DNA from: Acidimicrobiia bacterium
GTDB lineage: Bacteria; Actinomycetota; Acidimicrobiia; IMCC26256; PALSA-610
Assembly (NCBI GenBank): GCA_036271555.1
Contig: DATBAK010000066.1
Coordinates: 1-64,000 of the forward strand
Reading direction: 5' to 3'
DNA: 64,000 nt
A program made the position numbers and the translations under genes. The notes beneath the pieces are model-generated. The model was not told the origin of the DNA. It saw only the letters and a program-made list of their open reading frames with translations, and searched no databases. This document shows positions 1 to 64,000 of this stretch, piece after piece (position 1 is the stretch's first letter; each line of letters starts with the position of its first letter).

Positions 1-50
1 CGAAGTTCCTGCGCGAGAACGCCGAGCGGGTCTTCGGGCTCACGAGCTGA
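1..50 (+). CDS. C-terminal end of an amidohydrolase-like protein (5' truncated)
   Basis: The window opens inside a gene read in the frame that ends with TGA at 48-50. Only 15 codons remain. The tail has an N-A-x-R-V-F-G-L pattern, which is typical of the C-terminal helix of amidohydrolase family 2 (metal-dependent hydrolase) proteins, where an Asn-Ala pair precedes a small hydrophobic helix. The complete amidohydrolase at 55022-56308 has a comparable N-A-M-R-L-F-N stretch. The stop lies 13 bases before the next ATG, so the two genes are probably co-transcribed. Too little is left for a firm family call. Confidence 0.5.
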   Translation, partial: KFLRENAERVFGLTS

Positions 51-63
51 AGGAGCGCGTCGC

Positions 64-1230
64 ATGGGTCCGCTCGAGGGCGTGAAGGTCATCGAGATCC
101 CGAACATCGGGCCGATGCAGTTCGCGGGCATGTTGCTCGCCGACCTCGGCGCCGAGGTGCTGCGCCTCGACCGCGCGAGCGACGCGCCGAACGGCGCGAC
201 CGTCGGCGGGCAGAGCTTCGTGTCGCCATACTCGGTGCTCGACCGCGGCCGGCGCAGCGCGGCGATCGACCTCAAGGCACCGGGTGCCGCCGAGATCGTG
301 CTGCGATTGTGCGAGCAGGCCGACGTGCTCATCGAAGGCTTCCGGCCCGGCGTCGCCGAACGGCTCGGCATCGGTCCCGACGCGTGTCGCGCGCGTAACC
401 CGCGCCTCGTCTACGGCCGCATGACGGGTTGGGGTCAGGACGGCCCGTTCGCGAACGACGTCGGCCACGACATCAACTACATCGCGCTCGCCGGCGCGTT
501 GGCGTCGTTCGGATCCGCGGGTGGACCACCGGTGTTCCCGATCAACCTCATCGCCGACTTCGGTGGTGGCGGCGCGCTGCTCGTGTCGGGCATCCTCGCC
601 GCGCTGCTCGAACGGGCGCGTTCCGGCGAGGGTCAGGTGATCGACGCCGCGATGGTCGACGGCAGCGCGCAGCTGCTGAACGTGTTCGTCGGGCTCGACT
701 CGATGGGCACGTGGGGCCCGCGCGGCACGAACTTCCCCGACGGCGGCGCGCACTTCTACAACGTGTACGAGACGAGCGACGGCGAGTGGATCTCGGTCGG
801 CGCGTACGAGCCGAAGTTCTACGCGAACCTCATCTCGCTCATGGGTGTTGCGGATCTCGGGCCCGAGTCGCAGATGGACCGCGAACGCTGGCCCGAGCTC
901 AAGGTGAAGTTCGCCGAGGTGTTCAAGACGAAGACGCGCGCCGATTGGTGCGCGGTGTTCGACGGGCACGAGGTGTGCTTCGCGCCGGTGCTCACGATGA
1001 CCGAAGCGCGATCGCACCCGCACAACGTCGCGCGCAACACGTTCATCGACGTCGAAGGGGCCGCGCATCCTGCGCCCGCACCCCGCTTCGACCGCACGCC
1101 GATGGAGGTGACGCGCTCGGCCGTCGCCGCGGGCACCGACACCGACGCCGCGCTCGGCGACTGGGGCTTCACGCCCGCCGAGATCGACGACCTCGTGGTC
1201 GACGGCGTGCTCGCCCGCGGGCTGTCCTGA
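64..1230 (+). CDS. alpha-methylacyl-CoA racemase (CoA-transferase family III fold)
   Basis: This 388-residue protein should epimerise the 2-methyl centre of branched acyl-CoA esters so that both isomers can enter beta-oxidation; it is cytosolic. The family III fold begins with the GVKVIEI strand and an FAGMLLADLGAEV segment. The GRMTGWGQDGP motif followed by GHDINYI separates racemases from ordinary CaiB-type transferases. The residues equivalent to the catalytic His, Asp and Glu of mycobacterial MCR appear as His135 (GHDINY), Asp165 (ADFGGGG) and Glu249 (YEPKFY). Length is close to the family norm. It follows the amidohydrolase tail by 13 bp. Methyl-branched substrates such as sterol side chains or isoprenoids would fit the other acyl-CoA genes here, but that is inference. 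Confidence 0.9.
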   Translation: MGPLEGVKVIEIPNIGPMQFAGMLLADLGAEVLRLDRASDAPNGATVGGQSFVSPYSVLDRGRRSAAIDLKAPGAAEIVLRLCEQADVLIEGFRPGVAERLGIGPDACRARNPRLVYGRMTGWGQDGPFANDVGHDINYIALAGALASFGSAGGPPVFPINLIADFGGGGALLVSGILAALLERARSGEGQVIDAAMVDGSAQLLNVFVGLDSMGTWGPRGTNFPDGGAHFYNVYETSDGEWISVGAYEPKFYANLISLMGVADLGPESQMDRERWPELKVKFAEVFKTKTRADWCAVFDGHEVCFAPVLTMTEARSHPHNVARNTFIDVEGAAHPAPAPRFDRTPMEVTRSAVAAGTDTDAALGDWGFTPAEIDDLVVDGVLARGLS

Positions 1231-1290
1231 TGGTCGCGCTCGCTGCGGGCCGGAATACCCGACCCGCGGCTGCTCGCCGCTCCTGACGCC
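1227..1290 (-). repeat. REP-like intergenic element (GGGTATYCCGG subtype)
   Basis: Read on the minus strand, this gap has a gcgtcaggagcggcgagcag start, a GGGTATTCCGGCC centre and a GCAGCGAGCGCGACCA end. The same order is seen near 14780-14890 and, in part, at 23640-23710. It fills the spacer between two convergent genes and could form a hairpin. Confidence 0.6.
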
Positions 1291-1331
1291 TCGAACCGGC
1301 GCGGGATCCCGCGCGATCGCCCGAAGGGCGG

Positions 1332-2396
1332 TCAGCTCGTCGGCGAGATCGCGAACAGCTCCACCGGGTCGTCGAAGCCCTTGAGCGAGTGCGCGCCGAG
1401 GTCGACGACGTGCCAGTCGTGCGCCGGCAGCGCGTCACGGACTTCGCGCGTCACCACGATCGCCCCCGGTTCCGCGATCGGCACGGCGCGCGCCGCGAGG
1501 TTCACGGGCGCGCCGAAGTAGTCGCCGTCGCGCGGCAGCACGTCGCCCGCCGCGACCGCGGCGCGGGCCGCATGAAGCTGTGGGTGCGCGGCAACGCGAT
1601 CCAGGATTGTCGTCGCGGCCCGGCACGCCTGCGCCGCATCGGATGCCACGAACATGACGGCGTCGCCGATGCGCTTGACGACCCGTCCACCCGAGGCGAC
1701 GACAACATCGGACGCGTCGCGCTCGAAGTCGCTGAGCGCGGCCGACAGCTCGCGTTCGGGCAAGGCGAGCGTCAACCGAGTCGACTCGACGAGGTCGACG
1801 AACGCAACCGAGAGCGACATGCGCGGCGCGGGTTCCTGGCTCGAGAAACGACCGGTGCTCGCGGCTTCGAAGTGCAACCGCAACAGGACGTCGAGCACGG
1901 GCGCGACCGACAGGAGCGCGACCGTCGCCTCCGCGCCGGCGCGCGCGATGCCCGCGAGCGACTCACCCTCTTCGACGAGCGACGCCTGGCGGTTGCTCGC
2001 GAACGTCGCGAGCGCGGCCTCGGCGAGCCCCGCGGTCGCGTTGCCGAGCACGCGCGTGAACTGCAGGGTCTCGTTCTCGCCGATCGCGTCGACGCCGAGC
2101 AGGAACGACTGCATGACGACGACCTCGAGGCGGCTGCACGCGGGCGCAGCGCCCGGATCGGGCAACCCCGCAGCGAGCCGCACGCGACGCACGAGCTCGG
2201 CGTCACAGCCGGCGGCGTCGGCGACCTCGTCGACCGTCATCCGCGGCTCGTCGCCGAACAGCACGCGTCGCGAGGCGAGGCTGAGGAGCACGCCCTCGTT
2301 CGCCGCGATGTCGTCGTCGGCGATGCCCACCGACCTCAGATACTCGACGAGACCTGCATGCTCGTCGTCGGGGCCGTTCCGTTGCCCACCCGGCAT
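1332..2396 (-). CDS. class III adenylate/guanylate cyclase with an Rv1264-type regulatory N-domain
   Basis: A predicted soluble nucleotidyl cyclase of 354 residues. The first ~160 residues (AGLVEYLRSVGI, then VDEVADAAGC) resemble the helical regulatory domain of the mycobacterial pH-sensing cyclase Rv1264. The catalytic domain follows from about residue 185: FVDLVEST carries the first metal Asp, VVKRIGDAVMF carries the adenine-side Lys and second metal Asp, and DYFGAPVNLAARA carries the purine-side Asp and the transition-state Asn and Arg. All key residues are present, so it should be active. The ATG at 2396 is chosen because the regulatory domain starts right after it and a TATCCT box lies 6 nt upstream, which suits a leaderless mRNA. 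It diverges from the zinc-ribbon gene with an 18-bp spacer. ATP rather than GTP as substrate is likely but not proven. Confidence 0.88.
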   Translation of the reverse strand: MPGGQRNGPDDEHAGLVEYLRSVGIADDDIAANEGVLLSLASRRVLFGDEPRMTVDEVADAAGCDAELVRRVRLAAGLPDPGAAPACSRLEVVVMQSFLLGVDAIGENETLQFTRVLGNATAGLAEAALATFASNRQASLVEEGESLAGIARAGAEATVALLSVAPVLDVLLRLHFEAASTGRFSSQEPAPRMSLSVAFVDLVESTRLTLALPERELSAALSDFERDASDVVVASGGRVVKRIGDAVMFVASDAAQACRAATTILDRVAAHPQLHAARAAVAAGDVLPRDGDYFGAPVNLAARAVPIAEPGAIVVTREVRDALPAHDWHVVDLGAHSLKGFDDPVELFAISPTS

Positions 2397-2414
2397 CCTC
2401 GTAGGATACGGCTC
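2397..2414. promoter_or_regulatory. compact bidirectional promoter with overlapping -10 boxes
   Basis: Only 18 bp separate the two divergent start codons. The sequence GTAGGATAC reads TAGGAT on the plus strand (2402-2407, 7 nt before ATG 2415) and TATCCT on the minus strand (2408-2403, 6 nt before ATG 2396). One near-symmetric box could therefore act as the -10 element in both directions, giving two leaderless transcripts. Confidence 0.55.
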
Positions 2415-2834
2415 ATGCCGATCATCATCTTCGGGATGCGCCGCCGGGCAAAGCAACACGGCGGCTGCGTCGCGGCCAGCTGCCCGCGTTGCCACAACGA
2501 GGTCGTGCTCGTCTACCTCATCGTGACGCGTTACTTCTCGCTCTTCTTCATTCCGGTGATCCCGATCTCGAAGAAGCGCATGCTGATGTGCCCGATCTGC
2601 AACTGGCAACGCGAGGTCCCGAAGGCGTCGGAGCATCTCGCGCTCGAGATGATCGGCATCACCGAGCAGTGGAAGTCGAAGCAACTCGGCGACGCCGAGT
2701 ACGGGCGCCGGGTCGACGCGTTCTGGAGCTTCCTCACGAACGAGGCGCCGGCGTCGGCCAACGACGCGTCCGACATCGCGCCGCCGCACGACCAGTCGCC
2801 GCCCCCGCCGCCCGCGCCGCCGTCGGGCAACTAG
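2415..2834 (+). CDS. zinc-ribbon family protein
   Basis: A 139-residue protein that starts MPIIIFGMRR. It contains a split zinc ribbon: CPRCHNE near residue 24 and CPICNWQ near residue 61, separated by a hydrophobic stretch (FSLFFIPVIPISKK). This layout matches the small zinc-ribbon family whose members read FGWG..CPxC..FxLFFIPxxP..CPxC. The C-terminal ~35 residues are low-complexity, rich in Pro, Ser and Ala. Function of the family is unknown. A TAGGAT box 7 nt before the ATG and no Shine-Dalgarno suggest a leaderless transcript. It may be membrane-associated through the Phe/Ile-rich segment, but no clear transmembrane helix is present. Confidence 0.75.
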   Translation: MPIIIFGMRRRAKQHGGCVAASCPRCHNEVVLVYLIVTRYFSLFFIPVIPISKKRMLMCPICNWQREVPKASEHLALEMIGITEQWKSKQLGDAEYGRRVDAFWSFLTNEAPASANDASDIAPPHDQSPPPPPAPPSGN

Positions 2835-2864
2835 CGGCGCGACGCGCCGGCGTTCGCGCTGACG

Positions 2865-3353
2865 ATGGGGAGTGACGACCACATCGGTCGCGCGCTCCCA
2901 TCCGGGTCGGAGAGGCGTTCGGGCACGCGACTCCTCGTGCTCAGCGCGATCACCGTGCTGGCCGCGACGCCGATCGCCACGTGGTGGATCGTCGGCGACC
3001 TCTCGGAGTCCAACGGCTCGGACTACACGTGGCGCGCGCCCGACGTTCCGTCGGTCGCGGTGACGGTCGGCGGGCTGCTCGCGATCGCGGCGTTGGGAAC
3101 GTGCGCATTCGCCCTCTGGTCGGCGCGGCGCGACCACCGCCTGCCGAGCACCTGGCGGCTCGCCCTGTTCCCGCTGGCCGCGCTCGGCGCGTTCGTCGGA
3201 TGGGGCGGTCGAGTGTTCAGTGCGGCCGTCGACGGCGCGAACATCGGCGCGGGCTTCGTGCTCCTCGCGGCCCCGATCGTGGTGGTGACGGCGCTCCCGG
3301 CGAGCGCGGTCGGTCTGTTCGGCGCAATGCGGAGCGGGCGACGCCGGAGCTAA
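2865..3353 (+). CDS. small integral membrane protein of unknown function
   Basis: A 162-residue protein with no family I recognise. Four hydrophobic segments fit membrane helices: roughly residues 23-43, 65-85, 100-120 and 128-150, separated by short charged loops (ARRDHR, SGRRRS tail). The N-terminal 20 residues are polar and basic and look cytoplasmic. It follows the zinc-ribbon gene by 30 bp and may share its transcript. Its TAA overlaps the stop of thiQ on the other strand by 4 bp, so the two genes converge tail to tail. Coding is supported by uninterrupted length and GC-rich third positions. Confidence 0.6.
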   Translation: MGSDDHIGRALPSGSERRSGTRLLVLSAITVLAATPIATWWIVGDLSESNGSDYTWRAPDVPSVAVTVGGLLAIAALGTCAFALWSARRDHRLPSTWRLALFPLAALGAFVGWGGRVFSAAVDGANIGAGFVLLAAPIVVVTALPASAVGLFGAMRSGRRRS

Positions 3354-4063
3354 GCGAGTGGGCGGCCGAGGAAGCGCGCCACCCACTCGTCGACCGGGTG
3401 CTGCTCGATCTCGGCGAGCGGACCCTGCTGCACGATGCGGCCGTCGCGGAGCAGCGCGACACGATCGGCGAGCGCGCGGGCTTCGTCGTGATCGTGCGTG
3501 ACGACGAGCGTCGGCAGCGCGGACGCGCGCAGCAGCGCCCGCAGATCGTCGACGAGACGGTCGTGCAGCAGCCGGTCGAGTGAGCCCAGCGGCTCGTCGA
3601 GCATGAGCAAACGCGGCTTCGGAGCGAGGGTGCGCGCGAGCGCGACCCGCTGCTGCTCACCGCCCGAGAGCTTCGCGACCCGCCGGTCCGCGAATCCATC
3701 GAGACCGACGAGCGCGAGCGCGTCGTCGACGACGGCGGTTCGCTCCGACGCAGCCATGCCCGCCATGCGCAGACCGAACTCCACGTTGCCACGCACGTCG
3801 CGGTGCGGGAACAGCGCGCCGTCCTGGAACATGAGGCCGAAGCCGCGCCGGTGCGGTGGGATGTCGGCAAGATCGTCGCCGCCGAAGGAGATGCGGCCAC
3901 CGTCGAGCCGCTCGAGGCCCGCGACCGCGCGCAGCAGCGTGCTCTTGCCGCTCCCACTCGGCCCGAGCAGCGCGACCGTCTCCGCGGCGGCGAGGGTGAG
4001 GCTCACCCCGTCGAGGATGCGCTTCCCACCGAGCACCACCGAGACGTCGTCCATCTCCAGCAC
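3350..4063 (-). CDS. thiQ: thiamine ABC transporter ATP-binding protein
   Basis: A 237-residue ABC ATPase that should energise import of thiamine or thiamine phosphates through ThiP. Walker A is GPSGSGKST (residues 34-42), the signature is LSGGEQQR, and Walker B is LLMLDEP followed by an H-loop in VVTHDHDEA. The length is close to E. coli ThiQ. It begins with GTG two bases after the thiP stop (TGACCGTG), and an in-frame ATG lies three codons later. It is the last gene of a riboswitch-led operon, and that context, not the ATPase sequence alone, identifies thiamine as the substrate. Confidence 0.85.
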   Translation of the reverse strand: MLEMDDVSVVLGGKRILDGVSLTLAAAETVALLGPSGSGKSTLLRAVAGLERLDGGRISFGGDDLADIPPHRRGFGLMFQDGALFPHRDVRGNVEFGLRMAGMAASERTAVVDDALALVGLDGFADRRVAKLSGGEQQRVALARTLAPKPRLLMLDEPLGSLDRLLHDRLVDDLRALLRASALPTLVVTHDHDEARALADRVALLRDGRIVQQGPLAEIEQHPVDEWVARFLGRPLA

Positions 4064-4065
4064 GG

Positions 4066-5730
4066 TCAGAACTCGGCCAGCGCGCCGAGGCGCAGGCGTT
4101 CGAGGCCGACGACGACGAGCGCGGTGAGCAGCATGAGCACCGTGCTCAGCGCCATCGCGCGGTCGAAGTTGAGCGAACCGGGCAGGCTCAGCAATCGGAA
4201 GATCGCGATCGGCACCGTCGGCGTGTTCGGGCGCGCGATGAACGCGGTCGCGCCGAAGTCGCCGAGCGAGACCGCCGCCGCGAAGCCCGCGGCGACGACG
4301 AACGCGCGCCCGACGATCGGGAAGTCGACCTCACGCGCGACGCGCGCGGGCGACGCGCCCATCGTCGCCGCCGCCTCGCGCAGGCGCGGGTCGATCGAGC
4401 GCAGCGCGGGCACGACCGTGCGCACGACGAACGGGATCGCCACCACCGCGTGCGCGAGCGGGATGAGGAGCGGGCTCGATCGCAGGTCGAGTGGCGGTCG
4501 ATCGAGCGCGATGAGGAAGCCGAAGCCGATCGTCACGGCCGACGTGCCGAGCGGGAGCATCAACAGGATGTCGAGCGCGCGCCGGCCGCCGGTACGGCGG
4601 GGCGCGAGGGCGAACGCCGCCGCACCGCCGACGACGAGCGCGATCAAGGTCGCGAGCAACGCGAACAACAGCGAGTTGCGGATCGCGTCCGACGGCGCGA
4701 CGAACAGCGCCGAGCCCGGCTGCGACAGGCTTCGGTACGCGGCGAGGCTCGGGCCGCCGGAGCCACCCGAGAACGAGCGGGCGACGAGCATGGCGAGCGG
4801 CGCGCCGAGCAACAGCGCGAGCACCGCGAGCGTGCCGCCGAGGAACGCGCGCGCACCCGCGCCGCGCGGCGGGCGCGCGGTGTCGTGTGCCGACACCTGC
4901 CGCTGCCCCACCGCCATCCGTTCCTGCACGCGCGTGAGCACGAGCAGCGCGCCCACGACGGTGACGATCTGCACGATCGCGAGCGCGGCGGCGTGCCGGA
5001 GGTCGAGGAACTCGGTCGTGCGCAGGTAGATCTCGGTCTCGAGCGTCGACCGCGCCGGACCGCCGAGCAGCAGCACGATCCCGAACGACGAGAACGTGAA
5101 CAGGAACACGATCGACGCGGCGGCGACGATCGCGGGCGCGAGCAGCGGCAGGGTCACGTGCCGGAACGCGCGCAACCGGGACGCGCCGAGCATCCGTGCC
5201 GCTTCCTCGCGCGACGGATCGAGGTTCTCCCACATCGTGCCGACGATGCGCACGACGACGGCGACGTTGAAGAACACGTGCGCGATCAGGATCGCCGCGA
5301 CGCCGGGCAGCAGGTGCAGGCCCGCGAGCGGTCCGCCCGGTCCGAGGAGCGCCTGGAACGCCGCCGCCGCGACGACCGTCGGCAGGACGAACGGCACGAC
5401 GACGAGCGAGCGCACGAGCCGCCGACCCGGGAACGCGAAGCGGGCGAGCACGAACGCCGCGGGCAGCCCGACGATCAGCGTGAGCGCGGTCGAGATCACC
5501 GCCTCCCACAACGTGAACCACGCGACCTCGCGCAACGTCGGATCGGAAAGGACGTCGCCGATGGCGGCGAAGTCGACGTGACCGCGCGGCACCAACCCGC
5601 GCCCGAGGATCGCGACGAGCGGGTACGCAAAGAACGCGCCGAGGAACGCGAGCGGCACGACGACGAGCCCGCCACGCGCGAATCGGCCGCGGATCAGTGC
5701 AGAACGATCCGGTTCCACTGCTCGATCCAC
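4066..5730 (-). CDS. thiP: thiamine ABC transporter permease (double-length)
   Basis: A 554-residue inner membrane protein with two homologous permease halves, about residues 20-260 and 290-554, each with about six helices. Each half carries an EAA-type loop for docking the ATPase: EEAARMLGASRLRAF in the first and EAAATMGASPARVAREV in the second. The fused layout is typical of ThiP and of iron-type permeases of the same class. The ATG at 5730 overlaps the end of thiB by 37 bp; an in-frame GTG at 5718 is a possible alternative. The gene is two bases upstream of thiQ. Confidence 0.85.
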   Translation of the reverse strand: MDRAVEPDRSALIRGRFARGGLVVVPLAFLGAFFAYPLVAILGRGLVPRGHVDFAAIGDVLSDPTLREVAWFTLWEAVISTALTLIVGLPAAFVLARFAFPGRRLVRSLVVVPFVLPTVVAAAAFQALLGPGGPLAGLHLLPGVAAILIAHVFFNVAVVVRIVGTMWENLDPSREEAARMLGASRLRAFRHVTLPLLAPAIVAAASIVFLFTFSSFGIVLLLGGPARSTLETEIYLRTTEFLDLRHAAALAIVQIVTVVGALLVLTRVQERMAVGQRQVSAHDTARPPRGAGARAFLGGTLAVLALLLGAPLAMLVARSFSGGSGGPSLAAYRSLSQPGSALFVAPSDAIRNSLLFALLATLIALVVGGAAAFALAPRRTGGRRALDILLMLPLGTSAVTIGFGFLIALDRPPLDLRSSPLLIPLAHAVVAIPFVVRTVVPALRSIDPRLREAAATMGASPARVAREVDFPIVGRAFVVAAGFAAAVSLGDFGATAFIARPNTPTVPIAIFRLLSLPGSLNFDRAMALSTVLMLLTALVVVGLERLRLGALAEF

Positions 5731-6752
5731 GCGTCACGGTGCGCACTGATCGTCGCCGGCGCCAACGTCAGCGGGTGCGACGGGATCACCGCGAAGTCGG
5801 TGAACACCTTCGGCAACGGCGTGCCGCGCCGAGTCGGGTACACGTACATCTGCAGCGGCATGTCGGCCTGGAACTTCTCCGACAGCAGGAAGTCGACGAG
5901 CTTCTGCGCGGCCTCGAGGTGGTGCGTGCCCTTCAAGATGCCCGCGAGCTCGACCTGCAGGAAGCATCCGTCGGTGACGACGCCGACCGACGGCTTCGAC
6001 TTCTTCGGGCTCGAGTAGACGACGTCGGCCGGCGGGCTCGAGCCGTACGACACCACGATCGGACGCGTGCCGTTCCCGCCGCCCGCCGTGAAGGAACCGT
6101 CGTACGCGGCGTCCCACGACGCCTCGACGAGCACTCGGTTCGCCTTCAAGTCCTTCCAGTACTGCTGCCATCCGTCGGTGCCGAACTTCGCGACGGTCGC
6201 GAGCAGGAACACGAGCCCGGTCGACGACGTCGACGGGTTCTCGACGACGGTGAGGCCCTTGTACGCGGGCTTCGTGAGATCCGCGAGCGAAATCGGCGGC
6301 GCGACGTGGTGGTCGCCGAACCACTTCTCGTCGTAGTTCACGCACACGTCGCCGTAGTCGATCGGCGTCATCCGGTGCGTCGGGTCGAGCTGGTACTTCT
6401 GCGGCACGAGGGCGAGACCCTTCGCGGTGTACGGCTCGAGGATCCCGGCGTCGACGGCGCGCGAGAGGAACGTGTTGTCGGTGCCGTACATCACGTCGGC
6501 GATCGGATCGCCCTTCGTGAGGATCGCCTGGTTCAGCTCCGCGCCGGCGTCGCCGCCCTTCAGCAATTTCACCTTGATGCCGGTCTGCGCGGTGAACGAC
6601 GCGAGCACCGGCTTCGACACCGCGAACGCGTCGTGCGTGAGGAGCGTGATCGTCTGCGGGCCCGATCCGCCGCTCGATGTCGACGACGCGCGGCTGCCGC
6701 ACGCGGCGAGCACGAGGGTCACCGCGATCGCGAGAATCAGAAGGCGACGCAT
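5694..6752 (-). CDS. thiB: thiamine-binding periplasmic lipoprotein
   Basis: A 352-residue extracytoplasmic solute-binding protein. The start MRRLLILAIAVTLVLAACG is a lipoprotein signal peptide with a lipobox (LAAC) and acylation Cys near residue 18. The mature part begins with ITLLTHDAFAVS and has GDAGAELNQAI, DVMYGTDNTF and PIDYGDVCVNYD segments typical of the ThiB/TbpA class of iron-and-thiamine binding proteins. The ATG is 2 bases after the stop of the pyrophosphokinase (TGATCATG). Together with thiP, thiQ and the TPP riboswitch upstream, a thiamine ligand is strongly supported. The exact ligand (thiamine, its phosphates or a precursor) cannot be told from sequence. Confidence 0.88.
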   Translation of the reverse strand: MRRLLILAIAVTLVLAACGSRASSTSSGGSGPQTITLLTHDAFAVSKPVLASFTAQTGIKVKLLKGGDAGAELNQAILTKGDPIADVMYGTDNTFLSRAVDAGILEPYTAKGLALVPQKYQLDPTHRMTPIDYGDVCVNYDEKWFGDHHVAPPISLADLTKPAYKGLTVVENPSTSSTGLVFLLATVAKFGTDGWQQYWKDLKANRVLVEASWDAAYDGSFTAGGGNGTRPIVVSYGSSPPADVVYSSPKKSKPSVGVVTDGCFLQVELAGILKGTHHLEAAQKLVDFLLSEKFQADMPLQMYVYPTRRGTPLPKVFTDFAVIPSHPLTLAPATISAHRDAWIEQWNRIVLH

Positions 6753-6754
6753 GA

Positions 6755-7423
6755 TCACACGACTCCTGTATCGGGCGCGACCACGAGCACGACGCCGGTG
6801 GCCACAGAGACGGTCGCGACGGTTTCGACGAGCTCGTTGCTCACGCCGCGGCTGGAGCCCGGCGCGAGCGTCTCGCCGTGCAGCGGGTAGCGCAGGCCCG
6901 TCGTGCGGACGCCCTTCGCCGCGCCGCCGACCGCGAGCAGCGTGACGAGATCGCCGGGCGCGCCCGTGATCTCGCACGTGTCGCGCACCGCGATCACGCG
7001 GCCGCGCGCGTCGATCGCCTCGAGCGCGAGCGACGCGTAGTCGTCAGAGCCGAGCAGCAAGAGGTTGGCGAGCTCGTGGTCGACGCGACCACCCCACGCC
7101 CCAACGACGACCACGCGCGTCGCAGCGCGATCGCGCGCCGCGATCAGCGCCAGCTCGAGGTCGGTGTGCTCCTTCGCCGCAGGGTGGCGCTCGACGCGCG
7201 CGCCGGCGTCCTCCGCCGCGGCGAGGTCGTCGGGCTTCACGGAATCGAAGTCGCCGACCACGACGTCGACCGTGAGCCCCAGCGCAGCGGCCTGCGCGAG
7301 CCCACCGTCGGCGGCGATCACGAGATCGGCGTGCGGGAGCCGCGCGCGCAGCGACGCCGGCGCGCGGTCACCGCCCGCGAGCACGATCGCGGTGCACGCC
7401 GACGGCTCGTCGGCCCGACTCAT
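6755..7423 (-). CDS. thiN: thiamine pyrophosphokinase
   Basis: This 222-residue enzyme transfers pyrophosphate from ATP to thiamine and makes TPP in one step. The family motifs appear in order: ADGG, GDFDSV, KEHTDLELAL, GAWGGRVDHELAN, then a beta-rich C-terminal domain with SRGVSNE, which in the family contacts thiamine. The ATG at 7423 lies directly downstream of the riboswitch with a strong GGAGGGAGGG Shine-Dalgarno. It is the first gene of the operon, followed by thiB, thiP and thiQ. Linking the kinase to an importer indicates thiamine salvage rather than de novo synthesis as the purpose of this operon. Confidence 0.92.
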   Translation of the reverse strand: MSRADEPSACTAIVLAGGDRAPASLRARLPHADLVIAADGGLAQAAALGLTVDVVVGDFDSVKPDDLAAAEDAGARVERHPAAKEHTDLELALIAARDRAATRVVVVGAWGGRVDHELANLLLLGSDDYASLALEAIDARGRVIAVRDTCEITGAPGDLVTLLAVGGAAKGVRTTGLRYPLHGETLAPGSSRGVSNELVETVATVSVATGVVLVVAPDTGVV

Positions 7424-7426
7424 GTC

Positions 7427-7538
7427 CCTCCCTCCGCCGGCATTACCCGGAGCAGGTTCGAGGGGTCGGTGACGATGCGCCGGCTCGGCCGGCACGCGGT
7501 CACCCTCTCAGCCCGGCTTCCCCGAGCTCCCCGTGGGT
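7427..7538 (-). ncRNA. TPP riboswitch (THI element)
   Basis: Read on the minus strand, this leader holds the conserved THI-box blocks: CGGGGAGC, a short P3 stem (GCTCGG paired with CCGGGC), the CTGAGAGG motif, and then ACCCCTCGAACCTG, CCGGGTAATGCCGG and CGGAGGGA. These are the hallmark pyrimidine- and pyrophosphate-sensing parts of the TPP aptamer. The 3' end runs straight into GGAGGGAGGGAC and the ATG of the pyrophosphokinase, so the Shine-Dalgarno is part of or next to the P1 helix. TPP binding would therefore most simply block translation initiation. No separate terminator hairpin is visible before the start codon. Confidence 0.93.
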
Positions 7539-7587
7539 GGTGCTGCTGCGGTCGACTCTATCCACGCCTGCCCGCCACCAGGCTCGA

Positions 7588-7617
7588 TTCGATCGGTGCG
7601 CCGATCGAGCGTATGAT
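7588..7617 (+). promoter_or_regulatory. sigma-70-type promoter of the tetR-reductase operon
   Basis: TTCGAT at 7588-7593 and TATGAT at 7612-7617 are separated by 18 bp, a good housekeeping promoter for a GC-rich genome. The -10 box abuts the inverted repeat at 7618-7633, so the transcription start falls inside that operator. Confidence 0.6.
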
Positions 7618-7633
7618 TTGAGCAACTGCTCAA
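7618..7633. promoter_or_regulatory. operator of the TetR regulator (perfect inverted repeat)
   Basis: TTGAGCA-AC-TGCTCAA is a perfect 7+2+7 inverted repeat directly downstream of the TATGAT box and 23 bp before the tetR ATG. Size and position are typical of a TetR-family autoregulatory site. Confidence 0.65.
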
Positions 7634-7656
7634 GAAGGCGGCGGATCGGAGCCGGG

Positions 7657-8298
7657 ATGGCGAAGGCAGGACGGGTGAGCCGGCCGATGGAGCGGACGCC
7701 GGCCACCCACGCGACCCGCCAGGCGCTCGTCGACGGAGCCATCGAGAGCCTGCGCCACGACGGCTTCGGCGGTGCCAGCGCTCGCGCGATCGCGGGACGC
7801 GCGGGCGTCAATCAGAGCCTCGTCTTCTACCACTTCGGCTCCGTCGCCGAACTGCTGCTCGCCGCGCTCGACGAGGTGAGCGCGCGCCGGCTCGCGCGCT
7901 ACTCCGCGGCGGTTGACGGCGTGCACGACCCACGCGAGCTGGTCGCGGTCGCGGGCGAGATCTTCCGCGAGGACCTCGACGAGGGCTACGTCACCGTGCT
8001 CGTGGAGATGATCGCGGGCGCGGCGACATCACCCGAGCTCGGCGCGCAGGTCGCGCAACGCCTCGCACCCTGGCGCACGTTCGCGCGTGATCGCATCGTC
8101 GACGCGCTCGCCGCGTCGCCGTTCGCCGCGCTGCTGCCCGTCGAGGACGCGGCGTACGCGGTCGTCGCGCTCTACCTCGGCATGGAGATGCTGAGCCACC
8201 TCGACGACGACCGCGCGCCTGCGCGCTCACTCTTCGACCATGCGGCGCGTTTCGCGGCCGCGTTCACCGCAATGCCCGCGTCCGAGGAGGATCGATGA
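7657..8298 (+). CDS. TetR/AcrR family transcriptional regulator
   Basis: A 213-residue repressor. The N-terminal helix-turn-helix domain spans about residues 20-65 (GAIESLRHDGFGGASARAIAGRAGVNQSLVFYHFGS, with the usual Tyr-His-Phe end of the recognition helix). The rest is an all-helical ligand and dimer domain with no recognisable pocket signature. The ATG at 7657 is preferred because it follows a GGAG-like Shine-Dalgarno and the operator; in-frame GTG 7675 and ATG 7687 also exist. The stop overlaps the start of the next gene by 4 bp (ATGA), so regulator and reductase are translationally coupled. Autoregulation through the upstream inverted repeat is likely. Confidence 0.85.
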   Translation: MAKAGRVSRPMERTPATHATRQALVDGAIESLRHDGFGGASARAIAGRAGVNQSLVFYHFGSVAELLLAALDEVSARRLARYSAAVDGVHDPRELVAVAGEIFREDLDEGYVTVLVEMIAGAATSPELGAQVAQRLAPWRTFARDRIVDALAASPFAALLPVEDAAYAVVALYLGMEMLSHLDDDRAPARSLFDHAARFAAAFTAMPASEEDR

Positions 8299-9239
8299 CT
8301 CCGCACGTCGCCACCACTGCCCACCGCCGCACCGATACCGGGCTCGACGTCGTGACCGGCGCGTTCTCGTACAGCGGCAGTGCCATCGCGAACCGGCTCC
8401 TGGCGCAGGGTCGCGCGGTGCGCACGCTCACCGGCCACTCGGACCGGGCGCCACTCGGGTCACCGATCGACGTGCGGTCGCTCGACTTTGCCGACCTGCC
8501 GGGTCTCGTACGCGCGCTCGACGGCGCGACGACCCTCTACAACACGTACTGGGTGCGGTTCGCGCACGGCCGCACCGACCATGCGCTCGCGATCGAGAAC
8601 TCCCGCGCGTTGTTCCACGCGGCGCGTCAGGCCGGCGTACAGCGCATCGTGCACGTGAGCATCACGAATCCGTCGATCGACTCGCCGTATCCGTACTTCC
8701 GGGGCAAGGCGTTGGTCGAGCGGGCGCTCGCCGAGACCGGCGTCGGGTACACGATTCTGCGGCCTGCGATCCTGTTCGGAGGCAACGGCGTGCTGGTGAA
8801 CAACATCGCCTGGTTGCTGCGCCGGCTGCCGGTCTTCGCGGTCGGCGGCGACGGCCACTACCGCATCCGACCGATCCATGTCGACGACCTCGCCGATCTC
8901 GCGCTGGCGTCGGCACTCGACGTCGACGATCGCATCGTCGACGCGGTCGGACCCGACCGGCCGACATTCACCGAGCTCGTGCTCGCGGTGCGCGACGCGG
9001 TCGGCAGCCGCGCGCGCGTCGTGCGGATCCCGGGCGCGTTCCTGCCGCCGATCTCGTCCGTGTTGAATCGCATGCTGCGCGACGTGCTCCTCACGCGCGA
9101 CGAGTACCACGCGATGGCCGACGGTCTCGCCGACACCGACGGCGCTGACACCGCGCCGACGCGCATCACCGACTGGCTCGCGGAGCACGCAGCGACCCTC
9201 GGACTCCACTACGCGAACGAGCTCCAACGCCACTATTGA
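8295..9239 (+). CDS. NAD(P)-binding NmrA/epimerase-like reductase
   Basis: A 314-residue atypical short-chain dehydrogenase. The N-terminal Rossmann motif is TGAFSYSGSAIANRL (TGxxxxSG), followed by a substrate region with FAHGRTDHALAIENSR, SITNPSIDSPYPYFRGKALVE (the Tyr..Lys pair reduced to YFRGK) and RPAILFGG. This resembles NmrA-like and NDUFA9-like proteins that act as redox sensors or isoflavone-reductase-like enzymes. No substrate can be assigned. It overlaps tetR by 4 bp and is probably the target of that repressor. A REP-like repeat follows immediately. Confidence 0.75.
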   Translation: MTPHVATTAHRRTDTGLDVVTGAFSYSGSAIANRLLAQGRAVRTLTGHSDRAPLGSPIDVRSLDFADLPGLVRALDGATTLYNTYWVRFAHGRTDHALAIENSRALFHAARQAGVQRIVHVSITNPSIDSPYPYFRGKALVERALAETGVGYTILRPAILFGGNGVLVNNIAWLLRRLPVFAVGGDGHYRIRPIHVDDLADLALASALDVDDRIVDAVGPDRPTFTELVLAVRDAVGSRARVVRIPGAFLPPISSVLNRMLRDVLLTRDEYHAMADGLADTDGADTAPTRITDWLAEHAATLGLHYANELQRHY

Positions 9240-9246
9240 TGATCGC

Positions 9247-9380
9247 GGGCGAAGCTTGCGAGCCCGACCAGAAAACTCAGACGCTCCCACCAGAACGGAC
9301 GGGTCGCGGTGCGGCCCGTCCGAACCGGCGACTGAGGCGTCGAGGAGGGCGAAGCTTGCGAGCCCGACCAGAAAACTCAG
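9247..9380 (+). repeat. REP-like element with two exact 34-bp direct copies
   Basis: The 34-bp string that begins GGGCGAAGCTTGCGAGCCCG and ends CTCAG occurs at 9247-9280 and again at 9347-9380, exactly 100 bp apart. Between them lie a GC-rich hairpin (ACGGGTCGCGG..GGCCCGT) and the core TGAGGCGTCGAGG. GGGC..GCCC within each copy can fold. The second copy includes the stop codon of the GYW-repeat gene on the minus strand. Confidence 0.75.
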
Positions 9381-10861
9381 TGCGCGAGCATGAGTCCGAC
9401 GGGTGCGGCGGTGATCGAGGCCGGCATGCCGAGCTTGCGGGCGTCGCCGAGCGCGATGACGCTGCCGTCGTTGGTCTCGATCCAGTAGCCCTTGCCGTCG
9501 GGGCTCACGAGCAGCGAACGGGCGCCGTGGTAGTTCGCACAGCCGACGACGCTGCCGTAGTTCTGCGCGTCGCCGAAGGCATAGATCGCGCCGTCGGCCC
9601 GCAGCATCCAGTAGCCCTTGCCGTCGGGCGTGCGCTGCATTCCGACGATCGGCGACGGGAGGTTCGCCGCGCCCGTCGATCCGTAGAAGTGCGCATCACC
9701 GAACGAGAAGATGCCGCCGTCGGAGGCCACGAGCCAGTAGCCGTGACCCGACGCGGTGCGCTCCATGCCGATGACCGGCTTGTTCAGGTGGATCGCACCG
9801 GTCGAACCGTGGAACGCGGCGTCACCGAACGAGAAGATGCCGCCGTCGTCGGCGACGAGCCAGTAGCCGTGACCGGACGTCGTGCGCTCCATGCCGTTGA
9901 CGGGCTTGTTCAGGTGGATGCCACCGGTCGAGCCGTGGAACGTCGCGTCACCGAACGAGAAGATGCCGCCGTCGCGACCGAGCTGCCAGTAGCCGTTGCC
10001 GGTCGCGGTCGCCTCCGCGCCGGTGATCGGCGCGTTGAGGTGATGGCCGGCCATGCCGCCGTGATACGCGGCGTTGCCGAACGAGTAGATCGAGCCGTTC
10101 GCCGTGACGACCCAGTAGCCGCTCCCCGAGACCTGACCGGGCAGGTTCGGCGAGTACGGCAGGCACGCGGAACGCGCGCCGCTGTGGACGAGCGCCTCGG
10201 AGTAGAGCTGCAGCACGCGCAGTCCGTAGTACGGCGCCGAGGCCCAGATCGCCTCGCCGCTCTGACCGCCGAAGTCCTCCCAGATGGGCGCGACACCGAT
10301 GCGGTCGCTCGGCGGGCTCGGCGAGAGGCCCATGCCGCGCGTCGTCGGGTCCGCGTAGCCGCGCAGCAGCGTGAGCTGCGCGGCGACACCGGCCGCGGGC
10401 GTCGCGAAGCATCGCGACGGAAGCGTCGGCTCGTACTTCTTCTCGTCGGCGCAGGTGGTGCCGTGCCGCCGCCCGTCGTACGCGTACAGACCCGCGAAGT
10501 TGTTGAAGCTGCCGCGGATCTGTCCGTAGCTCGGGAAGGTGAGCCAACCGGTCTCGAGCATCGACTGCGCGAACGCGATGTCGCCGCGCACACCCTGCAG
10601 TCGACCTTGGTCGATGAAGGTCTGCGCGAGCTGCTCCACTCCGCCGGGCAGCGTCGGCAGGTTCGGCGCGCCGTGACCGACGGAGTCGTACCACGCCGTC
10701 AGCTGCGCGGCGGTGAGCAGGTTCGGACCCATCACCGGCGTCTGCGACGTCGTCGACGCGGCCGCGGGTGAGACCGCGATCGCGGCGAACGGCACCGCGA
10801 GCGCGAGGCCGAGGAGGCAAACGAGGAGGGGGCGCAGCAGACGGTTCATCGACGTCATCAT
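9377..10861 (-). CDS. secreted glucosaminidase-like protein with six C-terminal GYW repeats
   Basis: A 494-residue exported protein. A signal peptide (MNRLLRPLLVCLLGLALAV..AAA) covers about 35 residues. The middle (about 70-230) resembles the mannosyl-glycoprotein endo-beta-N-acetylglucosaminidase (GH73) domain: AQTFIDQGRLQGVRGDIAFAQ, MLETGWLTFP and FNNFAGLYA, with the Glu of LETGW as likely acid. The C-terminal ~250 residues are six 42-residue repeats of the form GYWLVA.DGGIFSFGDA.FHGSTG..HLNKPV.GM. Peptidoglycan hydrolysis is the natural guess for the first domain. Start choice is uncertain: ATG at 10861, 10858 or 10849 all precede the signal peptide and none has a clear Shine-Dalgarno. Confidence 0.8.
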   Translation of the reverse strand: MMTSMNRLLRPLLVCLLGLALAVPFAAIAVSPAAASTTSQTPVMGPNLLTAAQLTAWYDSVGHGAPNLPTLPGGVEQLAQTFIDQGRLQGVRGDIAFAQSMLETGWLTFPSYGQIRGSFNNFAGLYAYDGRRHGTTCADEKKYEPTLPSRCFATPAAGVAAQLTLLRGYADPTTRGMGLSPSPPSDRIGVAPIWEDFGGQSGEAIWASAPYYGLRVLQLYSEALVHSGARSACLPYSPNLPGQVSGSGYWVVTANGSIYSFGNAAYHGGMAGHHLNAPITGAEATATGNGYWQLGRDGGIFSFGDATFHGSTGGIHLNKPVNGMERTTSGHGYWLVADDGGIFSFGDAAFHGSTGAIHLNKPVIGMERTASGHGYWLVASDGGIFSFGDAHFYGSTGAANLPSPIVGMQRTPDGKGYWMLRADGAIYAFGDAQNYGSVVGCANYHGARSLLVSPDGKGYWIETNDGSVIALGDARKLGMPASITAAPVGLMLAH

Positions 10862-10933
10862 CGGAACGGCGGCCGCGCGGTTGAGCCGGCCGCCTCTCAG
10901 GTTGCGCGGGCTGGAGCGCAACGAGCGGCGACG

Positions 10934-12565
10934 CTAGCCGTCCGACGCGACGAGTTGCAGCGCGGTCGCCTTCGCCTTCGGGTAATCGGGCTTTCCGTTC
11001 GGGAGTCTCGGCACGATTTCGACCAGAAAGACCTGCCGCGGAATCTTGTAGCTCGCGACCTTGCCGCGACAGTGCGCGACCAGATCTTCGAGCGCGGGCG
11101 TGCGGCCCTCACGCGGCTGTATCACTGCGGTCACACGCTCTCCCCAACGGTCGTCGGGCACGCCGACGACGAGCACGTCGAACACGTCGGGGTGCGCCTT
11201 GAGCGCGCCCTCGACCTCTTCGGGAAAGACCTTCTCGCCGCCCGAGTTGATCGAGACCGACCCGCGCCCCATCAGCGTGATGCGACCGTCGGCCTCCACC
11301 GTCGCGAAGTCGCCGGGGATCGACCAGCGTCGACCTTCCGAGTCGGTGATGAACGTCGCCGCGGACTTCTCGGGATCCTTGTAGTAGCCGAGCGGGATGT
11401 TGCCGCCGCGCGCGAGGCGACCGACCGTGCCGGAGCCGGGGGCGACGGGTTGCAGGTCGTCGTCGAGCACGGTCGTGTCGGCCGACGCGAGCACCGTCGT
11501 GATGCCTTCCTTCGGCGCGTCGCCGTCCTGCACGACACGGATGCCGTTCATGCCGGTCTCGGTGGAGCCGATCGCGTCGGTCATCACGAGGTTCGGGCCG
11601 AGCAGCGCGCGCAACTGCTCCTTCACCGTCTGCGAGAAGATCGCCGCCGTGCTGCCGAACGACAGCAGCGACGACAAGTCGATCTGACCCTGCAACCGCT
11701 CGAGCGCGTCGGCCAGCGGGCGCGCCATCGCGTCGCCCGTCACCATCAACACGTTGATCTTCTCGCGCTCGATCGAACGCAACACGTCTTCCGCGTCGAA
11801 GCTCGGCCGGTACACGAGCGTGCCACCCTCGAACAGCATGCGGAAGGTCGCGAACTGACCCGCGCCGTGCATGAGCGGCGGGCTCGGGTGCGACACGAGC
11901 GCGAAGTCGGGATTGATGCGCTCCGACGCGGCGTAGGGCGACGTGACCTTCTCGTTCGTGAACGTGTCGATGCCGCCGGCGAGCGCGTAGTACACGTCCT
12001 CCTGGCGCCACATCACGCCCTTCGGCATGCCGGTCGTGCCGCCGGTGTAGAGGAGGTAGATGTCGTCGTTCGACCGCTCGGGCCAGTCGCGCTCGGGCGA
12101 CCCGGAAGCGATCGCGTCCTCGAACTCGACGGCGTTCAGCGCGGAGTCGTCGGCGCCACTCTCGTCCTCGATGCGCCAGAAGCGCGTGAGCATCGGTTGC
12201 GCGTCGCGCGCCTTCGCGATCACCGGGCCGTACTCGCGCATGTAGACGATGCCGACGATGTCGGAGTTCTCGAAGAGGTACCGCAGCTCTTCCTCGACGT
12301 AGCGGAAGTTGACGTTCACCGGCACCGCGCGCAGCTTGTAGAGCGCGAGCGCGGCCTCGGGCCATTCGATGCAGTTCGTCGCGTCGATGCCGACGTGGTC
12401 GCCGGCTTGCACGCCCCCGTCCTGCATCGCGTGGGCGAGCCGGTTCGTCCGCTCGTCGAGCTCGCGGTACGTGACCCGTCGCTTGTGGTCGATGATCGCA
12501 ACGCGGTCGGGCACCTTGTCGGCCGCGATCTCGAACAGGTCGGCGAAGTTGTAATGCGGCTCCAT
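10934..12565 (-). CDS. acyl-CoA synthetase, FadD19-like
   Basis: A 543-residue ANL-superfamily enzyme that should activate a carboxylate with ATP and CoA. Motifs: YLLYTGGTTGMPKGVMW (P-loop, about residue 180), GSTETG (A5), GDFATVEADG with the ATP-ribose Asp, GRGSVSINSGGEKVFPEEVE (hinge and A8), and LPNGKPDY with the catalytic Lys near the C-terminus. The NVNFRYVEEELRYLFENSD stretch and the overall pattern resemble mycobacterial FadD19, which activates C25 sterol side chains. A TATCTA box 9 nt before the ATG suggests a leaderless message. It lies downstream of a KstR-like repressor gene on the same strand, separated by repeat DNA. The substrate is inferred only from similarity and context. Confidence 0.85.
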   Translation of the reverse strand: MEPHYNFADLFEIAADKVPDRVAIIDHKRRVTYRELDERTNRLAHAMQDGGVQAGDHVGIDATNCIEWPEAALALYKLRAVPVNVNFRYVEEELRYLFENSDIVGIVYMREYGPVIAKARDAQPMLTRFWRIEDESGADDSALNAVEFEDAIASGSPERDWPERSNDDIYLLYTGGTTGMPKGVMWRQEDVYYALAGGIDTFTNEKVTSPYAASERINPDFALVSHPSPPLMHGAGQFATFRMLFEGGTLVYRPSFDAEDVLRSIEREKINVLMVTGDAMARPLADALERLQGQIDLSSLLSFGSTAAIFSQTVKEQLRALLGPNLVMTDAIGSTETGMNGIRVVQDGDAPKEGITTVLASADTTVLDDDLQPVAPGSGTVGRLARGGNIPLGYYKDPEKSAATFITDSEGRRWSIPGDFATVEADGRITLMGRGSVSINSGGEKVFPEEVEGALKAHPDVFDVLVVGVPDDRWGERVTAVIQPREGRTPALEDLVAHCRGKVASYKIPRQVFLVEIVPRLPNGKPDYPKAKATALQLVASDG

Positions 12566-12584
12566 GACGCGAAGTAGATACGCT

Positions 12585-12785
12585 TTCTGGTCGGGCTCGC
12601 AAGCTTCGCCCTCCCCGGACGCCTCAGTCGGCAAGTCGGGCGGTCCGCGAAGCAACCCGCCCGTCGTGGCGGGAACTGAGCAAGCGGCCAACAAACGTTC
12701 CGGCAACAGCGCGCGAGCAGAGCGAGCGGCGCGCCCTCGACCGGGGTCTGAGGCGTCAGTCGGGCGAAGCTTGCGAGCCCGACGA
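12585..12785. repeat. pair of inverted REP-like elements between fadD-like and kstR-like genes
   Basis: A minus-strand copy (about 12585-12680: TCTGGTCGGGCTCGCAAGCT, then GACGCCTCAGTCGGCAAGTC and a GGGCGG..CCGCCC hairpin) faces a plus-strand copy (about 12733-12785: TGAGGCGTCAGTCGGGCGAA and on). The second copy supplies the last six codons and stop of the TetR gene that is read in from 13382. Confidence 0.7.
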
Positions 12786-13382
12786 TAAGAGCAGCCTCGC
12801 AGCCGCGTCCAAGTCCTCGTCGACGCGCTTCGCAGGATCGACGCCGCCGACCCAGCCGACGAGCGACGACAGCCACACCTGCTGCAGCACGCGGGCGATG
12901 CGCCGGTCGCGCTCGCTCTGGGCACCGATCGCGCCGGTGATGATCTGCGTCATGATCACGCTCACGCGCTCGACGATGTCGGCGTCCTCCGACCTCGACG
13001 CGCCGAACGCGCGCACCATTGCCGCGGTGACGTCGGGATAGCGACGCAACGACGCGTTCGCGCGACTGAGCACGTTCACGACGCGCTCGACCGCGTTCGC
13101 GCCGGGCGCGGGGTGCTTCTCGAGGTACGCGCGCAGGTCTTCCTGTTGCTCCACCATCGCCTCGAGCAGCAACCGCTCCTTCGAGGAGAAGTAGCGGTAC
13201 AACGTGCCGAGCGCGACGTCCGCGGCCGCGGCGACATCGCGCATCTGCACCGCGTCGAACCCACCGCCGGCCGCGAGCTCGAGCGTCGCATCGAGGACGC
13301 GGCGCCGGCGCGCGGCCTGGCTGCGCGCGAGCGCGGTCGGCGCGGGCGCGGACTCAGCCCCACTCGCAGGATTCGACGCCAT
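12756..13382 (-). CDS. KstR-like TetR family repressor
   Basis: A 208-residue TetR protein. The DNA-binding domain (residues ~18-65) reads RRVLDATLELAAGGGFDAVQ, VAAAADVALGTLYRYFSSKE, very close in pattern to KstR, the repressor of mycobacterial cholesterol catabolism. The second half also follows KstR: NASLRRYPDVTAAMVRAF, DRRIARVLQQVWLSSLVGWV and AKRVDEDLDAAARLLL. A KstR-type operator (13391-13404) lies 9 bases before this ATG, so autorepression is likely. An upstream in-frame ATG at 13406 would put that site inside the gene, so 13382 is preferred. The last six residues (GSQASPD-type tail) are encoded by an intergenic repeat. A sterol-derived CoA thioester ligand is inferred. Confidence 0.82.
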   Translation of the reverse strand: MASNPASGAESAPAPTALARSQAARRRRVLDATLELAAGGGFDAVQMRDVAAAADVALGTLYRYFSSKERLLLEAMVEQQEDLRAYLEKHPAPGANAVERVVNVLSRANASLRRYPDVTAAMVRAFGASRSEDADIVERVSVIMTQIITGAIGAQSERDRRIARVLQQVWLSSLVGWVGGVDPAKRVDEDLDAAARLLLSSGSQASPD

Positions 13383-13390
13383 CACGAAAG

Positions 13391-13404
13391 TAGAACACGT
13401 TTCC
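13391..13404. promoter_or_regulatory. KstR-type operator
   Basis: TAGAACACGTTTCC matches the published mycobacterial KstR motif TnnAACnnGTTnnA at all fixed positions except the last (C for A). It lies directly upstream of the kstR-like gene, which in mycobacteria is autoregulated. Confidence 0.6.
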
Positions 13405-13431
13405 ATTTCGCGCAGCAACCATCCGAGGCGC

Positions 13432-13505
13432 GGGTCGCTCTGTGGCCCGCCCGACTTGTCGCGTGAGGCGTCGAGGAGGGCGAAGCTTGCGAGCCCGACC
13501 AGACG
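13432..13505 (+). repeat. REP-like element abutting the start codon of the MBL gene
   Basis: The copy reads GGGTCGCTCTGTGGCCCGCC, then CGACTTGTCGCGTGAGGCGT, CGAGGAGGGCGAAGCTTGCG and AGCCCGACCAGA. It has the two-hairpin layout of the family and ends 3 nt before ATG 13506. Confidence 0.7.
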
Positions 13506-14777
13506 ATGCAGACTTCGGCCATGCCCGACGACCTGCTCCTCACCGCCGACCGGCTCTTCACGGGCGAGCTGCCCATCGAGGAGCACCATCCGTTCCGCGG
13601 CGCGGGCGAGCTCGCGGAGGTACAGCCGGGCGTGGCCTTCGTGCAGGCGTTCGCGAACTCCGCGGTGTTCTCGACCGCGGACGGTCTCGTCGTCGTCGAC
13701 ACGAGCGGCGTCTTCCACGCCGCGCTCGTGCACGCATCGGTGCGCAACTGGTCGGACGCGCGACTCGACACCGCGATCTTCACGCACGGTCACATCGACC
13801 ACGTCTTCGGCGTCGAGCTCTACGAGGAGGAGGCGCGCGCACACGACTGGCGACCACCGCGCGTCATCGCGCACGAGCTCATCGGGCCGCGCTTCGAGCG
13901 CTACGTGCGCACGGCCGAGTACAACGCGATCGTCAATCGCCGGCAGTTCGGTCTGCCGGCGCTGCAGTGGCCGGTCGAGTACCGCTATCCCGATCTCACG
14001 TACCGCGACGTGCTCTCGATCGAGGTCGGCGGCGAGCACTTCGAGCTGCGTCACGACCGCGGCGAGACCGACGACGGCACGTGGGTGTGGATCCCGGAGC
14101 GACGCGTGCTGTGCACCGGCGATCTCTTCGTGTGGGCGTCGCCGAACTGCGGCAACCCGCAGAAGGTGCAGCGCTACGCGGCGGACTGGGCGGTCGCGAT
14201 GCGGAAGATGGCCGCGCTCGACGCCGAGATCCTCCTGCCCGGTCACGGCCTGCCGATCGTCGGTGCCGATCGCGTGCGCCACGCGCTGCTCGACTCCGCC
14301 GCGCTCCTCGAATCGCTGCTCGAGCAGACGCTCGCGATGATGAACGAGGGCGCGCGCCTCGACGACATCGTGCACACGGTGCGCGGCCCGCAGGAGCTGC
14401 TCGAACGGCCGTATCTCCGACCGATCTACGACGAGCCCGAGTTCGTCGTGCGCGGGATCTGGCGCTTCTACGGCGGTTGGTGGGACGGCAACCCCGCACA
14501 CCTGAAGCCTGCGCCCGCCGGTGACCTCGCGCGCGAGCTCGCGTCGCTCGCAGGTGGCGCGAGCGCGCTCGCACAACGCGCGTCGGAGCTCGCGTCGGCC
14601 GGAGAGCTGCGACTCGCCGGTCATCTCGCCGAGCTCGCGGCGCTTGCCGCGCCCGACGACTCCGGTGTGCACCGCGTCCGCGCCGACGTGTTCGGCGCGC
14701 GAGCGCGTGCAGAAGCGTCGACGATGTCGAAGGGCGTCTTCGGATGGGCCGAGCGCGAATCGCGCGAACGGATCTGA
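13506..14777 (+). CDS. metallo-beta-lactamase-fold hydrolase, alkylsulfatase-like
   Basis: A 423-residue protein. The N-terminal MBL domain holds the zinc-ligand motif THGHIDH (about residue 97), an FELRHDRGETDDG segment with a further His, CTGDLFVWASPNCGNPQK with the bridging Asp, and LPGHG. The C-terminal half has YGGWWDGNPAHLKPAP followed by an all-helical region, the mark of the alkylsulfatase dimerisation domain in the SdsA1/BDS1 family. Cleavage of alkyl sulfate esters is the family activity; the sulfatase second zinc-ligand pattern is only partly visible, so another ester substrate is possible. ATG 13506 directly follows a REP-like repeat; an in-frame ATG at 13521 is the alternative. 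Confidence 0.78.
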   Translation: MQTSAMPDDLLLTADRLFTGELPIEEHHPFRGAGELAEVQPGVAFVQAFANSAVFSTADGLVVVDTSGVFHAALVHASVRNWSDARLDTAIFTHGHIDHVFGVELYEEEARAHDWRPPRVIAHELIGPRFERYVRTAEYNAIVNRRQFGLPALQWPVEYRYPDLTYRDVLSIEVGGEHFELRHDRGETDDGTWVWIPERRVLCTGDLFVWASPNCGNPQKVQRYAADWAVAMRKMAALDAEILLPGHGLPIVGADRVRHALLDSAALLESLLEQTLAMMNEGARLDDIVHTVRGPQELLERPYLRPIYDEPEFVVRGIWRFYGGWWDGNPAHLKPAPAGDLARELASLAGGASALAQRASELASAGELRLAGHLAELAALAAPDDSGVHRVRADVFGARARAEASTMSKGVFGWAERESRERI

Positions 14778-14890
14778 CGGGTCGCGCTCGCTGCGGGCCG
14801 GGATACCCACCCGCCGACGCTCGCCGCTCCGCGACGCGGGATGGGAGATCGCGATGGCGCTCGCTCGGTCCGCTCGCCGCTGCGGCGCTT
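14778..14890 (-). repeat. REP-like element (GGGTATYCCGG subtype) plus second partial copy
   Basis: The gap begins GGGTCGCGCTCGCTGCGGGC and continues CGGGATACCCACCC, which is the reverse complement of the pattern at 1227-1290, then GACGCTCGCCGCTCCGCGAC. A second GGCGCTCGCTCGGTCCGCTC-CGCCGC unit follows. No coding potential beyond the repeat. Confidence 0.6.
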
Positions 14891-14913
14891 CACCACCGTA
14901 AAGTGCCGTGTGC

Positions 14914-16026
14914 ATGACTGAACGGTGGCGGTTCATCGATCTCGGCGCGGTCGACGCGTTCGAGAACAACGCGCAGATGGCGGTGCTCGCGCGCTCGACC
15001 GCGGAGGCGAACAAGCCGACGCTGCAGACGAGCGTGTGGGGCCGCACGCACCTCAACGTCGGCTGGTTCGACGACGTCGACGACACGCTCGACCTCGAAC
15101 GCTGCGCGGAGCTCGGCGTGCAGGTGATCCGGCGTCCGTTCGCCGGCGGCGGCACCGCGTTCTACGACTCGGGCTGCACGCTGATGTGGGGCGTCCTCTT
15201 CCCGAAGGGCGCCGGCCACGACGACCTCGACGCCGAGATCGAGCGGGTCAAGCCGATCGTGCTCGACGCGCTCGGCCGCATCGGCCTCGGCGAGGTGACG
15301 TTCCGCGGCTCCGCGGACCTGCGCTGGGAGCGTGACCGCAAGCTCGGCGGTGTGTCGTCGGGCGACTTCGGCCGCATCATCAGCGTCGGCGGGTTCCTGA
15401 ACATCCGGCCGCCGAACATCGACCTCTACCTCCAGGTCGTGCGCATCCCCGACGAGAAGTTCAAGGACAAGCTCGTCTCCGACATGCGCGAGGTCGTCTG
15501 CACCGCGCAAGAGGTCGCGGGACGCGACGTGACGTACGAGGAGTTCCGCGACGCGCTCATCGCCGCGATGCGCGCCGCCGACATCGAGCTCGTCGACGAG
15601 CCACTCACCGACGTCGAGCAGGCCGCGCTCGTGAAGATCTCGAATCGCATCGCGACCGACGACAGCGTGCGGCGCATCTCGTCCGACCGCTTCCGCGCCG
15701 AGGCACCCGCCGGGACGCGCGTCGGCTTCGCGAACCACAAGGGCAAGAAGCTGTGTCGCGCGGGCCTCGCGATCGACGGCTCGGGAGCGATCGTCGCCGC
15801 GATGATGGCCGGCGACATGCACGTCGCCCCGCCCGACACGCTCGATCGCGTCGCGACCGCGCTTGTCGGCGGTTCGACCGCCGACGCCGACGATCTGCGG
15901 AAGCGCATCGGATCGGTGTGGGACGACGCGAGCGTGCACCAGGCCGACGCCACGATGGGCGTCACGACCGAAGACCTGCTGACCGCGGTCACCAAGGCCG
16001 CCGCGGTCGCGGGAGGAGCGGCATGA
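14914..16026 (+). CDS. lipoate-protein ligase A-like protein
   Basis: A 370-residue member of the biotin/lipoate ligase superfamily. The lipoyl-AMP pocket motif appears as RRPFAGGGTAFYD (family RRxSGGGxVxHD) near residue 74. A lysine-bearing segment (RDRKLGGVSSGD) follows. The C-terminal part (NHKGKKLCRAGLAIDG, AMMAGDMHVAPPDTLDRVATALVGG) matches the separate accessory C-domain of LplA, in which a GDF-type motif is usual. The middle ~60 residues are longer than in typical LplA and I cannot assign them. Attachment or transfer of lipoate, octanoate or a related acid to a carrier is likely; true lipoate ligase activity is unproven. A TAAAGT box 9 nt before the ATG suggests leaderless expression. 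The stop overlaps the SDR start (ATGA). Confidence 0.72.
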   Translation: MTERWRFIDLGAVDAFENNAQMAVLARSTAEANKPTLQTSVWGRTHLNVGWFDDVDDTLDLERCAELGVQVIRRPFAGGGTAFYDSGCTLMWGVLFPKGAGHDDLDAEIERVKPIVLDALGRIGLGEVTFRGSADLRWERDRKLGGVSSGDFGRIISVGGFLNIRPPNIDLYLQVVRIPDEKFKDKLVSDMREVVCTAQEVAGRDVTYEEFRDALIAAMRAADIELVDEPLTDVEQAALVKISNRIATDDSVRRISSDRFRAEAPAGTRVGFANHKGKKLCRAGLAIDGSGAIVAAMMAGDMHVAPPDTLDRVATALVGGSTADADDLRKRIGSVWDDASVHQADATMGVTTEDLLTAVTKAAAVAGGAA

Positions 16027-16823
16027 AGATCGCGGGCTCTCGCATCCTCGTCACGGGCGCGTCCTCGGGCATCGGCGCCGCGCTCGCGCCGCAACTCGCG
16101 GCCGCGGGCGCGACGGTCGGGATCGTGGCGCGGCGCGCGGACCGGCTCGAGGCCGTCCTCGCGGAGTGCCGGAAGCACGCGCCGGAGTCGCGCATGTGGT
16201 CCGCCGATCTCGGCGACCTCGACCGCGCCGAGGAGGTCGCGCTCGAAGCGTGGGACGCGTTCGGCGGGCTCGACGGCCTCGTGAACAACGCCGCGATGCC
16301 GAAGCGCACGCCGGTCACGAAGCTCACGCCCGCCGACGTGACGTTGCTCATGGACGTCGACTTCCACTCCCCCGTCCGCATGAGCCTCGCGTTGCTCCCC
16401 AAGATGATCGAGCGCGGCTCCGGAATGATCATGTTCGTGTCGAGCATGGGCGGTCGCATCCCGATCGCGAACGAGGCCGCGTACAACGCCGCGAAATACG
16501 CGATGTGCGGTTGGAGCGAGGCGATGTTCCTCGACCTCTACGGCACGGGTGTCGAGGTGAAGCTCGTGCTGCCCGGTCCGATCGACACCGAGATCTGGGA
16601 ACAGCCCGACAACGAGGCCGCGCTGTTCGACATCGAGAAGGTGCCCGCGGCCGACTGCGCGGCGGGCATCGTCGACGCGATCGCGGGCGACGGCTTCGAG
16701 TACTACGTGCCCGCGCAGTTCCCCGGCGGCATCGACGCGAAGGACATTGCGGTCGGAAAGACCCAGAACTGCGACGACTACCTCAGAGGTATGGCCGCTT
16801 TCGCGCAGAGCGCGCGCTCCTGA
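16023..16823 (+). CDS. short-chain dehydrogenase/reductase
   Basis: A 266-residue classical SDR. Cofactor motif TGASSGIGAAL lies at residues 11-21, ARRADRLEAV (Arg pair favouring NADPH) follows, then NNAAMPKRTPV, catalytic Ser in FVSSMGG, and YNAAKYA (YxxxK). The PGPIDTEIW loop follows. All catalytic residues are in place. It overlaps the lipoate-ligase-like gene by 4 bp and has a GGAGGAG Shine-Dalgarno within it, so the two are coupled. The natural substrate is unknown. Confidence 0.88.
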   Translation: MKIAGSRILVTGASSGIGAALAPQLAAAGATVGIVARRADRLEAVLAECRKHAPESRMWSADLGDLDRAEEVALEAWDAFGGLDGLVNNAAMPKRTPVTKLTPADVTLLMDVDFHSPVRMSLALLPKMIERGSGMIMFVSSMGGRIPIANEAAYNAAKYAMCGWSEAMFLDLYGTGVEVKLVLPGPIDTEIWEQPDNEAALFDIEKVPAADCAAGIVDAIAGDGFEYYVPAQFPGGIDAKDIAVGKTQNCDDYLRGMAAFAQSARS

Positions 16824-16839
16824 GCCGCCCGGCATCAGC

Positions 16840-16866
16840 TTGACGGCGCGGGCGCGCGGGTAGGTT
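16840..16866 (+). promoter_or_regulatory. possible promoter of the second GYW-repeat gene
   Basis: TTGACG at 16840-16845 and TAGGTT at 16861-16866 are 15 bp apart, slightly short for a sigma-70 spacer. A GAAAGGTGGG Shine-Dalgarno lies at 16914-16923, so this message has a real leader, unlike many genes here. Confidence 0.35.
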
Positions 16867-16928
16867 GCTCGCGAGTCGCGACCTCGATATCGGGCCTCCA
16901 GCCGGCGCCCGACGAAAGGTGGGATGGC

Positions 16929-18347
16929 ATGCCCCCGCGCCGTGCCCCGCTCGTGGCGTGCGTCATCGCCACGGTGTTGCTCGGCGCGTCCCCGCTCGGC
17001 GCGACGACCTCGGCGCGTTCGTTCGCGATGCCGCGCTCGGCGTCCGCGGTGGTGCACGCGCTCGCGTCGACGCAGGTCACGCGCGCGGCGGATGGTCCGC
17101 ACGCCGACTCGTTGTGCTGGGAACGCGACTACAGCGACGCGCCCGGCGACGCGCCCATCGACGCGACGTCGTATCGACTCACCTACGACTGCCAGTCGCT
17201 CACTTGGCGGCTCGCGGTGTCACTCACCGCGCCCGTGCAACCGGCGGCCTTCGACAGCCTCGCGATCGAGATCGACACCGACAACGATCCCGGGAACGGA
17301 TGCGTCGGGTTCGACGTGCTCGCGGCCGGCGTGTTCGGCCCGAACAACGTGCCGAAGGGTGTGCTCGTTGCCACACCGACGTGCGATCCGAACACGTGGA
17401 CGACGGTCGGCCCCGCGGGCTTCTCGGCGTACGGCTCGGGCAAGGAGCTCGCGCTCAGCTTCTCCGAGCACGCGCTGGCCGACGCGCCCCGCCTCATCTG
17501 GAACGCGGGCGTCGTGCCGCGCGACCCGGAGCAGCCGGTCGACTCACTCCCCGACCAGGGCGTCGTCGTGGCCGGCGAGTTCCTGCCCGCGACCTCCGCG
17601 CACGACGGGTACTGGCTCGTCGACTCCGCCGGCGGCGTGCACGCGTACGGCAACGCCGGCTTCCACGGCGACCTCGGCGGCCACACGCTCGCGCAGCCGA
17701 TCGTGTCGATGGCCCGCCGCACCGATCGCGACGGCTACTGGCTGCTCGGCCGCGACGGCGGCGTCTTCACGTTCGGCGACGCGCACTTCTACGGATCGAC
17801 CGGCGCGCTGCGGCTCAACCGTCCGGTCGTGTCGATGGCGGCGACGAGCAATTGCGGCGGCTACTGGTTCGTCGCGGCCGACGGCGGCATCTTCAGCTTC
17901 GGGAACGCACACTTCTACGGATCGACCGGAGCGCTGCACCTCAACCGTCCCGTCGTGTCGATGGCGGCGACCCCGACCGGCCGTGGCTACTGGTTGGTCG
18001 CGTCCGACGGCGGGATCTTCGCGTTCGGCGACGCGCACTTCTACGGGTCGACCGGCGCGCTCCATCTCAATCGACCGATCGTCGGCATGGAACCGACGCC
18101 GAGCGGTCACGGCTATTGGTTGATCGCCTCCGACGGCGGGATCTTCGCGTTCGGCGACGCGCACTTCTACGGGTCGACCGGCGGCATCCACCTCGTGAGC
18201 CCGATCGTCGGCATGCGCCGCTCGCCGACCGGCAAGGGCTATCGCTTCGTCGCGGCCGACGGCGGCATCTTCGGATTCGGCGACGCGGCGTTCCTCGGCG
18301 GCCTCGGTGGCGGTCGGCCTCCGAGCCCGATCGTCGCGATGGGCTAG
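16929..18347 (+). CDS. secreted protein with DTDxDPxxGC domain and six GYW repeats
   Basis: A 472-residue exported protein. A signal peptide (PLVACVIATVLLGASPLGA) is followed by a ~170-residue beta-rich domain with YRLTYDCQSLTW, IEIDTDNDPGNGC and TPTCDPNTWT; the Asp-rich turn looks like a calcium site and the four Cys could pair. The C-terminal 250 residues are six 42-residue repeats (GYWLVASDGGIFAFGDAHFY type). The first domain is shared with the protein at 23787-25130. A Shine-Dalgarno (GAAAGGTGGG) sets the start at 16929; the ATG at 16924 is in another frame. Six repeats of this length suggest a closed six-bladed propeller. The ligand is unknown; a cell-surface role is likely. Confidence 0.75.
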   Translation: MPPRRAPLVACVIATVLLGASPLGATTSARSFAMPRSASAVVHALASTQVTRAADGPHADSLCWERDYSDAPGDAPIDATSYRLTYDCQSLTWRLAVSLTAPVQPAAFDSLAIEIDTDNDPGNGCVGFDVLAAGVFGPNNVPKGVLVATPTCDPNTWTTVGPAGFSAYGSGKELALSFSEHALADAPRLIWNAGVVPRDPEQPVDSLPDQGVVVAGEFLPATSAHDGYWLVDSAGGVHAYGNAGFHGDLGGHTLAQPIVSMARRTDRDGYWLLGRDGGVFTFGDAHFYGSTGALRLNRPVVSMAATSNCGGYWFVAADGGIFSFGNAHFYGSTGALHLNRPVVSMAATPTGRGYWLVASDGGIFAFGDAHFYGSTGALHLNRPIVGMEPTPSGHGYWLIASDGGIFAFGDAHFYGSTGGIHLVSPIVGMRRSPTGKGYRFVAADGGIFGFGDAAFLGGLGGGRPPSPIVAMG

Positions 18348-18350
18348 CTG

Positions 18351-18367
18351 GGCGCCGGCGCGGCGCC
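18351..18367. terminator. hairpin between convergent genes
   Basis: GGCGCC-GGCGC-GGCGCC forms a short all-GC hairpin in the 24-bp gap between the plus-strand GYW-repeat gene and the minus-strand molybdoenzyme. No U-tract follows, which is common in high-GC actinobacteria. Confidence 0.4.
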
Positions 18368-18371
18368 GCGA

Positions 18372-20606
18372 TTACGCCGGCGCGGGCGTCAGCGTCACCG
18401 GGATGCCGTTGAGGACGGCGTTCCCGGAGAGCGGATCGAAGCGGTCGGTGCTCGAGAGGACGTTGCTGTTCGCACCGGGCCGGCGCTGCGCGACGCGCAG
18501 CTGCGCACCCTCGGCGTCGTGACCCCAACCGTGCGGGATGCTGACGACGCCGGGCATCACCGCGTCGGTCACTTCCGCGTGCAGCTCCACTTCACCGGTC
18601 GCGGACGCGACGACCACGCACTCGCCGTCGACGACGCCACTGCGGCGGGCGTCGTCGGGGTGCACGTGCACCGTGCAACGCTCTTTGCCCTTCACGAGCA
18701 CCTCGACGTTGTGCATCCACGAGTTGTTCGAGCGCAGATCGCGCCGGCCGACGAGCACGAGGGTGCCCTCACGATGTTCCGCGAGCGACGCGCGCAGTCG
18801 CTCGACGTCGGCGACGATCGGCGCGGGCGCGAGCTCGATCATCCCCGACTCGGTGCGCAGGCACTCGGGAACGCGCGGTTGCAGAGGTCCGAGGTCGACG
18901 CCGTGCGGGTTCGCGAGCAAAACGTCGAGCGAGAGCCCGGCTTCGGTTGCACCGAAGCCGTCGCCGTAGGCGCCGTTGCGCAGCATGAAGTCGAGCACGC
19001 GCTCGGGACCGCGGCGCTGCGCGAGCGTTGCGACCAGCTCGCCGGCGTCGCGGCCTTCGACGTTGCTGCCACTGCGGCCGGTCGCCTTCTCCACGAGGCC
19101 GGCGACGATCATGTCGTCGAAGGCATCGACGTCGGCGTGCGCGCCCTGGCCCGCGCAGATCGCCGCCAGCCGCAGCATGACCTGCCACTCCGGCATCTCG
19201 CCGGACTCGAGGTCGAAGACCGGCGGCGAGTAGTTCGCGACGTTGCGGATCGCGAGCGAGTACAGCGCGACGTCGTAGTGCCCGCGCGCGAGCGCGCCCT
19301 CGGCGGGCAGGATCACGTGCGCGTGGCGCGTCGTCTCGTTGCGGTAGATGTCGATGCTCACGAGGAAATCGAGCGACGCGAACGCGCGGTCGAGACGACG
19401 CGCGTCGGGATTCGACACGACCGGATTGCCCGCGACCGTGATGAGCGCACGCACCTGCCCGTCGCCGGGCGTCTCGATCTCCTCGGCGAGGCACACGACC
19501 GGCAGCTCGCCGAACGTCTCGGGCAGGTCGCGCACGCGTGAGCGCCGGCGACCGAACTTCACGCCCCGCCCCTTGCCCGGCGCGCCTGTGCTCGACGGGG
19601 TGGTCGCGGGCTTCGCGAACATCGCGCCGCCCGGACGGTCGAGGTTGCCCGTCACCACGTTGAGCACGTCGACGAGCCACGACGCGAGCGTGCCGAACTC
19701 CTGGGTGCAGGTGCCGATACGCCCGTACACCGCGGCCGTCGCCGCGGACGCGAGCTCGTGCGCGATGCGGCGCGTCGTCGACGCTTCGATGCCCGTCACG
19801 GGCGCAACGACCTCGGGCGTGAACGGCGCGACCACAGCGCGCACGTCGTCGAGGCCGACCACCCAGTCGGCGACCGTGCCGAGGTCGACGACGTTGTCCT
19901 CGAAGATCACGTTGACCAGCGCGGCGAGGAAGTGCGCGTCGGTGCCGGGCCGGATGAAGCAGTGCTCGTCGGCTTCCTCGGCCGTCTTCGACCGGCGCGG
20001 GTCGACGACGACGAGCTTGCCGCCGCGCCCGCGCAGCGCGCGCAGACGACCGGGGATGTCGGGCGCGGTCATGAGACTGCCGTTCGACGCGAACGGGTTC
20101 GCGCCGAGCACGAGCAGGTAGTCGGTGCGGTCGACGTCCGGGACCGGAATGCTCAACGCCGCGCCGAACATCATCGCCGCCGACACCTGCTTCGGCATCT
20201 GGTCGACGGTGCTCGCGGAGTACACGTTGCGCGTGCGCGCGGCCTGGAGGAGCGGACGGTTGTAGAGCAGCCCCGACAAATTGTGCGCGGTCGGGTTGCC
20301 GAGGTACACCGCGAGCGCGTCGGGCCCGTGCTCGGCGACGATGCGCGTGAGGTTCTCGTCGATCAGCTCGAACGCCGCGTCCCAGCTCGCCTCGCGCCAC
20401 TCGCTGCCGGTGCGGATCTGCGGTCGCCGCAAGCGATCGGGATCGCGCTCGAGCGCGCGCAGCGCGGTGCCCTTCGGGCACAGGTAGCCGTGGCTGAAGA
20501 CGTCGTCCTTGTCGCCGCGGACGAGCGTGACCTCGCGGTCCTCGACGTGCAGCTCGAGCCCACAGGTCGCCTCGCACAAGGGGCACGTGTAGTACGAGAT
20601 CGCCAT
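18372..20606 (-). CDS. molybdopterin-dependent oxidoreductase with N-terminal 4Fe-4S cluster
   Basis: A 744-residue member of the DMSO reductase/formate dehydrogenase superfamily. The N-terminus has a CPLCEATCGLEL..CPKG motif for one 4Fe-4S cluster. Molybdopterin-binding segments follow: LGANPFASNGS, VVDPRRSKTAEEAD, RPGTDAHFLAAL, and the C-terminal dinucleotide-binding barrel with GRRDLRSNNSWMHN and IPHGWGHD. No Tat signal is seen, so it is cytoplasmic. The active-site Mo ligand is not obvious in the STVDQMPKQV region. Substrate is unknown; such lone subunits are often annotated as formate dehydrogenase-like or nitrate-reductase-like. A TACCGT box 7 nt before the ATG suggests leaderless transcription, divergent from tag. 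Confidence 0.82.
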   Translation of the reverse strand: MAISYYTCPLCEATCGLELHVEDREVTLVRGDKDDVFSHGYLCPKGTALRALERDPDRLRRPQIRTGSEWREASWDAAFELIDENLTRIVAEHGPDALAVYLGNPTAHNLSGLLYNRPLLQAARTRNVYSASTVDQMPKQVSAAMMFGAALSIPVPDVDRTDYLLVLGANPFASNGSLMTAPDIPGRLRALRGRGGKLVVVDPRRSKTAEEADEHCFIRPGTDAHFLAALVNVIFEDNVVDLGTVADWVVGLDDVRAVVAPFTPEVVAPVTGIEASTTRRIAHELASAATAAVYGRIGTCTQEFGTLASWLVDVLNVVTGNLDRPGGAMFAKPATTPSSTGAPGKGRGVKFGRRRSRVRDLPETFGELPVVCLAEEIETPGDGQVRALITVAGNPVVSNPDARRLDRAFASLDFLVSIDIYRNETTRHAHVILPAEGALARGHYDVALYSLAIRNVANYSPPVFDLESGEMPEWQVMLRLAAICAGQGAHADVDAFDDMIVAGLVEKATGRSGSNVEGRDAGELVATLAQRRGPERVLDFMLRNGAYGDGFGATEAGLSLDVLLANPHGVDLGPLQPRVPECLRTESGMIELAPAPIVADVERLRASLAEHREGTLVLVGRRDLRSNNSWMHNVEVLVKGKERCTVHVHPDDARRSGVVDGECVVVASATGEVELHAEVTDAVMPGVVSIPHGWGHDAEGAQLRVAQRRPGANSNVLSSTDRFDPLSGNAVLNGIPVTLTPAPA

Positions 20607-20649
20607 GGCGGAAACGGTAGACGTCCTGCCCGGTATCGTGCGTCGGCCC

Positions 20650-21189
20650 ATGAGCACCTACTGCGAGATGGCACCGGGCGACCCCTGGCACGGCCCGTAT
20701 CACGACACCGAGTACGGCTTCCCGACGCGCGACGACTCGATCCTCTTCGAACGGCTCGTGCTCGAGATCAATCAGGCCGGGTTGTCGTGGTTGACCGTGT
20801 TGAAGAAGCGCGCCGCGTTCCGTGCCGCGTTCGACGACTTCGATCCTGCGGTCGTCGCGGGCTACGGCGCTGCCGAGCGGGAGCGGCTGCTCGCCGACGC
20901 GGGCATCATCCGCAACCGCGCCAAGGTCGACGCCGCGATCGCGAACGCGGCGACGGTCGTCGCGCTCCAAGCGGAGCACGGATCGTTCGCCGCATGGATC
21001 GACGGGCAGCACCCGCGCCCGATCGACGATTGGGTGAAGCTGTTCAAGAAGACGTTCCGCTTCACCGGCGGCGAGATCGTCAAGGAGTTCCTGATGAGCA
21101 CCGGCTACCTAGGCGGCGCCCACGACGAGTCGTGTCCGGTCGCCGCGCAGATCGCCGCGTTGCGCCCACCCTGGATGGAGGGTTCGTGA
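20650..21189 (+). CDS. tag: DNA-3-methyladenine glycosylase I
   Basis: A 179-residue base-excision enzyme that removes 3-methyladenine from alkylated DNA. The N-terminal HhH-superfamily signature reads DPWHGPYHDTEYGFPTRDD, followed by NQAGLSWLTVLKKRAAFR, where the Glu/Trp pocket residues lie. The four zinc ligands of Tag appear: Cys5 and His17-like in the N-terminus and GAHDESC (His and Cys) near the C-terminus. The ATG at 20650 follows a TATCGT box by 10 nt; the upstream ATG at 20605 lies in the palindrome CCATGG that also starts the opposite gene and is not preferred. The stop TGA begins an 86-bp repeat. Confidence 0.92.
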   Translation: MSTYCEMAPGDPWHGPYHDTEYGFPTRDDSILFERLVLEINQAGLSWLTVLKKRAAFRAAFDDFDPAVVAGYGAAERERLLADAGIIRNRAKVDAAIANAATVVALQAEHGSFAAWIDGQHPRPIDDWVKLFKKTFRFTGGEIVKEFLMSTGYLGGAHDESCPVAAQIAALRPPWMEGS

Positions 21190-21272
21190 GCGAGCCCGGC
21201 GCAGACCGCAGGCGCGGTCAGCAGGAGACCGACGGCAACCGTCGGGCTCGAGCGCCGGAGGTGGTCGCCGCA
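21187..21272 (+). repeat. 86-bp junction repeat, copy 1 (tag / MBL hydrolase)
   Basis: The segment runs from the stop TGA of tag to the ATG of the next gene. It contains two hairpins, GACCGC-AGGC-GCGGTC and CCGACGG-CAA-CCGTCGG, then CGAGCGCCGGAGGTGGTCGC, which supplies a Shine-Dalgarno, and ends CCGCATGA. TGAGCGA occurs at both edges, as though a GTGA overlap had been opened. Copies 2 and 3 are at 36943 and 48885. Confidence 0.8.
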
Positions 21273-21985
21273 TGAGCGATCGCTTCTACTTCCGGCAGCT
21301 GCTCGCCGGCCACGACTTCGCGCAGGCCGACCAGATCGCGCAGCAGATGGTGAACTTCTGCTACCTGATCGGCGACCGCGAGCGCGGCGAGTGCGTCGCG
21401 ATCGACCCCGCGTACGGCGTGAGCGAGCTCGTCGAGATCGTCGGCGCGGCAGGCATGAAGCTCACCGGCGTGCTCGTCACGCACTACCACCCCGACCATG
21501 TCGGTGGTGACCTCGGCGGTTGGAAGATCGAGGGCGTACGCGAGCTGCTCGCGCTCGACGTGTCGGCGCCCGTGCACGTGAACGACGCGGAGGCACACGG
21601 TGTGATGCGCGTCACCGGCGCGTCGGAGAGCGACCTCGTGCGTCATCGAGGCGGCGACGTCGTGAACGTCGGCGACATCGCGATCACGCTGCTGCACACA
21701 CCCGGTCACACGCCCGGCAGTCAGTGCTTCCTCGTCGACGGCCGGTTGGTCTCGGGCGACACGTTGTTCCTCGACGGCTGCGGCCGCACCGACCTTCCCG
21801 GCGGCGATCCCGGCGCGCTCTACGACAGCATCGAGACGCTCGCGTCGCTCCCCGACGACACGGTCCTGTTTCCCGGCCACCGCTACTCGGCCGAGGCGTC
21901 GCTCCGCCTCGACGAGACCCGCAATCGCAACATCGTCTTCCGCCCCAAGACGCGCGAGCAGTGGCTCACGATGTTCGGCAACTGA
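21272..21985 (+). CDS. metallo-beta-lactamase-fold hydrolase, glyoxalase II / persulfide dioxygenase-like
   Basis: A 237-residue single-domain MBL protein. Metal-binding motifs are complete: THYHPDHVGG, LHTPGHTPGSQC, SGDTLFLDGCGRTDLPGGD, and FPGHRYSAE. The GCGRTDLPGGD motif is usual in the hydroxyacylglutathione hydrolase and ETHE1 persulfide dioxygenase branch. The protein lacks the C-terminal glutathione-binding domain of glyoxalase II, so a mycothiol-based or persulfide substrate is plausible in an actinobacterium. The start and Shine-Dalgarno (GGAGG) are provided by the 86-bp repeat that precedes it. Confidence 0.82.
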   Translation: MSDRFYFRQLLAGHDFAQADQIAQQMVNFCYLIGDRERGECVAIDPAYGVSELVEIVGAAGMKLTGVLVTHYHPDHVGGDLGGWKIEGVRELLALDVSAPVHVNDAEAHGVMRVTGASESDLVRHRGGDVVNVGDIAITLLHTPGHTPGSQCFLVDGRLVSGDTLFLDGCGRTDLPGGDPGALYDSIETLASLPDDTVLFPGHRYSAEASLRLDETRNRNIVFRPKTREQWLTMFGN

Positions 21986-22018
21986 TCGACTCTCGCGACA
22001 CTGACCCGCTCGCCTTCA

Positions 22019-22065
22019 ACTTTGCGACGCTCAGCGCCCGGGAGGGACATCCAAGGTCGCAAAGT
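22019..22065. repeat. TTTGCGAC hairpin element, copy 1
   Basis: ACTTTGCGAC and GTCGCAAAGT are perfect 10-bp inverted arms around a 27-nt interior. The reverse strand shares GGGC-(G/A)CTGAG-(C/G)GTCGCAAAG with the hairpin at 54855-54899. It follows the MBL stop and could serve as a terminator. Confidence 0.65.
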
Positions 22066-22102
22066 GCGGTGCTCGGCGCGCCGCGCCGGCGGATCGCAGA
22101 GA

Positions 22103-22357
22103 TCAGGCCGCGGGTGCGCCGCCCCGACGGGGACCGGGGTGCGGCGCGCGAACGCGCCGGCGCTTCGGCATCGGGATGACGTTGCCGCGTTCGGAGCCGA
22201 CGACGGTGAGCCGGGGCGACGCCGTGCGGCTCCCGTCGTCGGCGTTGGCCCCTCCGCGACCTGAGGCGGACGGGTGGGCAGCGACGGCGGCCTCGAGGCC
22301 CTCGAGGAAGCGCGCGTGCGGAGACCGCACCTGCTTCCACTCGCGCTTGGCGCGCAT
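22103..22357 (-). CDS. small basic protein of unknown function
   Basis: An 84-residue protein (MRAKREWKQVRSPHARFLEG start) with a helical N-terminus and a long polar, basic tail (PKRRRVRAPHPGPRRG). I do not recognise the family. It is kept because a good Shine-Dalgarno (GGGAGGG) lies 7 nt before the ATG and the N-terminal 30 residues look like a folded amphipathic helix. The inverted repeat GGACT-N6-AGTCC about 30 bp upstream may be its operator. The rest of 21986-22439 holds only the hairpin at 22019 and no other gene. Confidence 0.45.
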   Translation of the reverse strand: MRAKREWKQVRSPHARFLEGLEAAVAAHPSASGRGGANADDGSRTASPRLTVVGSERGNVIPMPKRRRVRAPHPGPRRGGAPAA

Positions 22358-22439
22358 CGCGACACCCTCCCGGATCCGCCCGGACTACTGAGAGTCCAAT
22401 CGGCGCGCCGGGCCCGAAGCTGAGAAAGCGGAGCCGCCG

Positions 22440-23618
22440 CTACGAAGGGTCGAACAGGACCGGCAACCGGTTCGGCCCCCGGAACGCCATGCCTTCGATG
22501 ACGGGCGCAGCCGCATCCGGGTCGAGCCGCAGGTTCGGCAGCCGGTCGAGGATCGTGTCGAGGCCGACGCGCAGCTCGAGCCGCGCGAGGTGCATGCCGA
22601 GGCACTGGTGCGGACCCGTGCCGAACGCGACGTGGTGCTGCACGGGCCGGCCGAGCTTCCACTCCTCCGGCTCGTCGAAGCGCGCCGCGTCGCGATTCGC
22701 CGACCCGGTGACGACCGAGACCGGCGACCCCGCGGCGACCGGGCAACCTCCGATCTCGGTGTCGCGCGCGGCGACGCGGCTGACCATCGTCACCGACGTC
22801 TCCCAGCGCAGCGTCTCCTCGATCACCTCGGGCATGAGCGAGCGATCGTTCATCACCTGCTCGTACGCGGCCGGGTGCGTGAGCAGCGCGACGAGGCAGT
22901 TGCCCATCACGCGGAACGTCGTCTCCGCGCCCGCGGGCAGCAGCAGTCGCAGGAAGCCGTAGATCTTGCTGTCGGAGAGTCGTTCGCCGTCGATCTCGGT
23001 GTTGACGAGATCGCTCAGGAAGTCGCCCGACGGCGTGGCGCGGCGCGCCTCGACGAGCGGCGTCAGGTAGTCGACCATCGCCTGCGACGCGGCGTGACCG
23101 GCCGGCGGGTTGAGCGGACCGGTGTTGATCTGCTCGGCCCAGAGCGCGAACTGCTCGGAGTCTTCGAGCGGCACACCGACGATCCCGCAGATCACCTGCA
23201 CCGGGTACTTCGCGGTGATGTCGGCGACGAGATCGCCGCGCCCGTTCGGCGCGATCTCGTCGAGCAGGCGCGCGATCGCCGGGCGCACGAGGGTGTCGTC
23301 CCACTTCTCGAGCTGCGACGCGCGGAACGCCTTGGCGACGAGGTTGCGATACTTACGGTGCTCGGGGCCGTCGAGGGCGAGGATCAGATCGCCCATGTAC
23401 TCGCCGATGTGCTCGCGGTTGATCGACGACGAGAACGTCTCGACGTCGCGCAGCACGTGCTCGACGTTCTGCCAGTCGAGCACCTGATAGGTCGGCAGGC
23501 TGCCGCCCATCGAGATACCGGGGCTCTCGGCGACCGGACATCCCGCCTCGAGGGCTGCGCGCCACGCGCCGTAGGGCTGGGCCGTCGTCCACTCGACCGG
23601 AAGCGTCGTGTCGCTCAT
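22440..23618 (-). CDS. cytochrome P450
   Basis: A 392-residue soluble bacterial P450. I-helix: LRLLLPAGAETTFRV (Ala-Gly-x-Glu-Thr-Thr oxygen-binding groove). ExxR: EETLRWE. Heme loop: AFGTGPHQCLGMHLARLE with the axial Cys. Electrons would come from a ferredoxin not encoded here. The substrate is unknown; steroid or fatty-acyl hydroxylation fits the neighbourhood. The ATG at 23618 has a GGAGCGGAG Shine-Dalgarno. The leader is unusual: its ribosome-binding region is present twice (see 23613-23742), and a palindromic operator shared with two other genes lies further upstream. Confidence 0.92.
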   Translation of the reverse strand: MSDTTLPVEWTTAQPYGAWRAALEAGCPVAESPGISMGGSLPTYQVLDWQNVEHVLRDVETFSSSINREHIGEYMGDLILALDGPEHRKYRNLVAKAFRASQLEKWDDTLVRPAIARLLDEIAPNGRGDLVADITAKYPVQVICGIVGVPLEDSEQFALWAEQINTGPLNPPAGHAASQAMVDYLTPLVEARRATPSGDFLSDLVNTEIDGERLSDSKIYGFLRLLLPAGAETTFRVMGNCLVALLTHPAAYEQVMNDRSLMPEVIEETLRWETSVTMVSRVAARDTEIGGCPVAAGSPVSVVTGSANRDAARFDEPEEWKLGRPVQHHVAFGTGPHQCLGMHLARLELRVGLDTILDRLPNLRLDPDAAAPVIEGMAFRGPNRLPVLFDPS

Positions 23619-23742
23619 GATCTCCGCTCCTTGCGCGCCGTCGGCGCGCCGGGCCGCTCGGGCCACGCTCGCTGCTCGCCGGGATACCCGCCTCGCGCAC
23701 GCTCGCTCATGATCTCCGCTCCTCGCGCGCCGTCGCAGATAC
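23613..23742 (-). repeat. duplicated start region of the P450 gene around a REP-like insert
   Basis: A ~32-bp string (CGACGGCGCGC, A or G, then AGGAGCGGAGATCATGAGCG) occurs at both ends, giving two ATGs 92 bp apart (23710 and 23618). Between them lies a REP-like sequence with GGGTATCCCGGCGAGCAGCG. The first ATG opens a 31-codon reading frame that stops before the real gene. Confidence 0.65.
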
Positions 23743-23760
23743 CTGACACGGTAGTCAGGT
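23741..23760. promoter_or_regulatory. palindromic operator CTGAC-N6-GTCAG of the P450 gene
   Basis: ACCTGAC-ACGGTA-GTCAGGT is a perfect 7+6+7 inverted repeat upstream of the P450. On the minus strand the spacer reads TACCGT and could be the -10 box. The same half-sites and spacing occur at 46784-46799 and 54969-54984. Confidence 0.65.
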
Positions 23761-23786
23761 TCGGTGGGAGGTGAGGCCCGACGCGG

Positions 23787-25130
23787 TCAGCTCGCGATGC
23801 CGACGATCCCTCCCGGCGGGAGCGCGGTGCCGCTGAGGGAACCGGCGAACGCGGCGTCGCCGAAGTCGAAGACGCTGCCGTCGTTCGCGACCAGTCGGTA
23901 CCCGCGGCCACTCGCGGTCGCGCGCATGCCGACGATCGGCGCCGTGACGTGGAGCGCGCCCGTCGAGCCGAGGAAGTGCGCGTCACCGAACGAGAAGATC
24001 CCACCATCGGACGCGACCAACCAATAGCCGTTGCCCGACGGCGTCGACGTCATGCCGACGATCGGACGGCTCAAGCGGATCGCGCCCGTCGAACCGAAGA
24101 ACCGCGCGTCGCCGAACGAGAAGATTCCACCGTCCGCCGCGACCAACCAATAGCCGTGACCCGACGGCGTCGACGCCATCCCCACGATCGGCTGGTTGAG
24201 TCGAATCGCGCCGGTCGACCCGAAGAAGCGCGCGTCGCCATACGAGAAGATCCCACCGTCGGATGCGACCAACCAATAGCCGTTGCCGGACGGCGTCGGC
24301 GCCATGCCGACGATCGGTTGGTTCAAGCGGATCGCGCCCGTCGACCCGAAGAAGCGCGCGTCGCCGGACGTGAAGATGCCGCCGTCGGTCGCGACCGACC
24401 ACAGTCCTCGATGATCGGGCGTCGACGCGACTCCGACGATCGGACGCGCGACCGGACCGTCGGTCGCGCCACGGCACGTGCCGACGTCGCCGAAGCCGCT
24501 GACGTCGCCGTTCGCGGCCGCGAGCCAATACCCGGCGATCGACGCGCGCGCGGGCGTGAGGTAGCACGACGCGAACGTCGAGCCCGTGTCGGGGAACCGA
24601 TCGGTCGTGTTCGCGCCGGTCATGAGGTTGGCCACTTCAAGACCGCCCCAGACGCGGACCGTCGCCGCGTTGCCGACCTCCGACAGCGGCCAGCTCATGT
24701 CGAAGTCCGACGCGAACGCATGGCCGCCCGCCAGCACGTTGTAGTCGTTCGTCCACGTGCTCTGGTCACAGGTCGGCGTGCGCGACACCGCGTCCAGAAA
24801 CGCCGTCTCCTCGTCGCGCAGGAACACGCGGTAGTCGGCACCTTGGCAGCCGTCCGTCGGATCGCCGTCGGTGTCGAGCTGCGCGACGAGGAGCACCTGC
24901 GAGCTCGCGTACGGGATCGGCGCGGCCGTGAGCGCTTCGAGGGAGAGGAAATGGTTCGCGCAGTCGTAGCGCAGGACGAACGTGCGCACGTCGACCAAGC
25001 CGGCGTTCGGCGAGTCTCCGATGCTGTGCTGCGAGCAGATGTTCGGCGTCAGGTAGGCGGCGGCCGGCGCGGCCGACAAACCGCCGACCACGAGGCCGAG
25101 CGCGACGACGAGCCCCACGAGCTTCCCCAC
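23787..25130 (-). CDS. secreted protein with DTDxDPxxGC domain and six GYW repeats (paralogue)
   Basis: A 447-residue exported protein. The signal peptide (KLVGLVVALGLVVGGLSAAPAAAY) directly follows a GTG at 25130 with GGGGGAA in front; longer starts are possible but would bury the signal. The next ~190 residues have FVLRYDCANHFLSLEALTAA, AQLDTDGDPTDGC and TPTCDQSTWTND, matching the first domain of the 16929-18347 protein. Six 42-residue repeats follow, with the first and last degenerate (GLWSVATDGG; GYRLVANDGS). Probable surface or secreted protein of unknown ligand. Lies head to head with an acyl-CoA dehydrogenase gene. Confidence 0.72.
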   Translation of the reverse strand: MGKLVGLVVALGLVVGGLSAAPAAAYLTPNICSQHSIGDSPNAGLVDVRTFVLRYDCANHFLSLEALTAAPIPYASSQVLLVAQLDTDGDPTDGCQGADYRVFLRDEETAFLDAVSRTPTCDQSTWTNDYNVLAGGHAFASDFDMSWPLSEVGNAATVRVWGGLEVANLMTGANTTDRFPDTGSTFASCYLTPARASIAGYWLAAANGDVSGFGDVGTCRGATDGPVARPIVGVASTPDHRGLWSVATDGGIFTSGDARFFGSTGAIRLNQPIVGMAPTPSGNGYWLVASDGGIFSYGDARFFGSTGAIRLNQPIVGMASTPSGHGYWLVAADGGIFSFGDARFFGSTGAIRLSRPIVGMTSTPSGNGYWLVASDGGIFSFGDAHFLGSTGALHVTAPIVGMRATASGRGYRLVANDGSVFDFGDAAFAGSLSGTALPPGGIVGIAS

Positions 25131-25169
25131 AGTTCCCCCGATCCTCGAACCCCGTAGATTCAAGCGCAC

Positions 25170-25185
25170 GACGGGGTGCCCCGTC
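25170..25185. promoter_or_regulatory. palindrome in a divergent intergenic region
   Basis: GACGGGG-TG-CCCCGTC is a perfect 7+2+7 inverted repeat in the 77-bp gap between the GYW-repeat gene and the acyl-CoA dehydrogenase. It covers the expected -35 position of the TAACCT box at 25195-25200. Confidence 0.45.
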
Positions 25186-25207
25186 ACGCTTGGGTAACCT
25201 CCGCGCC

Positions 25208-26410
25208 GTGCCCGCACTCGGATCCGACCCGTTCGCCGAGACCGACGACCAGGCCGCGCTGCGCGCGCTCGCCCGCGACGTCGCCGAGCGCGAGCTGCTC
25301 CCGAACGCGCGTCACTGGGACGAGACCGAGGAGTTCCCGCAGGCGTCGTGGGACGCGCTGAAGAAGTACGACCTCTTCGGCATCACCATCGGCGAGGAGT
25401 ACGGCGGCATGGGCCTCGGCGACATCGAGGCTGCAATCGTCCTCGAGGAGCTCGGCCGGGTCGATGTGTCGAGCGCGATCCTCGCCCAGCTCACGTTCAA
25501 CGGGCCGCCGCGCGCGATCGAGCACTTGGGCAACGACGCGCTGAAGAACCGCTGGCTGCCGACGGCGGCCGCGGGCGACGGTCTGTTCTGCATCGGCATC
25601 TCGGAATCCGAAGCGGGCTCCGCGGTGAACCACATGCGCGCGCGGCTCACGCCCGACGGCGACGGCTTCCGTCTCAACGCGTACAAGAACTACGTGACCG
25701 GCGGGCACAAGGCGTGTTCGTGCCTGGTGTGGTGCCGCTTCCCCGGCAGCGAAGGCACGAAGGGCATCGGCGCGGTCGTCGTCGACCTCGCGGCCGACGG
25801 TGTCACCTGCGCGGGCACGCACGTGAAGATGGGATTGCGCGGCACGAGCGAGGCGGAGCTCGCGTTCGACGACGTGCGCATCGAACCCGACGACGTGCTG
25901 GTGTGGGGCGACGCGGAGTCGAGCGAGTCGTTCAAGACGCTCATCGCGCACATCAACCACGAGCGCTGCGGCAACGCCGCGATGTGCGTCGGCGCCGCGC
26001 AAGGAGCGCTCGAATACGCGATCGGCTACATGAACGAGCGCACCGTCGGGAAGCGCACGCTCGCCGACTTCCAGGGTCTGCAGTGGAAGATCGCCGACGT
26101 GACCGTCGAGCTCGAAGGCGCGCGGCTGCTGCTCAAGCGCGCGCTGCACCTCGCGGGACCGCACGGCACTCCCCCGCCGCTCGAGACCGCGATGGCGAAG
26201 ACCGCCGCGAACCTGGCGGCGAAGCACGTGTGCGACGAGGCGATCCAGCTGCTCGGCGGCTACGGCTTCTCGCGCGAGTACCCGGTCGAGCGCGCGTACC
26301 GCGACATCCGCGGCCTCTGCATCGGCGCCGGAACCGTCGAGATCCAGCGCAACTTCATCGGCAAGAACCTGCTCGACGGCATGAAGCCGTCCGGTGCCAG
26401 CTGGCGGTGA
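25208..26410 (+). CDS. acyl-CoA dehydrogenase
   Basis: A 400-residue FAD enzyme of beta-oxidation. N-terminal helical domain with PQASWDALKKYDLFGITIGE and YGGMGLGD; middle beta domain with CIGISESEAGSAVNHMRA (FAD and substrate contact), MGLRGTSEAELAFDDVRI; C-terminal domain with QLLGGYGFSREYPVERAYRD and GAGTVEIQRNFIGK. At the site where many family members have the catalytic Glu (YEGT), this protein reads GAGT, so the base is elsewhere or supplied by a partner. The GTG at 25208 follows TAACCT by 7 nt, with no Shine-Dalgarno. The substrate is unknown. Confidence 0.88.
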   Translation: MPALGSDPFAETDDQAALRALARDVAERELLPNARHWDETEEFPQASWDALKKYDLFGITIGEEYGGMGLGDIEAAIVLEELGRVDVSSAILAQLTFNGPPRAIEHLGNDALKNRWLPTAAAGDGLFCIGISESEAGSAVNHMRARLTPDGDGFRLNAYKNYVTGGHKACSCLVWCRFPGSEGTKGIGAVVVDLAADGVTCAGTHVKMGLRGTSEAELAFDDVRIEPDDVLVWGDAESSESFKTLIAHINHERCGNAAMCVGAAQGALEYAIGYMNERTVGKRTLADFQGLQWKIADVTVELEGARLLLKRALHLAGPHGTPPPLETAMAKTAANLAAKHVCDEAIQLLGGYGFSREYPVERAYRDIRGLCIGAGTVEIQRNFIGKNLLDGMKPSGASWR

Positions 26411-26460
26411 TCTCTGGTCGCGCTCGCTTCGCTCGCCGCTCCTGACGCCTCAGTCCACCA
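26411..26460 (-). repeat. REP-like half element
   Basis: CTGGTCGCGCTCGCTTCGCT followed by CGCCGCTCCTGACGCCTCAG is the reverse complement of the family consensus TGAGGCGTCAGGAGCGGCGA..GAGCGCGACCA. Confidence 0.6.
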
Positions 26461-26472
26461 CGCGGCGGGAAC

Positions 26473-27957
26473 GTGATTTCAGCCACCTACGAGCACCCGC
26501 GTGCGGCGGAGTACGCACGGCTCGACGGTCCGTGGGACATCGCGTCGCTCGACCGTCTGCTGAGCGATCACGACGAAGCGCTCGCCGCGACCGCGATCGC
26601 GACGCTCGCCGGCGGATTGCGCGACAACGGCGTCGAGCCCGGTTCCGTCGTCACCTGGCAGGCACCGAACACACCGCAAGCGGTCACGATGTACCGCGCG
26701 TGCTGGCGACTCGGCGCGATCGCGGCTCCGATCCATCACGCGATGGGTCTCGAAGAGACGGCCGCGCTCGTGCGACTCCTGCGTCCGCGCGCGCAGGTCG
26801 CGTGGAGCGACGTCCCGCTGCGCGAGTCGCGCGACGTGCTCGACTACGACACGCTCTTCGCGAGTCGGTCGCCCATCGCCGATCGCTGGGACGATCCCGC
26901 TGCGCTCGCGGCCGTGCTGTTCACCTCGGGTTCGAGCGGCACGCCGAAGGGCGTGCTCCACACCCAACGGTCGCTCGCCTACAAGGCCCGGCTCATGGCC
27001 GAGGTGCACGGCCTGCGCCCCGACGACGCGGTGCTGATGCCCGCGCCGCTCGCGCACATCTCGGGTCTGCTCAACGGGGTGACGCTGCCCGGCGTCGTTC
27101 CCTTCAAGACGGTGCTCATGGCGCGCTGGGATCCCGAGCACGCGCTCGATCTCATCGAGCGTGAGCAGGTGACGTTCATGATCGGCCCGCCGACGTTCTT
27201 CGTCTCGTTGATGGCGGCACCGAGCTTCTCCGCGGCGCGCGTCGCGAGCCTGCGGCTCGTGTCGAGCGGGGGCGCCGGGGTCACCGAGGAGTTCGTCGAG
27301 GAAGCGAGCGCGCGCCTCGGCTGCGTCGTGAAGCGCACCTACGGCTCCACGGAGGCGCCGACGGTGGCGACGTCGCTCGGGGAGGACGCGGTCGGCGACG
27401 CACGTCGTCACGACGGACGCGCCATCGGCGCGATCGCGTTGCGGGTCAGCGATCCCGACACGGGCGAGGCGCGCGCACCGGGCGAGGCCGGCGAGCTGTG
27501 GGTGCAGGGTCCCGAGTTGTTCTCCGGCTACCTCGACCAGTCCGACACCGACGCGGCGGTGCGCGACGGCTGGTTCCGCACCGGCGACCTCGCGACCGTC
27601 GACGCGCAGGGATGGCTCACGATCGTCGGCCGCATCAAAGACGTCATCATCCGGGGTGGCGAGAACATCGCCGCCGCGGAGGTCGAGTCGGTGCTCGAAC
27701 GCCACGCCGCGATCTCGCACGCGGTCGCGGTCGGCTATCCCGATCGCGTGATGGGCGAGCGCGTCTGCGCGTTCGTCGTCAGCCGCGACGCGGCGTTCGA
27801 TGTCGACGCCTGCCGTTCATGGTTCGAGGAACAGCGCATCGCGCGCTTCAAGACGCCCGAGCGCGTCGTCGTCGTGGACGCGCTGCCGTTGCTCGCGTCG
27901 GGCAAGCCCGATCGAACCACGCTACGAGAGCGGGCGGCTCAGCTCGACGTGACGTAA
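26473..27957 (+). CDS. AMP-dependent acyl-CoA synthetase / ligase
   Basis: A 494-residue ANL enzyme. Motifs: LFTSGSSGTPKGVLHTQ (P-loop), YGSTEAPTVA (A5), GWFRTGDLATVDAQGW (ribose-binding Asp), GRIKDVIIRGGENIAAAEVE (hinge and CoA site) and SGKPDRTTL with the catalytic Lys at the end. It should form an acyl-CoA from a free acid. It differs from the FadD19-like protein at 10934 and looks more like cyclohexanecarboxylate- or medium-chain ligases. The start GTG at 26473 sits just after a repeat, without a clear promoter box. It converges on and overlaps the anti-sigma gene by 19 bp. Confidence 0.85.
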   Translation: MISATYEHPRAAEYARLDGPWDIASLDRLLSDHDEALAATAIATLAGGLRDNGVEPGSVVTWQAPNTPQAVTMYRACWRLGAIAAPIHHAMGLEETAALVRLLRPRAQVAWSDVPLRESRDVLDYDTLFASRSPIADRWDDPAALAAVLFTSGSSGTPKGVLHTQRSLAYKARLMAEVHGLRPDDAVLMPAPLAHISGLLNGVTLPGVVPFKTVLMARWDPEHALDLIEREQVTFMIGPPTFFVSLMAAPSFSAARVASLRLVSSGGAGVTEEFVEEASARLGCVVKRTYGSTEAPTVATSLGEDAVGDARRHDGRAIGAIALRVSDPDTGEARAPGEAGELWVQGPELFSGYLDQSDTDAAVRDGWFRTGDLATVDAQGWLTIVGRIKDVIIRGGENIAAAEVESVLERHAAISHAVAVGYPDRVMGERVCAFVVSRDAAFDVDACRSWFEEQRIARFKTPERVVVVDALPLLASGKPDRTTLRERAAQLDVT

Positions 27958-28613
27958 CCGTCGAGGACGACGTTGTTCCCCTCGTCGGTCACCCATACCC
28001 GCTTCGTCGCGCCACGGGAGAGCGCCGCGCTCATCGTCAGGTTCTCGTTCGCCTTCGACGGCGAGAAGCTGCCCGCCGCGATGCGCTTGCCGTTCGAGCC
28101 CGTGACCCACAGCCAGTAGAACTCGTGGTCGTCGAGGCCGTGGACGCGGAGGCTGACGCGCGTCCCCGTGTCCTGCGAGTAGAGGACCGCCTGCGCGCGC
28201 ACGCCCTGCTCGGACGAGCGCAGCGCGACGACCGTGCCGCCGGCGCCACCACCGCCGCCGCTGCCGAGCGCGAGCACGAGCGCGACGATCACCGCGGCCG
28301 CGGTTCCGATCGCCGACGCGATGTAACCCCAACGCCGGCGCCGCTTCTTCTGCGCAGCACGCTCCCACTGGAGCCGGCCGAGGATGCGGTCACCCAGCTC
28401 GCCCGGCGGCGCGAGATCGGCGCCGTCGCCGATGCGGCTCAGGTCGGCGAGGTCGAGCGCGTTCGCGACCGAACGGAGCTCGTCGAGCGCGCGGCGGCAA
28501 TCGACGCAGCCGTCGAGGTGCGCGAGCAGCGCGGTGCGCGCGGGCTCGTCGAGCGCGTCGAGCGCCTCCAGACCGAGATCACCGCGCCAGTCGCGGCAGG
28601 CTTCAGTCGCCAT
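27939..28613 (-). CDS. anti-sigma factor with zinc-finger domain and one membrane helix
   Basis: A 224-residue membrane protein. The cytoplasmic N-terminus carries an anti-sigma zinc motif, HLDGCVDCRRAL (HxxxCxxC), near residue 30. A single transmembrane segment follows a basic KKRRRRWGYIAS stretch (about residues 95-118). The external part is a beta-rich anti-sigma-K-type domain (VLYSQDTGTRVSLRVHGL, YWLWVTGSNGKRIAAG). Its ATG overlaps the end of the sigma gene by 11 bp, so the pair is coupled. It should hold the adjacent sigma factor at the membrane until released. Confidence 0.82.
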   Translation of the reverse strand: MATEACRDWRGDLGLEALDALDEPARTALLAHLDGCVDCRRALDELRSVANALDLADLSRIGDGADLAPPGELGDRILGRLQWERAAQKKRRRRWGYIASAIGTAAAVIVALVLALGSGGGGGAGGTVVALRSSEQGVRAQAVLYSQDTGTRVSLRVHGLDDHEFYWLWVTGSNGKRIAAGSFSPSKANENLTMSAALSRGATKRVWVTDEGNNVVLDGYVTSS

Positions 28614-29145
28614 CGGCCCACCCCATCTCCTCGAGCGCGAGCCGCATCGCGCGCAGCCCGTAGAACACACGGCTCTTCACGGTGCCGGGCGGCACGCCGA
28701 GATCGCACGCGACGTCGGCGTACGGGCGCCCCTTGTAGTGGACCTCGATGAGCGCGACGCGGTGCTCGTCACCGATCTTGCGCAGCGCCTCTTCGACTTC
28801 CCACGACCGCACGAGCCGGTCGAGCGCCTCGTCGACGCTGCGCTCGTGCGTGAGATCGATCTCGTTGTCACGCGCGCCGGCGAGCTTCGGCCGCACGGCG
28901 CGGGCCCGGCTCAGGTCGATCACGACGTTGCGGACGATCGCGAAGAGCCACGTCCGCAGCGAGCCGAGCCGCTCGTCGAACCGGTCGGCGGCCTGCCAGG
29001 CGCGCAGGAACGTCTCCTGCACCGCCTCTTCCGCGAGCCCGGAGTCGCCGAGTGACCGGAGCGCGAAGCGGTAGAGCTCCGAGCCGTGGGCGCGATAAAC
29101 CGCGCGCACGCCCTCGTCGCTGCCGAGCGAGGCGAGCTCGGTCAC
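28603..29145 (-). CDS. ECF sigma factor (SigK/SigL-like group)
   Basis: A 180-residue sigma-70 family protein. Region 2 spans YRAHGSELYRFALRSLGDSG, LAEEAVQETFLRAWQAADRF and RTWLFAIVRNVVIDLSRA; region 4 is RVALIEVHYKGRPYADVACD followed by LGVPPGTVKSRVFYGLRAM. No region 1 or 3 is present. GTG 29145 is chosen because region 2 begins about ten residues later and longer starts run into the MaoC-like gene. It pairs with the overlapping anti-sigma gene. The stimulus is unknown. Confidence 0.85.
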   Translation of the reverse strand: MTELASLGSDEGVRAVYRAHGSELYRFALRSLGDSGLAEEAVQETFLRAWQAADRFDERLGSLRTWLFAIVRNVVIDLSRARAVRPKLAGARDNEIDLTHERSVDEALDRLVRSWEVEEALRKIGDEHRVALIEVHYKGRPYADVACDLGVPPGTVKSRVFYGLRAMRLALEEMGWADGD

Positions 29146-29207
29146 GATCGCGGGTTCCCGCCCGAATCGGTCATACGCGGAGGTTACGGCCGGTCCGGCC
29201 GCCGGGT

Positions 29208-29717
29208 TCACGCCTCGGGAAAGAAGAGCGACACGATCTGCTCGGTCACGACAGGACCGCCGTCGGGCTGCCGCCACTCGGTCTGGAAGAAGGTGACTTC
29301 CATCGGACCCCGCCGGGCCCGACGCTCGACCGGAATCGACGTGCGCATGCGGCCCTCGAGCACATCGCCCACGAGCGGTTGCCGGTGGTACGTGAAGTGC
29401 TGCTCGCCGTGGAGGTAGAGGCCCTTGCGCGTGAAGCCGCCGCCACCACGCGAGCCGTACAGACTCCCGGTACCGCCGTCGGGTTGGAGGTCGGGGACGG
29501 TGCCGGAGTGCGCCATCACGAACGTGAACGTGGGCGGCGTGGGCACGCGTTCGAAACCGGCGGCGGTCGCGGCGCGCTCGGACGCGTAGACGGGGCTCGC
29601 GTCGTCGAGCGTCCGGGCGAGGATCATCACGCCCGAACCGTCGACGCGTACGCGCACCGGCGGACCCCATTCGTTCCAGACCGTCTCCGGTCCGGGCTCG
29701 GTGACCTCCATCGCCAT
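29208..29717 (-). CDS. MaoC-like (N-terminal type) dehydratase domain protein
   Basis: A 169-residue hot-dog-fold protein. The sequence ILARTLDDASPVYASERAAT, PTPPTFTFVMAHSG and GLYLHGEQHFTYHRQPLVGD matches the N-terminal half-domain of MaoC/FAS1-like hydratases (HadA/HadC type). Such half-domains usually pair with a catalytic MaoC partner that has the Asp/His dyad, and I do not see that dyad here. It probably forms part of an enoyl-CoA hydratase complex. Its ATG overlaps the stop of the acyl-CoA dehydrogenase (TGATG), which indicates a shared job in beta-oxidation. Confidence 0.72.
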   Translation of the reverse strand: MAMEVTEPGPETVWNEWGPPVRVRVDGSGVMILARTLDDASPVYASERAATAAGFERVPTPPTFTFVMAHSGTVPDLQPDGGTGSLYGSRGGGGFTRKGLYLHGEQHFTYHRQPLVGDVLEGRMRTSIPVERRARRGPMEVTFFQTEWRQPDGGPVVTEQIVSLFFPEA

Positions 29718-30805
29718 CAGACGACGCTCGTCCCCGCTTCGACACGCGGTCGCACGAGCTCCGTGAGCCGCGCCCGGTGGTACACCGCGTCGCCGAACGC
29801 GAGCTGGTCGAGCTGCGCGCGCTTGAGGAAGAAGTGCAGGTCGTGCTCCCACGTGAAGCCGATTCCGCCGTGCACCTGCAGGCCCGACGCCATCACGCGC
29901 TTCGACGCGTCGGAGCACCACGTCTTCGCAGTCGACGCCGCGATCGACGCGTCGGCATCGGCGGCACCGATGCACCACGCGGCCCAGTACACGGTCGAGC
30001 GCATGCCTTCGACGTCGACGAGCATGTCGGCGCAGCGGTGCTTCACCGCCTGGAAGCTTCCGATCGGACGACCGAACTGCACGCGTTCCTTCGCATAGTC
30101 GGTCGCGAGCTCGAGCACGCGCGCCGCGCTGCCGAGCATCTCCGCGGCCGTGAAGGTTGCACCGCGGTCGAGCAGCGCGTCGACGGCGTCGGCGTCGCCG
30201 AGGTGCTGCGCGGGCGTGCGGTCGAGGTGCAGCCAGCCGACCGGACGCGTGAGGTCCATCGCGGACTCGCGCGTGGGACGGCCGTGATCGGCGAGGCTCA
30301 CCGCGAACAGCTTCGGCCCGTCGGCTGCGAGCGCGGGCACGATCGCGACGTCGGCCGCGGGGCCGTCGACGACCGGATCGGCGCGCCCCGTCAGCGTCCA
30401 GTCATCTCCGTGTGATTCGGCGCGCACCGCGTCCGCGGCGCGCGACCACGCGATGCACGCGGTCTGCTCACCCGCGAGCAGCGCGTCGACCGCGCCGTCG
30501 CGACCGGCGCGTGCACACGCCCCGATCGCGAGCGCCGTCGAACGAAAGGGCACCGGCGCGACGTGACGACCGATCTCCTCGAGCAGCACCGCGAGCTCGA
30601 CGGTGCCGAGCCCCAGCCCACCCTGCGCCTCGGGCAGTTCCACACCGAGCCAACCCTGCTCGACCATCGCACTCCACAACGCGCGGTCGAAGGGCTCGGA
30701 CCCCGCGGTGTGCGCGCGCACCTGCTCCGCCGACGCCATGCCGTCGAGCAGATCGCGGGCCGCGTCGCGCAACGCGAGCTGGTCGTCGGAGAGGTCGAAA
30801 TCCAC
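29717..30805 (-). CDS. acyl-CoA dehydrogenase (short, beta-subunit type)
   Basis: A 362-residue protein. It begins VDFDLSDDQLALRDAARDLL and has LWSAMVEQGWLGVELPEAQG, a reduced middle domain without the usual FAD-contact TEP..GSD motif, and a C-terminal half with YAKERVQFGRPIGSFQAVKH, then GLQVHGGIGFTWEHDLH. The shorter middle and the HGGIGFTWE ending match the partner subunit of heteromeric alpha2beta2 sterol-type dehydrogenases. The GTG at 30805 is the start. A partner such as the protein at 33141-34334 is plausible but not proven. Coupled to the MaoC-like gene. Confidence 0.8.
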   Translation of the reverse strand: MDFDLSDDQLALRDAARDLLDGMASAEQVRAHTAGSEPFDRALWSAMVEQGWLGVELPEAQGGLGLGTVELAVLLEEIGRHVAPVPFRSTALAIGACARAGRDGAVDALLAGEQTACIAWSRAADAVRAESHGDDWTLTGRADPVVDGPAADVAIVPALAADGPKLFAVSLADHGRPTRESAMDLTRPVGWLHLDRTPAQHLGDADAVDALLDRGATFTAAEMLGSAARVLELATDYAKERVQFGRPIGSFQAVKHRCADMLVDVEGMRSTVYWAAWCIGAADADASIAASTAKTWCSDASKRVMASGLQVHGGIGFTWEHDLHFFLKRAQLDQLAFGDAVYHRARLTELVRPRVEAGTSVV

Positions 30806-30891
30806 GGCCGGAGTCTCGCAGAAAGCCCTCCCGCCCGGGCAATCTCAACGGCATCTTTGCGGTGGAGCGCGTGCGCGTGGGGTAGACCAGG

Positions 30892-30911
30892 GACTCGGTA
30901 GATTCTGAGTC
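30892..30911. promoter_or_regulatory. promoter and inverted repeat upstream of citrate synthase
   Basis: TAGATT at 30899-30904 is a good -10 box. It sits inside the inverted repeat GACTC-N10-GAGTC (30892-30911), so a protein bound there would block RNA polymerase. A GAGGAG Shine-Dalgarno precedes the ATG at 30940. Confidence 0.45.
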
Positions 30912-30939
30912 GAGTGATCGACAACCGAGGAGCCGGCCG

Positions 30940-32235
30940 ATGAGCGAACCCCCCGCAGTCCTGAAGTACGGCGGCGGCGAGATCGAGCTCCCGGTGGTCG
31001 TCGGCAGCGAGAACGAGCGCGCGATCGACATCGCGAAGCTGCGCAGCTCGACCGGATTGATCACGCTCGACTACGGCTTCATGAACACCGGCTCGACCGA
31101 GTCCGCGATCACGTTCATCGACGGCGACGAAGGCATCCTGCGCTACCGCGGCTACCCCATCGAGCAGCTCGCCGATCACGAGGAGCCGTCGTTCCTCGAG
31201 ACGTCGTACCTCCTGATCTACGGCGAGCTCCCGACGATCACCGAGCGCGACGAGTTCAGCCGCTCGATCCGCATGCACACGCTCCTGCACGAGGACGTGA
31301 AGCGGTTCTTCGACGGGTTCCCGAAGGACGCGCAACCGATGTCGGTCATGTCGGCCGTCGTCGCCGCGCTCTCGTCCTTCTACCAGGACAGCGACGACCC
31401 GAAGGATCCCGAGCAGGTTCAGCTGTCGATCGTGCGCCTGATGGCGAAGCTCCCGACGATCGCGGCCTACAGCCACAAGAAGTCGATCGGGCAGCCGTTC
31501 CTCTACCCCGACAACTCGCTCGACCTGATCGAGAACTTCCTCACGATGATGTTCGCGGTGCCGTCGGAGCACTACGAAGTCAGCCCGACGATCGTGCACG
31601 CGCTCAAGCAGCTGCTGATCCTGCACGCCGACCATGAGCAGAACTGCTCGGCGTCGACGGTGCGGATCGTCGGCTCCGGTGAGGCGAACCTCTTCGCGTC
31701 GATCGCCGCCGGCTGTCTCGCGCTGTGGGGTCCGTTGCACGGCGGCGCGAACCAAGAAGCGATCGAGATGCTCAAGGCCATCCAGGCCGACGGCGGCGAC
31801 GTCGACAAGTACGTCAAGCGCGCGAAGGATCCGAACGACCACTTCCGCCTGTCCGGATTCGGGCACCGCGTGTACAAGAACTACGACCCGCGGGCGCGCA
31901 TCATCAAGCAGACCGCGGATCGCGTGCTTTCGGAGCTCGGCAAGAAAGACGAGCTGCTCGAGATCGCGTTGAAGCTCGAAGAGGTCGCGCTCACCGACGA
32001 CTACTTCATCGAGCGCCGCCTGTACCCGAACGTCGACTTCTACTCGGGACTCATCTACCGCGCGATGGGCTTCCCGGTCGCGATGTTCCCGGTGCTGTTC
32101 GCGATGGGCCGGCTGCCCGGTTGGATCGCGCACTGGAAGGAAGCGAACGAGAGCCCGAAGACGAAGCTCGGCCGGCCCCGCCAGATCTACACCGGCGCGA
32201 CCGAGCGGAAGTACGTCCCGATCGACCAGCGCTAG
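30940..32235 (+). CDS. gltA: citrate synthase
   Basis: A 431-residue enzyme that condenses acetyl-CoA and oxaloacetate. The sequence is of the large hexameric GltA type. It has the N-terminal ILRYRGYPIEQLA segment, LHADHEQNCSASTVRIVGS (first active-site His region), GPLHGGANQEAIEML (catalytic His), SGFGHRVYKNYDPRA and YPNVDFYSGLIY (catalytic Asp). Length matches the family. It has its own promoter and Shine-Dalgarno. It would drain acetyl-CoA and propionyl-CoA from the many beta-oxidation enzymes around it. The next gene starts 9 bp after its stop. Confidence 0.95.
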   Translation: MSEPPAVLKYGGGEIELPVVVGSENERAIDIAKLRSSTGLITLDYGFMNTGSTESAITFIDGDEGILRYRGYPIEQLADHEEPSFLETSYLLIYGELPTITERDEFSRSIRMHTLLHEDVKRFFDGFPKDAQPMSVMSAVVAALSSFYQDSDDPKDPEQVQLSIVRLMAKLPTIAAYSHKKSIGQPFLYPDNSLDLIENFLTMMFAVPSEHYEVSPTIVHALKQLLILHADHEQNCSASTVRIVGSGEANLFASIAAGCLALWGPLHGGANQEAIEMLKAIQADGGDVDKYVKRAKDPNDHFRLSGFGHRVYKNYDPRARIIKQTADRVLSELGKKDELLEIALKLEEVALTDDYFIERRLYPNVDFYSGLIYRAMGFPVAMFPVLFAMGRLPGWIAHWKEANESPKTKLGRPRQIYTGATERKYVPIDQR

Positions 32236-32244
32236 TCGTTCATC

Positions 32245-33033
32245 GTGCCCGGGTTCGTCGACGGCGATCGGTACCCGATCGGCGACCTCTCCTCCGACGG
32301 CGCGCGTTCGCTGGCGGCGCGGTGTCGCGCCGAGCTCGACGAGTCGGGCGTGTCGATCCTGCCCGGTTTCCTGACTTCTGACGCGATCGCGCGCGCGGTC
32401 GCAGAATCGGAGGCGCTCGGGCCGCGCGGGCATCACAGCGATGTCGAGGGCACGCCGTATCTGGAGCTGCCGGAAGCCGGCTGGACCGAGGATCATCCGC
32501 GCGTCACGTGGGCGCACACGCGGTTGACCGCGACCGCGTACGACCTCTTCCCGCCGGAGGCGGTGCTGCGCACGCTGTACGAGTCGGACGCGCTGCTCGC
32601 GTTCCTCTCGTGCGCGCTCGGCTTCGAGGTGTTCCGCTACGACGATCCACTCGGTGGTCTCAACCTCGCGTCGATGTACGACGGCGACACACTCGCCTGG
32701 CACTACGACCAGACCGACTTCGTCGTGTCGGTCGCGGTGCAGGAATCGGAGACCGGCGGCGACTTCGAGTGCGTGCCGAACACGCGAACGTTCGACGACG
32801 AGCGCTACGACGACGTCGCCGAGATCCTTGCGGGCGGTGCCGACGCGCGCGTCGCGACGATCCCGATGACGCCGGGCACGCTCATGCTCTTCGAGGGCCG
32901 GCACACGCTCCACCGCGTCAGCCCGATCGGCGGCGCTCGCCCGCGCTACGTCGGTCTCTTCGGCTACGACCGCAAACCCGGCACCTGCTCGAGCGAGCTG
33001 CTCAGGCTCATCCGCTACGGAAGAGCTGAGTAA
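32245..33033 (+). CDS. Fe(II)/2-oxoglutarate-dependent dioxygenase-like protein
   Basis: A 262-residue double-stranded beta-helix protein. The iron facial triad is visible: WHYDQTDFVVSVAVQ gives His and Asp, and TLHRVSPIGG gives the second His, followed by RPRYVGLFGY with the Arg for 2-oxoglutarate. DPLGGLNLASMYDGDTLAWH and GGDFECVPNTR are typical of a bacterial subgroup in the phytanoyl/HalD-like clan. The substrate is unknown. The GTG start lies 9 bp after gltA, so it is probably in the same operon. Hydroxylation of an amino acid or small acid is most likely. Confidence 0.78.
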   Translation: MPGFVDGDRYPIGDLSSDGARSLAARCRAELDESGVSILPGFLTSDAIARAVAESEALGPRGHHSDVEGTPYLELPEAGWTEDHPRVTWAHTRLTATAYDLFPPEAVLRTLYESDALLAFLSCALGFEVFRYDDPLGGLNLASMYDGDTLAWHYDQTDFVVSVAVQESETGGDFECVPNTRTFDDERYDDVAEILAGGADARVATIPMTPGTLMLFEGRHTLHRVSPIGGARPRYVGLFGYDRKPGTCSSELLRLIRYGRAE

Positions 33034-33039
33034 CGCCGA

Positions 33040-33125
33040 ATCGTCGAGCCGCGAGCGGAGCGAGCAGGCGACCTCGCCCACTCCCATCCCGCATCATGGA
33101 GCGGCGAGCGCAGCGAGTGCGACCA
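33040..33125 (+). repeat. REP-like element, double unit
   Basis: GAGCCGCGAGCGGAGCGAGC is followed, after CCCACTCCCATCCCGCATCA, by GGAGCGGCGAGCGCAGCGAG and TGCGACCA. The second unit matches the element at 51043-51075 exactly for 27 bp. It ends right at the -10 box of the next gene. Confidence 0.65.
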
Positions 33126-33140
33126 TAAGCTCACCCGCGC

Positions 33141-34334
33141 ATGGACCTGACGCCGACGGCTGAAGAGGCGCAGCTGCGCGACGAGGTGCGCTCGTGGCTG
33201 CGCGCGAACCTCCCGTGGGAGTACGGGAAGGGCTTGCCGCCGCGTTTCGACGACCTCGCCGACGAGGTCGCGTTCGGACGTGAGTGGCAGGCGAAGCTCG
33301 CGAGCGGCCGATGGGTCGGCGTCGCGTGGCCCGCGGAGTACGGCGGGCGCGGCGCGGGCGTCGTCGAGCACTACCTCGTCACGGAGGAGCTCGCGCGCGC
33401 ACGCGCGCCGGAGCTCGTCGGCCGCATCGGCGTGAACCTCGTGGGCCCGACGCTCCTCGCGCACGGCACCGACGCGCAGAAGGCGCGCTGGCTCCCGCAC
33501 ATCCTCGACGCGTCCGAGATCTGGTGTCAGCTGTTCAGCGAGCCGGAAGCCGGCAGCGACCTCGCGAGCCTGCGCACGCGCGCCGAGAAGGTCGACGGCG
33601 GCTGGAAGCTCAACGGTCAGAAGGTCTGGACGAGCTACGCGCAGTTCGCCGACTGGGGTTGGTGCCTCGCGCGCACCGATCAAGACGCGCCGAAGCAGCA
33701 GGGCATCTCCGCGCTCGTCGTCGACATGCACGCGCGCGGCGTCGAGGTGCGGCCGCTGCGGCAGATCACCGACGAGTCCGAGTTCAACGAGGTGTTCTTC
33801 GACGACGTCTTCGTGCCCGACGACCGGATCGTCGGTCCCGAGCACGAGGGCTGGCGCATCGCGAACTCGACGCTCACGCACGAACGCGGCGTGAACCCGC
33901 GCCAGCTCGTCGTCCACTCGCAGCTCGTCGACGAGCTGTGGCGCATGGGCCTCGAACGCGGCGCGCTCGACGACCACCGGCTCTCGCAGCGACTCGCCGA
34001 GGCGTTCGTCGAGGTGAAGCTGTTCCAGCTCCACAACTGGCGCTCGATCTCGCGCACCGCGAAGGGCCTCGAGCCGGGACCGCAGGGCAGCATCAACAAG
34101 CTGTGGTGGTCGGAGATGAGCAAGCGTCTGCACGACACCGCGATGGCCGTGCTCGGCGAGACCGCGCCGCTGTGGCGCGGCGCGTCGGAGAACCCGGGCG
34201 ACGGCGCGTGGCAACGATCGTGGCTCTACTACCAAGCGAGCTCGATCTGGGCGGGCACGAACGAGATCCAGCGCAACATCGTCGGCGAGCGCACCCTCGG
34301 ACTCCCCCGCGAGCCGAAAGCCACCAAACGCTGA
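33141..34334 (+). CDS. acyl-CoA dehydrogenase (alpha-subunit type)
   Basis: A 397-residue FAD enzyme. LRDEVRSWLRANLPWEYGKG, GVAWPAEYGGRGAGV, QLFSEPEAGSDLASLRT (FAD/substrate motif), NGQKVWTSYAQFADW and a C-terminal IWAGTNEIQRNIVGERTLGL are all typical. AGT replaces the EGT that holds the catalytic Glu in simple dehydrogenases; this is common in the longer subunit of heteromeric sterol-side-chain dehydrogenases such as FadE28/29. It is first in a run with crotonase, CoA-transferase, DUF35 and thiolase. TAAGCT at 33126-33131 lies 9 nt before the ATG, with no Shine-Dalgarno. Confidence 0.88.
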   Translation: MDLTPTAEEAQLRDEVRSWLRANLPWEYGKGLPPRFDDLADEVAFGREWQAKLASGRWVGVAWPAEYGGRGAGVVEHYLVTEELARARAPELVGRIGVNLVGPTLLAHGTDAQKARWLPHILDASEIWCQLFSEPEAGSDLASLRTRAEKVDGGWKLNGQKVWTSYAQFADWGWCLARTDQDAPKQQGISALVVDMHARGVEVRPLRQITDESEFNEVFFDDVFVPDDRIVGPEHEGWRIANSTLTHERGVNPRQLVVHSQLVDELWRMGLERGALDDHRLSQRLAEAFVEVKLFQLHNWRSISRTAKGLEPGPQGSINKLWWSEMSKRLHDTAMAVLGETAPLWRGASENPGDGAWQRSWLYYQASSIWAGTNEIQRNIVGERTLGLPREPKATKR

Positions 34335-34405
34335 TCATGGTCGCATGCTTGCTCCGCTCGGCACGGGGCCAGGCTCGTCTTCGCCGCTGACCGCGCACCT
34401 GCTCC
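34335..34405 (-). repeat. degenerate REP-like sequence between acyl-CoA dehydrogenase and crotonase
   Basis: CATGGTCGCATGCTTGCTCC, then GCTCGGCACGGGGCCAGGCT and TTCGCCGCTGACCGCGC, keeps the outline of the family (GGTCGCA..GCTCCGCTC..CGCCGCT) but with many changes. It looks like an old copy. Confidence 0.35.
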
Positions 34406-34421
34406 AGTAGATTCGGCGCCG

Positions 34422-35237
34422 ATGCCGTTCGAGACGATCCGTTCCGAGGTCGACGGCGCGGTCGCGACCATCACGTTGAACCGCCCGCAGGCTGCGAACG
34501 CGCAGAACGCGCAGATGATCGAGGAGCTCGACGCCGCGTTCGACGCGGCCGACGCGAACGACGGCGTCCGCGTCGTCGTGCTCGCGGCGGAGGGCAAGCA
34601 TTTCTCAGCGGGCCACGACCTCAAGGAGATCCTCGCGGGCGAGGAGCACTGGGCTGCGATGCGCGCGACGCCCGAGGGCAAGCTGCGGCACGAGCAGGTC
34701 ATGTACTGGGACAAGCTCGTGAAGATCCGCGACTTCCGCAAGCCGACGATCGCCGCGGTGCAGGGCACCTGCTCGGCGGCGGGCCTGATGCTCGCGTGCG
34801 TGTGCGACCTCATCATCGCGGCCGACGACGCGCGCTTCTCGAACCCGGTCGCGCGCATGTCGGGTGTCGGCGTCGAGCTGCTCGTCGAGCCGTGGGAGCT
34901 CGGCGCGCGTAAGGCCAAGGAGTTCATGCTCTGCGCGTCGACGCTCAGCGCCGAAGAGGCCGAGCGCTACGGGCTCGTCAACCGTGTCGTGGCGCGCGAC
35001 GCGCTCGCGTCCGAAGCGCACGCGCTCGCGGAGCAGGTCGCGCTCGTGCCCGCGGCGACGGCGGAGGCGATCAAGGCGTCGGTCAACCACATGCTCGACG
35101 CGCAGGGTCAGCGCGACTCGTGGCGCTTCCACTTCGTGATCCACCAGTTCGTGAGCAACACGCCCACCGCGCTCGAACGGGTCGAGGCCCGCAAAGAGGG
35201 CGGTATGGACGCGGTGAAGCGCGAACAGCGCGGCTGA
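34422..35237 (+). CDS. enoyl-CoA hydratase/isomerase (crotonase family)
   Basis: A 271-residue crotonase. ITLNRPQAANAQNAQMIEEL opens the fold, GKHFSAGHDLKEI forms the first oxyanion loop, and TIAAVQGTCSAAGLMLACVC holds the second, with Gly for the oxyanion hole. The usual catalytic Glu position (GxxExxLxCD) reads CSAAGLMLACVCDLII, so one of the two hydratase Glu residues is replaced; the RMSGVGVELLVEPWELGAR loop carries other acids. It may be a hydratase of atypical substrate or another crotonase activity. TAGATT lies 8 nt before the ATG and suggests a leaderless start. Five bases separate it from the CoA-transferase. Confidence 0.8.
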   Translation: MPFETIRSEVDGAVATITLNRPQAANAQNAQMIEELDAAFDAADANDGVRVVVLAAEGKHFSAGHDLKEILAGEEHWAAMRATPEGKLRHEQVMYWDKLVKIRDFRKPTIAAVQGTCSAAGLMLACVCDLIIAADDARFSNPVARMSGVGVELLVEPWELGARKAKEFMLCASTLSAEEAERYGLVNRVVARDALASEAHALAEQVALVPAATAEAIKASVNHMLDAQGQRDSWRFHFVIHQFVSNTPTALERVEARKEGGMDAVKREQRG

Positions 35238-35242
35238 TCGCG

Positions 35243-36451
35243 ATGCCCGGACCCCTCGAAGGACTGCGCGTCCTCGACCTCGGCACGCGCATCGCCGCGC
35301 CCTTCTGCGCGGGACTCCTCGGCGAGATGGGCGCCGACGTCGTGAAGATCGAGCAGCCCGGCACCGGCGACTTCATGCGCGAGATCGGCCCGTTCGCACC
35401 TCCGAAGGCGGAAGGCGGCGATCCGTACTCGCTGTTCTGGGCGGTCGAGGGACGCGGCCGGCGCAGCGTGACGCTCGACCTGCGCGTGACCGACGGCCAG
35501 GAGCTGTTCCGCAAGCTCGCGGCACGCGCCGACGTCGTGGTCGAGAACTTCCGGCCCGGCACGCTCGAGAGATGGAACATCGCGCCCGGCAACCTCGACC
35601 CTCGTCTCGTCGTCGTGCGCATCAGCAGCTTCGGCCAGGACGGTCCCGAGGCGCGCCGACCCGGCCTCGACCGCGTCGGCATCGGCTACGGCGGCCTGCT
35701 CAACCTCACCGGCTACCCCGACCGCCCGCCGGTGCGCGTCGGCGTCACCATCTCCGACTACCTCACGGGCGTGTTCGCGGCGCAGGCCGCGCTCGGTGCG
35801 CTGTACGCGCGCGACGCCCGCCGTTCGGGGAAGGGCGCGGTGATCGACGCCGCGCTCTACGGCGCGGTGCTGCGCATCCTCGAGTGGACCCTGCCCGCGT
35901 ACGACCTGCTCGGGACCATCCGCATGCGCGAGGGCAACCGGCTCGCGAACTCCGCGCCGCTCGACAACTACCCGACAGCCGACGGCAAGTACGTGTGCAT
36001 CGTCGCGGGCTCCGACGCGAACTTCTCGCGACTCTGCCGCGCGATGGAGCGCACCGACCTCATCACGGACGCGCGCTACGCGAAGCTCAAAGACCGCGCC
36101 GCGCGAAGCGACGAGATCAACGGCCTCGTCGCCGAGTGGACGTCGACGTTGGTAGCCGAAGAGATCGAGCGCCGGTGCGTCGAGCACGACGTACCGGTCG
36201 CGACCGCGTACACCGCGGCCGACATCTTCTCCGACGCGCACGTCGACGCGCGCGGCGACCTCGTGGTCATCGAGGATCCGGTCGTCGGTCCGGTGCGGCA
36301 GCAGGCTCCGTTCCCCCGTTTCGTCGGTGAGCCGCCCGTCGTGCCCACGGGCGCGCCGCGTCTCGGCGAGCACACGCGCGAGGTGCTGGGCGAGCTCGAC
36401 GGCGTCGACGACGCGCGCCTCGACGCGCTCGCCGCGCAAGGCGTGATCTAG
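35243..36451 (+). CDS. CaiB/BaiF family CoA-transferase (family III)
   Basis: A 402-residue transferase that would move CoA between carboxylates through aspartyl-anhydride chemistry. GLRVLDLGTRIAAPFCAGLL, GADVVKIEQPGTGDFMR, VENFRPGTLERW and RISSFGQDGP are family hallmarks; the catalytic Asp is likely in TISDYLTGVFAAQAALGAL. It lacks the GHDINY racemase motif of the protein at 64-1230, so it is a transferase. It follows the crotonase by 5 bp and precedes DUF35 and thiolase genes. Substrates are not known. Confidence 0.85.
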   Translation: MPGPLEGLRVLDLGTRIAAPFCAGLLGEMGADVVKIEQPGTGDFMREIGPFAPPKAEGGDPYSLFWAVEGRGRRSVTLDLRVTDGQELFRKLAARADVVVENFRPGTLERWNIAPGNLDPRLVVVRISSFGQDGPEARRPGLDRVGIGYGGLLNLTGYPDRPPVRVGVTISDYLTGVFAAQAALGALYARDARRSGKGAVIDAALYGAVLRILEWTLPAYDLLGTIRMREGNRLANSAPLDNYPTADGKYVCIVAGSDANFSRLCRAMERTDLITDARYAKLKDRAARSDEINGLVAEWTSTLVAEEIERRCVEHDVPVATAYTAADIFSDAHVDARGDLVVIEDPVVGPVRQQAPFPRFVGEPPVVPTGAPRLGEHTREVLGELDGVDDARLDALAAQGVI

Positions 36452-36452
36452 G

Positions 36453-36526
36453 TGACGGAGTGGCCGAGCGGTCAGACCGGAGCGAGACGGTGGCGCCCCG
36501 TGCCGGGCCGAGCGAGGACACGACCA
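36453..36526 (+). repeat. possible divergent member of the 86-bp junction repeat
   Basis: The 74-bp gap starts TGACGG one base after the CoA-transferase stop and ends CCATGA at the DUF35 start. GCGGTCAG, a GACGG..CCGTGCCGGG hairpin and CGAGCG occur in the same order as in the 86-bp repeats, but identity is low. Confidence 0.35.
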
Positions 36527-36945
36527 TGAATGGGGCGCAGCGGTCGATCGCGCCGGATCTGTTCGATCCCGATGGCAACGACGGCCCGGTGCTGCACGGC
36601 GGCTACTCGCCGACCAGCGGTCTGCATCATTTCCCGCGCTTCGCACGTTGCCCGTACACCGGCGCCGACGACGTCGAGCCGGCGGAGCTGCCGACGACGG
36701 GCACGCTGTTCCTCTGGACCGCGGTGACCGCGCCGCCGCCGGGCTACGCCGGTCCCGTGCCGTTCGGATTCGGCGTCGTCGAGCTACCGAACGGTCTGCG
36801 CGTGATCACGCGCATCACCGAACCCGATCCGACCGCATTGCAGGCGGGCGCGTCGATGCGGCTCGTCGCCGACGTGGTCGCCGTCGACGACGACGGCACC
36901 GAAGTGGTCGCGTGGGCGTTCGCACCGGAGAGCAGCGCGCCATGA
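36526..36945 (+). CDS. DUF35/OB-fold acyl-CoA-associated protein
   Basis: A 139-residue protein of the DUF35 family that usually pairs with thiolases or MaoC hydratases. The OB-fold C-terminus is visible: GTLFLWTAVTAPPPGYAGPV, FGFGVVELPNGLRVITRI and AGASMRLVADVV. The N-terminal rubredoxin-like part (FPRFARCPYTGADD) keeps only one Cys of the usual four, so it cannot bind zinc. Its stop and the thiolase start flank the second 86-bp repeat. It probably forms a complex with the thiolase next door, as DUF35 domains do in sterol side-chain cleavage. Confidence 0.78.
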   Translation: MNGAQRSIAPDLFDPDGNDGPVLHGGYSPTSGLHHFPRFARCPYTGADDVEPAELPTTGTLFLWTAVTAPPPGYAGPVPFGFGVVELPNGLRVITRITEPDPTALQAGASMRLVADVVAVDDDGTEVVAWAFAPESSAP

Positions 36946-37028
36946 CGAGCCCGGCGCAGACCGCAGGCGCGACCAACTGCACGACCGACGGTTGCCGTGC
37001 GGGTCGAGCGCCGAGGGTCGTAGCCGCA
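36943..37028 (+). repeat. 86-bp junction repeat, copy 2 (DUF35 / thiolase)
   Basis: From the stop TGA of DUF35 to the thiolase ATG. It shares CGAGCCCGGCGCAGACCGCA, GGCGCG, GACCGACGG..CCGT, GGGTCGAGCGCCGAGGGTCG and GCCGCATGA with copy 1, and the length from TGA to TGA is again 86. GAGGG supplies the Shine-Dalgarno. Confidence 0.8.
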
Positions 37029-38167
37029 TGAGTGCAGTCGACGTCGCCGGGGTCGGCATCCATCCCTTCGGTCGGTTCGAGGATCGCACGGTCACCGACA
37101 TGGGCGTGCACGCGGTGCAGGCCGCGCTCGCCGAGGCCGGCGACCCGCAGTTCCAGGCCGCGTTCTGCGGCACCGCCTACTCGGGTGTCGCCGCCGGTCA
37201 CAAGGTGCTCGGCGCGATCGCGCGCACGGGCATGCCGATCGTCGACATCGAAGCGGGCTGCGCGAGCGGCGGCGCCGCCCTGCAGCTCGCGGCGGGCGCG
37301 ATCCGCGCCGGTCAGTACGACTGCGTGCTCGTGTTCGGCATCGAGAAGATGCCGCGCGGCATCATCCGCTCGTCGTTCTTCGAACCGTGGCGCGAGGAAG
37401 CGGGCCTCGCGGCGACACCCGCCTACTTCGCGCTCCGCGCCCAGCGACTCATGCGCGAGTCGGGCATCACGAAGAACGATCTCGCGAACGTCGTCGTGAA
37501 GAACCGCCGGCACGGCGCGCAGAACTCGGACGCGATGTTCCGGAGCGAGGTCACGGCCGAGCAGGTGCTCGGCTCACGCATGGTGTGCGAACCGCTGCAC
37601 CTCTGGATGTTGTGCTCGCCGAACGAGGGCGCGGCCGCGATCGTGTTGCGCGCCGCGAACGGTGACCGCCCGGCGAGCCGCGTCACGCTCGAGTCCGCAG
37701 TGCTGCGTTCGCACCTGCCGGGCAGCGTGCTCGGCGAGGCCACTCCCCTCGCGGGGATCGACGACGACGCGATCACGCCCCCGACCACGCTCGCCGCGCA
37801 GGCCGCGTACGAAGAAGCCGGCATCGGCCCCGACGAGGTCGACGTCGTCGAGTGCCAGGACACCGACGCCGCGCGCGAGCTGCTCGGGTGGGAGGAGCTC
37901 GGGCTCTGCGCGCGCGGCGAGCAGGCCGCGATCCTCGCCGCGGGTGATGCGGCGCTCGGCGGCCGCCGGCCCGTCAACGTCTCGGGTGGGCTGCTCTCGA
38001 AGGGCGAGCCCCTCGGCGCGTCGGCGCTCGGCCAGGTCGTCGAGCTCGTCCGTCAGCTTCGGGGCGAATGCGGACCCCGCCAGGTCGAGGGCGCCCGGGT
38101 CGGCCTCGCGCACACGGTCGGCCGGGGTGCCAACGCCTCGGTCACGATCGTGAAGCGGTCGTCGTAG
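37028..38167 (+). CDS. thiolase-fold protein (SCP-x / lipid-transfer type)
   Basis: A 379-residue thiolase. The nucleophilic Cys lies in VDIEAGCASGGAALQLAAGA near residue 80. The second catalytic region reads VSGGLLSKGEPLGASALGQV, where the usual His of GHPxG is Glu, and the C-terminal Cys-Gly-Gly-Gly motif is LAHTVGRGANASV, without Cys. The missing residues argue against simple Claisen cleavage and recall SCP-x-like or retro-aldol proteins such as those paired with DUF35 in sterol side-chain cleavage. It is the last gene of the operon and overlaps the convergent membrane-protein gene by 26 bp. Confidence 0.8.
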   Translation: MSAVDVAGVGIHPFGRFEDRTVTDMGVHAVQAALAEAGDPQFQAAFCGTAYSGVAAGHKVLGAIARTGMPIVDIEAGCASGGAALQLAAGAIRAGQYDCVLVFGIEKMPRGIIRSSFFEPWREEAGLAATPAYFALRAQRLMRESGITKNDLANVVVKNRRHGAQNSDAMFRSEVTAEQVLGSRMVCEPLHLWMLCSPNEGAAAIVLRAANGDRPASRVTLESAVLRSHLPGSVLGEATPLAGIDDDAITPPTTLAAQAAYEEAGIGPDEVDVVECQDTDAARELLGWEELGLCARGEQAAILAAGDAALGGRRPVNVSGGLLSKGEPLGASALGQVVELVRQLRGECGPRQVEGARVGLAHTVGRGANASVTIVKRSS

Positions 38168-38792
38168 CGCGCGTCGTCGTTGTGGGACCGACGACGTCCG
38201 ACCCGAGCTCAGAATCAGCGCCGAGACCGTGCCCACACTGCGCCCCGACGAGGTCGCTCGCGTAGCCGAACGCCTGCTGGCCCTTGCTCAACAACGCGCT
38301 CGTACTGGTCGCGAGCGCCATCGGGTCGGACGCTCGCACGAGCCGCGCCCGGCCCTCGTGCGCGGCGTCCTGCGTGATCGCGAGCTGCGTGCGCACCGCG
38401 GCCGGGAAGTGCACCTTGCCGATCGCGATCGCGAACTCGAAGCGCGCCAGTGGCGGCTCGATGATCGTCCGCTCCTTGGCGATCGGCAAGACGCGACCGT
38501 TGGCGTCGAACATGAGGCCGAGCAGCGGCTCGTGCGCTTGGAAGTCGTTCGCCGCGGCATGCATGAGCGCGACGTACGGGCACGCGCGCGTCGAGATCGG
38601 AATCGCCTTCAAGTGGCGGCGTTGGCCGGTGTGCGAGAGGCCGTTGCCGATTGCGCCGATCACCATCGCGATCACGACCAGCATCGCGATGCCCCCGGCC
38701 ACGAGCACGAGCACGACCGCGTAGCCGGCGAACACCAGCCGCTTCCACGGTCGAGGCCGAGGTCCTTCGTCGGGGACCGGCGTCATCGACAT
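38142..38792 (-). CDS. single-pass membrane protein of unknown function
   Basis: A 216-residue protein with no family I recognise. A basic N-terminus (RPRPWKRLV) leads into one long transmembrane helix (about residues 20-48, AGYAVVLVLVAGGIAMLVVI). The outer part is mixed alpha/beta with two conserved-looking Cys and a Thr/Ser-rich tail. ATG at 38792 is chosen; GTG 38798 and ATG 38786 are also in frame. It lies divergent to the aminotransferase gene with about 100 bp between them. Confidence 0.55.
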   Translation of the reverse strand: MSMTPVPDEGPRPRPWKRLVFAGYAVVLVLVAGGIAMLVVIAMVIGAIGNGLSHTGQRRHLKAIPISTRACPYVALMHAAANDFQAHEPLLGLMFDANGRVLPIAKERTIIEPPLARFEFAIAIGKVHFPAAVRTQLAITQDAAHEGRARLVRASDPMALATSTSALLSKGQQAFGYASDLVGAQCGHGLGADSELGSDVVGPTTTTRATTTASRS

Positions 38793-38895
38793 GCCCACGA
38801 ACGCTCAGACTACGGACGGCTCGGATCGGTTTCCCGGCACCCGCCGGGCCGGCTGCTCCCGGGCCGTTTGGGTGGCGGGATCTAGCCTCGGCGGC

Positions 38896-40152
38896 ATGAG
38901 CAGCCACCTGTCGAACGTCTGGTTCAAGGTCACCGAGCTCGAGGTCGTGTCGGGCTCGGGATGCACGGTCACGACCGCGGGCGGCGACGAGTACCTCGAC
39001 TTCTCGAGCGGCATCGCGGTCACGAGCACCGGTCACTGCCATCCGAAGGTCGTCGCCGCGATCCGCGAGCAGGCGGGCAAGTTCATCCACGCGCAGGTGA
39101 ACGTCTACCGCCACCCGTTGCTCGAGCAGCTCGCGACGAGACTCGCGGGCATCACACCGCAAGGCATCGACACGTTCTTCTTCGCGAACTCGGGAGCGGA
39201 GGCGACCGAGGCCGCGGTGAAGCTCGCGCGGCAGGCGACGAAGCGGCAGAACGTCATCGTGATGGACGGCGCGTTCCACGGTCGCACGATGATGGCGATG
39301 GCCATGACGACATCGAAGATCGGCTACCGCGCGGGCTACCAGCCGTTGCCCGCGGGTGTGTTCGTCGCTCCGTTCCCGCGTCCGTTCGAGTGGCACTGCG
39401 ACGAGACCGCGGCCGTCGAGCTGTCGTTGCGCGCGCTCGAGCGACTGCTGCTCGCGCAGACCGCGCCGCAGGAGACCGCGGCCATCGTCATCGAGCCCGT
39501 GCTCGGCGAGGGTGGCTATCTCGCCGCGCCGGCTGCGTACCTCCAGGGAGTGCGCGAGATCTGCGACGCGAGCGGCGTGTTGCTCGTCGCCGACGAGGTG
39601 CAGTCGGGCTTCGCGCGCACCGGCAAGATGTTCGCGGTCGAGCACTCCCAGGTCGTGCCCGACATCATGGTGATGGCGAAGGGCATCGCGTCGGGCTTCC
39701 CGATCGCCGGGATCGGCGCGTCCGCCGACCTGATGAGCCGGTGGCCGCAGGGGGCGCACGGCGGCACGTACGGCGGCAACCCGATCGGCTGCGCGGCCGC
39801 GCTGGCGACGATCGACGTCATCGAGGAGGAGCACCTCGTCGACAACGCGCGCGACCGCGGCGCGCAGCTCACACAGGCGTTGCGCGATCTGCAGAAGGCC
39901 GATGCGGGCGTCGGCGACGTGCGCGGGCTCGGTCTCATGGTCGGCGTCGAGCTCGTCGACCGCGCGGGCGCGCCCGCGGCGGCGCGGACGAACGCGATCC
40001 TCCGCCACTGCCTCGACGAGAGCAACGTGATCTTCATGAACTGCGGCACGAACAACAACGTGCTGCGTTGGATGCCGCCGCTCGTCGTCAGCGAGGCCGA
40101 GATCGACCGCGGCGTCGCCGCCTTCGCCGCCGCGCTGAAGGCGACCGCCTGA
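38896..40152 (+). CDS. class III aminotransferase (4-aminobutyrate / acetylornithine type)
   Basis: A 418-residue PLP enzyme. SGIAVTSTGHCHPKVVAAI, FFFANSGAEATEAAVKLAR (phosphate loop), GAFHGRTMMAMAMT, ADEVQSGFARTGKMFA (PLP Asp), MVMAKGIASGFPIAGIG (Schiff-base Lys) and GGTYGGNPIGCAAALATIDV are all typical. Sequence style favours GABA or omega-amino acid aminotransferases over ArgD. A TAGCCT box 7 nt before the ATG, with no Shine-Dalgarno, suggests leaderless expression. A strong bidirectional terminator follows. Confidence 0.85.
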   Translation: MSSHLSNVWFKVTELEVVSGSGCTVTTAGGDEYLDFSSGIAVTSTGHCHPKVVAAIREQAGKFIHAQVNVYRHPLLEQLATRLAGITPQGIDTFFFANSGAEATEAAVKLARQATKRQNVIVMDGAFHGRTMMAMAMTTSKIGYRAGYQPLPAGVFVAPFPRPFEWHCDETAAVELSLRALERLLLAQTAPQETAAIVIEPVLGEGGYLAAPAAYLQGVREICDASGVLLVADEVQSGFARTGKMFAVEHSQVVPDIMVMAKGIASGFPIAGIGASADLMSRWPQGAHGGTYGGNPIGCAAALATIDVIEEEHLVDNARDRGAQLTQALRDLQKADAGVGDVRGLGLMVGVELVDRAGAPAAARTNAILRHCLDESNVIFMNCGTNNNVLRWMPPLVVSEAEIDRGVAAFAAALKATA

Positions 40153-40167
40153 CCCCCACCGCGGTTG

Positions 40168-40211
40168 GTGGTACTGCGTTGTTCGGCCATATGCCGACAA
40201 CGCAGTACCAC
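40168..40211. terminator. long bidirectional hairpin terminator
   Basis: GTGGTACTGCGTTGTTCGGC (40168-40187) pairs with GCCGACAACGCAGTACCAC (40193-40211) with one bulged base and a 5-nt loop. It lies in the 65-bp gap between two convergent genes, so it can terminate both. It is unusually long and AT-richer than its surroundings. Confidence 0.8.
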
Positions 40212-40217
40212 TAACGG

Positions 40218-41903
40218 TTATCGGGCGCGGAGGAACCAGCCGCGGGGGTCCCAGCGCCGCAGCGTGTTCACCTCGTCGGCCGTCACCGCGTCGAGCTCAC
40301 CGACGGTCGCCGCGACTTCGAGCTCCCACCCGCACTCGGCGCGCGCCCGCTCGACGCGCTCGGCGATCGGCTCGGGGCCTTCGGGAACCGCAGTCAGCAC
40401 GAGCTCGCCGCGTTCCGACTTCTCGAGCAGACCGAGATCGGTGACGAGCGCGCGCACCGAGCGTCCCGGCGAAGTGACGTACCCACACTCGAGCGGCGTG
40501 CGGATCGGGCTCAAAGTCGCGACGACGATGCACTCCTCGGCAACGCTCGCGACATCGTTGCCACCACCGCTACCGACGAGGAACGCGCCGCCCGGAACGA
40601 GCGTCGAGTTGATGTTGCCGGCCCGGTCGATCTGCGCGCCGCCGAGGCAGCCGATTGTGCGCGTGCCGTAACCGCCGACGAGCGATCCGAGCACGGTCGG
40701 CGCGTCCGAGAGCATCGTCGCGCTCGGGAAGTTGCGGTGGTTCAGCACGAACGGGTCAGCGGGCACGGGGTCGTAGCCCCAGAGGCCGATCTCCGCGGTC
40801 AACGTCACGTCGGAGCCGCGCGCCTTGGCGAGCGCGACGCCGAGCCACGCCGACAGGTTCGCGACGCCCGCGCCCGCGAGCACCGCGTGCGCGTCGGTTG
40901 CGATGATGCGGTCCGCGAGGTAACGCGCGCCGAGCACCGCGGCGCGCTCCCAGTTGTTCGGCGGCGTCTCCAGATCGGGCGGGTACGCGACCTCGTCCTG
41001 TTGCCACGAGTCGGCCGCGGCGCGCGAGCGCAGCATCGCGACGCGCTCCGCGCCGAGCCGGTCGAGCCACTCGGCTTGGCTGTCGACCTCGAGGATCCAG
41101 TGCCGGATCCAGTCGTCGTAGTCGTCGCTGCGGGTCGCGTTCCGGATGGAGACCCAGAAGTCGTAGTCCTCGCCGTAGCCGTCGACGGGAAGGTCGCCCG
41201 CGTACAGCCCGCCGGGATGCGCGCCCATGGGCGTCTCGACGACCGCGAGCACGCGATGGGCCGGGATGCGCACGAGATGCGACCACGGTCGCAGGTCGTC
41301 GACGATCTTCTCGACGGTGACGATCGCGCCCCGCTTCGCCGCGAGCGCGCCCCACACGCCTTCGAGCAGCGGCGGCTGGAGCGCGACGTTGCCGGCGCGG
41401 TCCGCGACCGGCGCGTGCAACAGCGCGACGTCGGGTTGCAGCGGCGCGAGCAGTCCGACCTCGCCGAACGGTGAGTCGAGGCGTGCGTAGCCGTCGTTCT
41501 GCTCCATCGACGACTCCGCGATCGAGCGGGTCACGATCGCGGGCAACCCGCGCGCGGCAGCTTCGAGACGCTGCGAGAACGCGAGGAACGACCAGTGCTC
41601 GACCTCGACTTCGCCGCGCTTGTACGCGTTCGCGAACCACGGGTTCGGTGTGAAGTTCGGGAACGTGTCGCCCGAGTAACCGGTGATCACCTTGCGCACG
41701 AGCCCGCCGCGGAAGAACAGCGCACCGAGGCTCGAGAGGCTCAGCATCACGAGCGTGAACTGTGGGTCGCGCTCCCACCACTGACGCACGACCTCGCGCG
41801 CCGCGGCCGTCCAGCGGTGGTGCCCGACGACGAGGTGCAACGTGTCGCCCGCCTGCACGTGACGCGCGACCGCGTCGGACAACGTCGTCTGCCGGCCACT
41901 CAT
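40218..41903 (-). CDS. fused two-domain CoA-transferase / IpdAB-like
   Basis: A 561-residue protein with both subunits of a family I CoA-transferase in one chain. The first half (LSDAVARHVQAGDTLHLVVG, LVRKVITGYSGDTFPNF, DRAGNVALQPPLLEG) matches the A subunit, and the second half from about residue 305 (AAVLGARYLADRIIATDAHA, VTLTAEIGLWGYDPVPADP, TIGCLGGAQIDRAGNINSTL) matches the B subunit, with a Glu in the LTAEIG region where the catalytic Glu normally is. The A half resembles mycobacterial IpdA, which with IpdB opens the last sterol ring. TAGTCT lies 9 nt before the ATG, with no Shine-Dalgarno. Reaction is uncertain: CoA transfer or ring hydrolysis. Confidence 0.78.
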   Translation of the reverse strand: MSGRQTTLSDAVARHVQAGDTLHLVVGHHRWTAAAREVVRQWWERDPQFTLVMLSLSSLGALFFRGGLVRKVITGYSGDTFPNFTPNPWFANAYKRGEVEVEHWSFLAFSQRLEAAARGLPAIVTRSIAESSMEQNDGYARLDSPFGEVGLLAPLQPDVALLHAPVADRAGNVALQPPLLEGVWGALAAKRGAIVTVEKIVDDLRPWSHLVRIPAHRVLAVVETPMGAHPGGLYAGDLPVDGYGEDYDFWVSIRNATRSDDYDDWIRHWILEVDSQAEWLDRLGAERVAMLRSRAAADSWQQDEVAYPPDLETPPNNWERAAVLGARYLADRIIATDAHAVLAGAGVANLSAWLGVALAKARGSDVTLTAEIGLWGYDPVPADPFVLNHRNFPSATMLSDAPTVLGSLVGGYGTRTIGCLGGAQIDRAGNINSTLVPGGAFLVGSGGGNDVASVAEECIVVATLSPIRTPLECGYVTSPGRSVRALVTDLGLLEKSERGELVLTAVPEGPEPIAERVERARAECGWELEVAATVGELDAVTADEVNTLRRWDPRGWFLRAR

Positions 41904-41933
41904 GTGAGCCGGAGACTACGCGAGGATGACGCG

Positions 41934-42788
41934 ATGGCTTCCGACGCCCGCCGGTTGTGGCAGCTCATCGAGCCGTACCACGCGATCACGTACTTCGCTC
42001 CCGAGTGCGCGGACGCGTTCACGCAGATCGGGCTGCGCGGCTTCTGGCGCGGCTACTTCGCGGGCCGCGCCGCGCCCTTCGGCGCCGTCGGACCCGGTCC
42101 GATCACGGCGGCCTTCTTCGGCTTCGAGCCCGCGTTCGTCGAGCGCGCGCTGCCGGCGATCTGGCAGACGGTCACGCCCGCCACCGCGATCGGCGCGCGC
42201 CGGCGCGGTGCCGATCGCGCGCTCGGGCGACTCCTGCCCGACGCGCTCGATTCGCAGGACCTCGCCGCCGCCGCCGATCTCGCGCGCCGCGCGATCACCG
42301 GCGTTGCGGCCGCGGGTCGATCGGTGTTCGGCGCGAATACGCAACTCGACTGGCCCGACGCGCCCCACCTCGTGCTCTGGCACGCGGCAACGCTGATCCG
42401 CGAGCACCGGGGCGACGGCCACGTCGCCGCGCTCGTCGCCGCGGGTATCGATCCCTGCGAGGCGCACATGCTGCAGGTCACCGCGAGCGGCGCGGGGCTC
42501 GAGACGATCGCGCCGTACCGCGGCTGGAGCGACGACGACTGGGCCGCGGCCGCGCAACGGCTGCGCGAGCGCGGCTGGCTCGACGCGACCGGCGCGCTCA
42601 CCGACACGGGGATGCGCGCGCACGACGACATCGAGGCAACCACCGACGCGCTCGCGCGCGAACCGCTCGACCGTCTCGGGACGCGTGCCGCCGCGCGGTT
42701 GCTCGAACTGCTCCTGCCGATCGCGCGCGAGCTCTCGCGTCAGGACGCGATCCGCTGGCCCAACCCGATCGGCGTCCCCCGTCCGTGA
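41934..42788 (+). CDS. SCO6745 family protein
   Basis: A 284-residue all-helical protein of an actinobacterial family without known function. Family landmarks are LWQLIEPYHAITYFAPECAD, GLRGFWRGYFAGRAAPFGAV, VTAAFFGFEPAFVERALP-like segment and HLVLWHAATLIREHRGDGHVAALVAAG. The HGDGH-like His pair hints at metal or cofactor binding. A GAGG Shine-Dalgarno precedes the ATG. It is divergent from the fused CoA-transferase gene, with 30 bp between starts. The gene ends just before a REP-like element. Confidence 0.75.
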   Translation: MASDARRLWQLIEPYHAITYFAPECADAFTQIGLRGFWRGYFAGRAAPFGAVGPGPITAAFFGFEPAFVERALPAIWQTVTPATAIGARRRGADRALGRLLPDALDSQDLAAAADLARRAITGVAAAGRSVFGANTQLDWPDAPHLVLWHAATLIREHRGDGHVAALVAAGIDPCEAHMLQVTASGAGLETIAPYRGWSDDDWAAAAQRLRERGWLDATGALTDTGMRAHDDIEATTDALAREPLDRLGTRAAARLLELLLPIARELSRQDAIRWPNPIGVPRP

Positions 42789-42789
42789 C

Positions 42790-42838
42790 CTCCGGTCGCA
42801 CTCGCTCCGCTCGCCGCTCCTGACGCATCAGCCTCCGG
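42790..42838 (-). repeat. REP-like half element
   Basis: CCGGTCGCACTCGCTCCGCT followed by CGCCGCTCCTGACGCATCAG is the reverse complement of the unit at 51043-51075. The stop codon of the minus-strand HTH gene lies inside it. Confidence 0.6.
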
Positions 42839-43223
42839 ACGAGGCCGCGCCGCTCGCTCCGTTCGCGCGCTCAGGCGCGTTCGTCTCCAGCGCGGCGATG
42901 CGCGCTTCGAGTTGCTCGATGCGGTGGTGTAGGAACGCGACCTGCGCGCCCTCGGCGAGCCGGCGTTCGGCGGTCTTTCGCAGCCGCGGCGACGACTCGG
43001 CGCGCGCCGCGATCGACGCGAGCGGCACGAGCCGTTGCGGTCCGTGCGGACCGTCGACGAGTCGCGACGGCAGGTCGCCGTTGCGGTACCAACTTCGCAG
43101 CGCGGCCCGCGAGACACCGGTTTCGCTCGCCGCCTTGGCGAGGGTCACCCACTCCGACCCTTCGAGCTGCGCGTTCAGCTCGAGCTCCACGTCCCAGGCG
43201 TCGAGGCGGTCGTCCCAGTCCAT
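42828..43223 (-). CDS. MerR-like HTH protein with C-terminal coiled coil
   Basis: A 131-residue protein. Residues 25-65 (VTLAKAASETGVSRAALRSW, YRNGDLPSRLVDGPHGPQRL) form a MerR/excisionase-type winged helix. Residues 85-115 (AEGAQVAFLHHRIEQLEARI) form a short coiled coil for dimerisation. No effector domain is present. It starts 59 bp from the divergent ClpC-N gene, and the shared region is unusually AT-rich, so it may control itself and its neighbour. A TAATAG box 6 nt before the ATG suggests leaderless expression. Confidence 0.72.
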   Translation of the reverse strand: MDWDDRLDAWDVELELNAQLEGSEWVTLAKAASETGVSRAALRSWYRNGDLPSRLVDGPHGPQRLVPLASIAARAESSPRLRKTAERRLAEGAQVAFLHHRIEQLEARIAALETNAPERANGASGAASSGG

Positions 43224-43227
43224 CGAA

Positions 43228-43252
43228 CCCTATTAGTAACACAGTATTGACA
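43228..43252. promoter_or_regulatory. AT-rich control region between HTH and ClpC-N genes
   Basis: CCCTATTAGTAACACAGTAT plus TGACA is the only AT-rich island of this size in the area. It holds TAATAG on the minus strand (for the HTH gene) and TTGACA at 43246-43251 as a possible -35 for the plus strand. TTAGTAAC and CAGTATTG look like imperfect repeated half-sites. Confidence 0.4.
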
Positions 43253-43282
43253 GGGTGAGCGTCGAGGCGCACCCTCGGCGAC

Positions 43283-44257
43283 ATGTTCGAACGCTTCTCC
43301 GACCGAGCCCGCCACGTCGTCGTCCTCGCCCAGGAGGAAGCCCGCCTCCTCGACCACAACTTCATCGGCACCGAGCACGTCCTGCTCGGCATGCTCCACG
43401 AAGGCCAGGACATCGCGTTCCAGGTCCTCGACGGCTTCGGGCTCGACCTCCAGACGACACGCGACGAGGTGCTGCAACACGTCGCGCGCGGCAAGGGCAC
43501 GCCGCAGGGCCACATCCCGTTCACCCCCCGATCGAAGAAGGTGCTCGAGCTCGCGCTGCGGGAGGCGATGGCGCTCGGGCACAACTACATCGGCACCGAG
43601 CACCTGCTGCTCGGCCTCGTGCGGGAAGGCACCGGCGTCGGCGCGCAGATCGTCGTCGCGCACGCGCCCGAGCCGGCCGCGATCTCCGTACGCATGGCCG
43701 TGCTGGATCGGGTTCCGGCGGAGGCCGGCACGCGTGCGCGCGGGCTGTTTCGCCGGCGCGCTCCGCAATCCGTTCCCTTCCAGCCCGTCCTGCCCGACAC
43801 GACGCCCGCGGCCGACCAGACCCTCGAGCAGGCGACGCGTCTCGCGGGCGCGCAGCCGGTGGGGTCGCAGCACCTCCTGCTCGCGGCGCTCGGAGATCCG
43901 GAGAGCGCGGCGGCGCGCGCGCTCACGGAGCTCGGAATCGATCTGGATCGAGCGAAGGAAGCCCTCGGCGCGGTCGACGTCACCGGCACGACCGACGAGC
44001 CGCCCGAAGACGCGGGGCGGCGTCAGATGCGCGTGTCCGTGAACGACGACATCGTGACCGTCGAAGCGCGCGATGCCTCGTTGCTGCACCTCGCGCGCGC
44101 CGCCGTCGACGCGCTCGACGACGACGTCATCGCCGGCGACGCGCCGACCGCGGTGCGGCTCGGTGACGTGTGGCTCGCGCTGCGCGACGCGTTCGTCGAC
44201 ATCCGCCGGCGCGCGGAGCAGCCCCCGGCGGAGACCGGCGAGGACGAGTCGGCTTAA
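43283..44257 (+). CDS. orphan ClpC N-domain protein without ATPase domains
   Basis: A 324-residue protein. Residues 1-145 match the double Clp_N repeat of ClpC nearly motif for motif: MFERFSDRARHVVVLAQEEA, NFIGTEHVLLGMLHEGQD, GHIPFTPRSKKVLELALREA and NYIGTEHLLLGLVREG. Residues ~180-245 hold a third, degenerate Clp_N-like repeat (LEQATRLAGAQPVGSQHLLL). No Walker motif or AAA+ domain exists, so it cannot unfold proteins itself. It may act as an adaptor or decoy that binds ClpC substrates or adaptors. The stop overlaps the convergent dehydrogenase stop by 4 bp (TTAA). Confidence 0.82.
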   Translation: MFERFSDRARHVVVLAQEEARLLDHNFIGTEHVLLGMLHEGQDIAFQVLDGFGLDLQTTRDEVLQHVARGKGTPQGHIPFTPRSKKVLELALREAMALGHNYIGTEHLLLGLVREGTGVGAQIVVAHAPEPAAISVRMAVLDRVPAEAGTRARGLFRRRAPQSVPFQPVLPDTTPAADQTLEQATRLAGAQPVGSQHLLLAALGDPESAAARALTELGIDLDRAKEALGAVDVTGTTDEPPEDAGRRQMRVSVNDDIVTVEARDASLLHLARAAVDALDDDVIAGDAPTAVRLGDVWLALRDAFVDIRRRAEQPPAETGEDESA

Positions 44258-45339
44258 CCCAGCACGAGATCGGCGAGCCGGCCGCGGTGGAAGCCACCGC
44301 CGCCGAGCATCACATCACTCGCCTTGGCGCGCTTGAAGTGGAAGTGCGCGTCGCAGTCCCACGTGAAGCCGACGCCGCCGTGGATCTGGATGTCCTCGCC
44401 CGACACGTACACCGCGGCCTCACCGACGAAACCCTTGCACATTGCCGCGGCGCGCTCGCGCGCGGGATCGTCGACATCGGAAGTCCACGCCGCGTAGTGC
44501 GTCCCGACGCGCGCGAGCTCGACCTGCTGGAGCATGTCGACGGCCTTGTGCCGAATCGCCTGGAACGACGATAGCGGCCGGTCGAACTGCACGCGCACCT
44601 TCGCGTACTCGACCGCGAGCCGGTGCGCCGACTCGCACGAGCCGACGAGCTCCGCCGCGAGCATCACGGCCGCGTCGTCGACGACGCGCTTCCAGATCGC
44701 GGTGTGATCACCGTCGGGCCCGATGCGGCGCACCGCGCGCTCGCCGAGGTCGAGGCGGCTGATCTTGCGGGTCGGATCGAGTCCGGGCACGAGCTGCGCC
44801 GCGGGTGCCTCGAGCAGGAACGAGCCGATGCCATCCTCGGTGCGCGCGACGACGATCGCCCAGTCGGCGGTGTGCCCGTCGAGCACGGTCGGCTTGAGCC
44901 CCGACACCACCCAGTCCGCGCCCTTGCGGCGCGAACGCGCGCGCACGCGATCAACGACGTCGCCGTGACCCATCTCCTCGATCGCGACGGTGCCGCGCAG
45001 ATCACCGCTCGCGAGCGGACCGAGCAGATCGTCGGCGCCGAGCCGCTTCGCGGCGAGCGTCGCGAACACCGACGACGAGAAGTACGGGCCCGGGAACGGG
45101 AAGCGACCCATCTCTTCCATCACGACGACCATGTCGACGAGATCGAGCCCGAGACCGCCGTGTGCCTCGGGGATCAGAAGGCCCGCCCATCCGAGCTCGG
45201 TCATCGCGCGCCACACGTCGTCGGTGAAACCGCGTTCGTCGTCGACCATCGCGCGGACGTAGCTCATGCCGCGATCGTCGAGGAACGACCGCACGCTGTC
45301 GCGCAGCGCTTCCTGGTCGTCGGAGAACGTGAAGTCCAT
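44254..45339 (-). CDS. acyl-CoA dehydrogenase (short, beta-subunit type)
   Basis: A 361-residue protein. MDFTFSDDQEALRDSVRSFL, WAGLLIPEAHGGLGLDLVDM, reduced middle domain, then YAKVRVQFDRPLSSFQAIRH and IQIHGGVGFTWDCDAHFHFK. Like the protein at 29717-30805 it lacks the standard FAD-contact motif and looks like the shorter subunit of a heteromeric dehydrogenase. The longer partner could be the product of 46803-48011. TAACGT lies 8 nt before the ATG. Substrate unknown; branched or steroid acyl-CoA is plausible. Confidence 0.8.
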   Translation of the reverse strand: MDFTFSDDQEALRDSVRSFLDDRGMSYVRAMVDDERGFTDDVWRAMTELGWAGLLIPEAHGGLGLDLVDMVVVMEEMGRFPFPGPYFSSSVFATLAAKRLGADDLLGPLASGDLRGTVAIEEMGHGDVVDRVRARSRRKGADWVVSGLKPTVLDGHTADWAIVVARTEDGIGSFLLEAPAAQLVPGLDPTRKISRLDLGERAVRRIGPDGDHTAIWKRVVDDAAVMLAAELVGSCESAHRLAVEYAKVRVQFDRPLSSFQAIRHKAVDMLQQVELARVGTHYAAWTSDVDDPARERAAAMCKGFVGEAAVYVSGEDIQIHGGVGFTWDCDAHFHFKRAKASDVMLGGGGFHRGRLADLVLG

Positions 45340-45396
45340 GGCCGCGCACGTTAGCGGGCAACTAAACCGTCGAGCATCGTGGGGCGACGGAGTGAC

Positions 45397-45921
45397 ATGA
45401 GGTTCGGTGAGCCGGTCGTCGAGGCCGAGGCCGGCGTTCGCGAGAGGAGCGCCGACGGTGAGTTCGACGCGTTCTGGAGCGCGGACCACTCGGCGGTGCT
45501 CGCGCTCGCGGCCGCGCTCACGGGAGACTGGAACACCGCCGAGGACCTCACGCAGGACGCCTTCGCCGCCTTGCACGGGCGCTGGGACGAGGTCGAGAAC
45601 CCCGCGGCCTGGGTGCGCCGGGTCGTGACCAACCGCGCCGCCTCGCACTGGCGCCGGCGCGTGCGGGAGGCCGCGGCACTCGCGCGCCTCGCCGCGCGCC
45701 CGGCCGCCGTCGCGCTCGCACCCGAGCACGACGAGTTCTGGGCGACGGTGCGAGCACTGCCGCGTCGCGAGGCGCAGGTCGTCGCGTTGTACTACGTCGA
45801 CGACCGGTCGATCGCCCAGATCGCGACGCTGCTCGGCATCGCCGAAGGAACGGTGAAGGCGACGTTGTCGCACGCGCGTGCATCGCTCGCGCGCGCACTC
45901 GCAGTCGAGGAGGAGTCATGA
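45397..45921 (+). CDS. SigE-family ECF sigma factor
   Basis: A 174-residue sigma factor. Region 2: FWSADHSAVLALAAALTGDW, TAEDLTQDAFAALHGRWDEV, PAAWVRRVVTNRAASHWRRR. Region 4: LPRREAQVVALYYVDDRSIA, QIATLLGIAEGTVKATLSHA. ATG 45397 follows a GGAG Shine-Dalgarno; a GTG at 45379 is an alternative. It overlaps the next gene by 4 bp (ATGA), so the downstream membrane protein is probably its regulator or main target. Confidence 0.85.
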   Translation: MRFGEPVVEAEAGVRERSADGEFDAFWSADHSAVLALAAALTGDWNTAEDLTQDAFAALHGRWDEVENPAAWVRRVVTNRAASHWRRRVREAAALARLAARPAAVALAPEHDEFWATVRALPRREAQVVALYYVDDRSIAQIATLLGIAEGTVKATLSHARASLARALAVEEES

Positions 45922-46787
45922 GCGCGACGTTGGACGATCGGGCGCGCGCCGCGAGCGACGCGGTGCGCGTCGCGGCCGAGCTCCGCCCGGCGATCGCGCC
46001 GTCGTCGCGTCGGCGCGCTCCCGCGCGCGTCCTCGTGACCGCCGTGGTACTCGTCGTCGCGCTCACCGTCGGCGTGTTCTTCGCGCTGCGCTCCGCGTCA
46101 CCGCGTAAGGGCGGCGCGGCGTCGCAACCATCGGACCGATACGAGGCGAGCGCAACCGTGCTCGCGACTTCCACAGCACACGGCAGGTCGGTCGTCAGCC
46201 AGGACGAGTCGCTGGTGCGAAACGGTGTCGTTCCGTCTCGTGTCGCGACGCAACTGCACTATCACGGCGGGCCGCAGCAGCTCGTCCAGCAGGTGCACGT
46301 CTCGGTCGACTCGAAGACGGGCCGGATCACGATCACCTCGACCCAGCACACTGCGGCGCGCGCGATCGCCGTCGTCGACGCCTTCGCCGAGCAGCTCGTC
46401 CGATACCTCGCGCAGGTCGCCCAGACGGAGTACGACGCGCAGGTCACCAAGGCCCTCGACCTGACGCAGCAGCTCTCCCACGAGCGGATCGACGTGCAGA
46501 CGCAGCTGCTGACCAATCCGAACGACGCCGCGCTCGAGACACGGGCGCAAGCCCTCCGATCGGCCCTCGCGAACGCGCAGACGGCGTACGCGAAGTTCGT
46601 CAGCGCCGGCCTTCCCGAGGCGCCGGTGCGGCTCGTCGAAGAGGACTCCGCGAGACGGCTCGGGTCGACGCCGCACTCGACGAGTCATCGCTCGCTCGAT
46701 GTCGCGCTCGCGGTGATCGTCCTGCTGCTGCTCGGTGGCGCGCTCGGATTCGGGCTCGCTCGGCACCGGACCGTGCCGCAGGGCTGA
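45918..46787 (+). CDS. two-helix membrane protein with Wzz-like middle domain
   Basis: A 289-residue protein. A basic N-terminal tail (SSRRRAPARV) leads to a transmembrane helix at about residues 38-58, an external region of ~190 residues, and a second helix near the C-terminus (LDVALAVIVLLLLGGALGFG). The external part (YEASATVLATST.., TGRITITSTQHTAARAIAVV, then a long coiled coil) resembles chain-length determinant (Wzz) proteins. The coupled sigma gene suggests a membrane-bound regulator of it, but no anti-sigma zinc motif is present. Either role is possible. Confidence 0.62.
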   Translation: MSATLDDRARAASDAVRVAAELRPAIAPSSRRRAPARVLVTAVVLVVALTVGVFFALRSASPRKGGAASQPSDRYEASATVLATSTAHGRSVVSQDESLVRNGVVPSRVATQLHYHGGPQQLVQQVHVSVDSKTGRITITSTQHTAARAIAVVDAFAEQLVRYLAQVAQTEYDAQVTKALDLTQQLSHERIDVQTQLLTNPNDAALETRAQALRSALANAQTAYAKFVSAGLPEAPVRLVEEDSARRLGSTPHSTSHRSLDVALAVIVLLLLGGALGFGLARHRTVPQG

Positions 46788-46799
46788 CGCTATTGTCAG
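46784..46799. promoter_or_regulatory. palindromic operator CTGAC-N6-GTCAG with embedded -10 box
   Basis: CTGAC-GCTATT-GTCAG lies between the end of the Wzz-like gene and GTG 46803. TATTGT (46791-46796), 6 nt before the start, is inside the palindrome, so bound repressor would block transcription. Same half-sites and spacing as at 23741-23760 and 54969-54984. Confidence 0.65.
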
Positions 46800-46802
46800 G
46801 TC

Positions 46803-48011
46803 GTGGACTTCGCGTATACCGCCGAAGACGAAGCGTTCCGCACCGAGCTCGTTGATTGGCTCGACGAGAACCTTCCGAAGTTCCTCGCCGAGACGGAGAG
46901 CGACGAGGATCCCGGCGGCGGGCAGGCCGCGGGCATCAAGCGCACGCAGGAGCGGCGCAAGGAATGGCAGCGGCGCCTGAACGACGGTCGTTGGGCATGC
47001 ATCAACTGGCCGAAGGAGTGGGGCGGTCGCGAAGCGACGCCGGTGCAGAACGTCATCTACTCGGAGACGATGGCATCGCGCCGCGCGCCCGGCATCTACA
47101 ACGCGAACGGGCTGTGGCAGATCGGCCCGATGATCATCAAATGGGGCACCGACGAGCAGAAGCAACGTTGGTTGCCGGGCATCCTCTCCGCAGACGAGCA
47201 CTGGTGCCAGGGATTCTCCGAACCGCAGGCCGGCTCCGACCTCGCGAACCTGCGCACGATGGCGATCCGCGACGGTGACGAATACGTCGTCAACGGCACG
47301 AAGATCTGGATCTCCACCGCGCACCTCGCGAAGTGGGGCTTGTTCCTGCTGCGCACGGATCCGAAGTCGATCGAAGAGAAACGCAAGCACGACGGCATCA
47401 CCGCGTTCATCATCGACATGGACACGCCGGGCATCGAGTGCCGCCCGATCCGCGACCTCACCGGCGACGAGATGTTCAACGAGGTGTTCTTCACCGACGC
47501 GCGCATCCCCGCCGACTACCGGCTCGGCGAAGAGGGTCAGGGCTGGCAGGTCGCGATGGGCACGCTCGGTCACGAGCGCGTCGGCACGTCGGGTCTCGCG
47601 ATCACGATGGCGCAGGATTTGCGGGCGATGATCTCGACCGCGCGCGCGGTGAACCCCGATGCGCTCGACGATCCCGAGATTCGCGAGCGCATCGCGCGCG
47701 CGTACACGCAGATCGAGTACACGAAGCTGCTCAACTACCGCGCGCTCACGAAGATCATCAAGGGTCAGAAGAACTGGCCCGAGGTCCCGCTGGCGAAGTT
47801 GCAGTGGAGCCACCTCGCGCAGTACCTCGCGGAGCTCGCGATCGATCTGCTCGGCCCGGCCGGGTTGCTCGCACGCAACGGTCCGGACGCGGTCGACGGC
47901 GGTTCGTGGACGCGCCTCTACAGCTTCCAGCGCTACACGTCGATCGGCGCGGGCGCGACCGAGGTACAGAAGAACATCCTCGCCGACCGCGCCATCATCA
48001 CGAAGAAGTAG
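46803..48011 (+). CDS. acyl-CoA dehydrogenase (alpha-subunit type)
   Basis: A 402-residue FAD enzyme. VDWLDENLPKF-type start, CINWPKEWGGREATPVQNVI, CQGFSEPQAGSDLANLRTMA (FAD/substrate motif), NGTKIWISTAHLAKWGLFLL, FNEVFFTDARIPADYRLGEE and a C-terminal YTSIGAGATEVQKNILADRA. GAGA replaces the EGT of simple dehydrogenases. The pattern fits the longer subunit in sterol side-chain dehydrogenases such as FadE26. The GTG start is controlled by the palindromic operator above and is probably leaderless. The LLM oxidoreductase gene starts at the next base after its stop. Confidence 0.88.
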   Translation: MDFAYTAEDEAFRTELVDWLDENLPKFLAETESDEDPGGGQAAGIKRTQERRKEWQRRLNDGRWACINWPKEWGGREATPVQNVIYSETMASRRAPGIYNANGLWQIGPMIIKWGTDEQKQRWLPGILSADEHWCQGFSEPQAGSDLANLRTMAIRDGDEYVVNGTKIWISTAHLAKWGLFLLRTDPKSIEEKRKHDGITAFIIDMDTPGIECRPIRDLTGDEMFNEVFFTDARIPADYRLGEEGQGWQVAMGTLGHERVGTSGLAITMAQDLRAMISTARAVNPDALDDPEIRERIARAYTQIEYTKLLNYRALTKIIKGQKNWPEVPLAKLQWSHLAQYLAELAIDLLGPAGLLARNGPDAVDGGSWTRLYSFQRYTSIGAGATEVQKNILADRAIITKK

Positions 48012-48887
48012 TTGAAGCTCGGCATCGTCACGCCGGTGCTCACGATGCTCCCCCGCGCGCACGCGCGTTGGGAGGAGACGGGCACGCTCGCCGACGTCGT
48101 CGAGATCGCGCGCGCCGCAGACCGGCTCGGCTACCACCACCTCACCTGCAGCGAGCACGTCGGCATCCCGGTCGACGTCGCGGAGACGCGCGGTGCGCGC
48201 TACTGGGATCCGCTGCCCACCTTCGGCTACCTCGCGGCGGTGACGGAATCGATTCGATTCGCGACGCACGTGCTCGTGCTCGGCTACCACCATCCGCTCG
48301 CGATCGCGAAGCGCTATGGCACGCTCGACCGCGTCTGCGACGGCCGGCTCGTGCTCGGCGTCGGGGTCGGCTCGCTCGCCGCAGAGTTCGCGCTGCTCGA
48401 CGCGCCGTTCGAGGATCGCGGCGCGCGCGCCGACGACGCCATGCGCGCGCTGCGGGCCGCGCTCTCGCAGGTGCGGCCCGAGTACCACGGCGAGTTCTAC
48501 GACTTCTCGGAGTTCGTGGTGGATCCGTGCGCGCAGCAGGCGCGCGTGCCGCTGTGGGTCGGTGGTCGCACCGCGCGCTCGTTGCGACGCGCGGTCGAGC
48601 TTGGCGACGGCTGGGCGCCGTTCGGTCTGCGGAGCGCGCAGATCGCGGAGATGATGGGCCGCGCGCGTGCGACCGATGCGTGGTCGTCTCGCGATGCGCC
48701 GATCGATGTCGTGCTCCAGAACGAGCATCCCCTCGATCCCCTCGGCGAGCCCGAGCGGGTCGCCGAGCAGGTCGGGCGGCTGGCCGCCGCCGGGGCGACC
48801 GCGCTCAACGTGCGCTTCGTGCACCACTCCGTCGCGCACGTCTGCGAGCAGCTCGAGGCGCTCGTCGCTATCGTGCCGACCCGATGA
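48012..48887 (+). CDS. LLM-class (F420-dependent type) oxidoreductase
   Basis: A 291-residue TIM-barrel oxidoreductase of the luciferase-like superfamily. MKLGIVTPVL, ARAADRLGYHHLTCSEHVGI, RIATHVLVLGYHHP-like segment (FATHVLVLGYHHPLAIAKRY), GRLVLGVGVGSLAAEFALL and VPLWVGGRTARSLRRAVELG fit the TIGR03619-type F420 enzymes. F420 rather than FMN is inferred from actinobacterial context. The TTG start immediately follows the dehydrogenase stop. The stop TGA begins the third 86-bp repeat. Substrate unknown. Confidence 0.78.
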   Translation: MKLGIVTPVLTMLPRAHARWEETGTLADVVEIARAADRLGYHHLTCSEHVGIPVDVAETRGARYWDPLPTFGYLAAVTESIRFATHVLVLGYHHPLAIAKRYGTLDRVCDGRLVLGVGVGSLAAEFALLDAPFEDRGARADDAMRALRAALSQVRPEYHGEFYDFSEFVVDPCAQQARVPLWVGGRTARSLRRAVELGDGWAPFGLRSAQIAEMMGRARATDAWSSRDAPIDVVLQNEHPLDPLGEPERVAEQVGRLAAAGATALNVRFVHHSVAHVCEQLEALVAIVPTR

Positions 48888-48969
48888 CGGGCCAGGTGGA
48901 GACCGAAGGCGCGGTCAACGACTGCGATCAGCGCCACCTGCGGATCGAGCGCCGGAGGTCGGAACCGCA
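48885..48969 (+). repeat. 85-bp junction repeat, copy 3 (LLM oxidoreductase / maleylpyruvate isomerase-like)
   Basis: From the stop TGA of the LLM gene to the next ATG, 85 bp from TGA to TGA. GACCGAAGGCGCGGTC is the first hairpin, GATCAGCGCC..TGCGGATC the second, followed by GAGCGCCGGAGGTCGGAACC and GCATGA. It keeps the ends and spacing of copies 1 and 2 while the second stem has changed on both sides. Confidence 0.75.
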
Positions 48970-49721
48970 TGAGATCTGACGAGTACCTCGACGCCATCGA
49001 GATCGCTTCGAACCGGATGGCCGACGCGCTCGACGCGGACCGCAACGCACCGATTCCGTGGTGCGGCGACTGGACGGTCGAGGACTGCGTGCAGCACGTC
49101 GGCGGGCTCCAGCACGTCATCGTGGGCGTGATCGACGGGCGCCCGGCCGCGAACTTCGGACTGTTCAAGACCCTGAACCCGCCGAAGGCCGACGACCCCG
49201 CGCTCGGCTCGTGGTTCCGCGAGGGCAGCGCGGCGTTGCTGGATCGCCTCCGCAACACCGCGTTCGACGAACTCTGCTGGACGTTCTCGTCGGACACGCC
49301 GACCGTCGAGTTCTGGGCCCGGCGCTGCGCGCACGAGACGTTCGTCCACGGTTGGGATGTCGCGCGCGCCGCGGGCATCGAGCCTCCGACCGTCAGCGCG
49401 GAGATGGTTTCCGACGGTCTCGACGAATACCTCGACATGTTCACCGCCATGATGCGCGGCGCGCATCAGTCGCCCGGCGCGGGCGAGACCGCGCACGTGC
49501 ACTGCACCGACGCTGCGGGCGAGTGGCTGATCACGTTCCCCGAAGCTGGTGCGCGCACGCTGACGCGCGAGCACGCCAAGGGCGACGTCGCGTTCCGCGG
49601 TCCGGCCGAGGGTCTGCTGCTCTACTTCTGGGGCCGGCTCTTCGCCGAGGAGGCCGGCATCGAGATCATCGGCGACCCCGCGCTCGCGTCGCGTTGGTCG
49701 GAGCTCGTCCCGTCCGTATAA
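48969..49721 (+). CDS. maleylpyruvate isomerase / DinB-like family protein
   Basis: A 250-residue protein of the mycothiol-dependent maleylpyruvate isomerase superfamily. The N-terminal DinB-like four-helix bundle shows WCGDWTVEDCVQHVGGLQHV with the first metal His, and RRCAHETFVHGWDVARAAGI with the Glu and second His pair. A C-terminal SCP2-like domain follows (HVHCTDAAGEWLITFPEAGA, KGDVAFRGPAEGLLLYFWGR). True isomerase activity is one option; many relatives have unknown thiol-transfer roles. Its ribosome-binding site is supplied by the 85-bp repeat. Confidence 0.78.
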   Translation: MRSDEYLDAIEIASNRMADALDADRNAPIPWCGDWTVEDCVQHVGGLQHVIVGVIDGRPAANFGLFKTLNPPKADDPALGSWFREGSAALLDRLRNTAFDELCWTFSSDTPTVEFWARRCAHETFVHGWDVARAAGIEPPTVSAEMVSDGLDEYLDMFTAMMRGAHQSPGAGETAHVHCTDAAGEWLITFPEAGARTLTREHAKGDVAFRGPAEGLLLYFWGRLFAEEAGIEIIGDPALASRWSELVPSV

Positions 49722-49767
49722 GGCGCACCGAGCCTCATCCGGGGATCGATCGTCGCGCCCGGCCCGT

Positions 49768-50955
49768 TCAACCCAGGCGCTCGATGACCGTCGCGTTCGC
49801 CTGCCCGCCACCCTCGCACATCGTCTGGAAGCCGTAGCGGCCGCCGGTCTGCTCGAGATCGTTGAGCATCGTCGTCATGATGCGCACACCGCTCGCGCCG
49901 AGCGGGTGGCCGATCGCGATCGCGCCGCCGCGGGGGTTGAACTTCGTCATGTCGGGGTCGAACTCGCGCGCCCACATCAGCGCGATCGCGGCGAACGCCT
50001 CGTTGCACTCGATCGCGTCGAAGTCTTCGACCTTCATGCCGGTGCGCTCGAACAGCTTGTGCGTGACGGGCACCGGTGCGGAGAGCACGAGCACCGGATC
50101 CTCCGCGGCCACGGCGAAGTGCACGAACCGCGCGCGGATCGGAAGACCCAGCCGCTCCGCGGTCTCGCGCGACGCGATGATCATCGCCGACGCCGCATCG
50201 TTCATCTGCGACGAGTTGCCGGCGGTGATGTTCGGTGCCTGATCGGGATCCCACGACATCGCGGGCGCGAGCCCTGCCAGCGTCTCCATCGTCGTCCCGG
50301 GCCGGATGCCTTCGTCGCGAGCGAGCACCTCACCCGTGAGCTCGCCGTTCTCGTCCTTGATCGGGACGGGGATGATCTCCTTGGCGAAGAAGCCGTTCTC
50401 GCTGTTCTCCTGCGCGCGGCGGTGACTCTCGACCGCGTACGCGTCCATGTCGTCGCGCGTGATGCCGTACTTGTCGGCGAGCACCTGCGCGACCCAGAAC
50501 TGGATGCCGAGCACACCGTTGCACTCGCGCATGAACGACGGGCTGAACGGACCCGTACCGCCCTTCGAGTTCGACGCCATGGGCGCCCGCGTCATCGACT
50601 CGACACCACACGCGATCGCGAGGTCGTAGGCGCCGGCCATCACGCCCTGGGCGACGAAGTGCACGGCTTGCTGCGACGACCCGCACTGCCGGTCGACCGA
50701 CGTCGCGGGCACGTGCCACGGCAGACCCGCCGCGACCCACGCGTTGCGCGTGACGTTCGTGCCCTGCTCACCGGACTGCGTGACGCAGCCGCCGACGACG
50801 TCGTCGACGATGCCCGCGTCGAGGTCGTTGCGCTCGATGATCGTGCGGAGCGCGAAGCCGAGCAGATCCGTCGGGTGCCAGTTGCTCAGCGCACCCTTGC
50901 GCTTCCCGATCGCAGTGCGCGCGGTGTCGACGATGACGGCTTCCCTCATGTGCAT
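49768..50955 (-). CDS. acetyl-CoA C-acyltransferase (thiolase, FadA5-like)
   Basis: A 395-residue thiolase that cleaves 3-ketoacyl-CoA. All catalytic elements are intact: nucleophile in VDRQCGSSQQAVHFVAQG, ECNEAFAAIALMWAREF, GGAIAIGHPLGASGVRIM (His) and MCEGGGQANATVIERL (second Cys). VVGGCVTQSGEQGTNVTRNA resembles mycobacterial FadA5, the sterol side-chain thiolase. The ATG at 50955 follows TACCAT by 7 nt; an in-frame ATG is at 50949. This is the only canonical thiolase in the window and the likely final step for the neighbouring dehydrogenases and hydratases. Confidence 0.9.
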   Translation of the reverse strand: MHMREAVIVDTARTAIGKRKGALSNWHPTDLLGFALRTIIERNDLDAGIVDDVVGGCVTQSGEQGTNVTRNAWVAAGLPWHVPATSVDRQCGSSQQAVHFVAQGVMAGAYDLAIACGVESMTRAPMASNSKGGTGPFSPSFMRECNGVLGIQFWVAQVLADKYGITRDDMDAYAVESHRRAQENSENGFFAKEIIPVPIKDENGELTGEVLARDEGIRPGTTMETLAGLAPAMSWDPDQAPNITAGNSSQMNDAASAMIIASRETAERLGLPIRARFVHFAVAAEDPVLVLSAPVPVTHKLFERTGMKVEDFDAIECNEAFAAIALMWAREFDPDMTKFNPRGGAIAIGHPLGASGVRIMTTMLNDLEQTGGRYGFQTMCEGGGQANATVIERLG

Positions 50956-50998
50956 GCGGGCGATGGTATCGAGGAGGTCATCGAGGCAACACCAGCAG

Positions 50999-51075
50999 GA
51001 ACGGGCGGTCGCTCTGCGGGCCGCCCGAGCCCGGGACGAGGCATCAGGAGCGGCGAGCGCAGCGAGTGCGACCAA
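50999..51075 (+). repeat. REP-like element, full two-hairpin copy
   Basis: GGAACGGGCGGTCGCTCTGC-GGGCCGCCC forms hairpin one, GAGCCCGGGACGAGGCATCA is the core, and GGAGCGGCGAGCGCAGCGAG-TGCGACCA is the second part. It ends at the TAGAGT box of the ETF gene. Confidence 0.7.
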
Positions 51076-51087
51076 TAGAGTCGGCGC

Positions 51088-52863
51088 GTGCGCATCGCGG
51101 CGTTGGTGAAGCAGATCCCGAGCTTCGAGAAGATGCAGCTCGGACCCGACGGCCGGCTCGTGCGCGACGGCATCGAGCTCGAGCTGAACGCGTACTGCCG
51201 GCGCGCCGTGAGCAAGGCGTGCGAGCTCGCGACCGAGCGCGGGGGTTCCTCGGTCACCGTGATCACGCTCGGTCCGCCGAGCGCGGAGGACGCGCTGCGC
51301 GAGTCGATCGCGTGGGGACTGCAGCGCGACGTCGAGATCGACGGCGTCCTCGTGAGCGATCCCGCGTTCGCGGGCAGCGACACGCTCGCGACCGCGCGGG
51401 CGCTCGCCGCGACGCTCGACCACCTCGGTCGCTTCGACCTCGTCCTCGCCGGCCGCAACTCGCTCGACGCCGACACCGGCCAGGTCGGCCCCGAGCTCGC
51501 GCAGCTGCTCGACATGCCGTTCATGACCGGCGTGCGCTTTCTCGCGCTCGAGGGCGAGACGCTCAACGTCCGGTGCGAGCACGACGACGGCTGGCTCCAG
51601 ACCGAGCTCGCGCTCCCCGCGGTGCTGTCGTGCGCGGAACGGTTGTGCGAGCCCGCGAAGGTCGATCCCGACGGCCGCGCCGCCGTGCCGGCCGAGCTCA
51701 TCCGCGTGCTCGACGCGTCGGCACTCGGCGCGGGGCCGTGGGGCCAGGACGCGAGCCCGACGCGCGTCGGACCGGTGCGCGTCATCGCCGAGGAACGCGT
51801 GCTCGCCTGGTGGCCGGACGCGTCCGTCGAGGAGCAGGTGCGCAATGCCGTCGCCGAGCTGCACCGACGGGGCGCGCTTGACCCCGGCGTCGTCGACGAC
51901 GATCACGCGCCGGTACCCGCGCCGCGCGAAGCAAACAACGGCCCGGTCGTCGCGGTGGTCGTCGAACCGGCGCGCGAGCGACTGACCGCGGAGCTGCTCG
52001 CGAGCGCCGCGCTCGTCGCGGAGCAGATCGACGGTCGCGTCGTCGCGATCACCGTCGAGGAATCCGACACCGACGCGATCGGCGGACACGGCGCCGACGC
52101 GGTCGTGCAGCTGCAGGGATCGCACGTCGAAGAGGACGTCGCGCGCGGGCTCGCCGACTGGGCCCGCGACAACGGGCCGTGGGCGATCGTCGCGGGCAGC
52201 ACCGCGTGGGGACGCGAGGTCGCGTCGCGCGCGGCGGCGGCGCTCGGCGCGGGACTCACGGGCGACGCGATCGGCCTCGAGGTCGAGGACGGACGACTCG
52301 TCGCGTGGAAGCCCGCGTTCGGCGGCCAGCTCGTCGCCGCGATCACCGCGACCTCACCCGTGCAGATGGCGACGGTACGCGCCGGCATGCTCCCCCGGCT
52401 CACGCCGCGCACCTTCCGCGCGCCGGTCACGACGCGCGCCGTCGAGCCTCGTGGTCGCGTCCGCGTGCTCGCGCGCACGCGCGACGACGACCTCGACGTG
52501 CTCGCCGAAGCCGACGCGGTCGTCGGCGTCGGTGTCGGCGTCGACCCGACCGACTACCCGATGCTCGATCCGCTGCTGCACGCGCTCGGAGCCGAGCTCG
52601 CCGCGACCCGCAAGGTGACCGACCAAGGCTGGCTGCCGCGCGCGCGGCAGATCGGTATCACCGGTCGCAGCGTCGCGCCGCGTCTGTTCGTGAGCATCGG
52701 CGCGAGCGGCAAGTTCAACCACTCCGTCGGCGTGCGCGCCGCGCGCACGGTGCTGTGCATCAACTCGGCGTCGTCCGCGAAGATGTTCGGCGCGGCCGAC
52801 GTCGGCATCGTCGGCGACTACCGCGCGGTCGTGCCGCTCCTCGTCGCCGCACTCTCCGGCTGA
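51088..52863 (+). CDS. fused electron-transfer flavoprotein EtfB-EtfA
   Basis: A 591-residue chain that combines both ETF subunits. Residues 1-270 are EtfB: MRIAALVKQIPSFEKMQL, CRRAVSKACELATERGG, VLAGRNSLDADTGQVGPELA and FMTGVRFLALEG. Residues ~280-591 are EtfA: VVAVVVEPARERLTAELLAS, IVAGSTAWGREVASRAAAAL, GAGLTGDAIGLEVEDGRLVA, and the FAD domain RQIGITGRSVAPRLFVSIGA with NHSVGVRAARTVLCIN. It would pass electrons from the acyl-CoA dehydrogenases to the quinone pool. ETF subunits are normally separate genes. GTG 51088 follows TAGAGT by 6 nt, without Shine-Dalgarno. Confidence 0.9.
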   Translation: MRIAALVKQIPSFEKMQLGPDGRLVRDGIELELNAYCRRAVSKACELATERGGSSVTVITLGPPSAEDALRESIAWGLQRDVEIDGVLVSDPAFAGSDTLATARALAATLDHLGRFDLVLAGRNSLDADTGQVGPELAQLLDMPFMTGVRFLALEGETLNVRCEHDDGWLQTELALPAVLSCAERLCEPAKVDPDGRAAVPAELIRVLDASALGAGPWGQDASPTRVGPVRVIAEERVLAWWPDASVEEQVRNAVAELHRRGALDPGVVDDDHAPVPAPREANNGPVVAVVVEPARERLTAELLASAALVAEQIDGRVVAITVEESDTDAIGGHGADAVVQLQGSHVEEDVARGLADWARDNGPWAIVAGSTAWGREVASRAAAALGAGLTGDAIGLEVEDGRLVAWKPAFGGQLVAAITATSPVQMATVRAGMLPRLTPRTFRAPVTTRAVEPRGRVRVLARTRDDDLDVLAEADAVVGVGVGVDPTDYPMLDPLLHALGAELAATRKVTDQGWLPRARQIGITGRSVAPRLFVSIGASGKFNHSVGVRAARTVLCINSASSAKMFGAADVGIVGDYRAVVPLLVAALSG

Positions 52864-52887
52864 GCGGCCCGACGGCGGCCTTCGGCG

Positions 52888-53409
52888 CTACGAAGCTTTC
52901 GGCTCACGCGCCGGCGGGCGCCAGAACGTGACGAGCAGCGCGGCCGAGGCCAAGGGGCCGAAGATCAGCGCGACCACGAAGCCCTTCCAGCCGTGCAGCA
53001 CGAAGTCGATGCCGTGGTCGACGGACCACTTCCCCGCGCCGAGCGCGCCGAGCGCGAGCGACGCGAAGCAGAGATTGGCGACGTACTCCCAGCCTTCGCC
53101 GGGACGGAAGATGAAGAAGCCGTTGCGCAAATGGTTCGTGATCCAGGCGACGAGCATCACGCCCGCGCACGCGCCCGCTGCGAACGGCGTGAGGAATCCG
53201 ATGATCAGGCACGTGCCGGCGGCGAGCTCCGTCGCGCTCGCCAGCCACGCGTGCAGCACGCCCGGCTTCATGCCGAGGCTCTCGAACCAGCGCCCGGTGC
53301 CGGCGATCTTGCCGCCGCGGAACACGTGGTTGTAGCCGTGGGCGAACATCGTCGCCCCGACCGCGACCCGGAGGAGCAACAACCCGAGGTTGATCTGGTC
53401 GGCTGCCAT
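52888..53409 (-). CDS. DoxX family membrane protein
   Basis: A 173-residue protein with four membrane helices: about residues 8-24, 50-75, 80-100 and 125-160. GLLLLRVAVGATMFAHGYNH and GVLHAWLASATELAAGTCLI, then LTPFAAGACAGVMLVAWITN are classic DoxX signatures. The family takes part in thiol and redox homeostasis or quinone chemistry at the membrane. A GGGAGGGG Shine-Dalgarno precedes ATG 53409. Divergent from the P450 gene with 163 bp between. Confidence 0.82.
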   Translation of the reverse strand: MAADQINLGLLLLRVAVGATMFAHGYNHVFRGGKIAGTGRWFESLGMKPGVLHAWLASATELAAGTCLIIGFLTPFAAGACAGVMLVAWITNHLRNGFFIFRPGEGWEYVANLCFASLALGALGAGKWSVDHGIDFVLHGWKGFVVALIFGPLASAALLVTFWRPPAREPKAS

Positions 53410-53517
53410 GCGCGGATGCCCCTCCCGTTGCGCCCGTCGTGTGACCCGGAGTTCTAGCAGCGAGGCGGGCGCGGCCGATCGAGGGTGCGGCCCGCTCATC
53501 GATCAAAGCACATGACT

Positions 53518-53523
53518 TATAGT
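53518..53523 (+). promoter_or_regulatory. -10 box of the second P450 gene
   Basis: TATAGT within CATGACTTATAGTTCGCC is one of the best -10 matches in the window and stands 50 bp upstream of ATG 53573, which has a GGAAGAG Shine-Dalgarno. The -35 region is not obvious. Confidence 0.45.
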
Positions 53524-53572
53524 TCGCCGGGCGCTCGCGCGGGTGCGCCCAGCAGCGGAAGAGAGCACAGCC

Positions 53573-54826
53573 ATGGCCAGCGACGACGTTCTTGCTCCCG
53601 CCGAGGAGTACGACCCCTTCGAGGACTTCAACCGCAGCGCCGGCATCGGGGTCGTCGAGAACCCGTACCCGTTGTTCGCGATGGCGCGCGCTCACGGCTC
53701 GCTGCTGAAGGAAGATCTCGGCGACCTCTCCGAGCTGGCCGAGATGACCGAGCAGGGCATGACCGCCCTCGACATCCCCGACGTCTACACCGCGTTCGGG
53801 TTCGATGCCGTTCAGACGGTGCTGCGCGACGGCGACACGTTCTCGTCCGCCGGATACGCCGAGGTGATCGGCGCGGTCATGGGCCACACCATCCTCGAGA
53901 TGGACGAGCCCGAGCACCACACGTACCGCGCCCTCGTACAGCAGGCGTTCAGCCGCAAGGCGATGGATGTCTGGGAGTCCGACCTCGTGCGCGACGTCGT
54001 CGACGAGCACATCGACCACTTCATCGATCGCGGCCACGCCGACCTCGTGCGCGAGCTCACGTTCCCGTTCCCGGTCGTCGTCATCGCGCGTCTGCTCGGT
54101 CTGCCGCGCGAGGACCTGCCGCGTTTCCACCGGCTCGCCGTCGAGCTCATCAGCGTCGCGTTCGACATGGACCGCGGCCTCGCGGCGTCGGCCGAGCTCA
54201 ACGAGTACTTCTGCGGGATCATCGCCGAACGGCGCGCGCACCCGCAGAACGACGTCATCAGCGTGCTCGAGAAGGCCGAGCTCGACGGCCAGCGCCTCAC
54301 CGACGACGAGATCGTCGCCTTCCTGCGCCTGCTGCTCCCCGCCGGGGCGGAGACGACGTACCGCTCGTCGAGCAACCTCCTCTACGGACTGCTCACGAAT
54401 CCCGCACAGCTCGACGCGCTGCGCGCCGACCGCGCGCTCATGCCGCAGGCGATCGAAGAGGGGCTGCGGTGGGAGCCGCCGCTGCTCACGATCATGCGCA
54501 CCGCGACGCGCGACACGGTCGTCGACGGCTTCGACGTGAAGGCCGGCGCCACGATCGTCGTGAACATGGGCTCGGCGAACCACGACGAGAAGTACTGGGA
54601 GAACGCGGACCAGTTCGACATGTTCCGCGCCCCGCGCCAGCACCTCGCGTTCGCGTTCGGCCCGCACATGTGCCTGGGCCTGCACCTCGCGCGCATGGAG
54701 ACCCGGGTCGTGCTCTCCCGCCTCCTCGACCGCCTGCCGAACCTGCGACTCGACGCCGACGCGGAAGCGCCGTTCATCACCGGCATGACGTTCCGCGCGC
54801 CCAACCACCTCCCCGTCGTCTTCTGA
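53573..54826 (+). CDS. cytochrome P450
   Basis: A 417-residue soluble P450. I-helix LRLLLPAGAETTYRSSSNLL, ExxR in IEEGLRWE, and heme loop AFAFGPHMCLGLHLARMETR. It shares the LPAGAETT I-helix and the ending NLRLDADAEAPFITGMTFRA with the P450 at 22440-23618, so the two are likely from the same broad clade. ATG 53573 has a GGAAGAG Shine-Dalgarno and a TATAGT promoter. Substrate unknown; fatty or sterol acids are possible given the nearby amidohydrolase and dehydrogenases. Confidence 0.92.
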   Translation: MASDDVLAPAEEYDPFEDFNRSAGIGVVENPYPLFAMARAHGSLLKEDLGDLSELAEMTEQGMTALDIPDVYTAFGFDAVQTVLRDGDTFSSAGYAEVIGAVMGHTILEMDEPEHHTYRALVQQAFSRKAMDVWESDLVRDVVDEHIDHFIDRGHADLVRELTFPFPVVVIARLLGLPREDLPRFHRLAVELISVAFDMDRGLAASAELNEYFCGIIAERRAHPQNDVISVLEKAELDGQRLTDDEIVAFLRLLLPAGAETTYRSSSNLLYGLLTNPAQLDALRADRALMPQAIEEGLRWEPPLLTIMRTATRDTVVDGFDVKAGATIVVNMGSANHDEKYWENADQFDMFRAPRQHLAFAFGPHMCLGLHLARMETRVVLSRLLDRLPNLRLDADAEAPFITGMTFRAPNHLPVVF

Positions 54827-54854
54827 GCTCGGGCCCAGTTCGCGGACGCGCCCG

Positions 54855-54899
54855 CTTTGCGACATCCAGTAGCCCGAGAGGGCACTGAGGGTCGCAAAG
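54855..54899. repeat. TTTGCGAC hairpin element, copy 2
   Basis: CTTTGCGAC (54855-54863) pairs with GTCGCAAAG (54891-54899), with an inner CAGTAGCCC..GGGCACTG stem and GAGA loop. The whole 45-bp unit is a near-perfect hairpin and resembles the element at 22019-22065. Placed just after the P450, it may terminate transcription. Confidence 0.7.
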
Positions 54900-54964
54900 T
54901 CACAGCACGGCAGACTCCGTCGCGCTCGCGACCACGCTCGGGCGCGCGCCCGGGGACCCGGCGC

Positions 54965-54984
54965 TAGGCTGACGTTGGCGTCAG
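54965..54984 (+). promoter_or_regulatory. promoter with CTGAC-N6-GTCAG operator upstream of amidohydrolase
   Basis: TAGGCT (54965-54970) is the -10 box, and CTGAC-GTTGGC-GTCAG (54969-54984) overlaps it and the transcription start. Third copy of the operator found at 23741 and 46784. A GAAGGGGGAAGAG Shine-Dalgarno precedes the ATG at 55022. Confidence 0.6.
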
Positions 54985-55021
54985 GTTGCAGCGACCCCGC
55001 CGGTCGAAGGGGGAAGAGAAC

Positions 55022-56308
55022 ATGCGCGTGGAAGATCTCGTTCTCGTCAGCGTCGATGACCACGTGGTGGAGCCGCCCGACGTGTTCGAACGGCACCTCC
55101 CGGCGAAGTTCAAGGACGCGGCGCCGAAGCTCGTGCGCAAGGACTCCGGCATCGACGTCTGGCAGTTCCAAGGGTCGGAGATGCCCAACATCGGCTTGAA
55201 CGCCGTCGCGGGGCGCCCGCCCGAGGAATACGCGATGGACCCGACGAGCTTCGAGCAGATGCGCAGCGGCTGCTACGACGTGCACGACCGCATCAAGGAC
55301 ATGAACGCCAACGGCGTGCTGGGCTCGATGTGCTTTCCGTCGTTCCCGCAGTTCACCGGGCAGTTGTTCTCGCGCACCGCGCAGAAGGACCCCGAGCTCG
55401 GCCTCGCGCTCCTCCAGGCGTACAACGACTGGCACATCGAAGAGTGGTGCGGCGCGTATCCGGGCCGGTTCATCCCGCTCGCGTTGCCCGCGCTGTGGGA
55501 CCCCGAGATCTGCGCCGCCGAGGCGAAGCGCGTCGCCGCCAAGGGCGTGCACGCGATGACGTTCTCCGAGAACGTCACCAAGCTCGGATACCCGAGCATC
55601 CACAGCGACCACTGGGACCCGGTGTGGGAGGTCGCCCAGGACCTCGAGATCGTGATGTGCATGCACATCGGGTCGTCGTCGCAGATGGTGATCACCGCCG
55701 ACGATGCGCCGATGGACGTGCTGATCACGCTGTCGCCGATCAACATCGTGCAGGCCGCGGCGGACCTCGTGTGGTCGCGCACGCTCAAGAAGTACCGGAA
55801 CCTGACGTTCGCGCTCTCCGAGGGCGGCATCGGCTGGATTCCGTACTTCCGCGAGCGCATCGACTACACGTACGACCGTCACCGTTTCTGGACGGGTCAG
55901 GACATGGGCGGTCGCATGCCGAGCCAGGTGCTCGACCAGCAGGTCGTGGTGTGCTTCATCGACGACCCGGTCGGCGTCGAGATGCGGCACAAGATGAACA
56001 TCGACATGATCACGTGGGAGTGCGACTACCCGCACTCCGACTCGACCTGGCCGCAGTCGCCGGAGTTCGTCGCGAAGCAGATGGCCGACGTGTCCGACGA
56101 GGACACGAACAAGATGACGCACACGAACGCGATGCGGCTGTTCAACTACGACCCGTTCACCACGCTCGGCGGGCGCGAGAACTGCACGGCGTCGGCGTTG
56201 CGCGCGCAGGCCGAGGGCTGGGACGTTTCGATCAAGGCGCAGGGCATCAAGGCGACCGGCACGGGCGCGATGGACCTGCTGCGGATGGCGACGAAGGAAC
56301 GCGACTAG
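55022..56308 (+). CDS. amidohydrolase family 2 (metal-dependent hydrolase)
   Basis: A 428-residue TIM-barrel hydrolase. VSVDDHVVEPPDVFERHLPA gives the first metal pocket (DxHxxE-like), CMHIGSSS the second His, and ITWECDYPHSDSTWP the C-terminal Asp-His motif. This matches the amidohydrolase_2 family of decarboxylases and C-C hydrolases widely duplicated in actinobacteria. The C-terminal NAMRLFNYDPF is the family tail helix. Expression is tied to the P450 (22440) and a dehydrogenase (46803) through the shared operator, suggesting a common substrate pathway. Followed by a strong bidirectional terminator. Confidence 0.85.
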   Translation: MRVEDLVLVSVDDHVVEPPDVFERHLPAKFKDAAPKLVRKDSGIDVWQFQGSEMPNIGLNAVAGRPPEEYAMDPTSFEQMRSGCYDVHDRIKDMNANGVLGSMCFPSFPQFTGQLFSRTAQKDPELGLALLQAYNDWHIEEWCGAYPGRFIPLALPALWDPEICAAEAKRVAAKGVHAMTFSENVTKLGYPSIHSDHWDPVWEVAQDLEIVMCMHIGSSSQMVITADDAPMDVLITLSPINIVQAAADLVWSRTLKKYRNLTFALSEGGIGWIPYFRERIDYTYDRHRFWTGQDMGGRMPSQVLDQQVVVCFIDDPVGVEMRHKMNIDMITWECDYPHSDSTWPQSPEFVAKQMADVSDEDTNKMTHTNAMRLFNYDPFTTLGGRENCTASALRAQAEGWDVSIKAQGIKATGTGAMDLLRMATKERD

Positions 56309-56322
56309 CACGAGCGGACTCC

Positions 56323-56352
56323 CGCGTCGGGTGATGCGAGTCACCCGACGCG
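56323..56352. terminator. perfect 12-bp-stem bidirectional terminator
   Basis: CGCGTCGGGTGA (56323-56334) and TCACCCGACGCG (56341-56352) pair perfectly across a 6-nt loop. The right arm contains the stop codon of the minus-strand gene, so the hairpin serves both convergent genes. Confidence 0.8.
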
Positions 56353-56538
56353 CGCCCGATGTCGGAGCCGAGGCACCAGCCCTCGCTCCCCCAGTGCGCG
56401 CAGCGCACGCGCTTCCTCGACGTCGACGACGATCGCGTCGCCGGGCTCACGCTTGACGATGAAGCTGACGACGCAGTCGTCGCACGCGCTCGTGGCGCGC
56501 ATCACGCACTCGTCGCAGTCGATTCGCAGGTCGTCCAT
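56341..56538 (-). CDS. small CxxC-containing actinobacterial protein
   Basis: A 65-residue protein that starts MDDLRIDCDECVMRATSACD. The CDEC..CDDC pair could bind one metal ion. The second half (GDAIVVDVEEARALRALGER) is helical and ends in basic residues. It resembles a short conserved hypothetical family in actinobacteria, function unknown. ATG 56538 is chosen over the longer start at 56607, which adds a non-conserved-looking 23 residues. Confidence 0.6.
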   Translation of the reverse strand: MDDLRIDCDECVMRATSACDDCVVSFIVKREPGDAIVVDVEEARALRALGERGLVPRLRHRARVG

Positions 56539-56619
56539 CGCCTCGTGTCTCCCGGTGTCGGCGTCGGTGGTCTCCGCCACCGCCATCCAACAACACGGGT
56601 GCGACACTCAAGCGGGCCG

Positions 56620-57669
56620 TCAGCCGCGGTAGGCGTCGGTGATCCCCTTTCCGGTGATCGCGTCGAGGACCAGATACGCATTCGTGAACTCGCACGCGGG
56701 TCGCGGCGTGGTCGTGACCCCGGGCGGCGGCGGGCCCGGGCCCTGAAAGCCGTCGAACGCGAGGTGTTGCTCCTCGAGCACCCACGCGAGAACGTGACCG
56801 CCCGCGGACGGAGAGGACGAGTAGTACCCGAGCAGGAGTCGCGCGGAGCGAGCCGGTTGCGGGTGCCCACCGGTCAGCGCCTGCCATGCGGTCGTCGCCG
56901 GGACGCGTGAGACGACTCCGGGCGCGGGATCGAGTCGCCCGAAGTCGCCGAGCGCGGTCGTCTTCGTGATCCTTTGCGGCGCGGGCATCGCGAGCCCCGG
57001 CGCGTCGAGATCGGCCTGCGTGCACAGGTCTCGAGCGACCGTCGTCGGCGGCGCGGCAACCGGCGGAAGCGGGATGCGGTAGACGCGACCGAACTGCCAC
57101 AGGTCGATCGGCTCGCGACGGAACGCGAAGCTCCGGACTCCGTGCGTCGAGGGGTCCCACTCGTACAGCAACGCGCGCCCCGGCTTCATCGGCGCGAGCG
57201 AGCATCCGCAGGTGAACGTCGTGCCCGTCAGTTGGATCACGTCGATGGCGAGATCGTCGGGCGTGTCGTCCGAGACCACGGGCGTCGCCGAGGTGCGGAA
57301 CGCGCCCCATGTCGTCTTCACGACCTCGGCGCGAACGAGCGCGGGTTGCGCCGCACGGTCACGATTGGAGACTGCGAGCTTCTGCATGCGCGCGAGGTCG
57401 GGGAACATCGAGACGCGCGCAGTCGGGACACCGCGCGGCGCGGCCGTCGGGCGCGTGCCGACGCGCACACCGGTGTCGGGCCTTGCGGCCGCGACGACGA
57501 GCGTGACGACGAGCACGATGACGGCAACCGACGAGCCGACGGCGGTACCGCGCCGTGCCCGTCGGATCCGCGACCCGCGCGCGATCGCGCGCTCGACGAT
57601 CGCGTCGGCGTCGACCGCCGTCGTCCGCGATTCGTACGACGCACGCAGCTTCTCCACGACATCCGTCAT
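56620..57669 (-). CDS. membrane-anchored partner of the downstream-listed sigma factor (unknown fold)
   Basis: A 349-residue protein with a cytoplasmic N-terminus of ~40 residues (VVEKLRASYESRTTAVDADA), one transmembrane helix at about 42-62 (GTAVGSSVAVIVLVVTLVVA), and a ~280-residue external domain with no clear homologue. The N-terminal segment resembles the short cytoplasmic heads of partners of SigE-like factors. The ATG overlaps the stop of the sigma gene by 4 bp, so they are coupled. A role in holding or sensing for the sigma factor is inferred. Confidence 0.62.
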   Translation of the reverse strand: MTDVVEKLRASYESRTTAVDADAIVERAIARGSRIRRARRGTAVGSSVAVIVLVVTLVVAAARPDTGVRVGTRPTAAPRGVPTARVSMFPDLARMQKLAVSNRDRAAQPALVRAEVVKTTWGAFRTSATPVVSDDTPDDLAIDVIQLTGTTFTCGCSLAPMKPGRALLYEWDPSTHGVRSFAFRREPIDLWQFGRVYRIPLPPVAAPPTTVARDLCTQADLDAPGLAMPAPQRITKTTALGDFGRLDPAPGVVSRVPATTAWQALTGGHPQPARSARLLLGYYSSSPSAGGHVLAWVLEEQHLAFDGFQGPGPPPPGVTTTPRPACEFTNAYLVLDAITGKGITDAYRG

Positions 57670-58169
57670 GACGACTCCTCTCCGAGCGCGAGGCGCAGCT
57701 TCGCGAGGCCCTTCGCGGCCTGGCTCTTGACGGTGCCGACCGAGCAGTGCAGCAGCGCCGCGGTCTCGAGCTCGCTGCGGTCCTCGCAGTACCGAAGCAC
57801 GACGACCGCGCGCTGGCGGGGCGGCAGCGCGCGGAGCGCGCTCCACAGTGGCTCCGCGGGATCGAGCATCGTGTCACTCGACTCGGCGACGAACGCCGGA
57901 GCGGGCGCGACGGCCACGCCCGCGCGCCGACGCCGGCGTCGCCACTCCCCGATCTGCGTGTTCACCATCACGCGCCGGACGTAGCCCTCGGGGTCGTCAC
58001 GGCGCTCGACGCGCGGCCACGCGGCCCACGTCCGCGCGAGCGCGGTCTGCACGAGGTCCTCGGCGCCGTCGGCGCCCGCGAGCGCGGCACCGAAGCGCAC
58101 GAGCGCGTCCATGCGCGCGTGCGCCCACTCCGCGAACCCTTCGCGATCGGATGTCGAGCTCGCCGCCAT
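57666..58169 (-). CDS. SigE-family ECF sigma factor
   Basis: A 167-residue sigma factor. Region 2: EWAHARMDALVRFGAALAGA, AEDLVQTALARTWAAWPRV and EGYVRRVMVNTQIGEWRRRR. Region 4: LPPRQRAVVVLRYCEDRSEL, ETAALLHCSVGTVKSQAAKG. The 51-bp gap upstream holds a sequence like an ECF promoter (GCAACC, 16 bp, CGTCC), so it may drive its own gene. The membrane partner follows with a 4-bp overlap. Confidence 0.85.
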   Translation of the reverse strand: MAASSTSDREGFAEWAHARMDALVRFGAALAGADGAEDLVQTALARTWAAWPRVERRDDPEGYVRRVMVNTQIGEWRRRRRRAGVAVAPAPAFVAESSDTMLDPAEPLWSALRALPPRQRAVVVLRYCEDRSELETAALLHCSVGTVKSQAAKGLAKLRLALGEESS

Positions 58170-58179
58170 CGCCCCCCAA

Positions 58180-58206
58180 GGACGCGAACCGTCCCCGACA
58201 GGTTGC
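58180..58206 (-). promoter_or_regulatory. candidate ECF-type autoregulated promoter
   Basis: On the minus strand GCAACC (58206-58201), a 16-bp spacer and CGTCC (58184-58180) match the general ECF pattern of an AAC-containing -35 and a CGTC-type -10. The start codon is 10 nt further on. Confidence 0.4.
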
Positions 58207-58220
58207 CCCAGCGGCGGATG

Positions 58221-58682
58221 TCAGCCCATGGAGGCCGCGGCGCGGTGGATCGCCGAGCGGATCCGGAAGTAGGTGCCGCAGCGGCAGACGTTCTCGAGCG
58301 CGTCGATATCGGCGTCGGTCGGGTGCGGGTTCCCGGCGAGCAAGGCGGCCGCGGCCATGATCTGGCCGGGCTGGCAGTAGCCGCACTGCGCGACGTCCTC
58401 GTCGATCCACGCCTGCTGCACCGGATGCAGCGTCTCACCGTCGGCGAGCCCCTCGATGGTCGTGACGGCGTGGCCCGCGCACTCGCTCACCGGGGTGATG
58501 CACGGGTTGAACGCGGCGCCGTCGAGATGACTCGTGCACGCCTTGCACACGCCGACGCCGCAGCCGTACTTCGGACCGGTCACGCCGAGCACGTCGCGCA
58601 ACACCCACAGCAGCGGCTCGTCGGCGGCCGTGACGTCGACCGTCGTCGACTCGCCGTTGAGCACGAACGTGACGGTCGGCAT
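58221..58682 (-). CDS. 2Fe-2S subunit of a molybdenum hydroxylase (isoquinoline 1-oxidoreductase alpha-like)
   Basis: A 153-residue protein with two 2Fe-2S clusters. The plant-ferredoxin cluster uses [16 protein letters not shown], and the C-terminal cluster uses CGYCQPGQ and CRCGTYFRI. It carries electrons from the Mo centre of the large subunit. The ATG lies one base after the large-subunit stop (TGACATG). The Ior type uses an external acceptor and lacks a FAD subunit, which fits this two-gene layout. Confidence 0.9.
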
Positions 58683-58683
58683 G

Positions 58684-60864
58684 TCAGGCGCTCCTCACGA
58701 TCGGGAAGCTGAACGGCGTCGAACCGGTCGCGCGCGCGTACGCGTTCGCGACCGCTGCCGCGGCCGCGGGGAACCCGAGCTCCCCCGCGCCGCCGGGGTC
58801 GCCGGTCGGCGGCATGACCGTCACGTCGATCTCGAGTGGGCTCTGGTTCATGCGCGCGAAGTGGTAGTCGGAGTAGCTGCCTTCGCGCACCGCGCCGTTG
58901 TCGACGTGGAGCCCCGCGTACAACGTCATCGACAGGCCGTCGGTCAGCACGCCCTGCACCTGCGCTTCGAGGCCGCGCGGGTTCACCGCGCGACCGACGT
59001 CGACCGCGCACACGCCCTTCATGACGCGTGGTGCGCCGACATCGCGGCAGTCGATCTCGACGAGATACGCGACGACCGATTTGTACTCCTTGTGGATCGC
59101 GATCCCCTGTGCGGTTCCGGGCGCCATCGACCGACCCCATTGCCCGATGCGAGCAACTTGGTTCATCACCGCGAGCGAGCGCGCGTCCATCAACGTCTTG
59201 CGGCGAAACGCGAGGGGATCGACATGCAGCGAGCGCGCGATCTCGTCGACCATCACCTCGTTCGCCATCGCGGCCTGACCCGAGTAGATCGAGCGCCACG
59301 ACCCCGTCGGGAACGCGAGCGGCACATCGGTGAGCGTCTGCGTCACCGCGCCGAAGTCGTACGGCATGTTCTGCGTGAGCGCGAACACCGTCTGCGTGAC
59401 GCCGGGGCTCAAGATGTTCATGCCCGCCGCGGTCAACGCCTCGCCGAGACCGTGCGAGAAGTCGACGGGCAGCGTCGCATGCCGGTGCTCGTAGGTGAGC
59501 ACCCTGCCGAGCAGCGTGGTCGCGCGCACCTTGTGATGACTCGCCGGTCGCATGCGCCCGTGGCGCATGTCGTCGTTGCGCGTCCACATGAGACGGACCG
59601 GCCGGCGCAACGCCTTGGAGATCTGCGCGGCCTCGATCGCAGGCTCGAAGAAGAGCCGGTGCCCGAAGGACCCGCCCGCGCGCACGACGTGCAGCGTCAC
59701 CTTGTCGGCCGGAAGTCCGATCGCGGCCGCGACCGCCTGACTCGCGACGATCGGGCTCTTGGCGCCGTACCAGAGCTCGGCCGAGGTCGCGCGTACGTCG
59801 GCGACACACGTGTGCACCTCGAGCGGCGCGTGGGGTGCGAACGCGAAGTCGAACTCGCGCGTGACCGAGAGGCTGCCGAGCGGTGGCGCGACGAACGGCG
59901 GTGCGGCCGCGCGCAGCTTGGCGGTGATCTGCGCGTCCGACAACGCCGCGTTCGGACCGAGGTTCCACGTGATGCGGATCGCGTCGCGCGCCGCTTGCGC
60001 CTGATCGAAGGTCTGAGCCGCGACCGCGATGCCGCTCGGGATCTGCGCGATGCCGAGCACACCGGGCATCACGCGCGCCGCGGTCGCGTCGTACGACCCG
60101 ACCGAGCCGCCGATCGTCGGTGGCCGTGCGACGACCGTCGGTGCCGCCGCCACGGGCAGGTCGAGCGCGTACTTCGCCGCACCGGTGACGATGTCGCGAG
60201 CGTCGAGTCGCGTGGTCGGCGTGCCGATCACGGAGAACTGGCTCGGATCCTTCGGCGCGGGCGACACCGCGGGAACCGTCACCTTCGCAGCGGCCGCGGA
60301 GAGCGATCCGTAGGTCGCGCTGCGGCCGTCGCGCGTGAAGACCTTCGTGTCGCGCGTCGTCAGGGTCGACGCGTCGACCTTGAATCGCTGCGCCGCGGCG
60401 GTCACGAGCCGGGCGCGCGCCGCCGCCGCGACCGTGCGCATCGGCGCGTAGAGCGAGTGCACGGAGTTCGACCCACCGGTGAGTTGGTTCCAGAGCAGCT
60501 CAGGACGGGCGTCGTCGAGCACGACGTCGAGGGTCTCGAGCCCGGCGTCGAGCTCCTCGGCGGCGACCATGCCCATCGCGGTCGAGATGCCCTGGCCGAC
60601 CTCGGCGCGGGGCACGTGCACGACCACCCGGTTCGCCGCGGTGATCTCGATGATCAGCAGATACGCGGTCGGCGCCGCGGCGAGGTTGAGCGCGTCGCTG
60701 AGGTCGACGAGGTCCGAGGGTGTCGGAGACGCGGCTGCCGACGACGCCCATCCGAGGTCGTCGACGGCCTTCACCGCCATCGTCAGCACCGGCGCGGCGA
60801 CGACGTAGGTGAGAAACCTCCGGCGAGAGAAGGCGTGCGCGCCGGTCGGTGCCTCGGTCGCCAT
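58684..60864 (-). CDS. molybdopterin subunit of a molybdenum hydroxylase (isoquinoline 1-oxidoreductase beta-like)
   Basis: A 726-residue exported enzyme. The start has a Tat motif ([19 protein letters not shown]), so the complex folds with its cofactors before export. [55 protein letters not shown] and GWRSIYSG-like [20 protein letters not shown] match IorB-type molybdopterin binding, and [20 protein letters not shown] carries the catalytic Glu. A GGGGGGA Shine-Dalgarno fixes the start at 60864. Substrate could be an aldehyde or N-heterocycle. Confidence 0.9.
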
Positions 60865-60947
60865 CGCGGTCCCCCCGTGGCTGGCAGCGGTGGCCGCACC
60901 GTTCCCCGCAACGGCGGGGCCCAAACTCGAAGCGGCGATCGGTGGGG

Positions 60948-62264
60948 TCAGCCGGCTCGGCGGAGCACGCCGAGCAGCGTCGGCGCCGCGATCACCACGG
61001 CCCCGAAGGTCTCGGCGTGCTCGCGGACCCAGCCGTCGGACGACGCGACGACCACCGGCACCGTCGGCGGGGTCGCGGCAACGGCCTCCACCACGACCGA
61101 GTCGGCCTCGTCGGCGGCCGGCGAGAACGCGACCCGGACTCCGCGCCGTTTCCGCTGCCCGAAGACCGGCGTGTCGTCACCGTCGAACACGACGACGATC
61201 TCGGGCCCGCAGCGGAGGTGGAGCGCCTCGAGCGCGCGAACGAGCCATTCGCGCTCGGTCGCGAGGGAACCGCCCGCTGCCGCGGCCTTCGTCACGTTGT
61301 AGCCGTCGACGACGAGGACGACCGCGGCATCGCGCAACATCGCGTCGGCACCCTCGATGCTGTCGGCGAAGAGACCGCCGGGCAGCGCGGGCTGCACGCG
61401 CCCACCCCGGCGGCGGCGCGCGGCCTGACCACGGGCCGGCACCTCGACGACACGCTCGGGCGTCGGAGGCGGCGGCCGCGGCTGCTCGACCTCTCGCCGC
61501 AGCTCGCCGTTCGCGCGCTCGAGCGCGCGCACGCGATCGAGCGACTCGCCGTGCTGCGACTCCGCCCGTTTCGCGCGGACGTTCGCGCGAGCACGCGCGC
61601 CCTCGGCACGTTCGAGCTGCGCGCGCACATCGTGCAACTCGCCCTCGATCGCGTCGACACGCGCACGCAGACCGTCGCGCTCCTCCACGAGCGCGGCGTC
61701 TTGGCGCGACTCACGCCGTTCGCGCCGCGCCGCGCGCAGCTGCTCGACGAGTTCGTCGCGCTCCCGCGCGAGCTCGTCGCGCGCCGCCGTGAGCCGCCGC
61801 TGCGCCTCCCGCTCGCGTTCTCGCGCCCGCTCCGCCGTGCGCGTGTCGTCGGCGCGCGACTCGGAAGCCTGCGCGTCGAGCGCGAGCGAGATCCCGATCC
61901 CGACGTCGACACCTTCGGGCTCGGCCGCGACCAGCGCGCTCGTGAGCAGCGCGAGCTCGTGTCGCTGCGCCGCACTGCTCGCGATCGCGAGCGCTCCCGC
62001 GAGCGTCCACCCGTCGACGAGCGCGCGCACGTCCTCACGCGCGGCGAAGGTCTCGAACAGCGCGCGCCGGAAGTCGGCGTCCGCGTCGAGAGCCTCGCGG
62101 AGCTGGCGCCGCGCGGGTCCCCGCGCGAGGCCTCGACGGTCGAATCCGACCAATGATCGGGCGGCTGTGGGCACTTCGTCGGGCGTTCGCGCCTGCACCG
62201 CCGCACCGGCCGCGTCGAGCAACGGGGCGAGCAAGCGATCAGGCAGTGCGGCGAGGTCGACCAT
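60948..62264 (-). CDS. NYN-domain (YacP-like) putative RNase with coiled-coil region
   Basis: A 438-residue protein. The first ~120 residues are helical (LPDRLLAPLLDAAGAAVQAR, FRRALFETFAAREDVRALVD). Residues ~130-275 are a long, Arg/Glu-rich coiled coil. The C-terminal ~130 residues form a NYN PIN-like domain: VVLVVDGYNVTKAAAAGG (first Asp), VVFDGDDTPVFGQRKRRG and ADEADSVVVEAVAATPPTVP with further acids, VVVASSDGWVREHAETFGA. It is probably a ribonuclease that acts on structured or ribosome-bound RNA. Close family members lie near rRNA processing genes. Confidence 0.78.
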   Translation of the reverse strand: MVDLAALPDRLLAPLLDAAGAAVQARTPDEVPTAARSLVGFDRRGLARGPARRQLREALDADADFRRALFETFAAREDVRALVDGWTLAGALAIASSAAQRHELALLTSALVAAEPEGVDVGIGISLALDAQASESRADDTRTAERAREREREAQRRLTAARDELARERDELVEQLRAARRERRESRQDAALVEERDGLRARVDAIEGELHDVRAQLERAEGARARANVRAKRAESQHGESLDRVRALERANGELRREVEQPRPPPPTPERVVEVPARGQAARRRRGGRVQPALPGGLFADSIEGADAMLRDAAVVLVVDGYNVTKAAAAGGSLATEREWLVRALEALHLRCGPEIVVVFDGDDTPVFGQRKRRGVRVAFSPAADEADSVVVEAVAATPPTVPVVVASSDGWVREHAETFGAVVIAAPTLLGVLRRAG

Positions 62265-62398
62265 GAACGTCCGCGTGTTGTGAAGATGTTGCAACCGGGC
62301 CCGGGCGCCCCCGAGGGGCGGGCAGGACTGACCGTAGACTGACGCCGCCATCGGTCCGAACGGCCGCACCGGCGCGAGAACGGGAGGGGTATCGCACC

Positions 62399-62815
62399 AT
62401 GCAGGCACGCTACGAGGAGCTGTCGCTCGACACGCAGGGCGACGGGGAGATCCTCGACCTCACCGCGGACGCGCAGAAGGCGCTCGCCAACGCCGGCTTC
62501 CGCGACGGCCTGTGCACGGTGTTCGTGGCGCACTCCACGTGCGGCATCACGATGATCGAGTGCGAGCCCGGCTGCAACGCCGATCTGAACCGCATCCTCG
62601 AGCAGATCGCGCCGCAGGACGCCGACTGGCGGCACAACGAGTTGAACGCCGACTCGAACGGTCACTCGCATGCACGCGCCGCGCTCATCGGCCCGTCGGT
62701 CACGATCCCGTTCGCCAACGGCGAGCTCATGCTCGGCACCTGGCAGAAGATCGTGTGCGTCGACTTCGACGACCGGCCGCGCTCGCGCCGCGTCGTCGTC
62801 CAGCTCCTCGGCTGA
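62399..62815 (+). CDS. YjbQ/UPF0047 family protein (secondary thiamine-phosphate synthase)
   Basis: A 138-residue protein. GLCTVFVAHSTCGITMIECE gives the conserved His, and WRHNELNADSNGHSHARAAL gives the other metal ligands. ALIGPSVTIPFANGELMLGT and GTWQKIVCVDFDDRPRSRRV close the fold. Family members can rescue thiamine-phosphate synthase mutants by a side activity; the physiological role is unclear. It is a second thiamine-related gene in the window. GGGAGGGG is the Shine-Dalgarno and TAGACT (62335-62340) a possible -10. Confidence 0.88.
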   Translation: MQARYEELSLDTQGDGEILDLTADAQKALANAGFRDGLCTVFVAHSTCGITMIECEPGCNADLNRILEQIAPQDADWRHNELNADSNGHSHARAALIGPSVTIPFANGELMLGTWQKIVCVDFDDRPRSRRVVVQLLG

Positions 62816-62818
62816 GGC

Positions 62819-63052
62819 CTACGCCGACGGAACCTCGGAGTCGCTGACCGCGGCGATCTGCTCGATCGCGTCGCCGCTCGCGGAGCACCACCGGCACGTC
62901 ACCCGCTCGATCGTCTCGGCGAGCTTCTCCTCGTCCTCGATCGTGAGGTCGCCGGCCACGCTGAAGTGGTGGAACTCGCGCGTCCGCCGCTGCACCACGA
63001 CGTCGAAGCGGGTGAGGTTGCCGCAGGCCGAACAGCGGTAGCGCATCGTCAT
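62819..63052 (-). CDS. small zinc-ribbon-like protein
   Basis: A 77-residue protein. [20 protein letters not shown] gives the first CxxC and [20 protein letters not shown] the second, so it can form a zinc ribbon. Between them lies a helical [20 protein letters not shown] segment. Unknown function; similar short proteins are common in actinobacteria. TACGAT lies 9 nt before ATG 63052, with no Shine-Dalgarno. It diverges from the exonuclease gene with an SOS-box-bearing spacer. Confidence 0.7.
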
Positions 63053-63090
63053 CGGCGCGGGATCGTACTCCCGGGACACCGACCCTCGAT

Positions 63091-63121
63091 CGAACATACG
63101 TGCGCTCCGAACGTCTGTTCG
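63091..63121. promoter_or_regulatory. SOS (LexA) box of the exonuclease gene, with an imperfect second box
   Basis: CGAACGTCTGTTCG (63108-63121) fits the actinobacterial/Bacillus-type LexA consensus CGAACnnnnGTTCG perfectly. CGAACATACGTGCG (63091-63104) has one mismatch. The perfect box abuts the TATACC -10 element (63122-63127) 10 nt before the ATG, so LexA would block transcription. Confidence 0.75.
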
Positions 63122-63137
63122 TATACCGTGGCGACGC

Positions 63138-64000
63138 ATGGTCACCGTCGCGAGCCCCTTCCCCGGCTTCGCCTCCGAGCCGGCCGTGTTGCCGGCGCTG
63201 CGCCAGGCGTCGCTCGACGACCTCGGCACGCCGCTCTCGGAGGTCACGTTCGTCGTCCTCGACCTCGAGACGACCGGCGGCTCACCCGCCGACTGCGAGA
63301 TCACCGAGGTCGGCGCGGTGAAGCTGCGCGGCGGCGAGTGTCTGGGCCGCTTCGAGACGCTCGTGAACCCGGGCGTCCCGATCCCGCCGCTCATCACGGT
63401 GCTCACCGGCATCACCGAGGCGATGGTGCTGCCCGCGCCGCGCATCGCGGAAGTGCTGCCGCCGTTGCTCGAGTTCGTCGGCGAGGCGGTGATCGTCGGC
63501 CACAACATCCGGTTCGACCTCGCGTTCCTCGACGCCGCGCTCGTCGCGCACGATCGGCCGCGCCTCACGAACCGGCACGTCGACACGCTCGGCATCGCGC
63601 GCCGCCTCGTGCGCGACGACGTGCCGAACCTGCGGCTCTCGACGCTCGCGCGCCACCTGCGCGTGCCGACCGAGCCGAACCACCGCGCCTTCGCCGACGC
63701 GCAGGCGACGGCCGAGGTGCTCCACGCGCTGCTCGAACGCGCGGCCGCGTTCGGCGTGCTCGGCCTCGACGACCTGCTCGCGCTCCCCACGATGCGCGCG
63801 CACCCCTCGGCCGCGAAGCTCGCGCTCACGACCCGGCTCCCGCGCGCTCCGGGCGTCTACATGTTCCGCGATCGCGACGGCCGTGTCCTGTACGTCGGCA
63901 AGGCCACGAACCTGCGGGCGCGTGTGCGCTCGTACTTCTCGAGTGACGACCGCCGCAAAGTGCCGCAGCTGCTGCGCGAGACCGTGTCGATCGACCATCT
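63138..64000 (+). CDS. DEDD 3'-5' exonuclease with C-terminal GIY-YIG (UvrC-like) domain, 3' truncated
   Basis: The visible 287 residues run off the window. Residues 35-200 form a DnaQ-type exonuclease: [20 protein letters not shown] (ExoI Asp-Glu), [20 protein letters not shown] (ExoII) and [20 protein letters not shown] (ExoIII His-Asp). From about residue 235, [20 protein letters not shown] and [14 protein letters not shown] start a GIY-YIG nuclease domain like the UvrC N-terminus. This matches the Rv2191-type proteins in actinobacteria. A LexA box on its promoter supports a DNA-repair role. Expression is probably leaderless. Confidence 0.9.

Follow-up and report, generated by a model that had tools for sequence, protein, structure and literature searches.

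A cytochrome P450 gene of an Acidimicrobiia bacterium starts behind a complete and a truncated copy of a repeat that probably couples a 31-codon frame to it

The start region of a cytochrome P450 gene in the window (the whole stretch of 64,000 nucleotides that was analyzed) is best explained, with a probability of roughly 0.7, by one complete and one 5′-truncated copy of a short interspersed gene-start cassette, whose 31-codon open reading frame (ORF) would be translationally coupled to the P450. Judged from the sequence comparisons below, the cassette and its truncated copy most likely replaced a leaderless start by one that is led by a Shine-Dalgarno (SD) sequence. The order in the window is palindrome, then ATC, truncated cassette, complete cassette and P450. 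The features, all on the minus strand, are as follows.

23742..23759, minus: palindrome CCTGAC-TACCGT-GTCAGG, putative operator/promoter of the P450 gene
23711..23740, minus: 5′-truncated first cassette copy (weak covariance-model match, E 0.04)
23703..23735, minus: 33-nt direct repeat, upstream copy
23619..23710, minus: complete 92-bp cassette, which starts with ATGAGCGAGCG and runs up to the base preceding the P450 ATG
23615..23710, minus: 31-codon bridging ORF (MSERARGGYPGEQRAWPERPGAPTARKERRS, then stop), opened by the ATG at 23710
23674..23694, minus: REP-like hairpin module GAGGCGGGTATCCCGGCGAGC between the two 33-nt copies
23611..23672, minus: cassette core, comprising two hairpins, SD2 and the start codon (matched by covariance model R1 with 65.7 bits, E 3.2e-9)
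23633..23649, minus: hairpin GCGCGCC-gac-GGCGCGC directly before SD2; the matching stem covaries across copies
23611..23643, minus: 33-nt direct repeat, downstream copy
23627..23632, minus: SD2 AAGGAG, 8 nt before the P450 ATG
22440..23618, minus: cytochrome P450, 392 aa, MSDTTLPVEW... (PF00067, 4e-32)

The two copies of the 33-nt repeat agree at 32/33 positions (97%), lie 92 nt apart in minus-strand sense and each end in an SD and ATGAGCGA. A near-identical 33-nt repeat within 500 bp is not a product of chance. TRF did not report the pair, because it holds only 1.36 units. The duplication provides two start signals, the ATG at 23710, which is preceded at a distance of 8 nt by SD1 (GGAG, 23719-23722) in the truncated copy, and the ATG at 23618. 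Up to this point the results bear out the first-pass annotation, which had placed a duplicated start region at 23613-23742 (correct within a few bases), with a REP-like sequence between the copies, a first start opening 31 codons and a second opening the P450. In addition, the TGA that ends the 31-codon ORF (23615-23617) overlaps the P450 ATG to give ATGA.

Most of the 33-nt repeat is found again elsewhere in the same genome. Searching that genome with the downstream half uncovered further copies, sited at gene junctions, which have in common GCGAGCGGGGCCCGAGCGGCCCGGCGCC-NNN-GGCGCCAGGAGCGGGAGNCGTGAGCGA. The covariance model R1, built from eight copies, detects 15-17 copies in the window's own genome. 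It has matches in 17 of the 41 genomes of the order (E down to 1e-11) and, under the stricter filters used there, one weak match in 395 other genomes of the phylum. By a strict criterion, the element is followed by the start codon of a long ORF in 46/150 copies, against 2.6% at random positions and 6/150 on the other strand; many model matches are without a DTGA start or any evident gene start. The encoded proteins downstream of cassettes include MeaB, a thioesterase, NuoH, methylmalonyl-CoA mutase, TsaD, CcmB, the P450, an Fe-S protein, a glycosyltransferase and enoyl-CoA hydratase. Tandem arrays of the cassette occur in two other genomes, G002 and G030, the latter with a 92-bp array of 6.2 copies (98% matches).

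The existence of this family bears on the origin that had been proposed for the duplication, namely that a REP element inserted at a start region peculiar to the P450 gene and generated a long target duplication. The position of the REP between two near-identical 33-nt copies would fit such an event, as would a second locus (contig C1 of this genome), at which a 53-bp form without REP is directly followed by an 86-bp form with REP; the two differ by 33 bp, and the frame is kept. However, the stretch with the SD and ATGAGCGA is the 3′ end of a second, widespread repeat family, and the REP is found at the same internal cassette position in 23 of the 150 copies, from seven genomes. An insertion that duplicated its target is, therefore, improbable in our estimation. 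The REP is an optional built-in module of the cassette, and its constant place indicates that it came in together with the rest of a composite; the joint between REP and core (GAGCA|GCGAGCG) is identical in most of the copies that bear it. The feature is thus real but was misread in its origin. A RAYT transposase, considered as the mover of the REP, was ruled out, since PF01797 is absent from this genome; it is present in only 4 of the 41 genomes. As do REPs, BIMEs and REPINs, the module forms an imperfect palindrome that is present in many copies and whose stem variants are compensatory (GGCGGGTATCCCGCC / GCCGGGTATCCCGGC), and it also stands alone and in arrays. It differs from them in the lack of a RAYT in this genome and in that the composite form puts the REP inside a predicted translated cassette. 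Standalone REPs were also seen in threes with a spacing of about 60 bp (G000 C57:4313-4470 and C20:54546-54706). At L007:1440-1570, a direct repeat of about 28 bp (CCGGCAGCGAGCGCGACCAGAGTTATGG) stands on either side of a REP, an arrangement that suggests tandem duplication of the REP plus flank. No paper on REP in Acidimicrobiia was found among the open-licence literature.

A state without the insert, which the first-pass annotation had suggested looking for in close relatives, was found at the P450 loci of same-family relatives with conserved synteny. In five same-family genomes, the ATG of the P450 orthologue comes directly after the palindrome ACCTGAC-TAC(C/G)GT-GTCAGGT. Where the contigs reach, the neighbors are alike as well (acyl-CoA dehydrogenase, MBL-fold protein and molybdopterin oxidoreductase). 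The hexamer TACCGT (23748-23753) fits the actinobacterial −10 sequence (TANNNT), which leads us to regard the palindrome at 23742-23759 as a likely operator/promoter of the P450 gene; a scan for the Sigma-70 consensus gave no match. In the relatives, this putative −10 of the TACCGT type lies seven bases before the P450 ATG. Because the ATG abuts the TANNNT-containing palindrome, the P450 transcripts of the relatives are probably leaderless. The empty sites show that the cassette was gained, with an insertion boundary that is only approximate because the nearest orthologues compared, none of them from the same genus, are just 71-73% identical. The relatives' loci also support the earlier suggestion that the repeat family altered the translation signals of the P450 gene. 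An arrangement shared by all relatives, together with an upstream frame conserved at the protein level, had been named as what would contradict the annotation, a test that is only half pertinent: the relatives lack the arrangement, and of the frame the phase is conserved and the peptide is not.

Three further observations concern these loci. There are 7 sites of the motif CCTGAC-N6-GTCAGG in this genome (control 0), and most relatives have 2-12; several of the sites adjoin other P450 genes (G000 C5:57746, G003 C1:1962725 and G007 C168:14387), and the motif is possibly the operator of a P450 regulon. Upstream of the P450 gene lies a 476-aa ORF with internal repeats (23787-25217, minus), which was not found beside the P450 in the loci of relatives. 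The window holds, moreover, a second P450-like frame (53783-54826, plus) that is 45% identical to the first and has one internal TGA; a pseudogene, a frame error or an assembly error is possible.

One regularity of the family lies in its phase. The upstream DTGA and the start DTGA of the copies in this genome are separated by 53, 86, 92, 98, 101, 104 and 107. Each of these distances is 2 mod 3, and an ORF that opens at the first DTGA therefore closes on the second. The cassette lies between consecutive genes, its small ORF overlapping the next start codon (ATGA/GTGA), and in ten of the twelve bridge-carrying cassettes here an upstream ORF of at least 200 codons ends on the first TGA of the cassette. 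The P450 copy is unusual in that no gene ends at its 5′ end, unlike most other copies. Taking the nearest upstream DTGA in any frame, 60/87 were in phase, as compared with 106/499 for DTGA sites elsewhere in the flanks. Such raw counts overstate independence, because copies within a genome are related; after removal of repeats with the same part lengths within a genome, 32/53 were in phase (p ~5e-5 against one third). When the stop of the upstream gene was chosen by ORF length and GC3 with the frame ignored, the distance from this stop to the downstream start was 2 mod 3 in 44 of 62 cases, and 56 of the 62 stops were TGA. The lack of internal stops in the bridging ORF was dropped as evidence, as a control frame of this GC-rich DNA is almost as open.

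Different copies use different frames of the core, and all three occur (WPERPG, GPSGPA and SGARAARR); the lengths of the 5′ and 3′ parts about a fixed core point compensate each other, with the combinations (1,1), (0,2) and (2,0) in 31, 13 and 7 of 71 copies. Since the phase is kept with the core in every frame, the peptide is not what is kept: the closure of the frame, that is, the phase from stop to start, is conserved, and the peptide is not. The strength of this conclusion is limited by the relatedness of the copies and by the roughly 30% of them that are out of phase. This result bears on the hypothesis that the small ORF is a P450-specific regulatory leader peptide acting by attenuation or stalling. 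A 31-codon ORF with an SD before a promoter-proximal gene with an operator-like palindrome would be a natural setting for such a leader. Nevertheless, the peptide shows no conservation, as copies that precede unrelated genes translate the core in other frames, and same-family P450 orthologues are without the ORF; we hold this hypothesis to be very improbable indeed.

One could also envision that the family is neutral, having spread by chance copying or recombination among GC-rich junctions, with ORFs that have no effect and a phase inherited from a few founders. The copies are indeed related, tandem arrays inflate the counts, and about 30% of the copies are out of phase. But the in-phase copies show at least 16 distinct lengths, besides the three core frames and the compensating part lengths, and common descent alone does not give such lengths and frames. 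We, therefore, regard a neutral repeat as unlikely.

A different explanation is that the hairpins form a structured, riboswitch-like regulatory RNA for the downstream genes, the ORF being incidental. The hairpin proximal to the SD covaries, with compensatory changes in all six pairs (alignment A2) or in five pairs (A3), counted in alignments that had been fitted to the structure beforehand. Against this stand the Rfam search of the locus, which gave no match above the gathering score, the downstream genes, which share no pathway, and the hairpins themselves, which are plain and have no conserved junction or loop. A regulatory RNA of this kind has, in our judgment, little to recommend it.

The preferred reading is that the cassette acts by translational coupling, for which we propose the following course of events. 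In an ancestral-type state, as in the relatives, the P450 start would have lain directly at the promoter and been of the leaderless type. The cassette would then have entered between this promoter and the start codon. For the partial second copy, the best reading is that the 92-bp unit was duplicated in tandem and subsequently truncated, or that it is a truncated neighboring copy; exact 92-bp arrays exist in two other genomes. Ribosomes would begin at SD1 and read through the 31 codons; on reaching the TGA within ATGA, they would terminate and, helped by SD2, start again on the P450. The predicted folding energy of the whole P450 leader was no better than that of shuffled sequence, and a stable structure of the entire leader forms no part of this proposal. 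Elsewhere in the order, where the cassette overlaps both the upstream stop and the downstream start, they would pass from gene to cassette to gene. The nuoD-nuoH junction is of this second type: the two genes overlap directly in most relatives, and two cassettes lie between them in this genome. At the same junction, G013 (L379) and G008 (L381) have a different and seemingly unrelated insert of about 82 nt, in which a possible GTG start lies at a distance of 86 (2 mod 3) from the overlap at the stop, and G023 has about 112 nt between nuoD and nuoH. These inserts are possibly further families of coupling cassettes.

Translational coupling with short ORFs has a natural case in the MIRUs (mycobacterial interspersed repetitive units), repeats whose insertion sites are start codons and whose ORF is coupled by a 4-nt overlap (PMC12548453); units of 77 and 53 bp are present in senX3-regX3 (PMC4213456). 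As do MIRUs, the cassette consists of a short repeat (about 50-110 bp) oriented with the gene, overlaps stop and start codons at both of its ends (DTGA), has a hairpin just before the SD, forms tandem arrays and carries a small ORF that is predicted to be coupled to the gene with a 4-nt overlap. Insertion at a DTGA of gene junctions, as for MIRUs, is seen at nuoD-nuoH and at the junction of the P450 promoter and start. In contrast, the cassette is unrelated in sequence, occurs in another class of actinobacteria, often with the REP module, and varies more in length and reading frame. The MIRU core motif is present in 11/396 genomes of the phylum and not once in this genome, and R1, in a search of reduced sensitivity among the 396, had no copy in the MIRU-bearing genomes. 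The spans of two MIRU copies from one genus, 77 and 62 bp, are likewise 2 mod 3. By analogy, then, the cassette appears to work like a MIRU in its architecture, and no sequence relationship to that family was found. A short ORF also brings ribosomes to an overlapping start in 4-nt-overlap coupling (ATGA/GTGA) and in synthetic bicistronic designs (PMC12548453), but here the short ORF resides in a dispersed repeat family rather than being unique to one operon.

The chances seem to us somewhat better than even that these are undescribed translational-coupling cassettes of an Acidimicrobiia order, independent in sequence of MIRUs, in which only the phase of the bridge is selected, and that the P450 passed from a leaderless to an SD-led, coupled start. 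A search of the open-licence literature found no published description of the family; the one paper there on something MIRU-like deals with a cyanobacterium and, judging by its abstract, with a different subject. MIRUs are the one natural example cited in the review PMC12548453 of a mobile repeat that survives in junctions by means of a coupled mini-ORF. If our interpretation is true, then the strategy would be a recurrent one, having a second and unrelated family in another class of actinobacteria. Because one RNA core is used in three frames, selection for ribosome passage can be told apart from selection for a peptide, and the coupling idea becomes testable by sequence statistics alone. Finally, a repeat can, as the P450 case suggests, alter the way in which translation of a gene is initiated.
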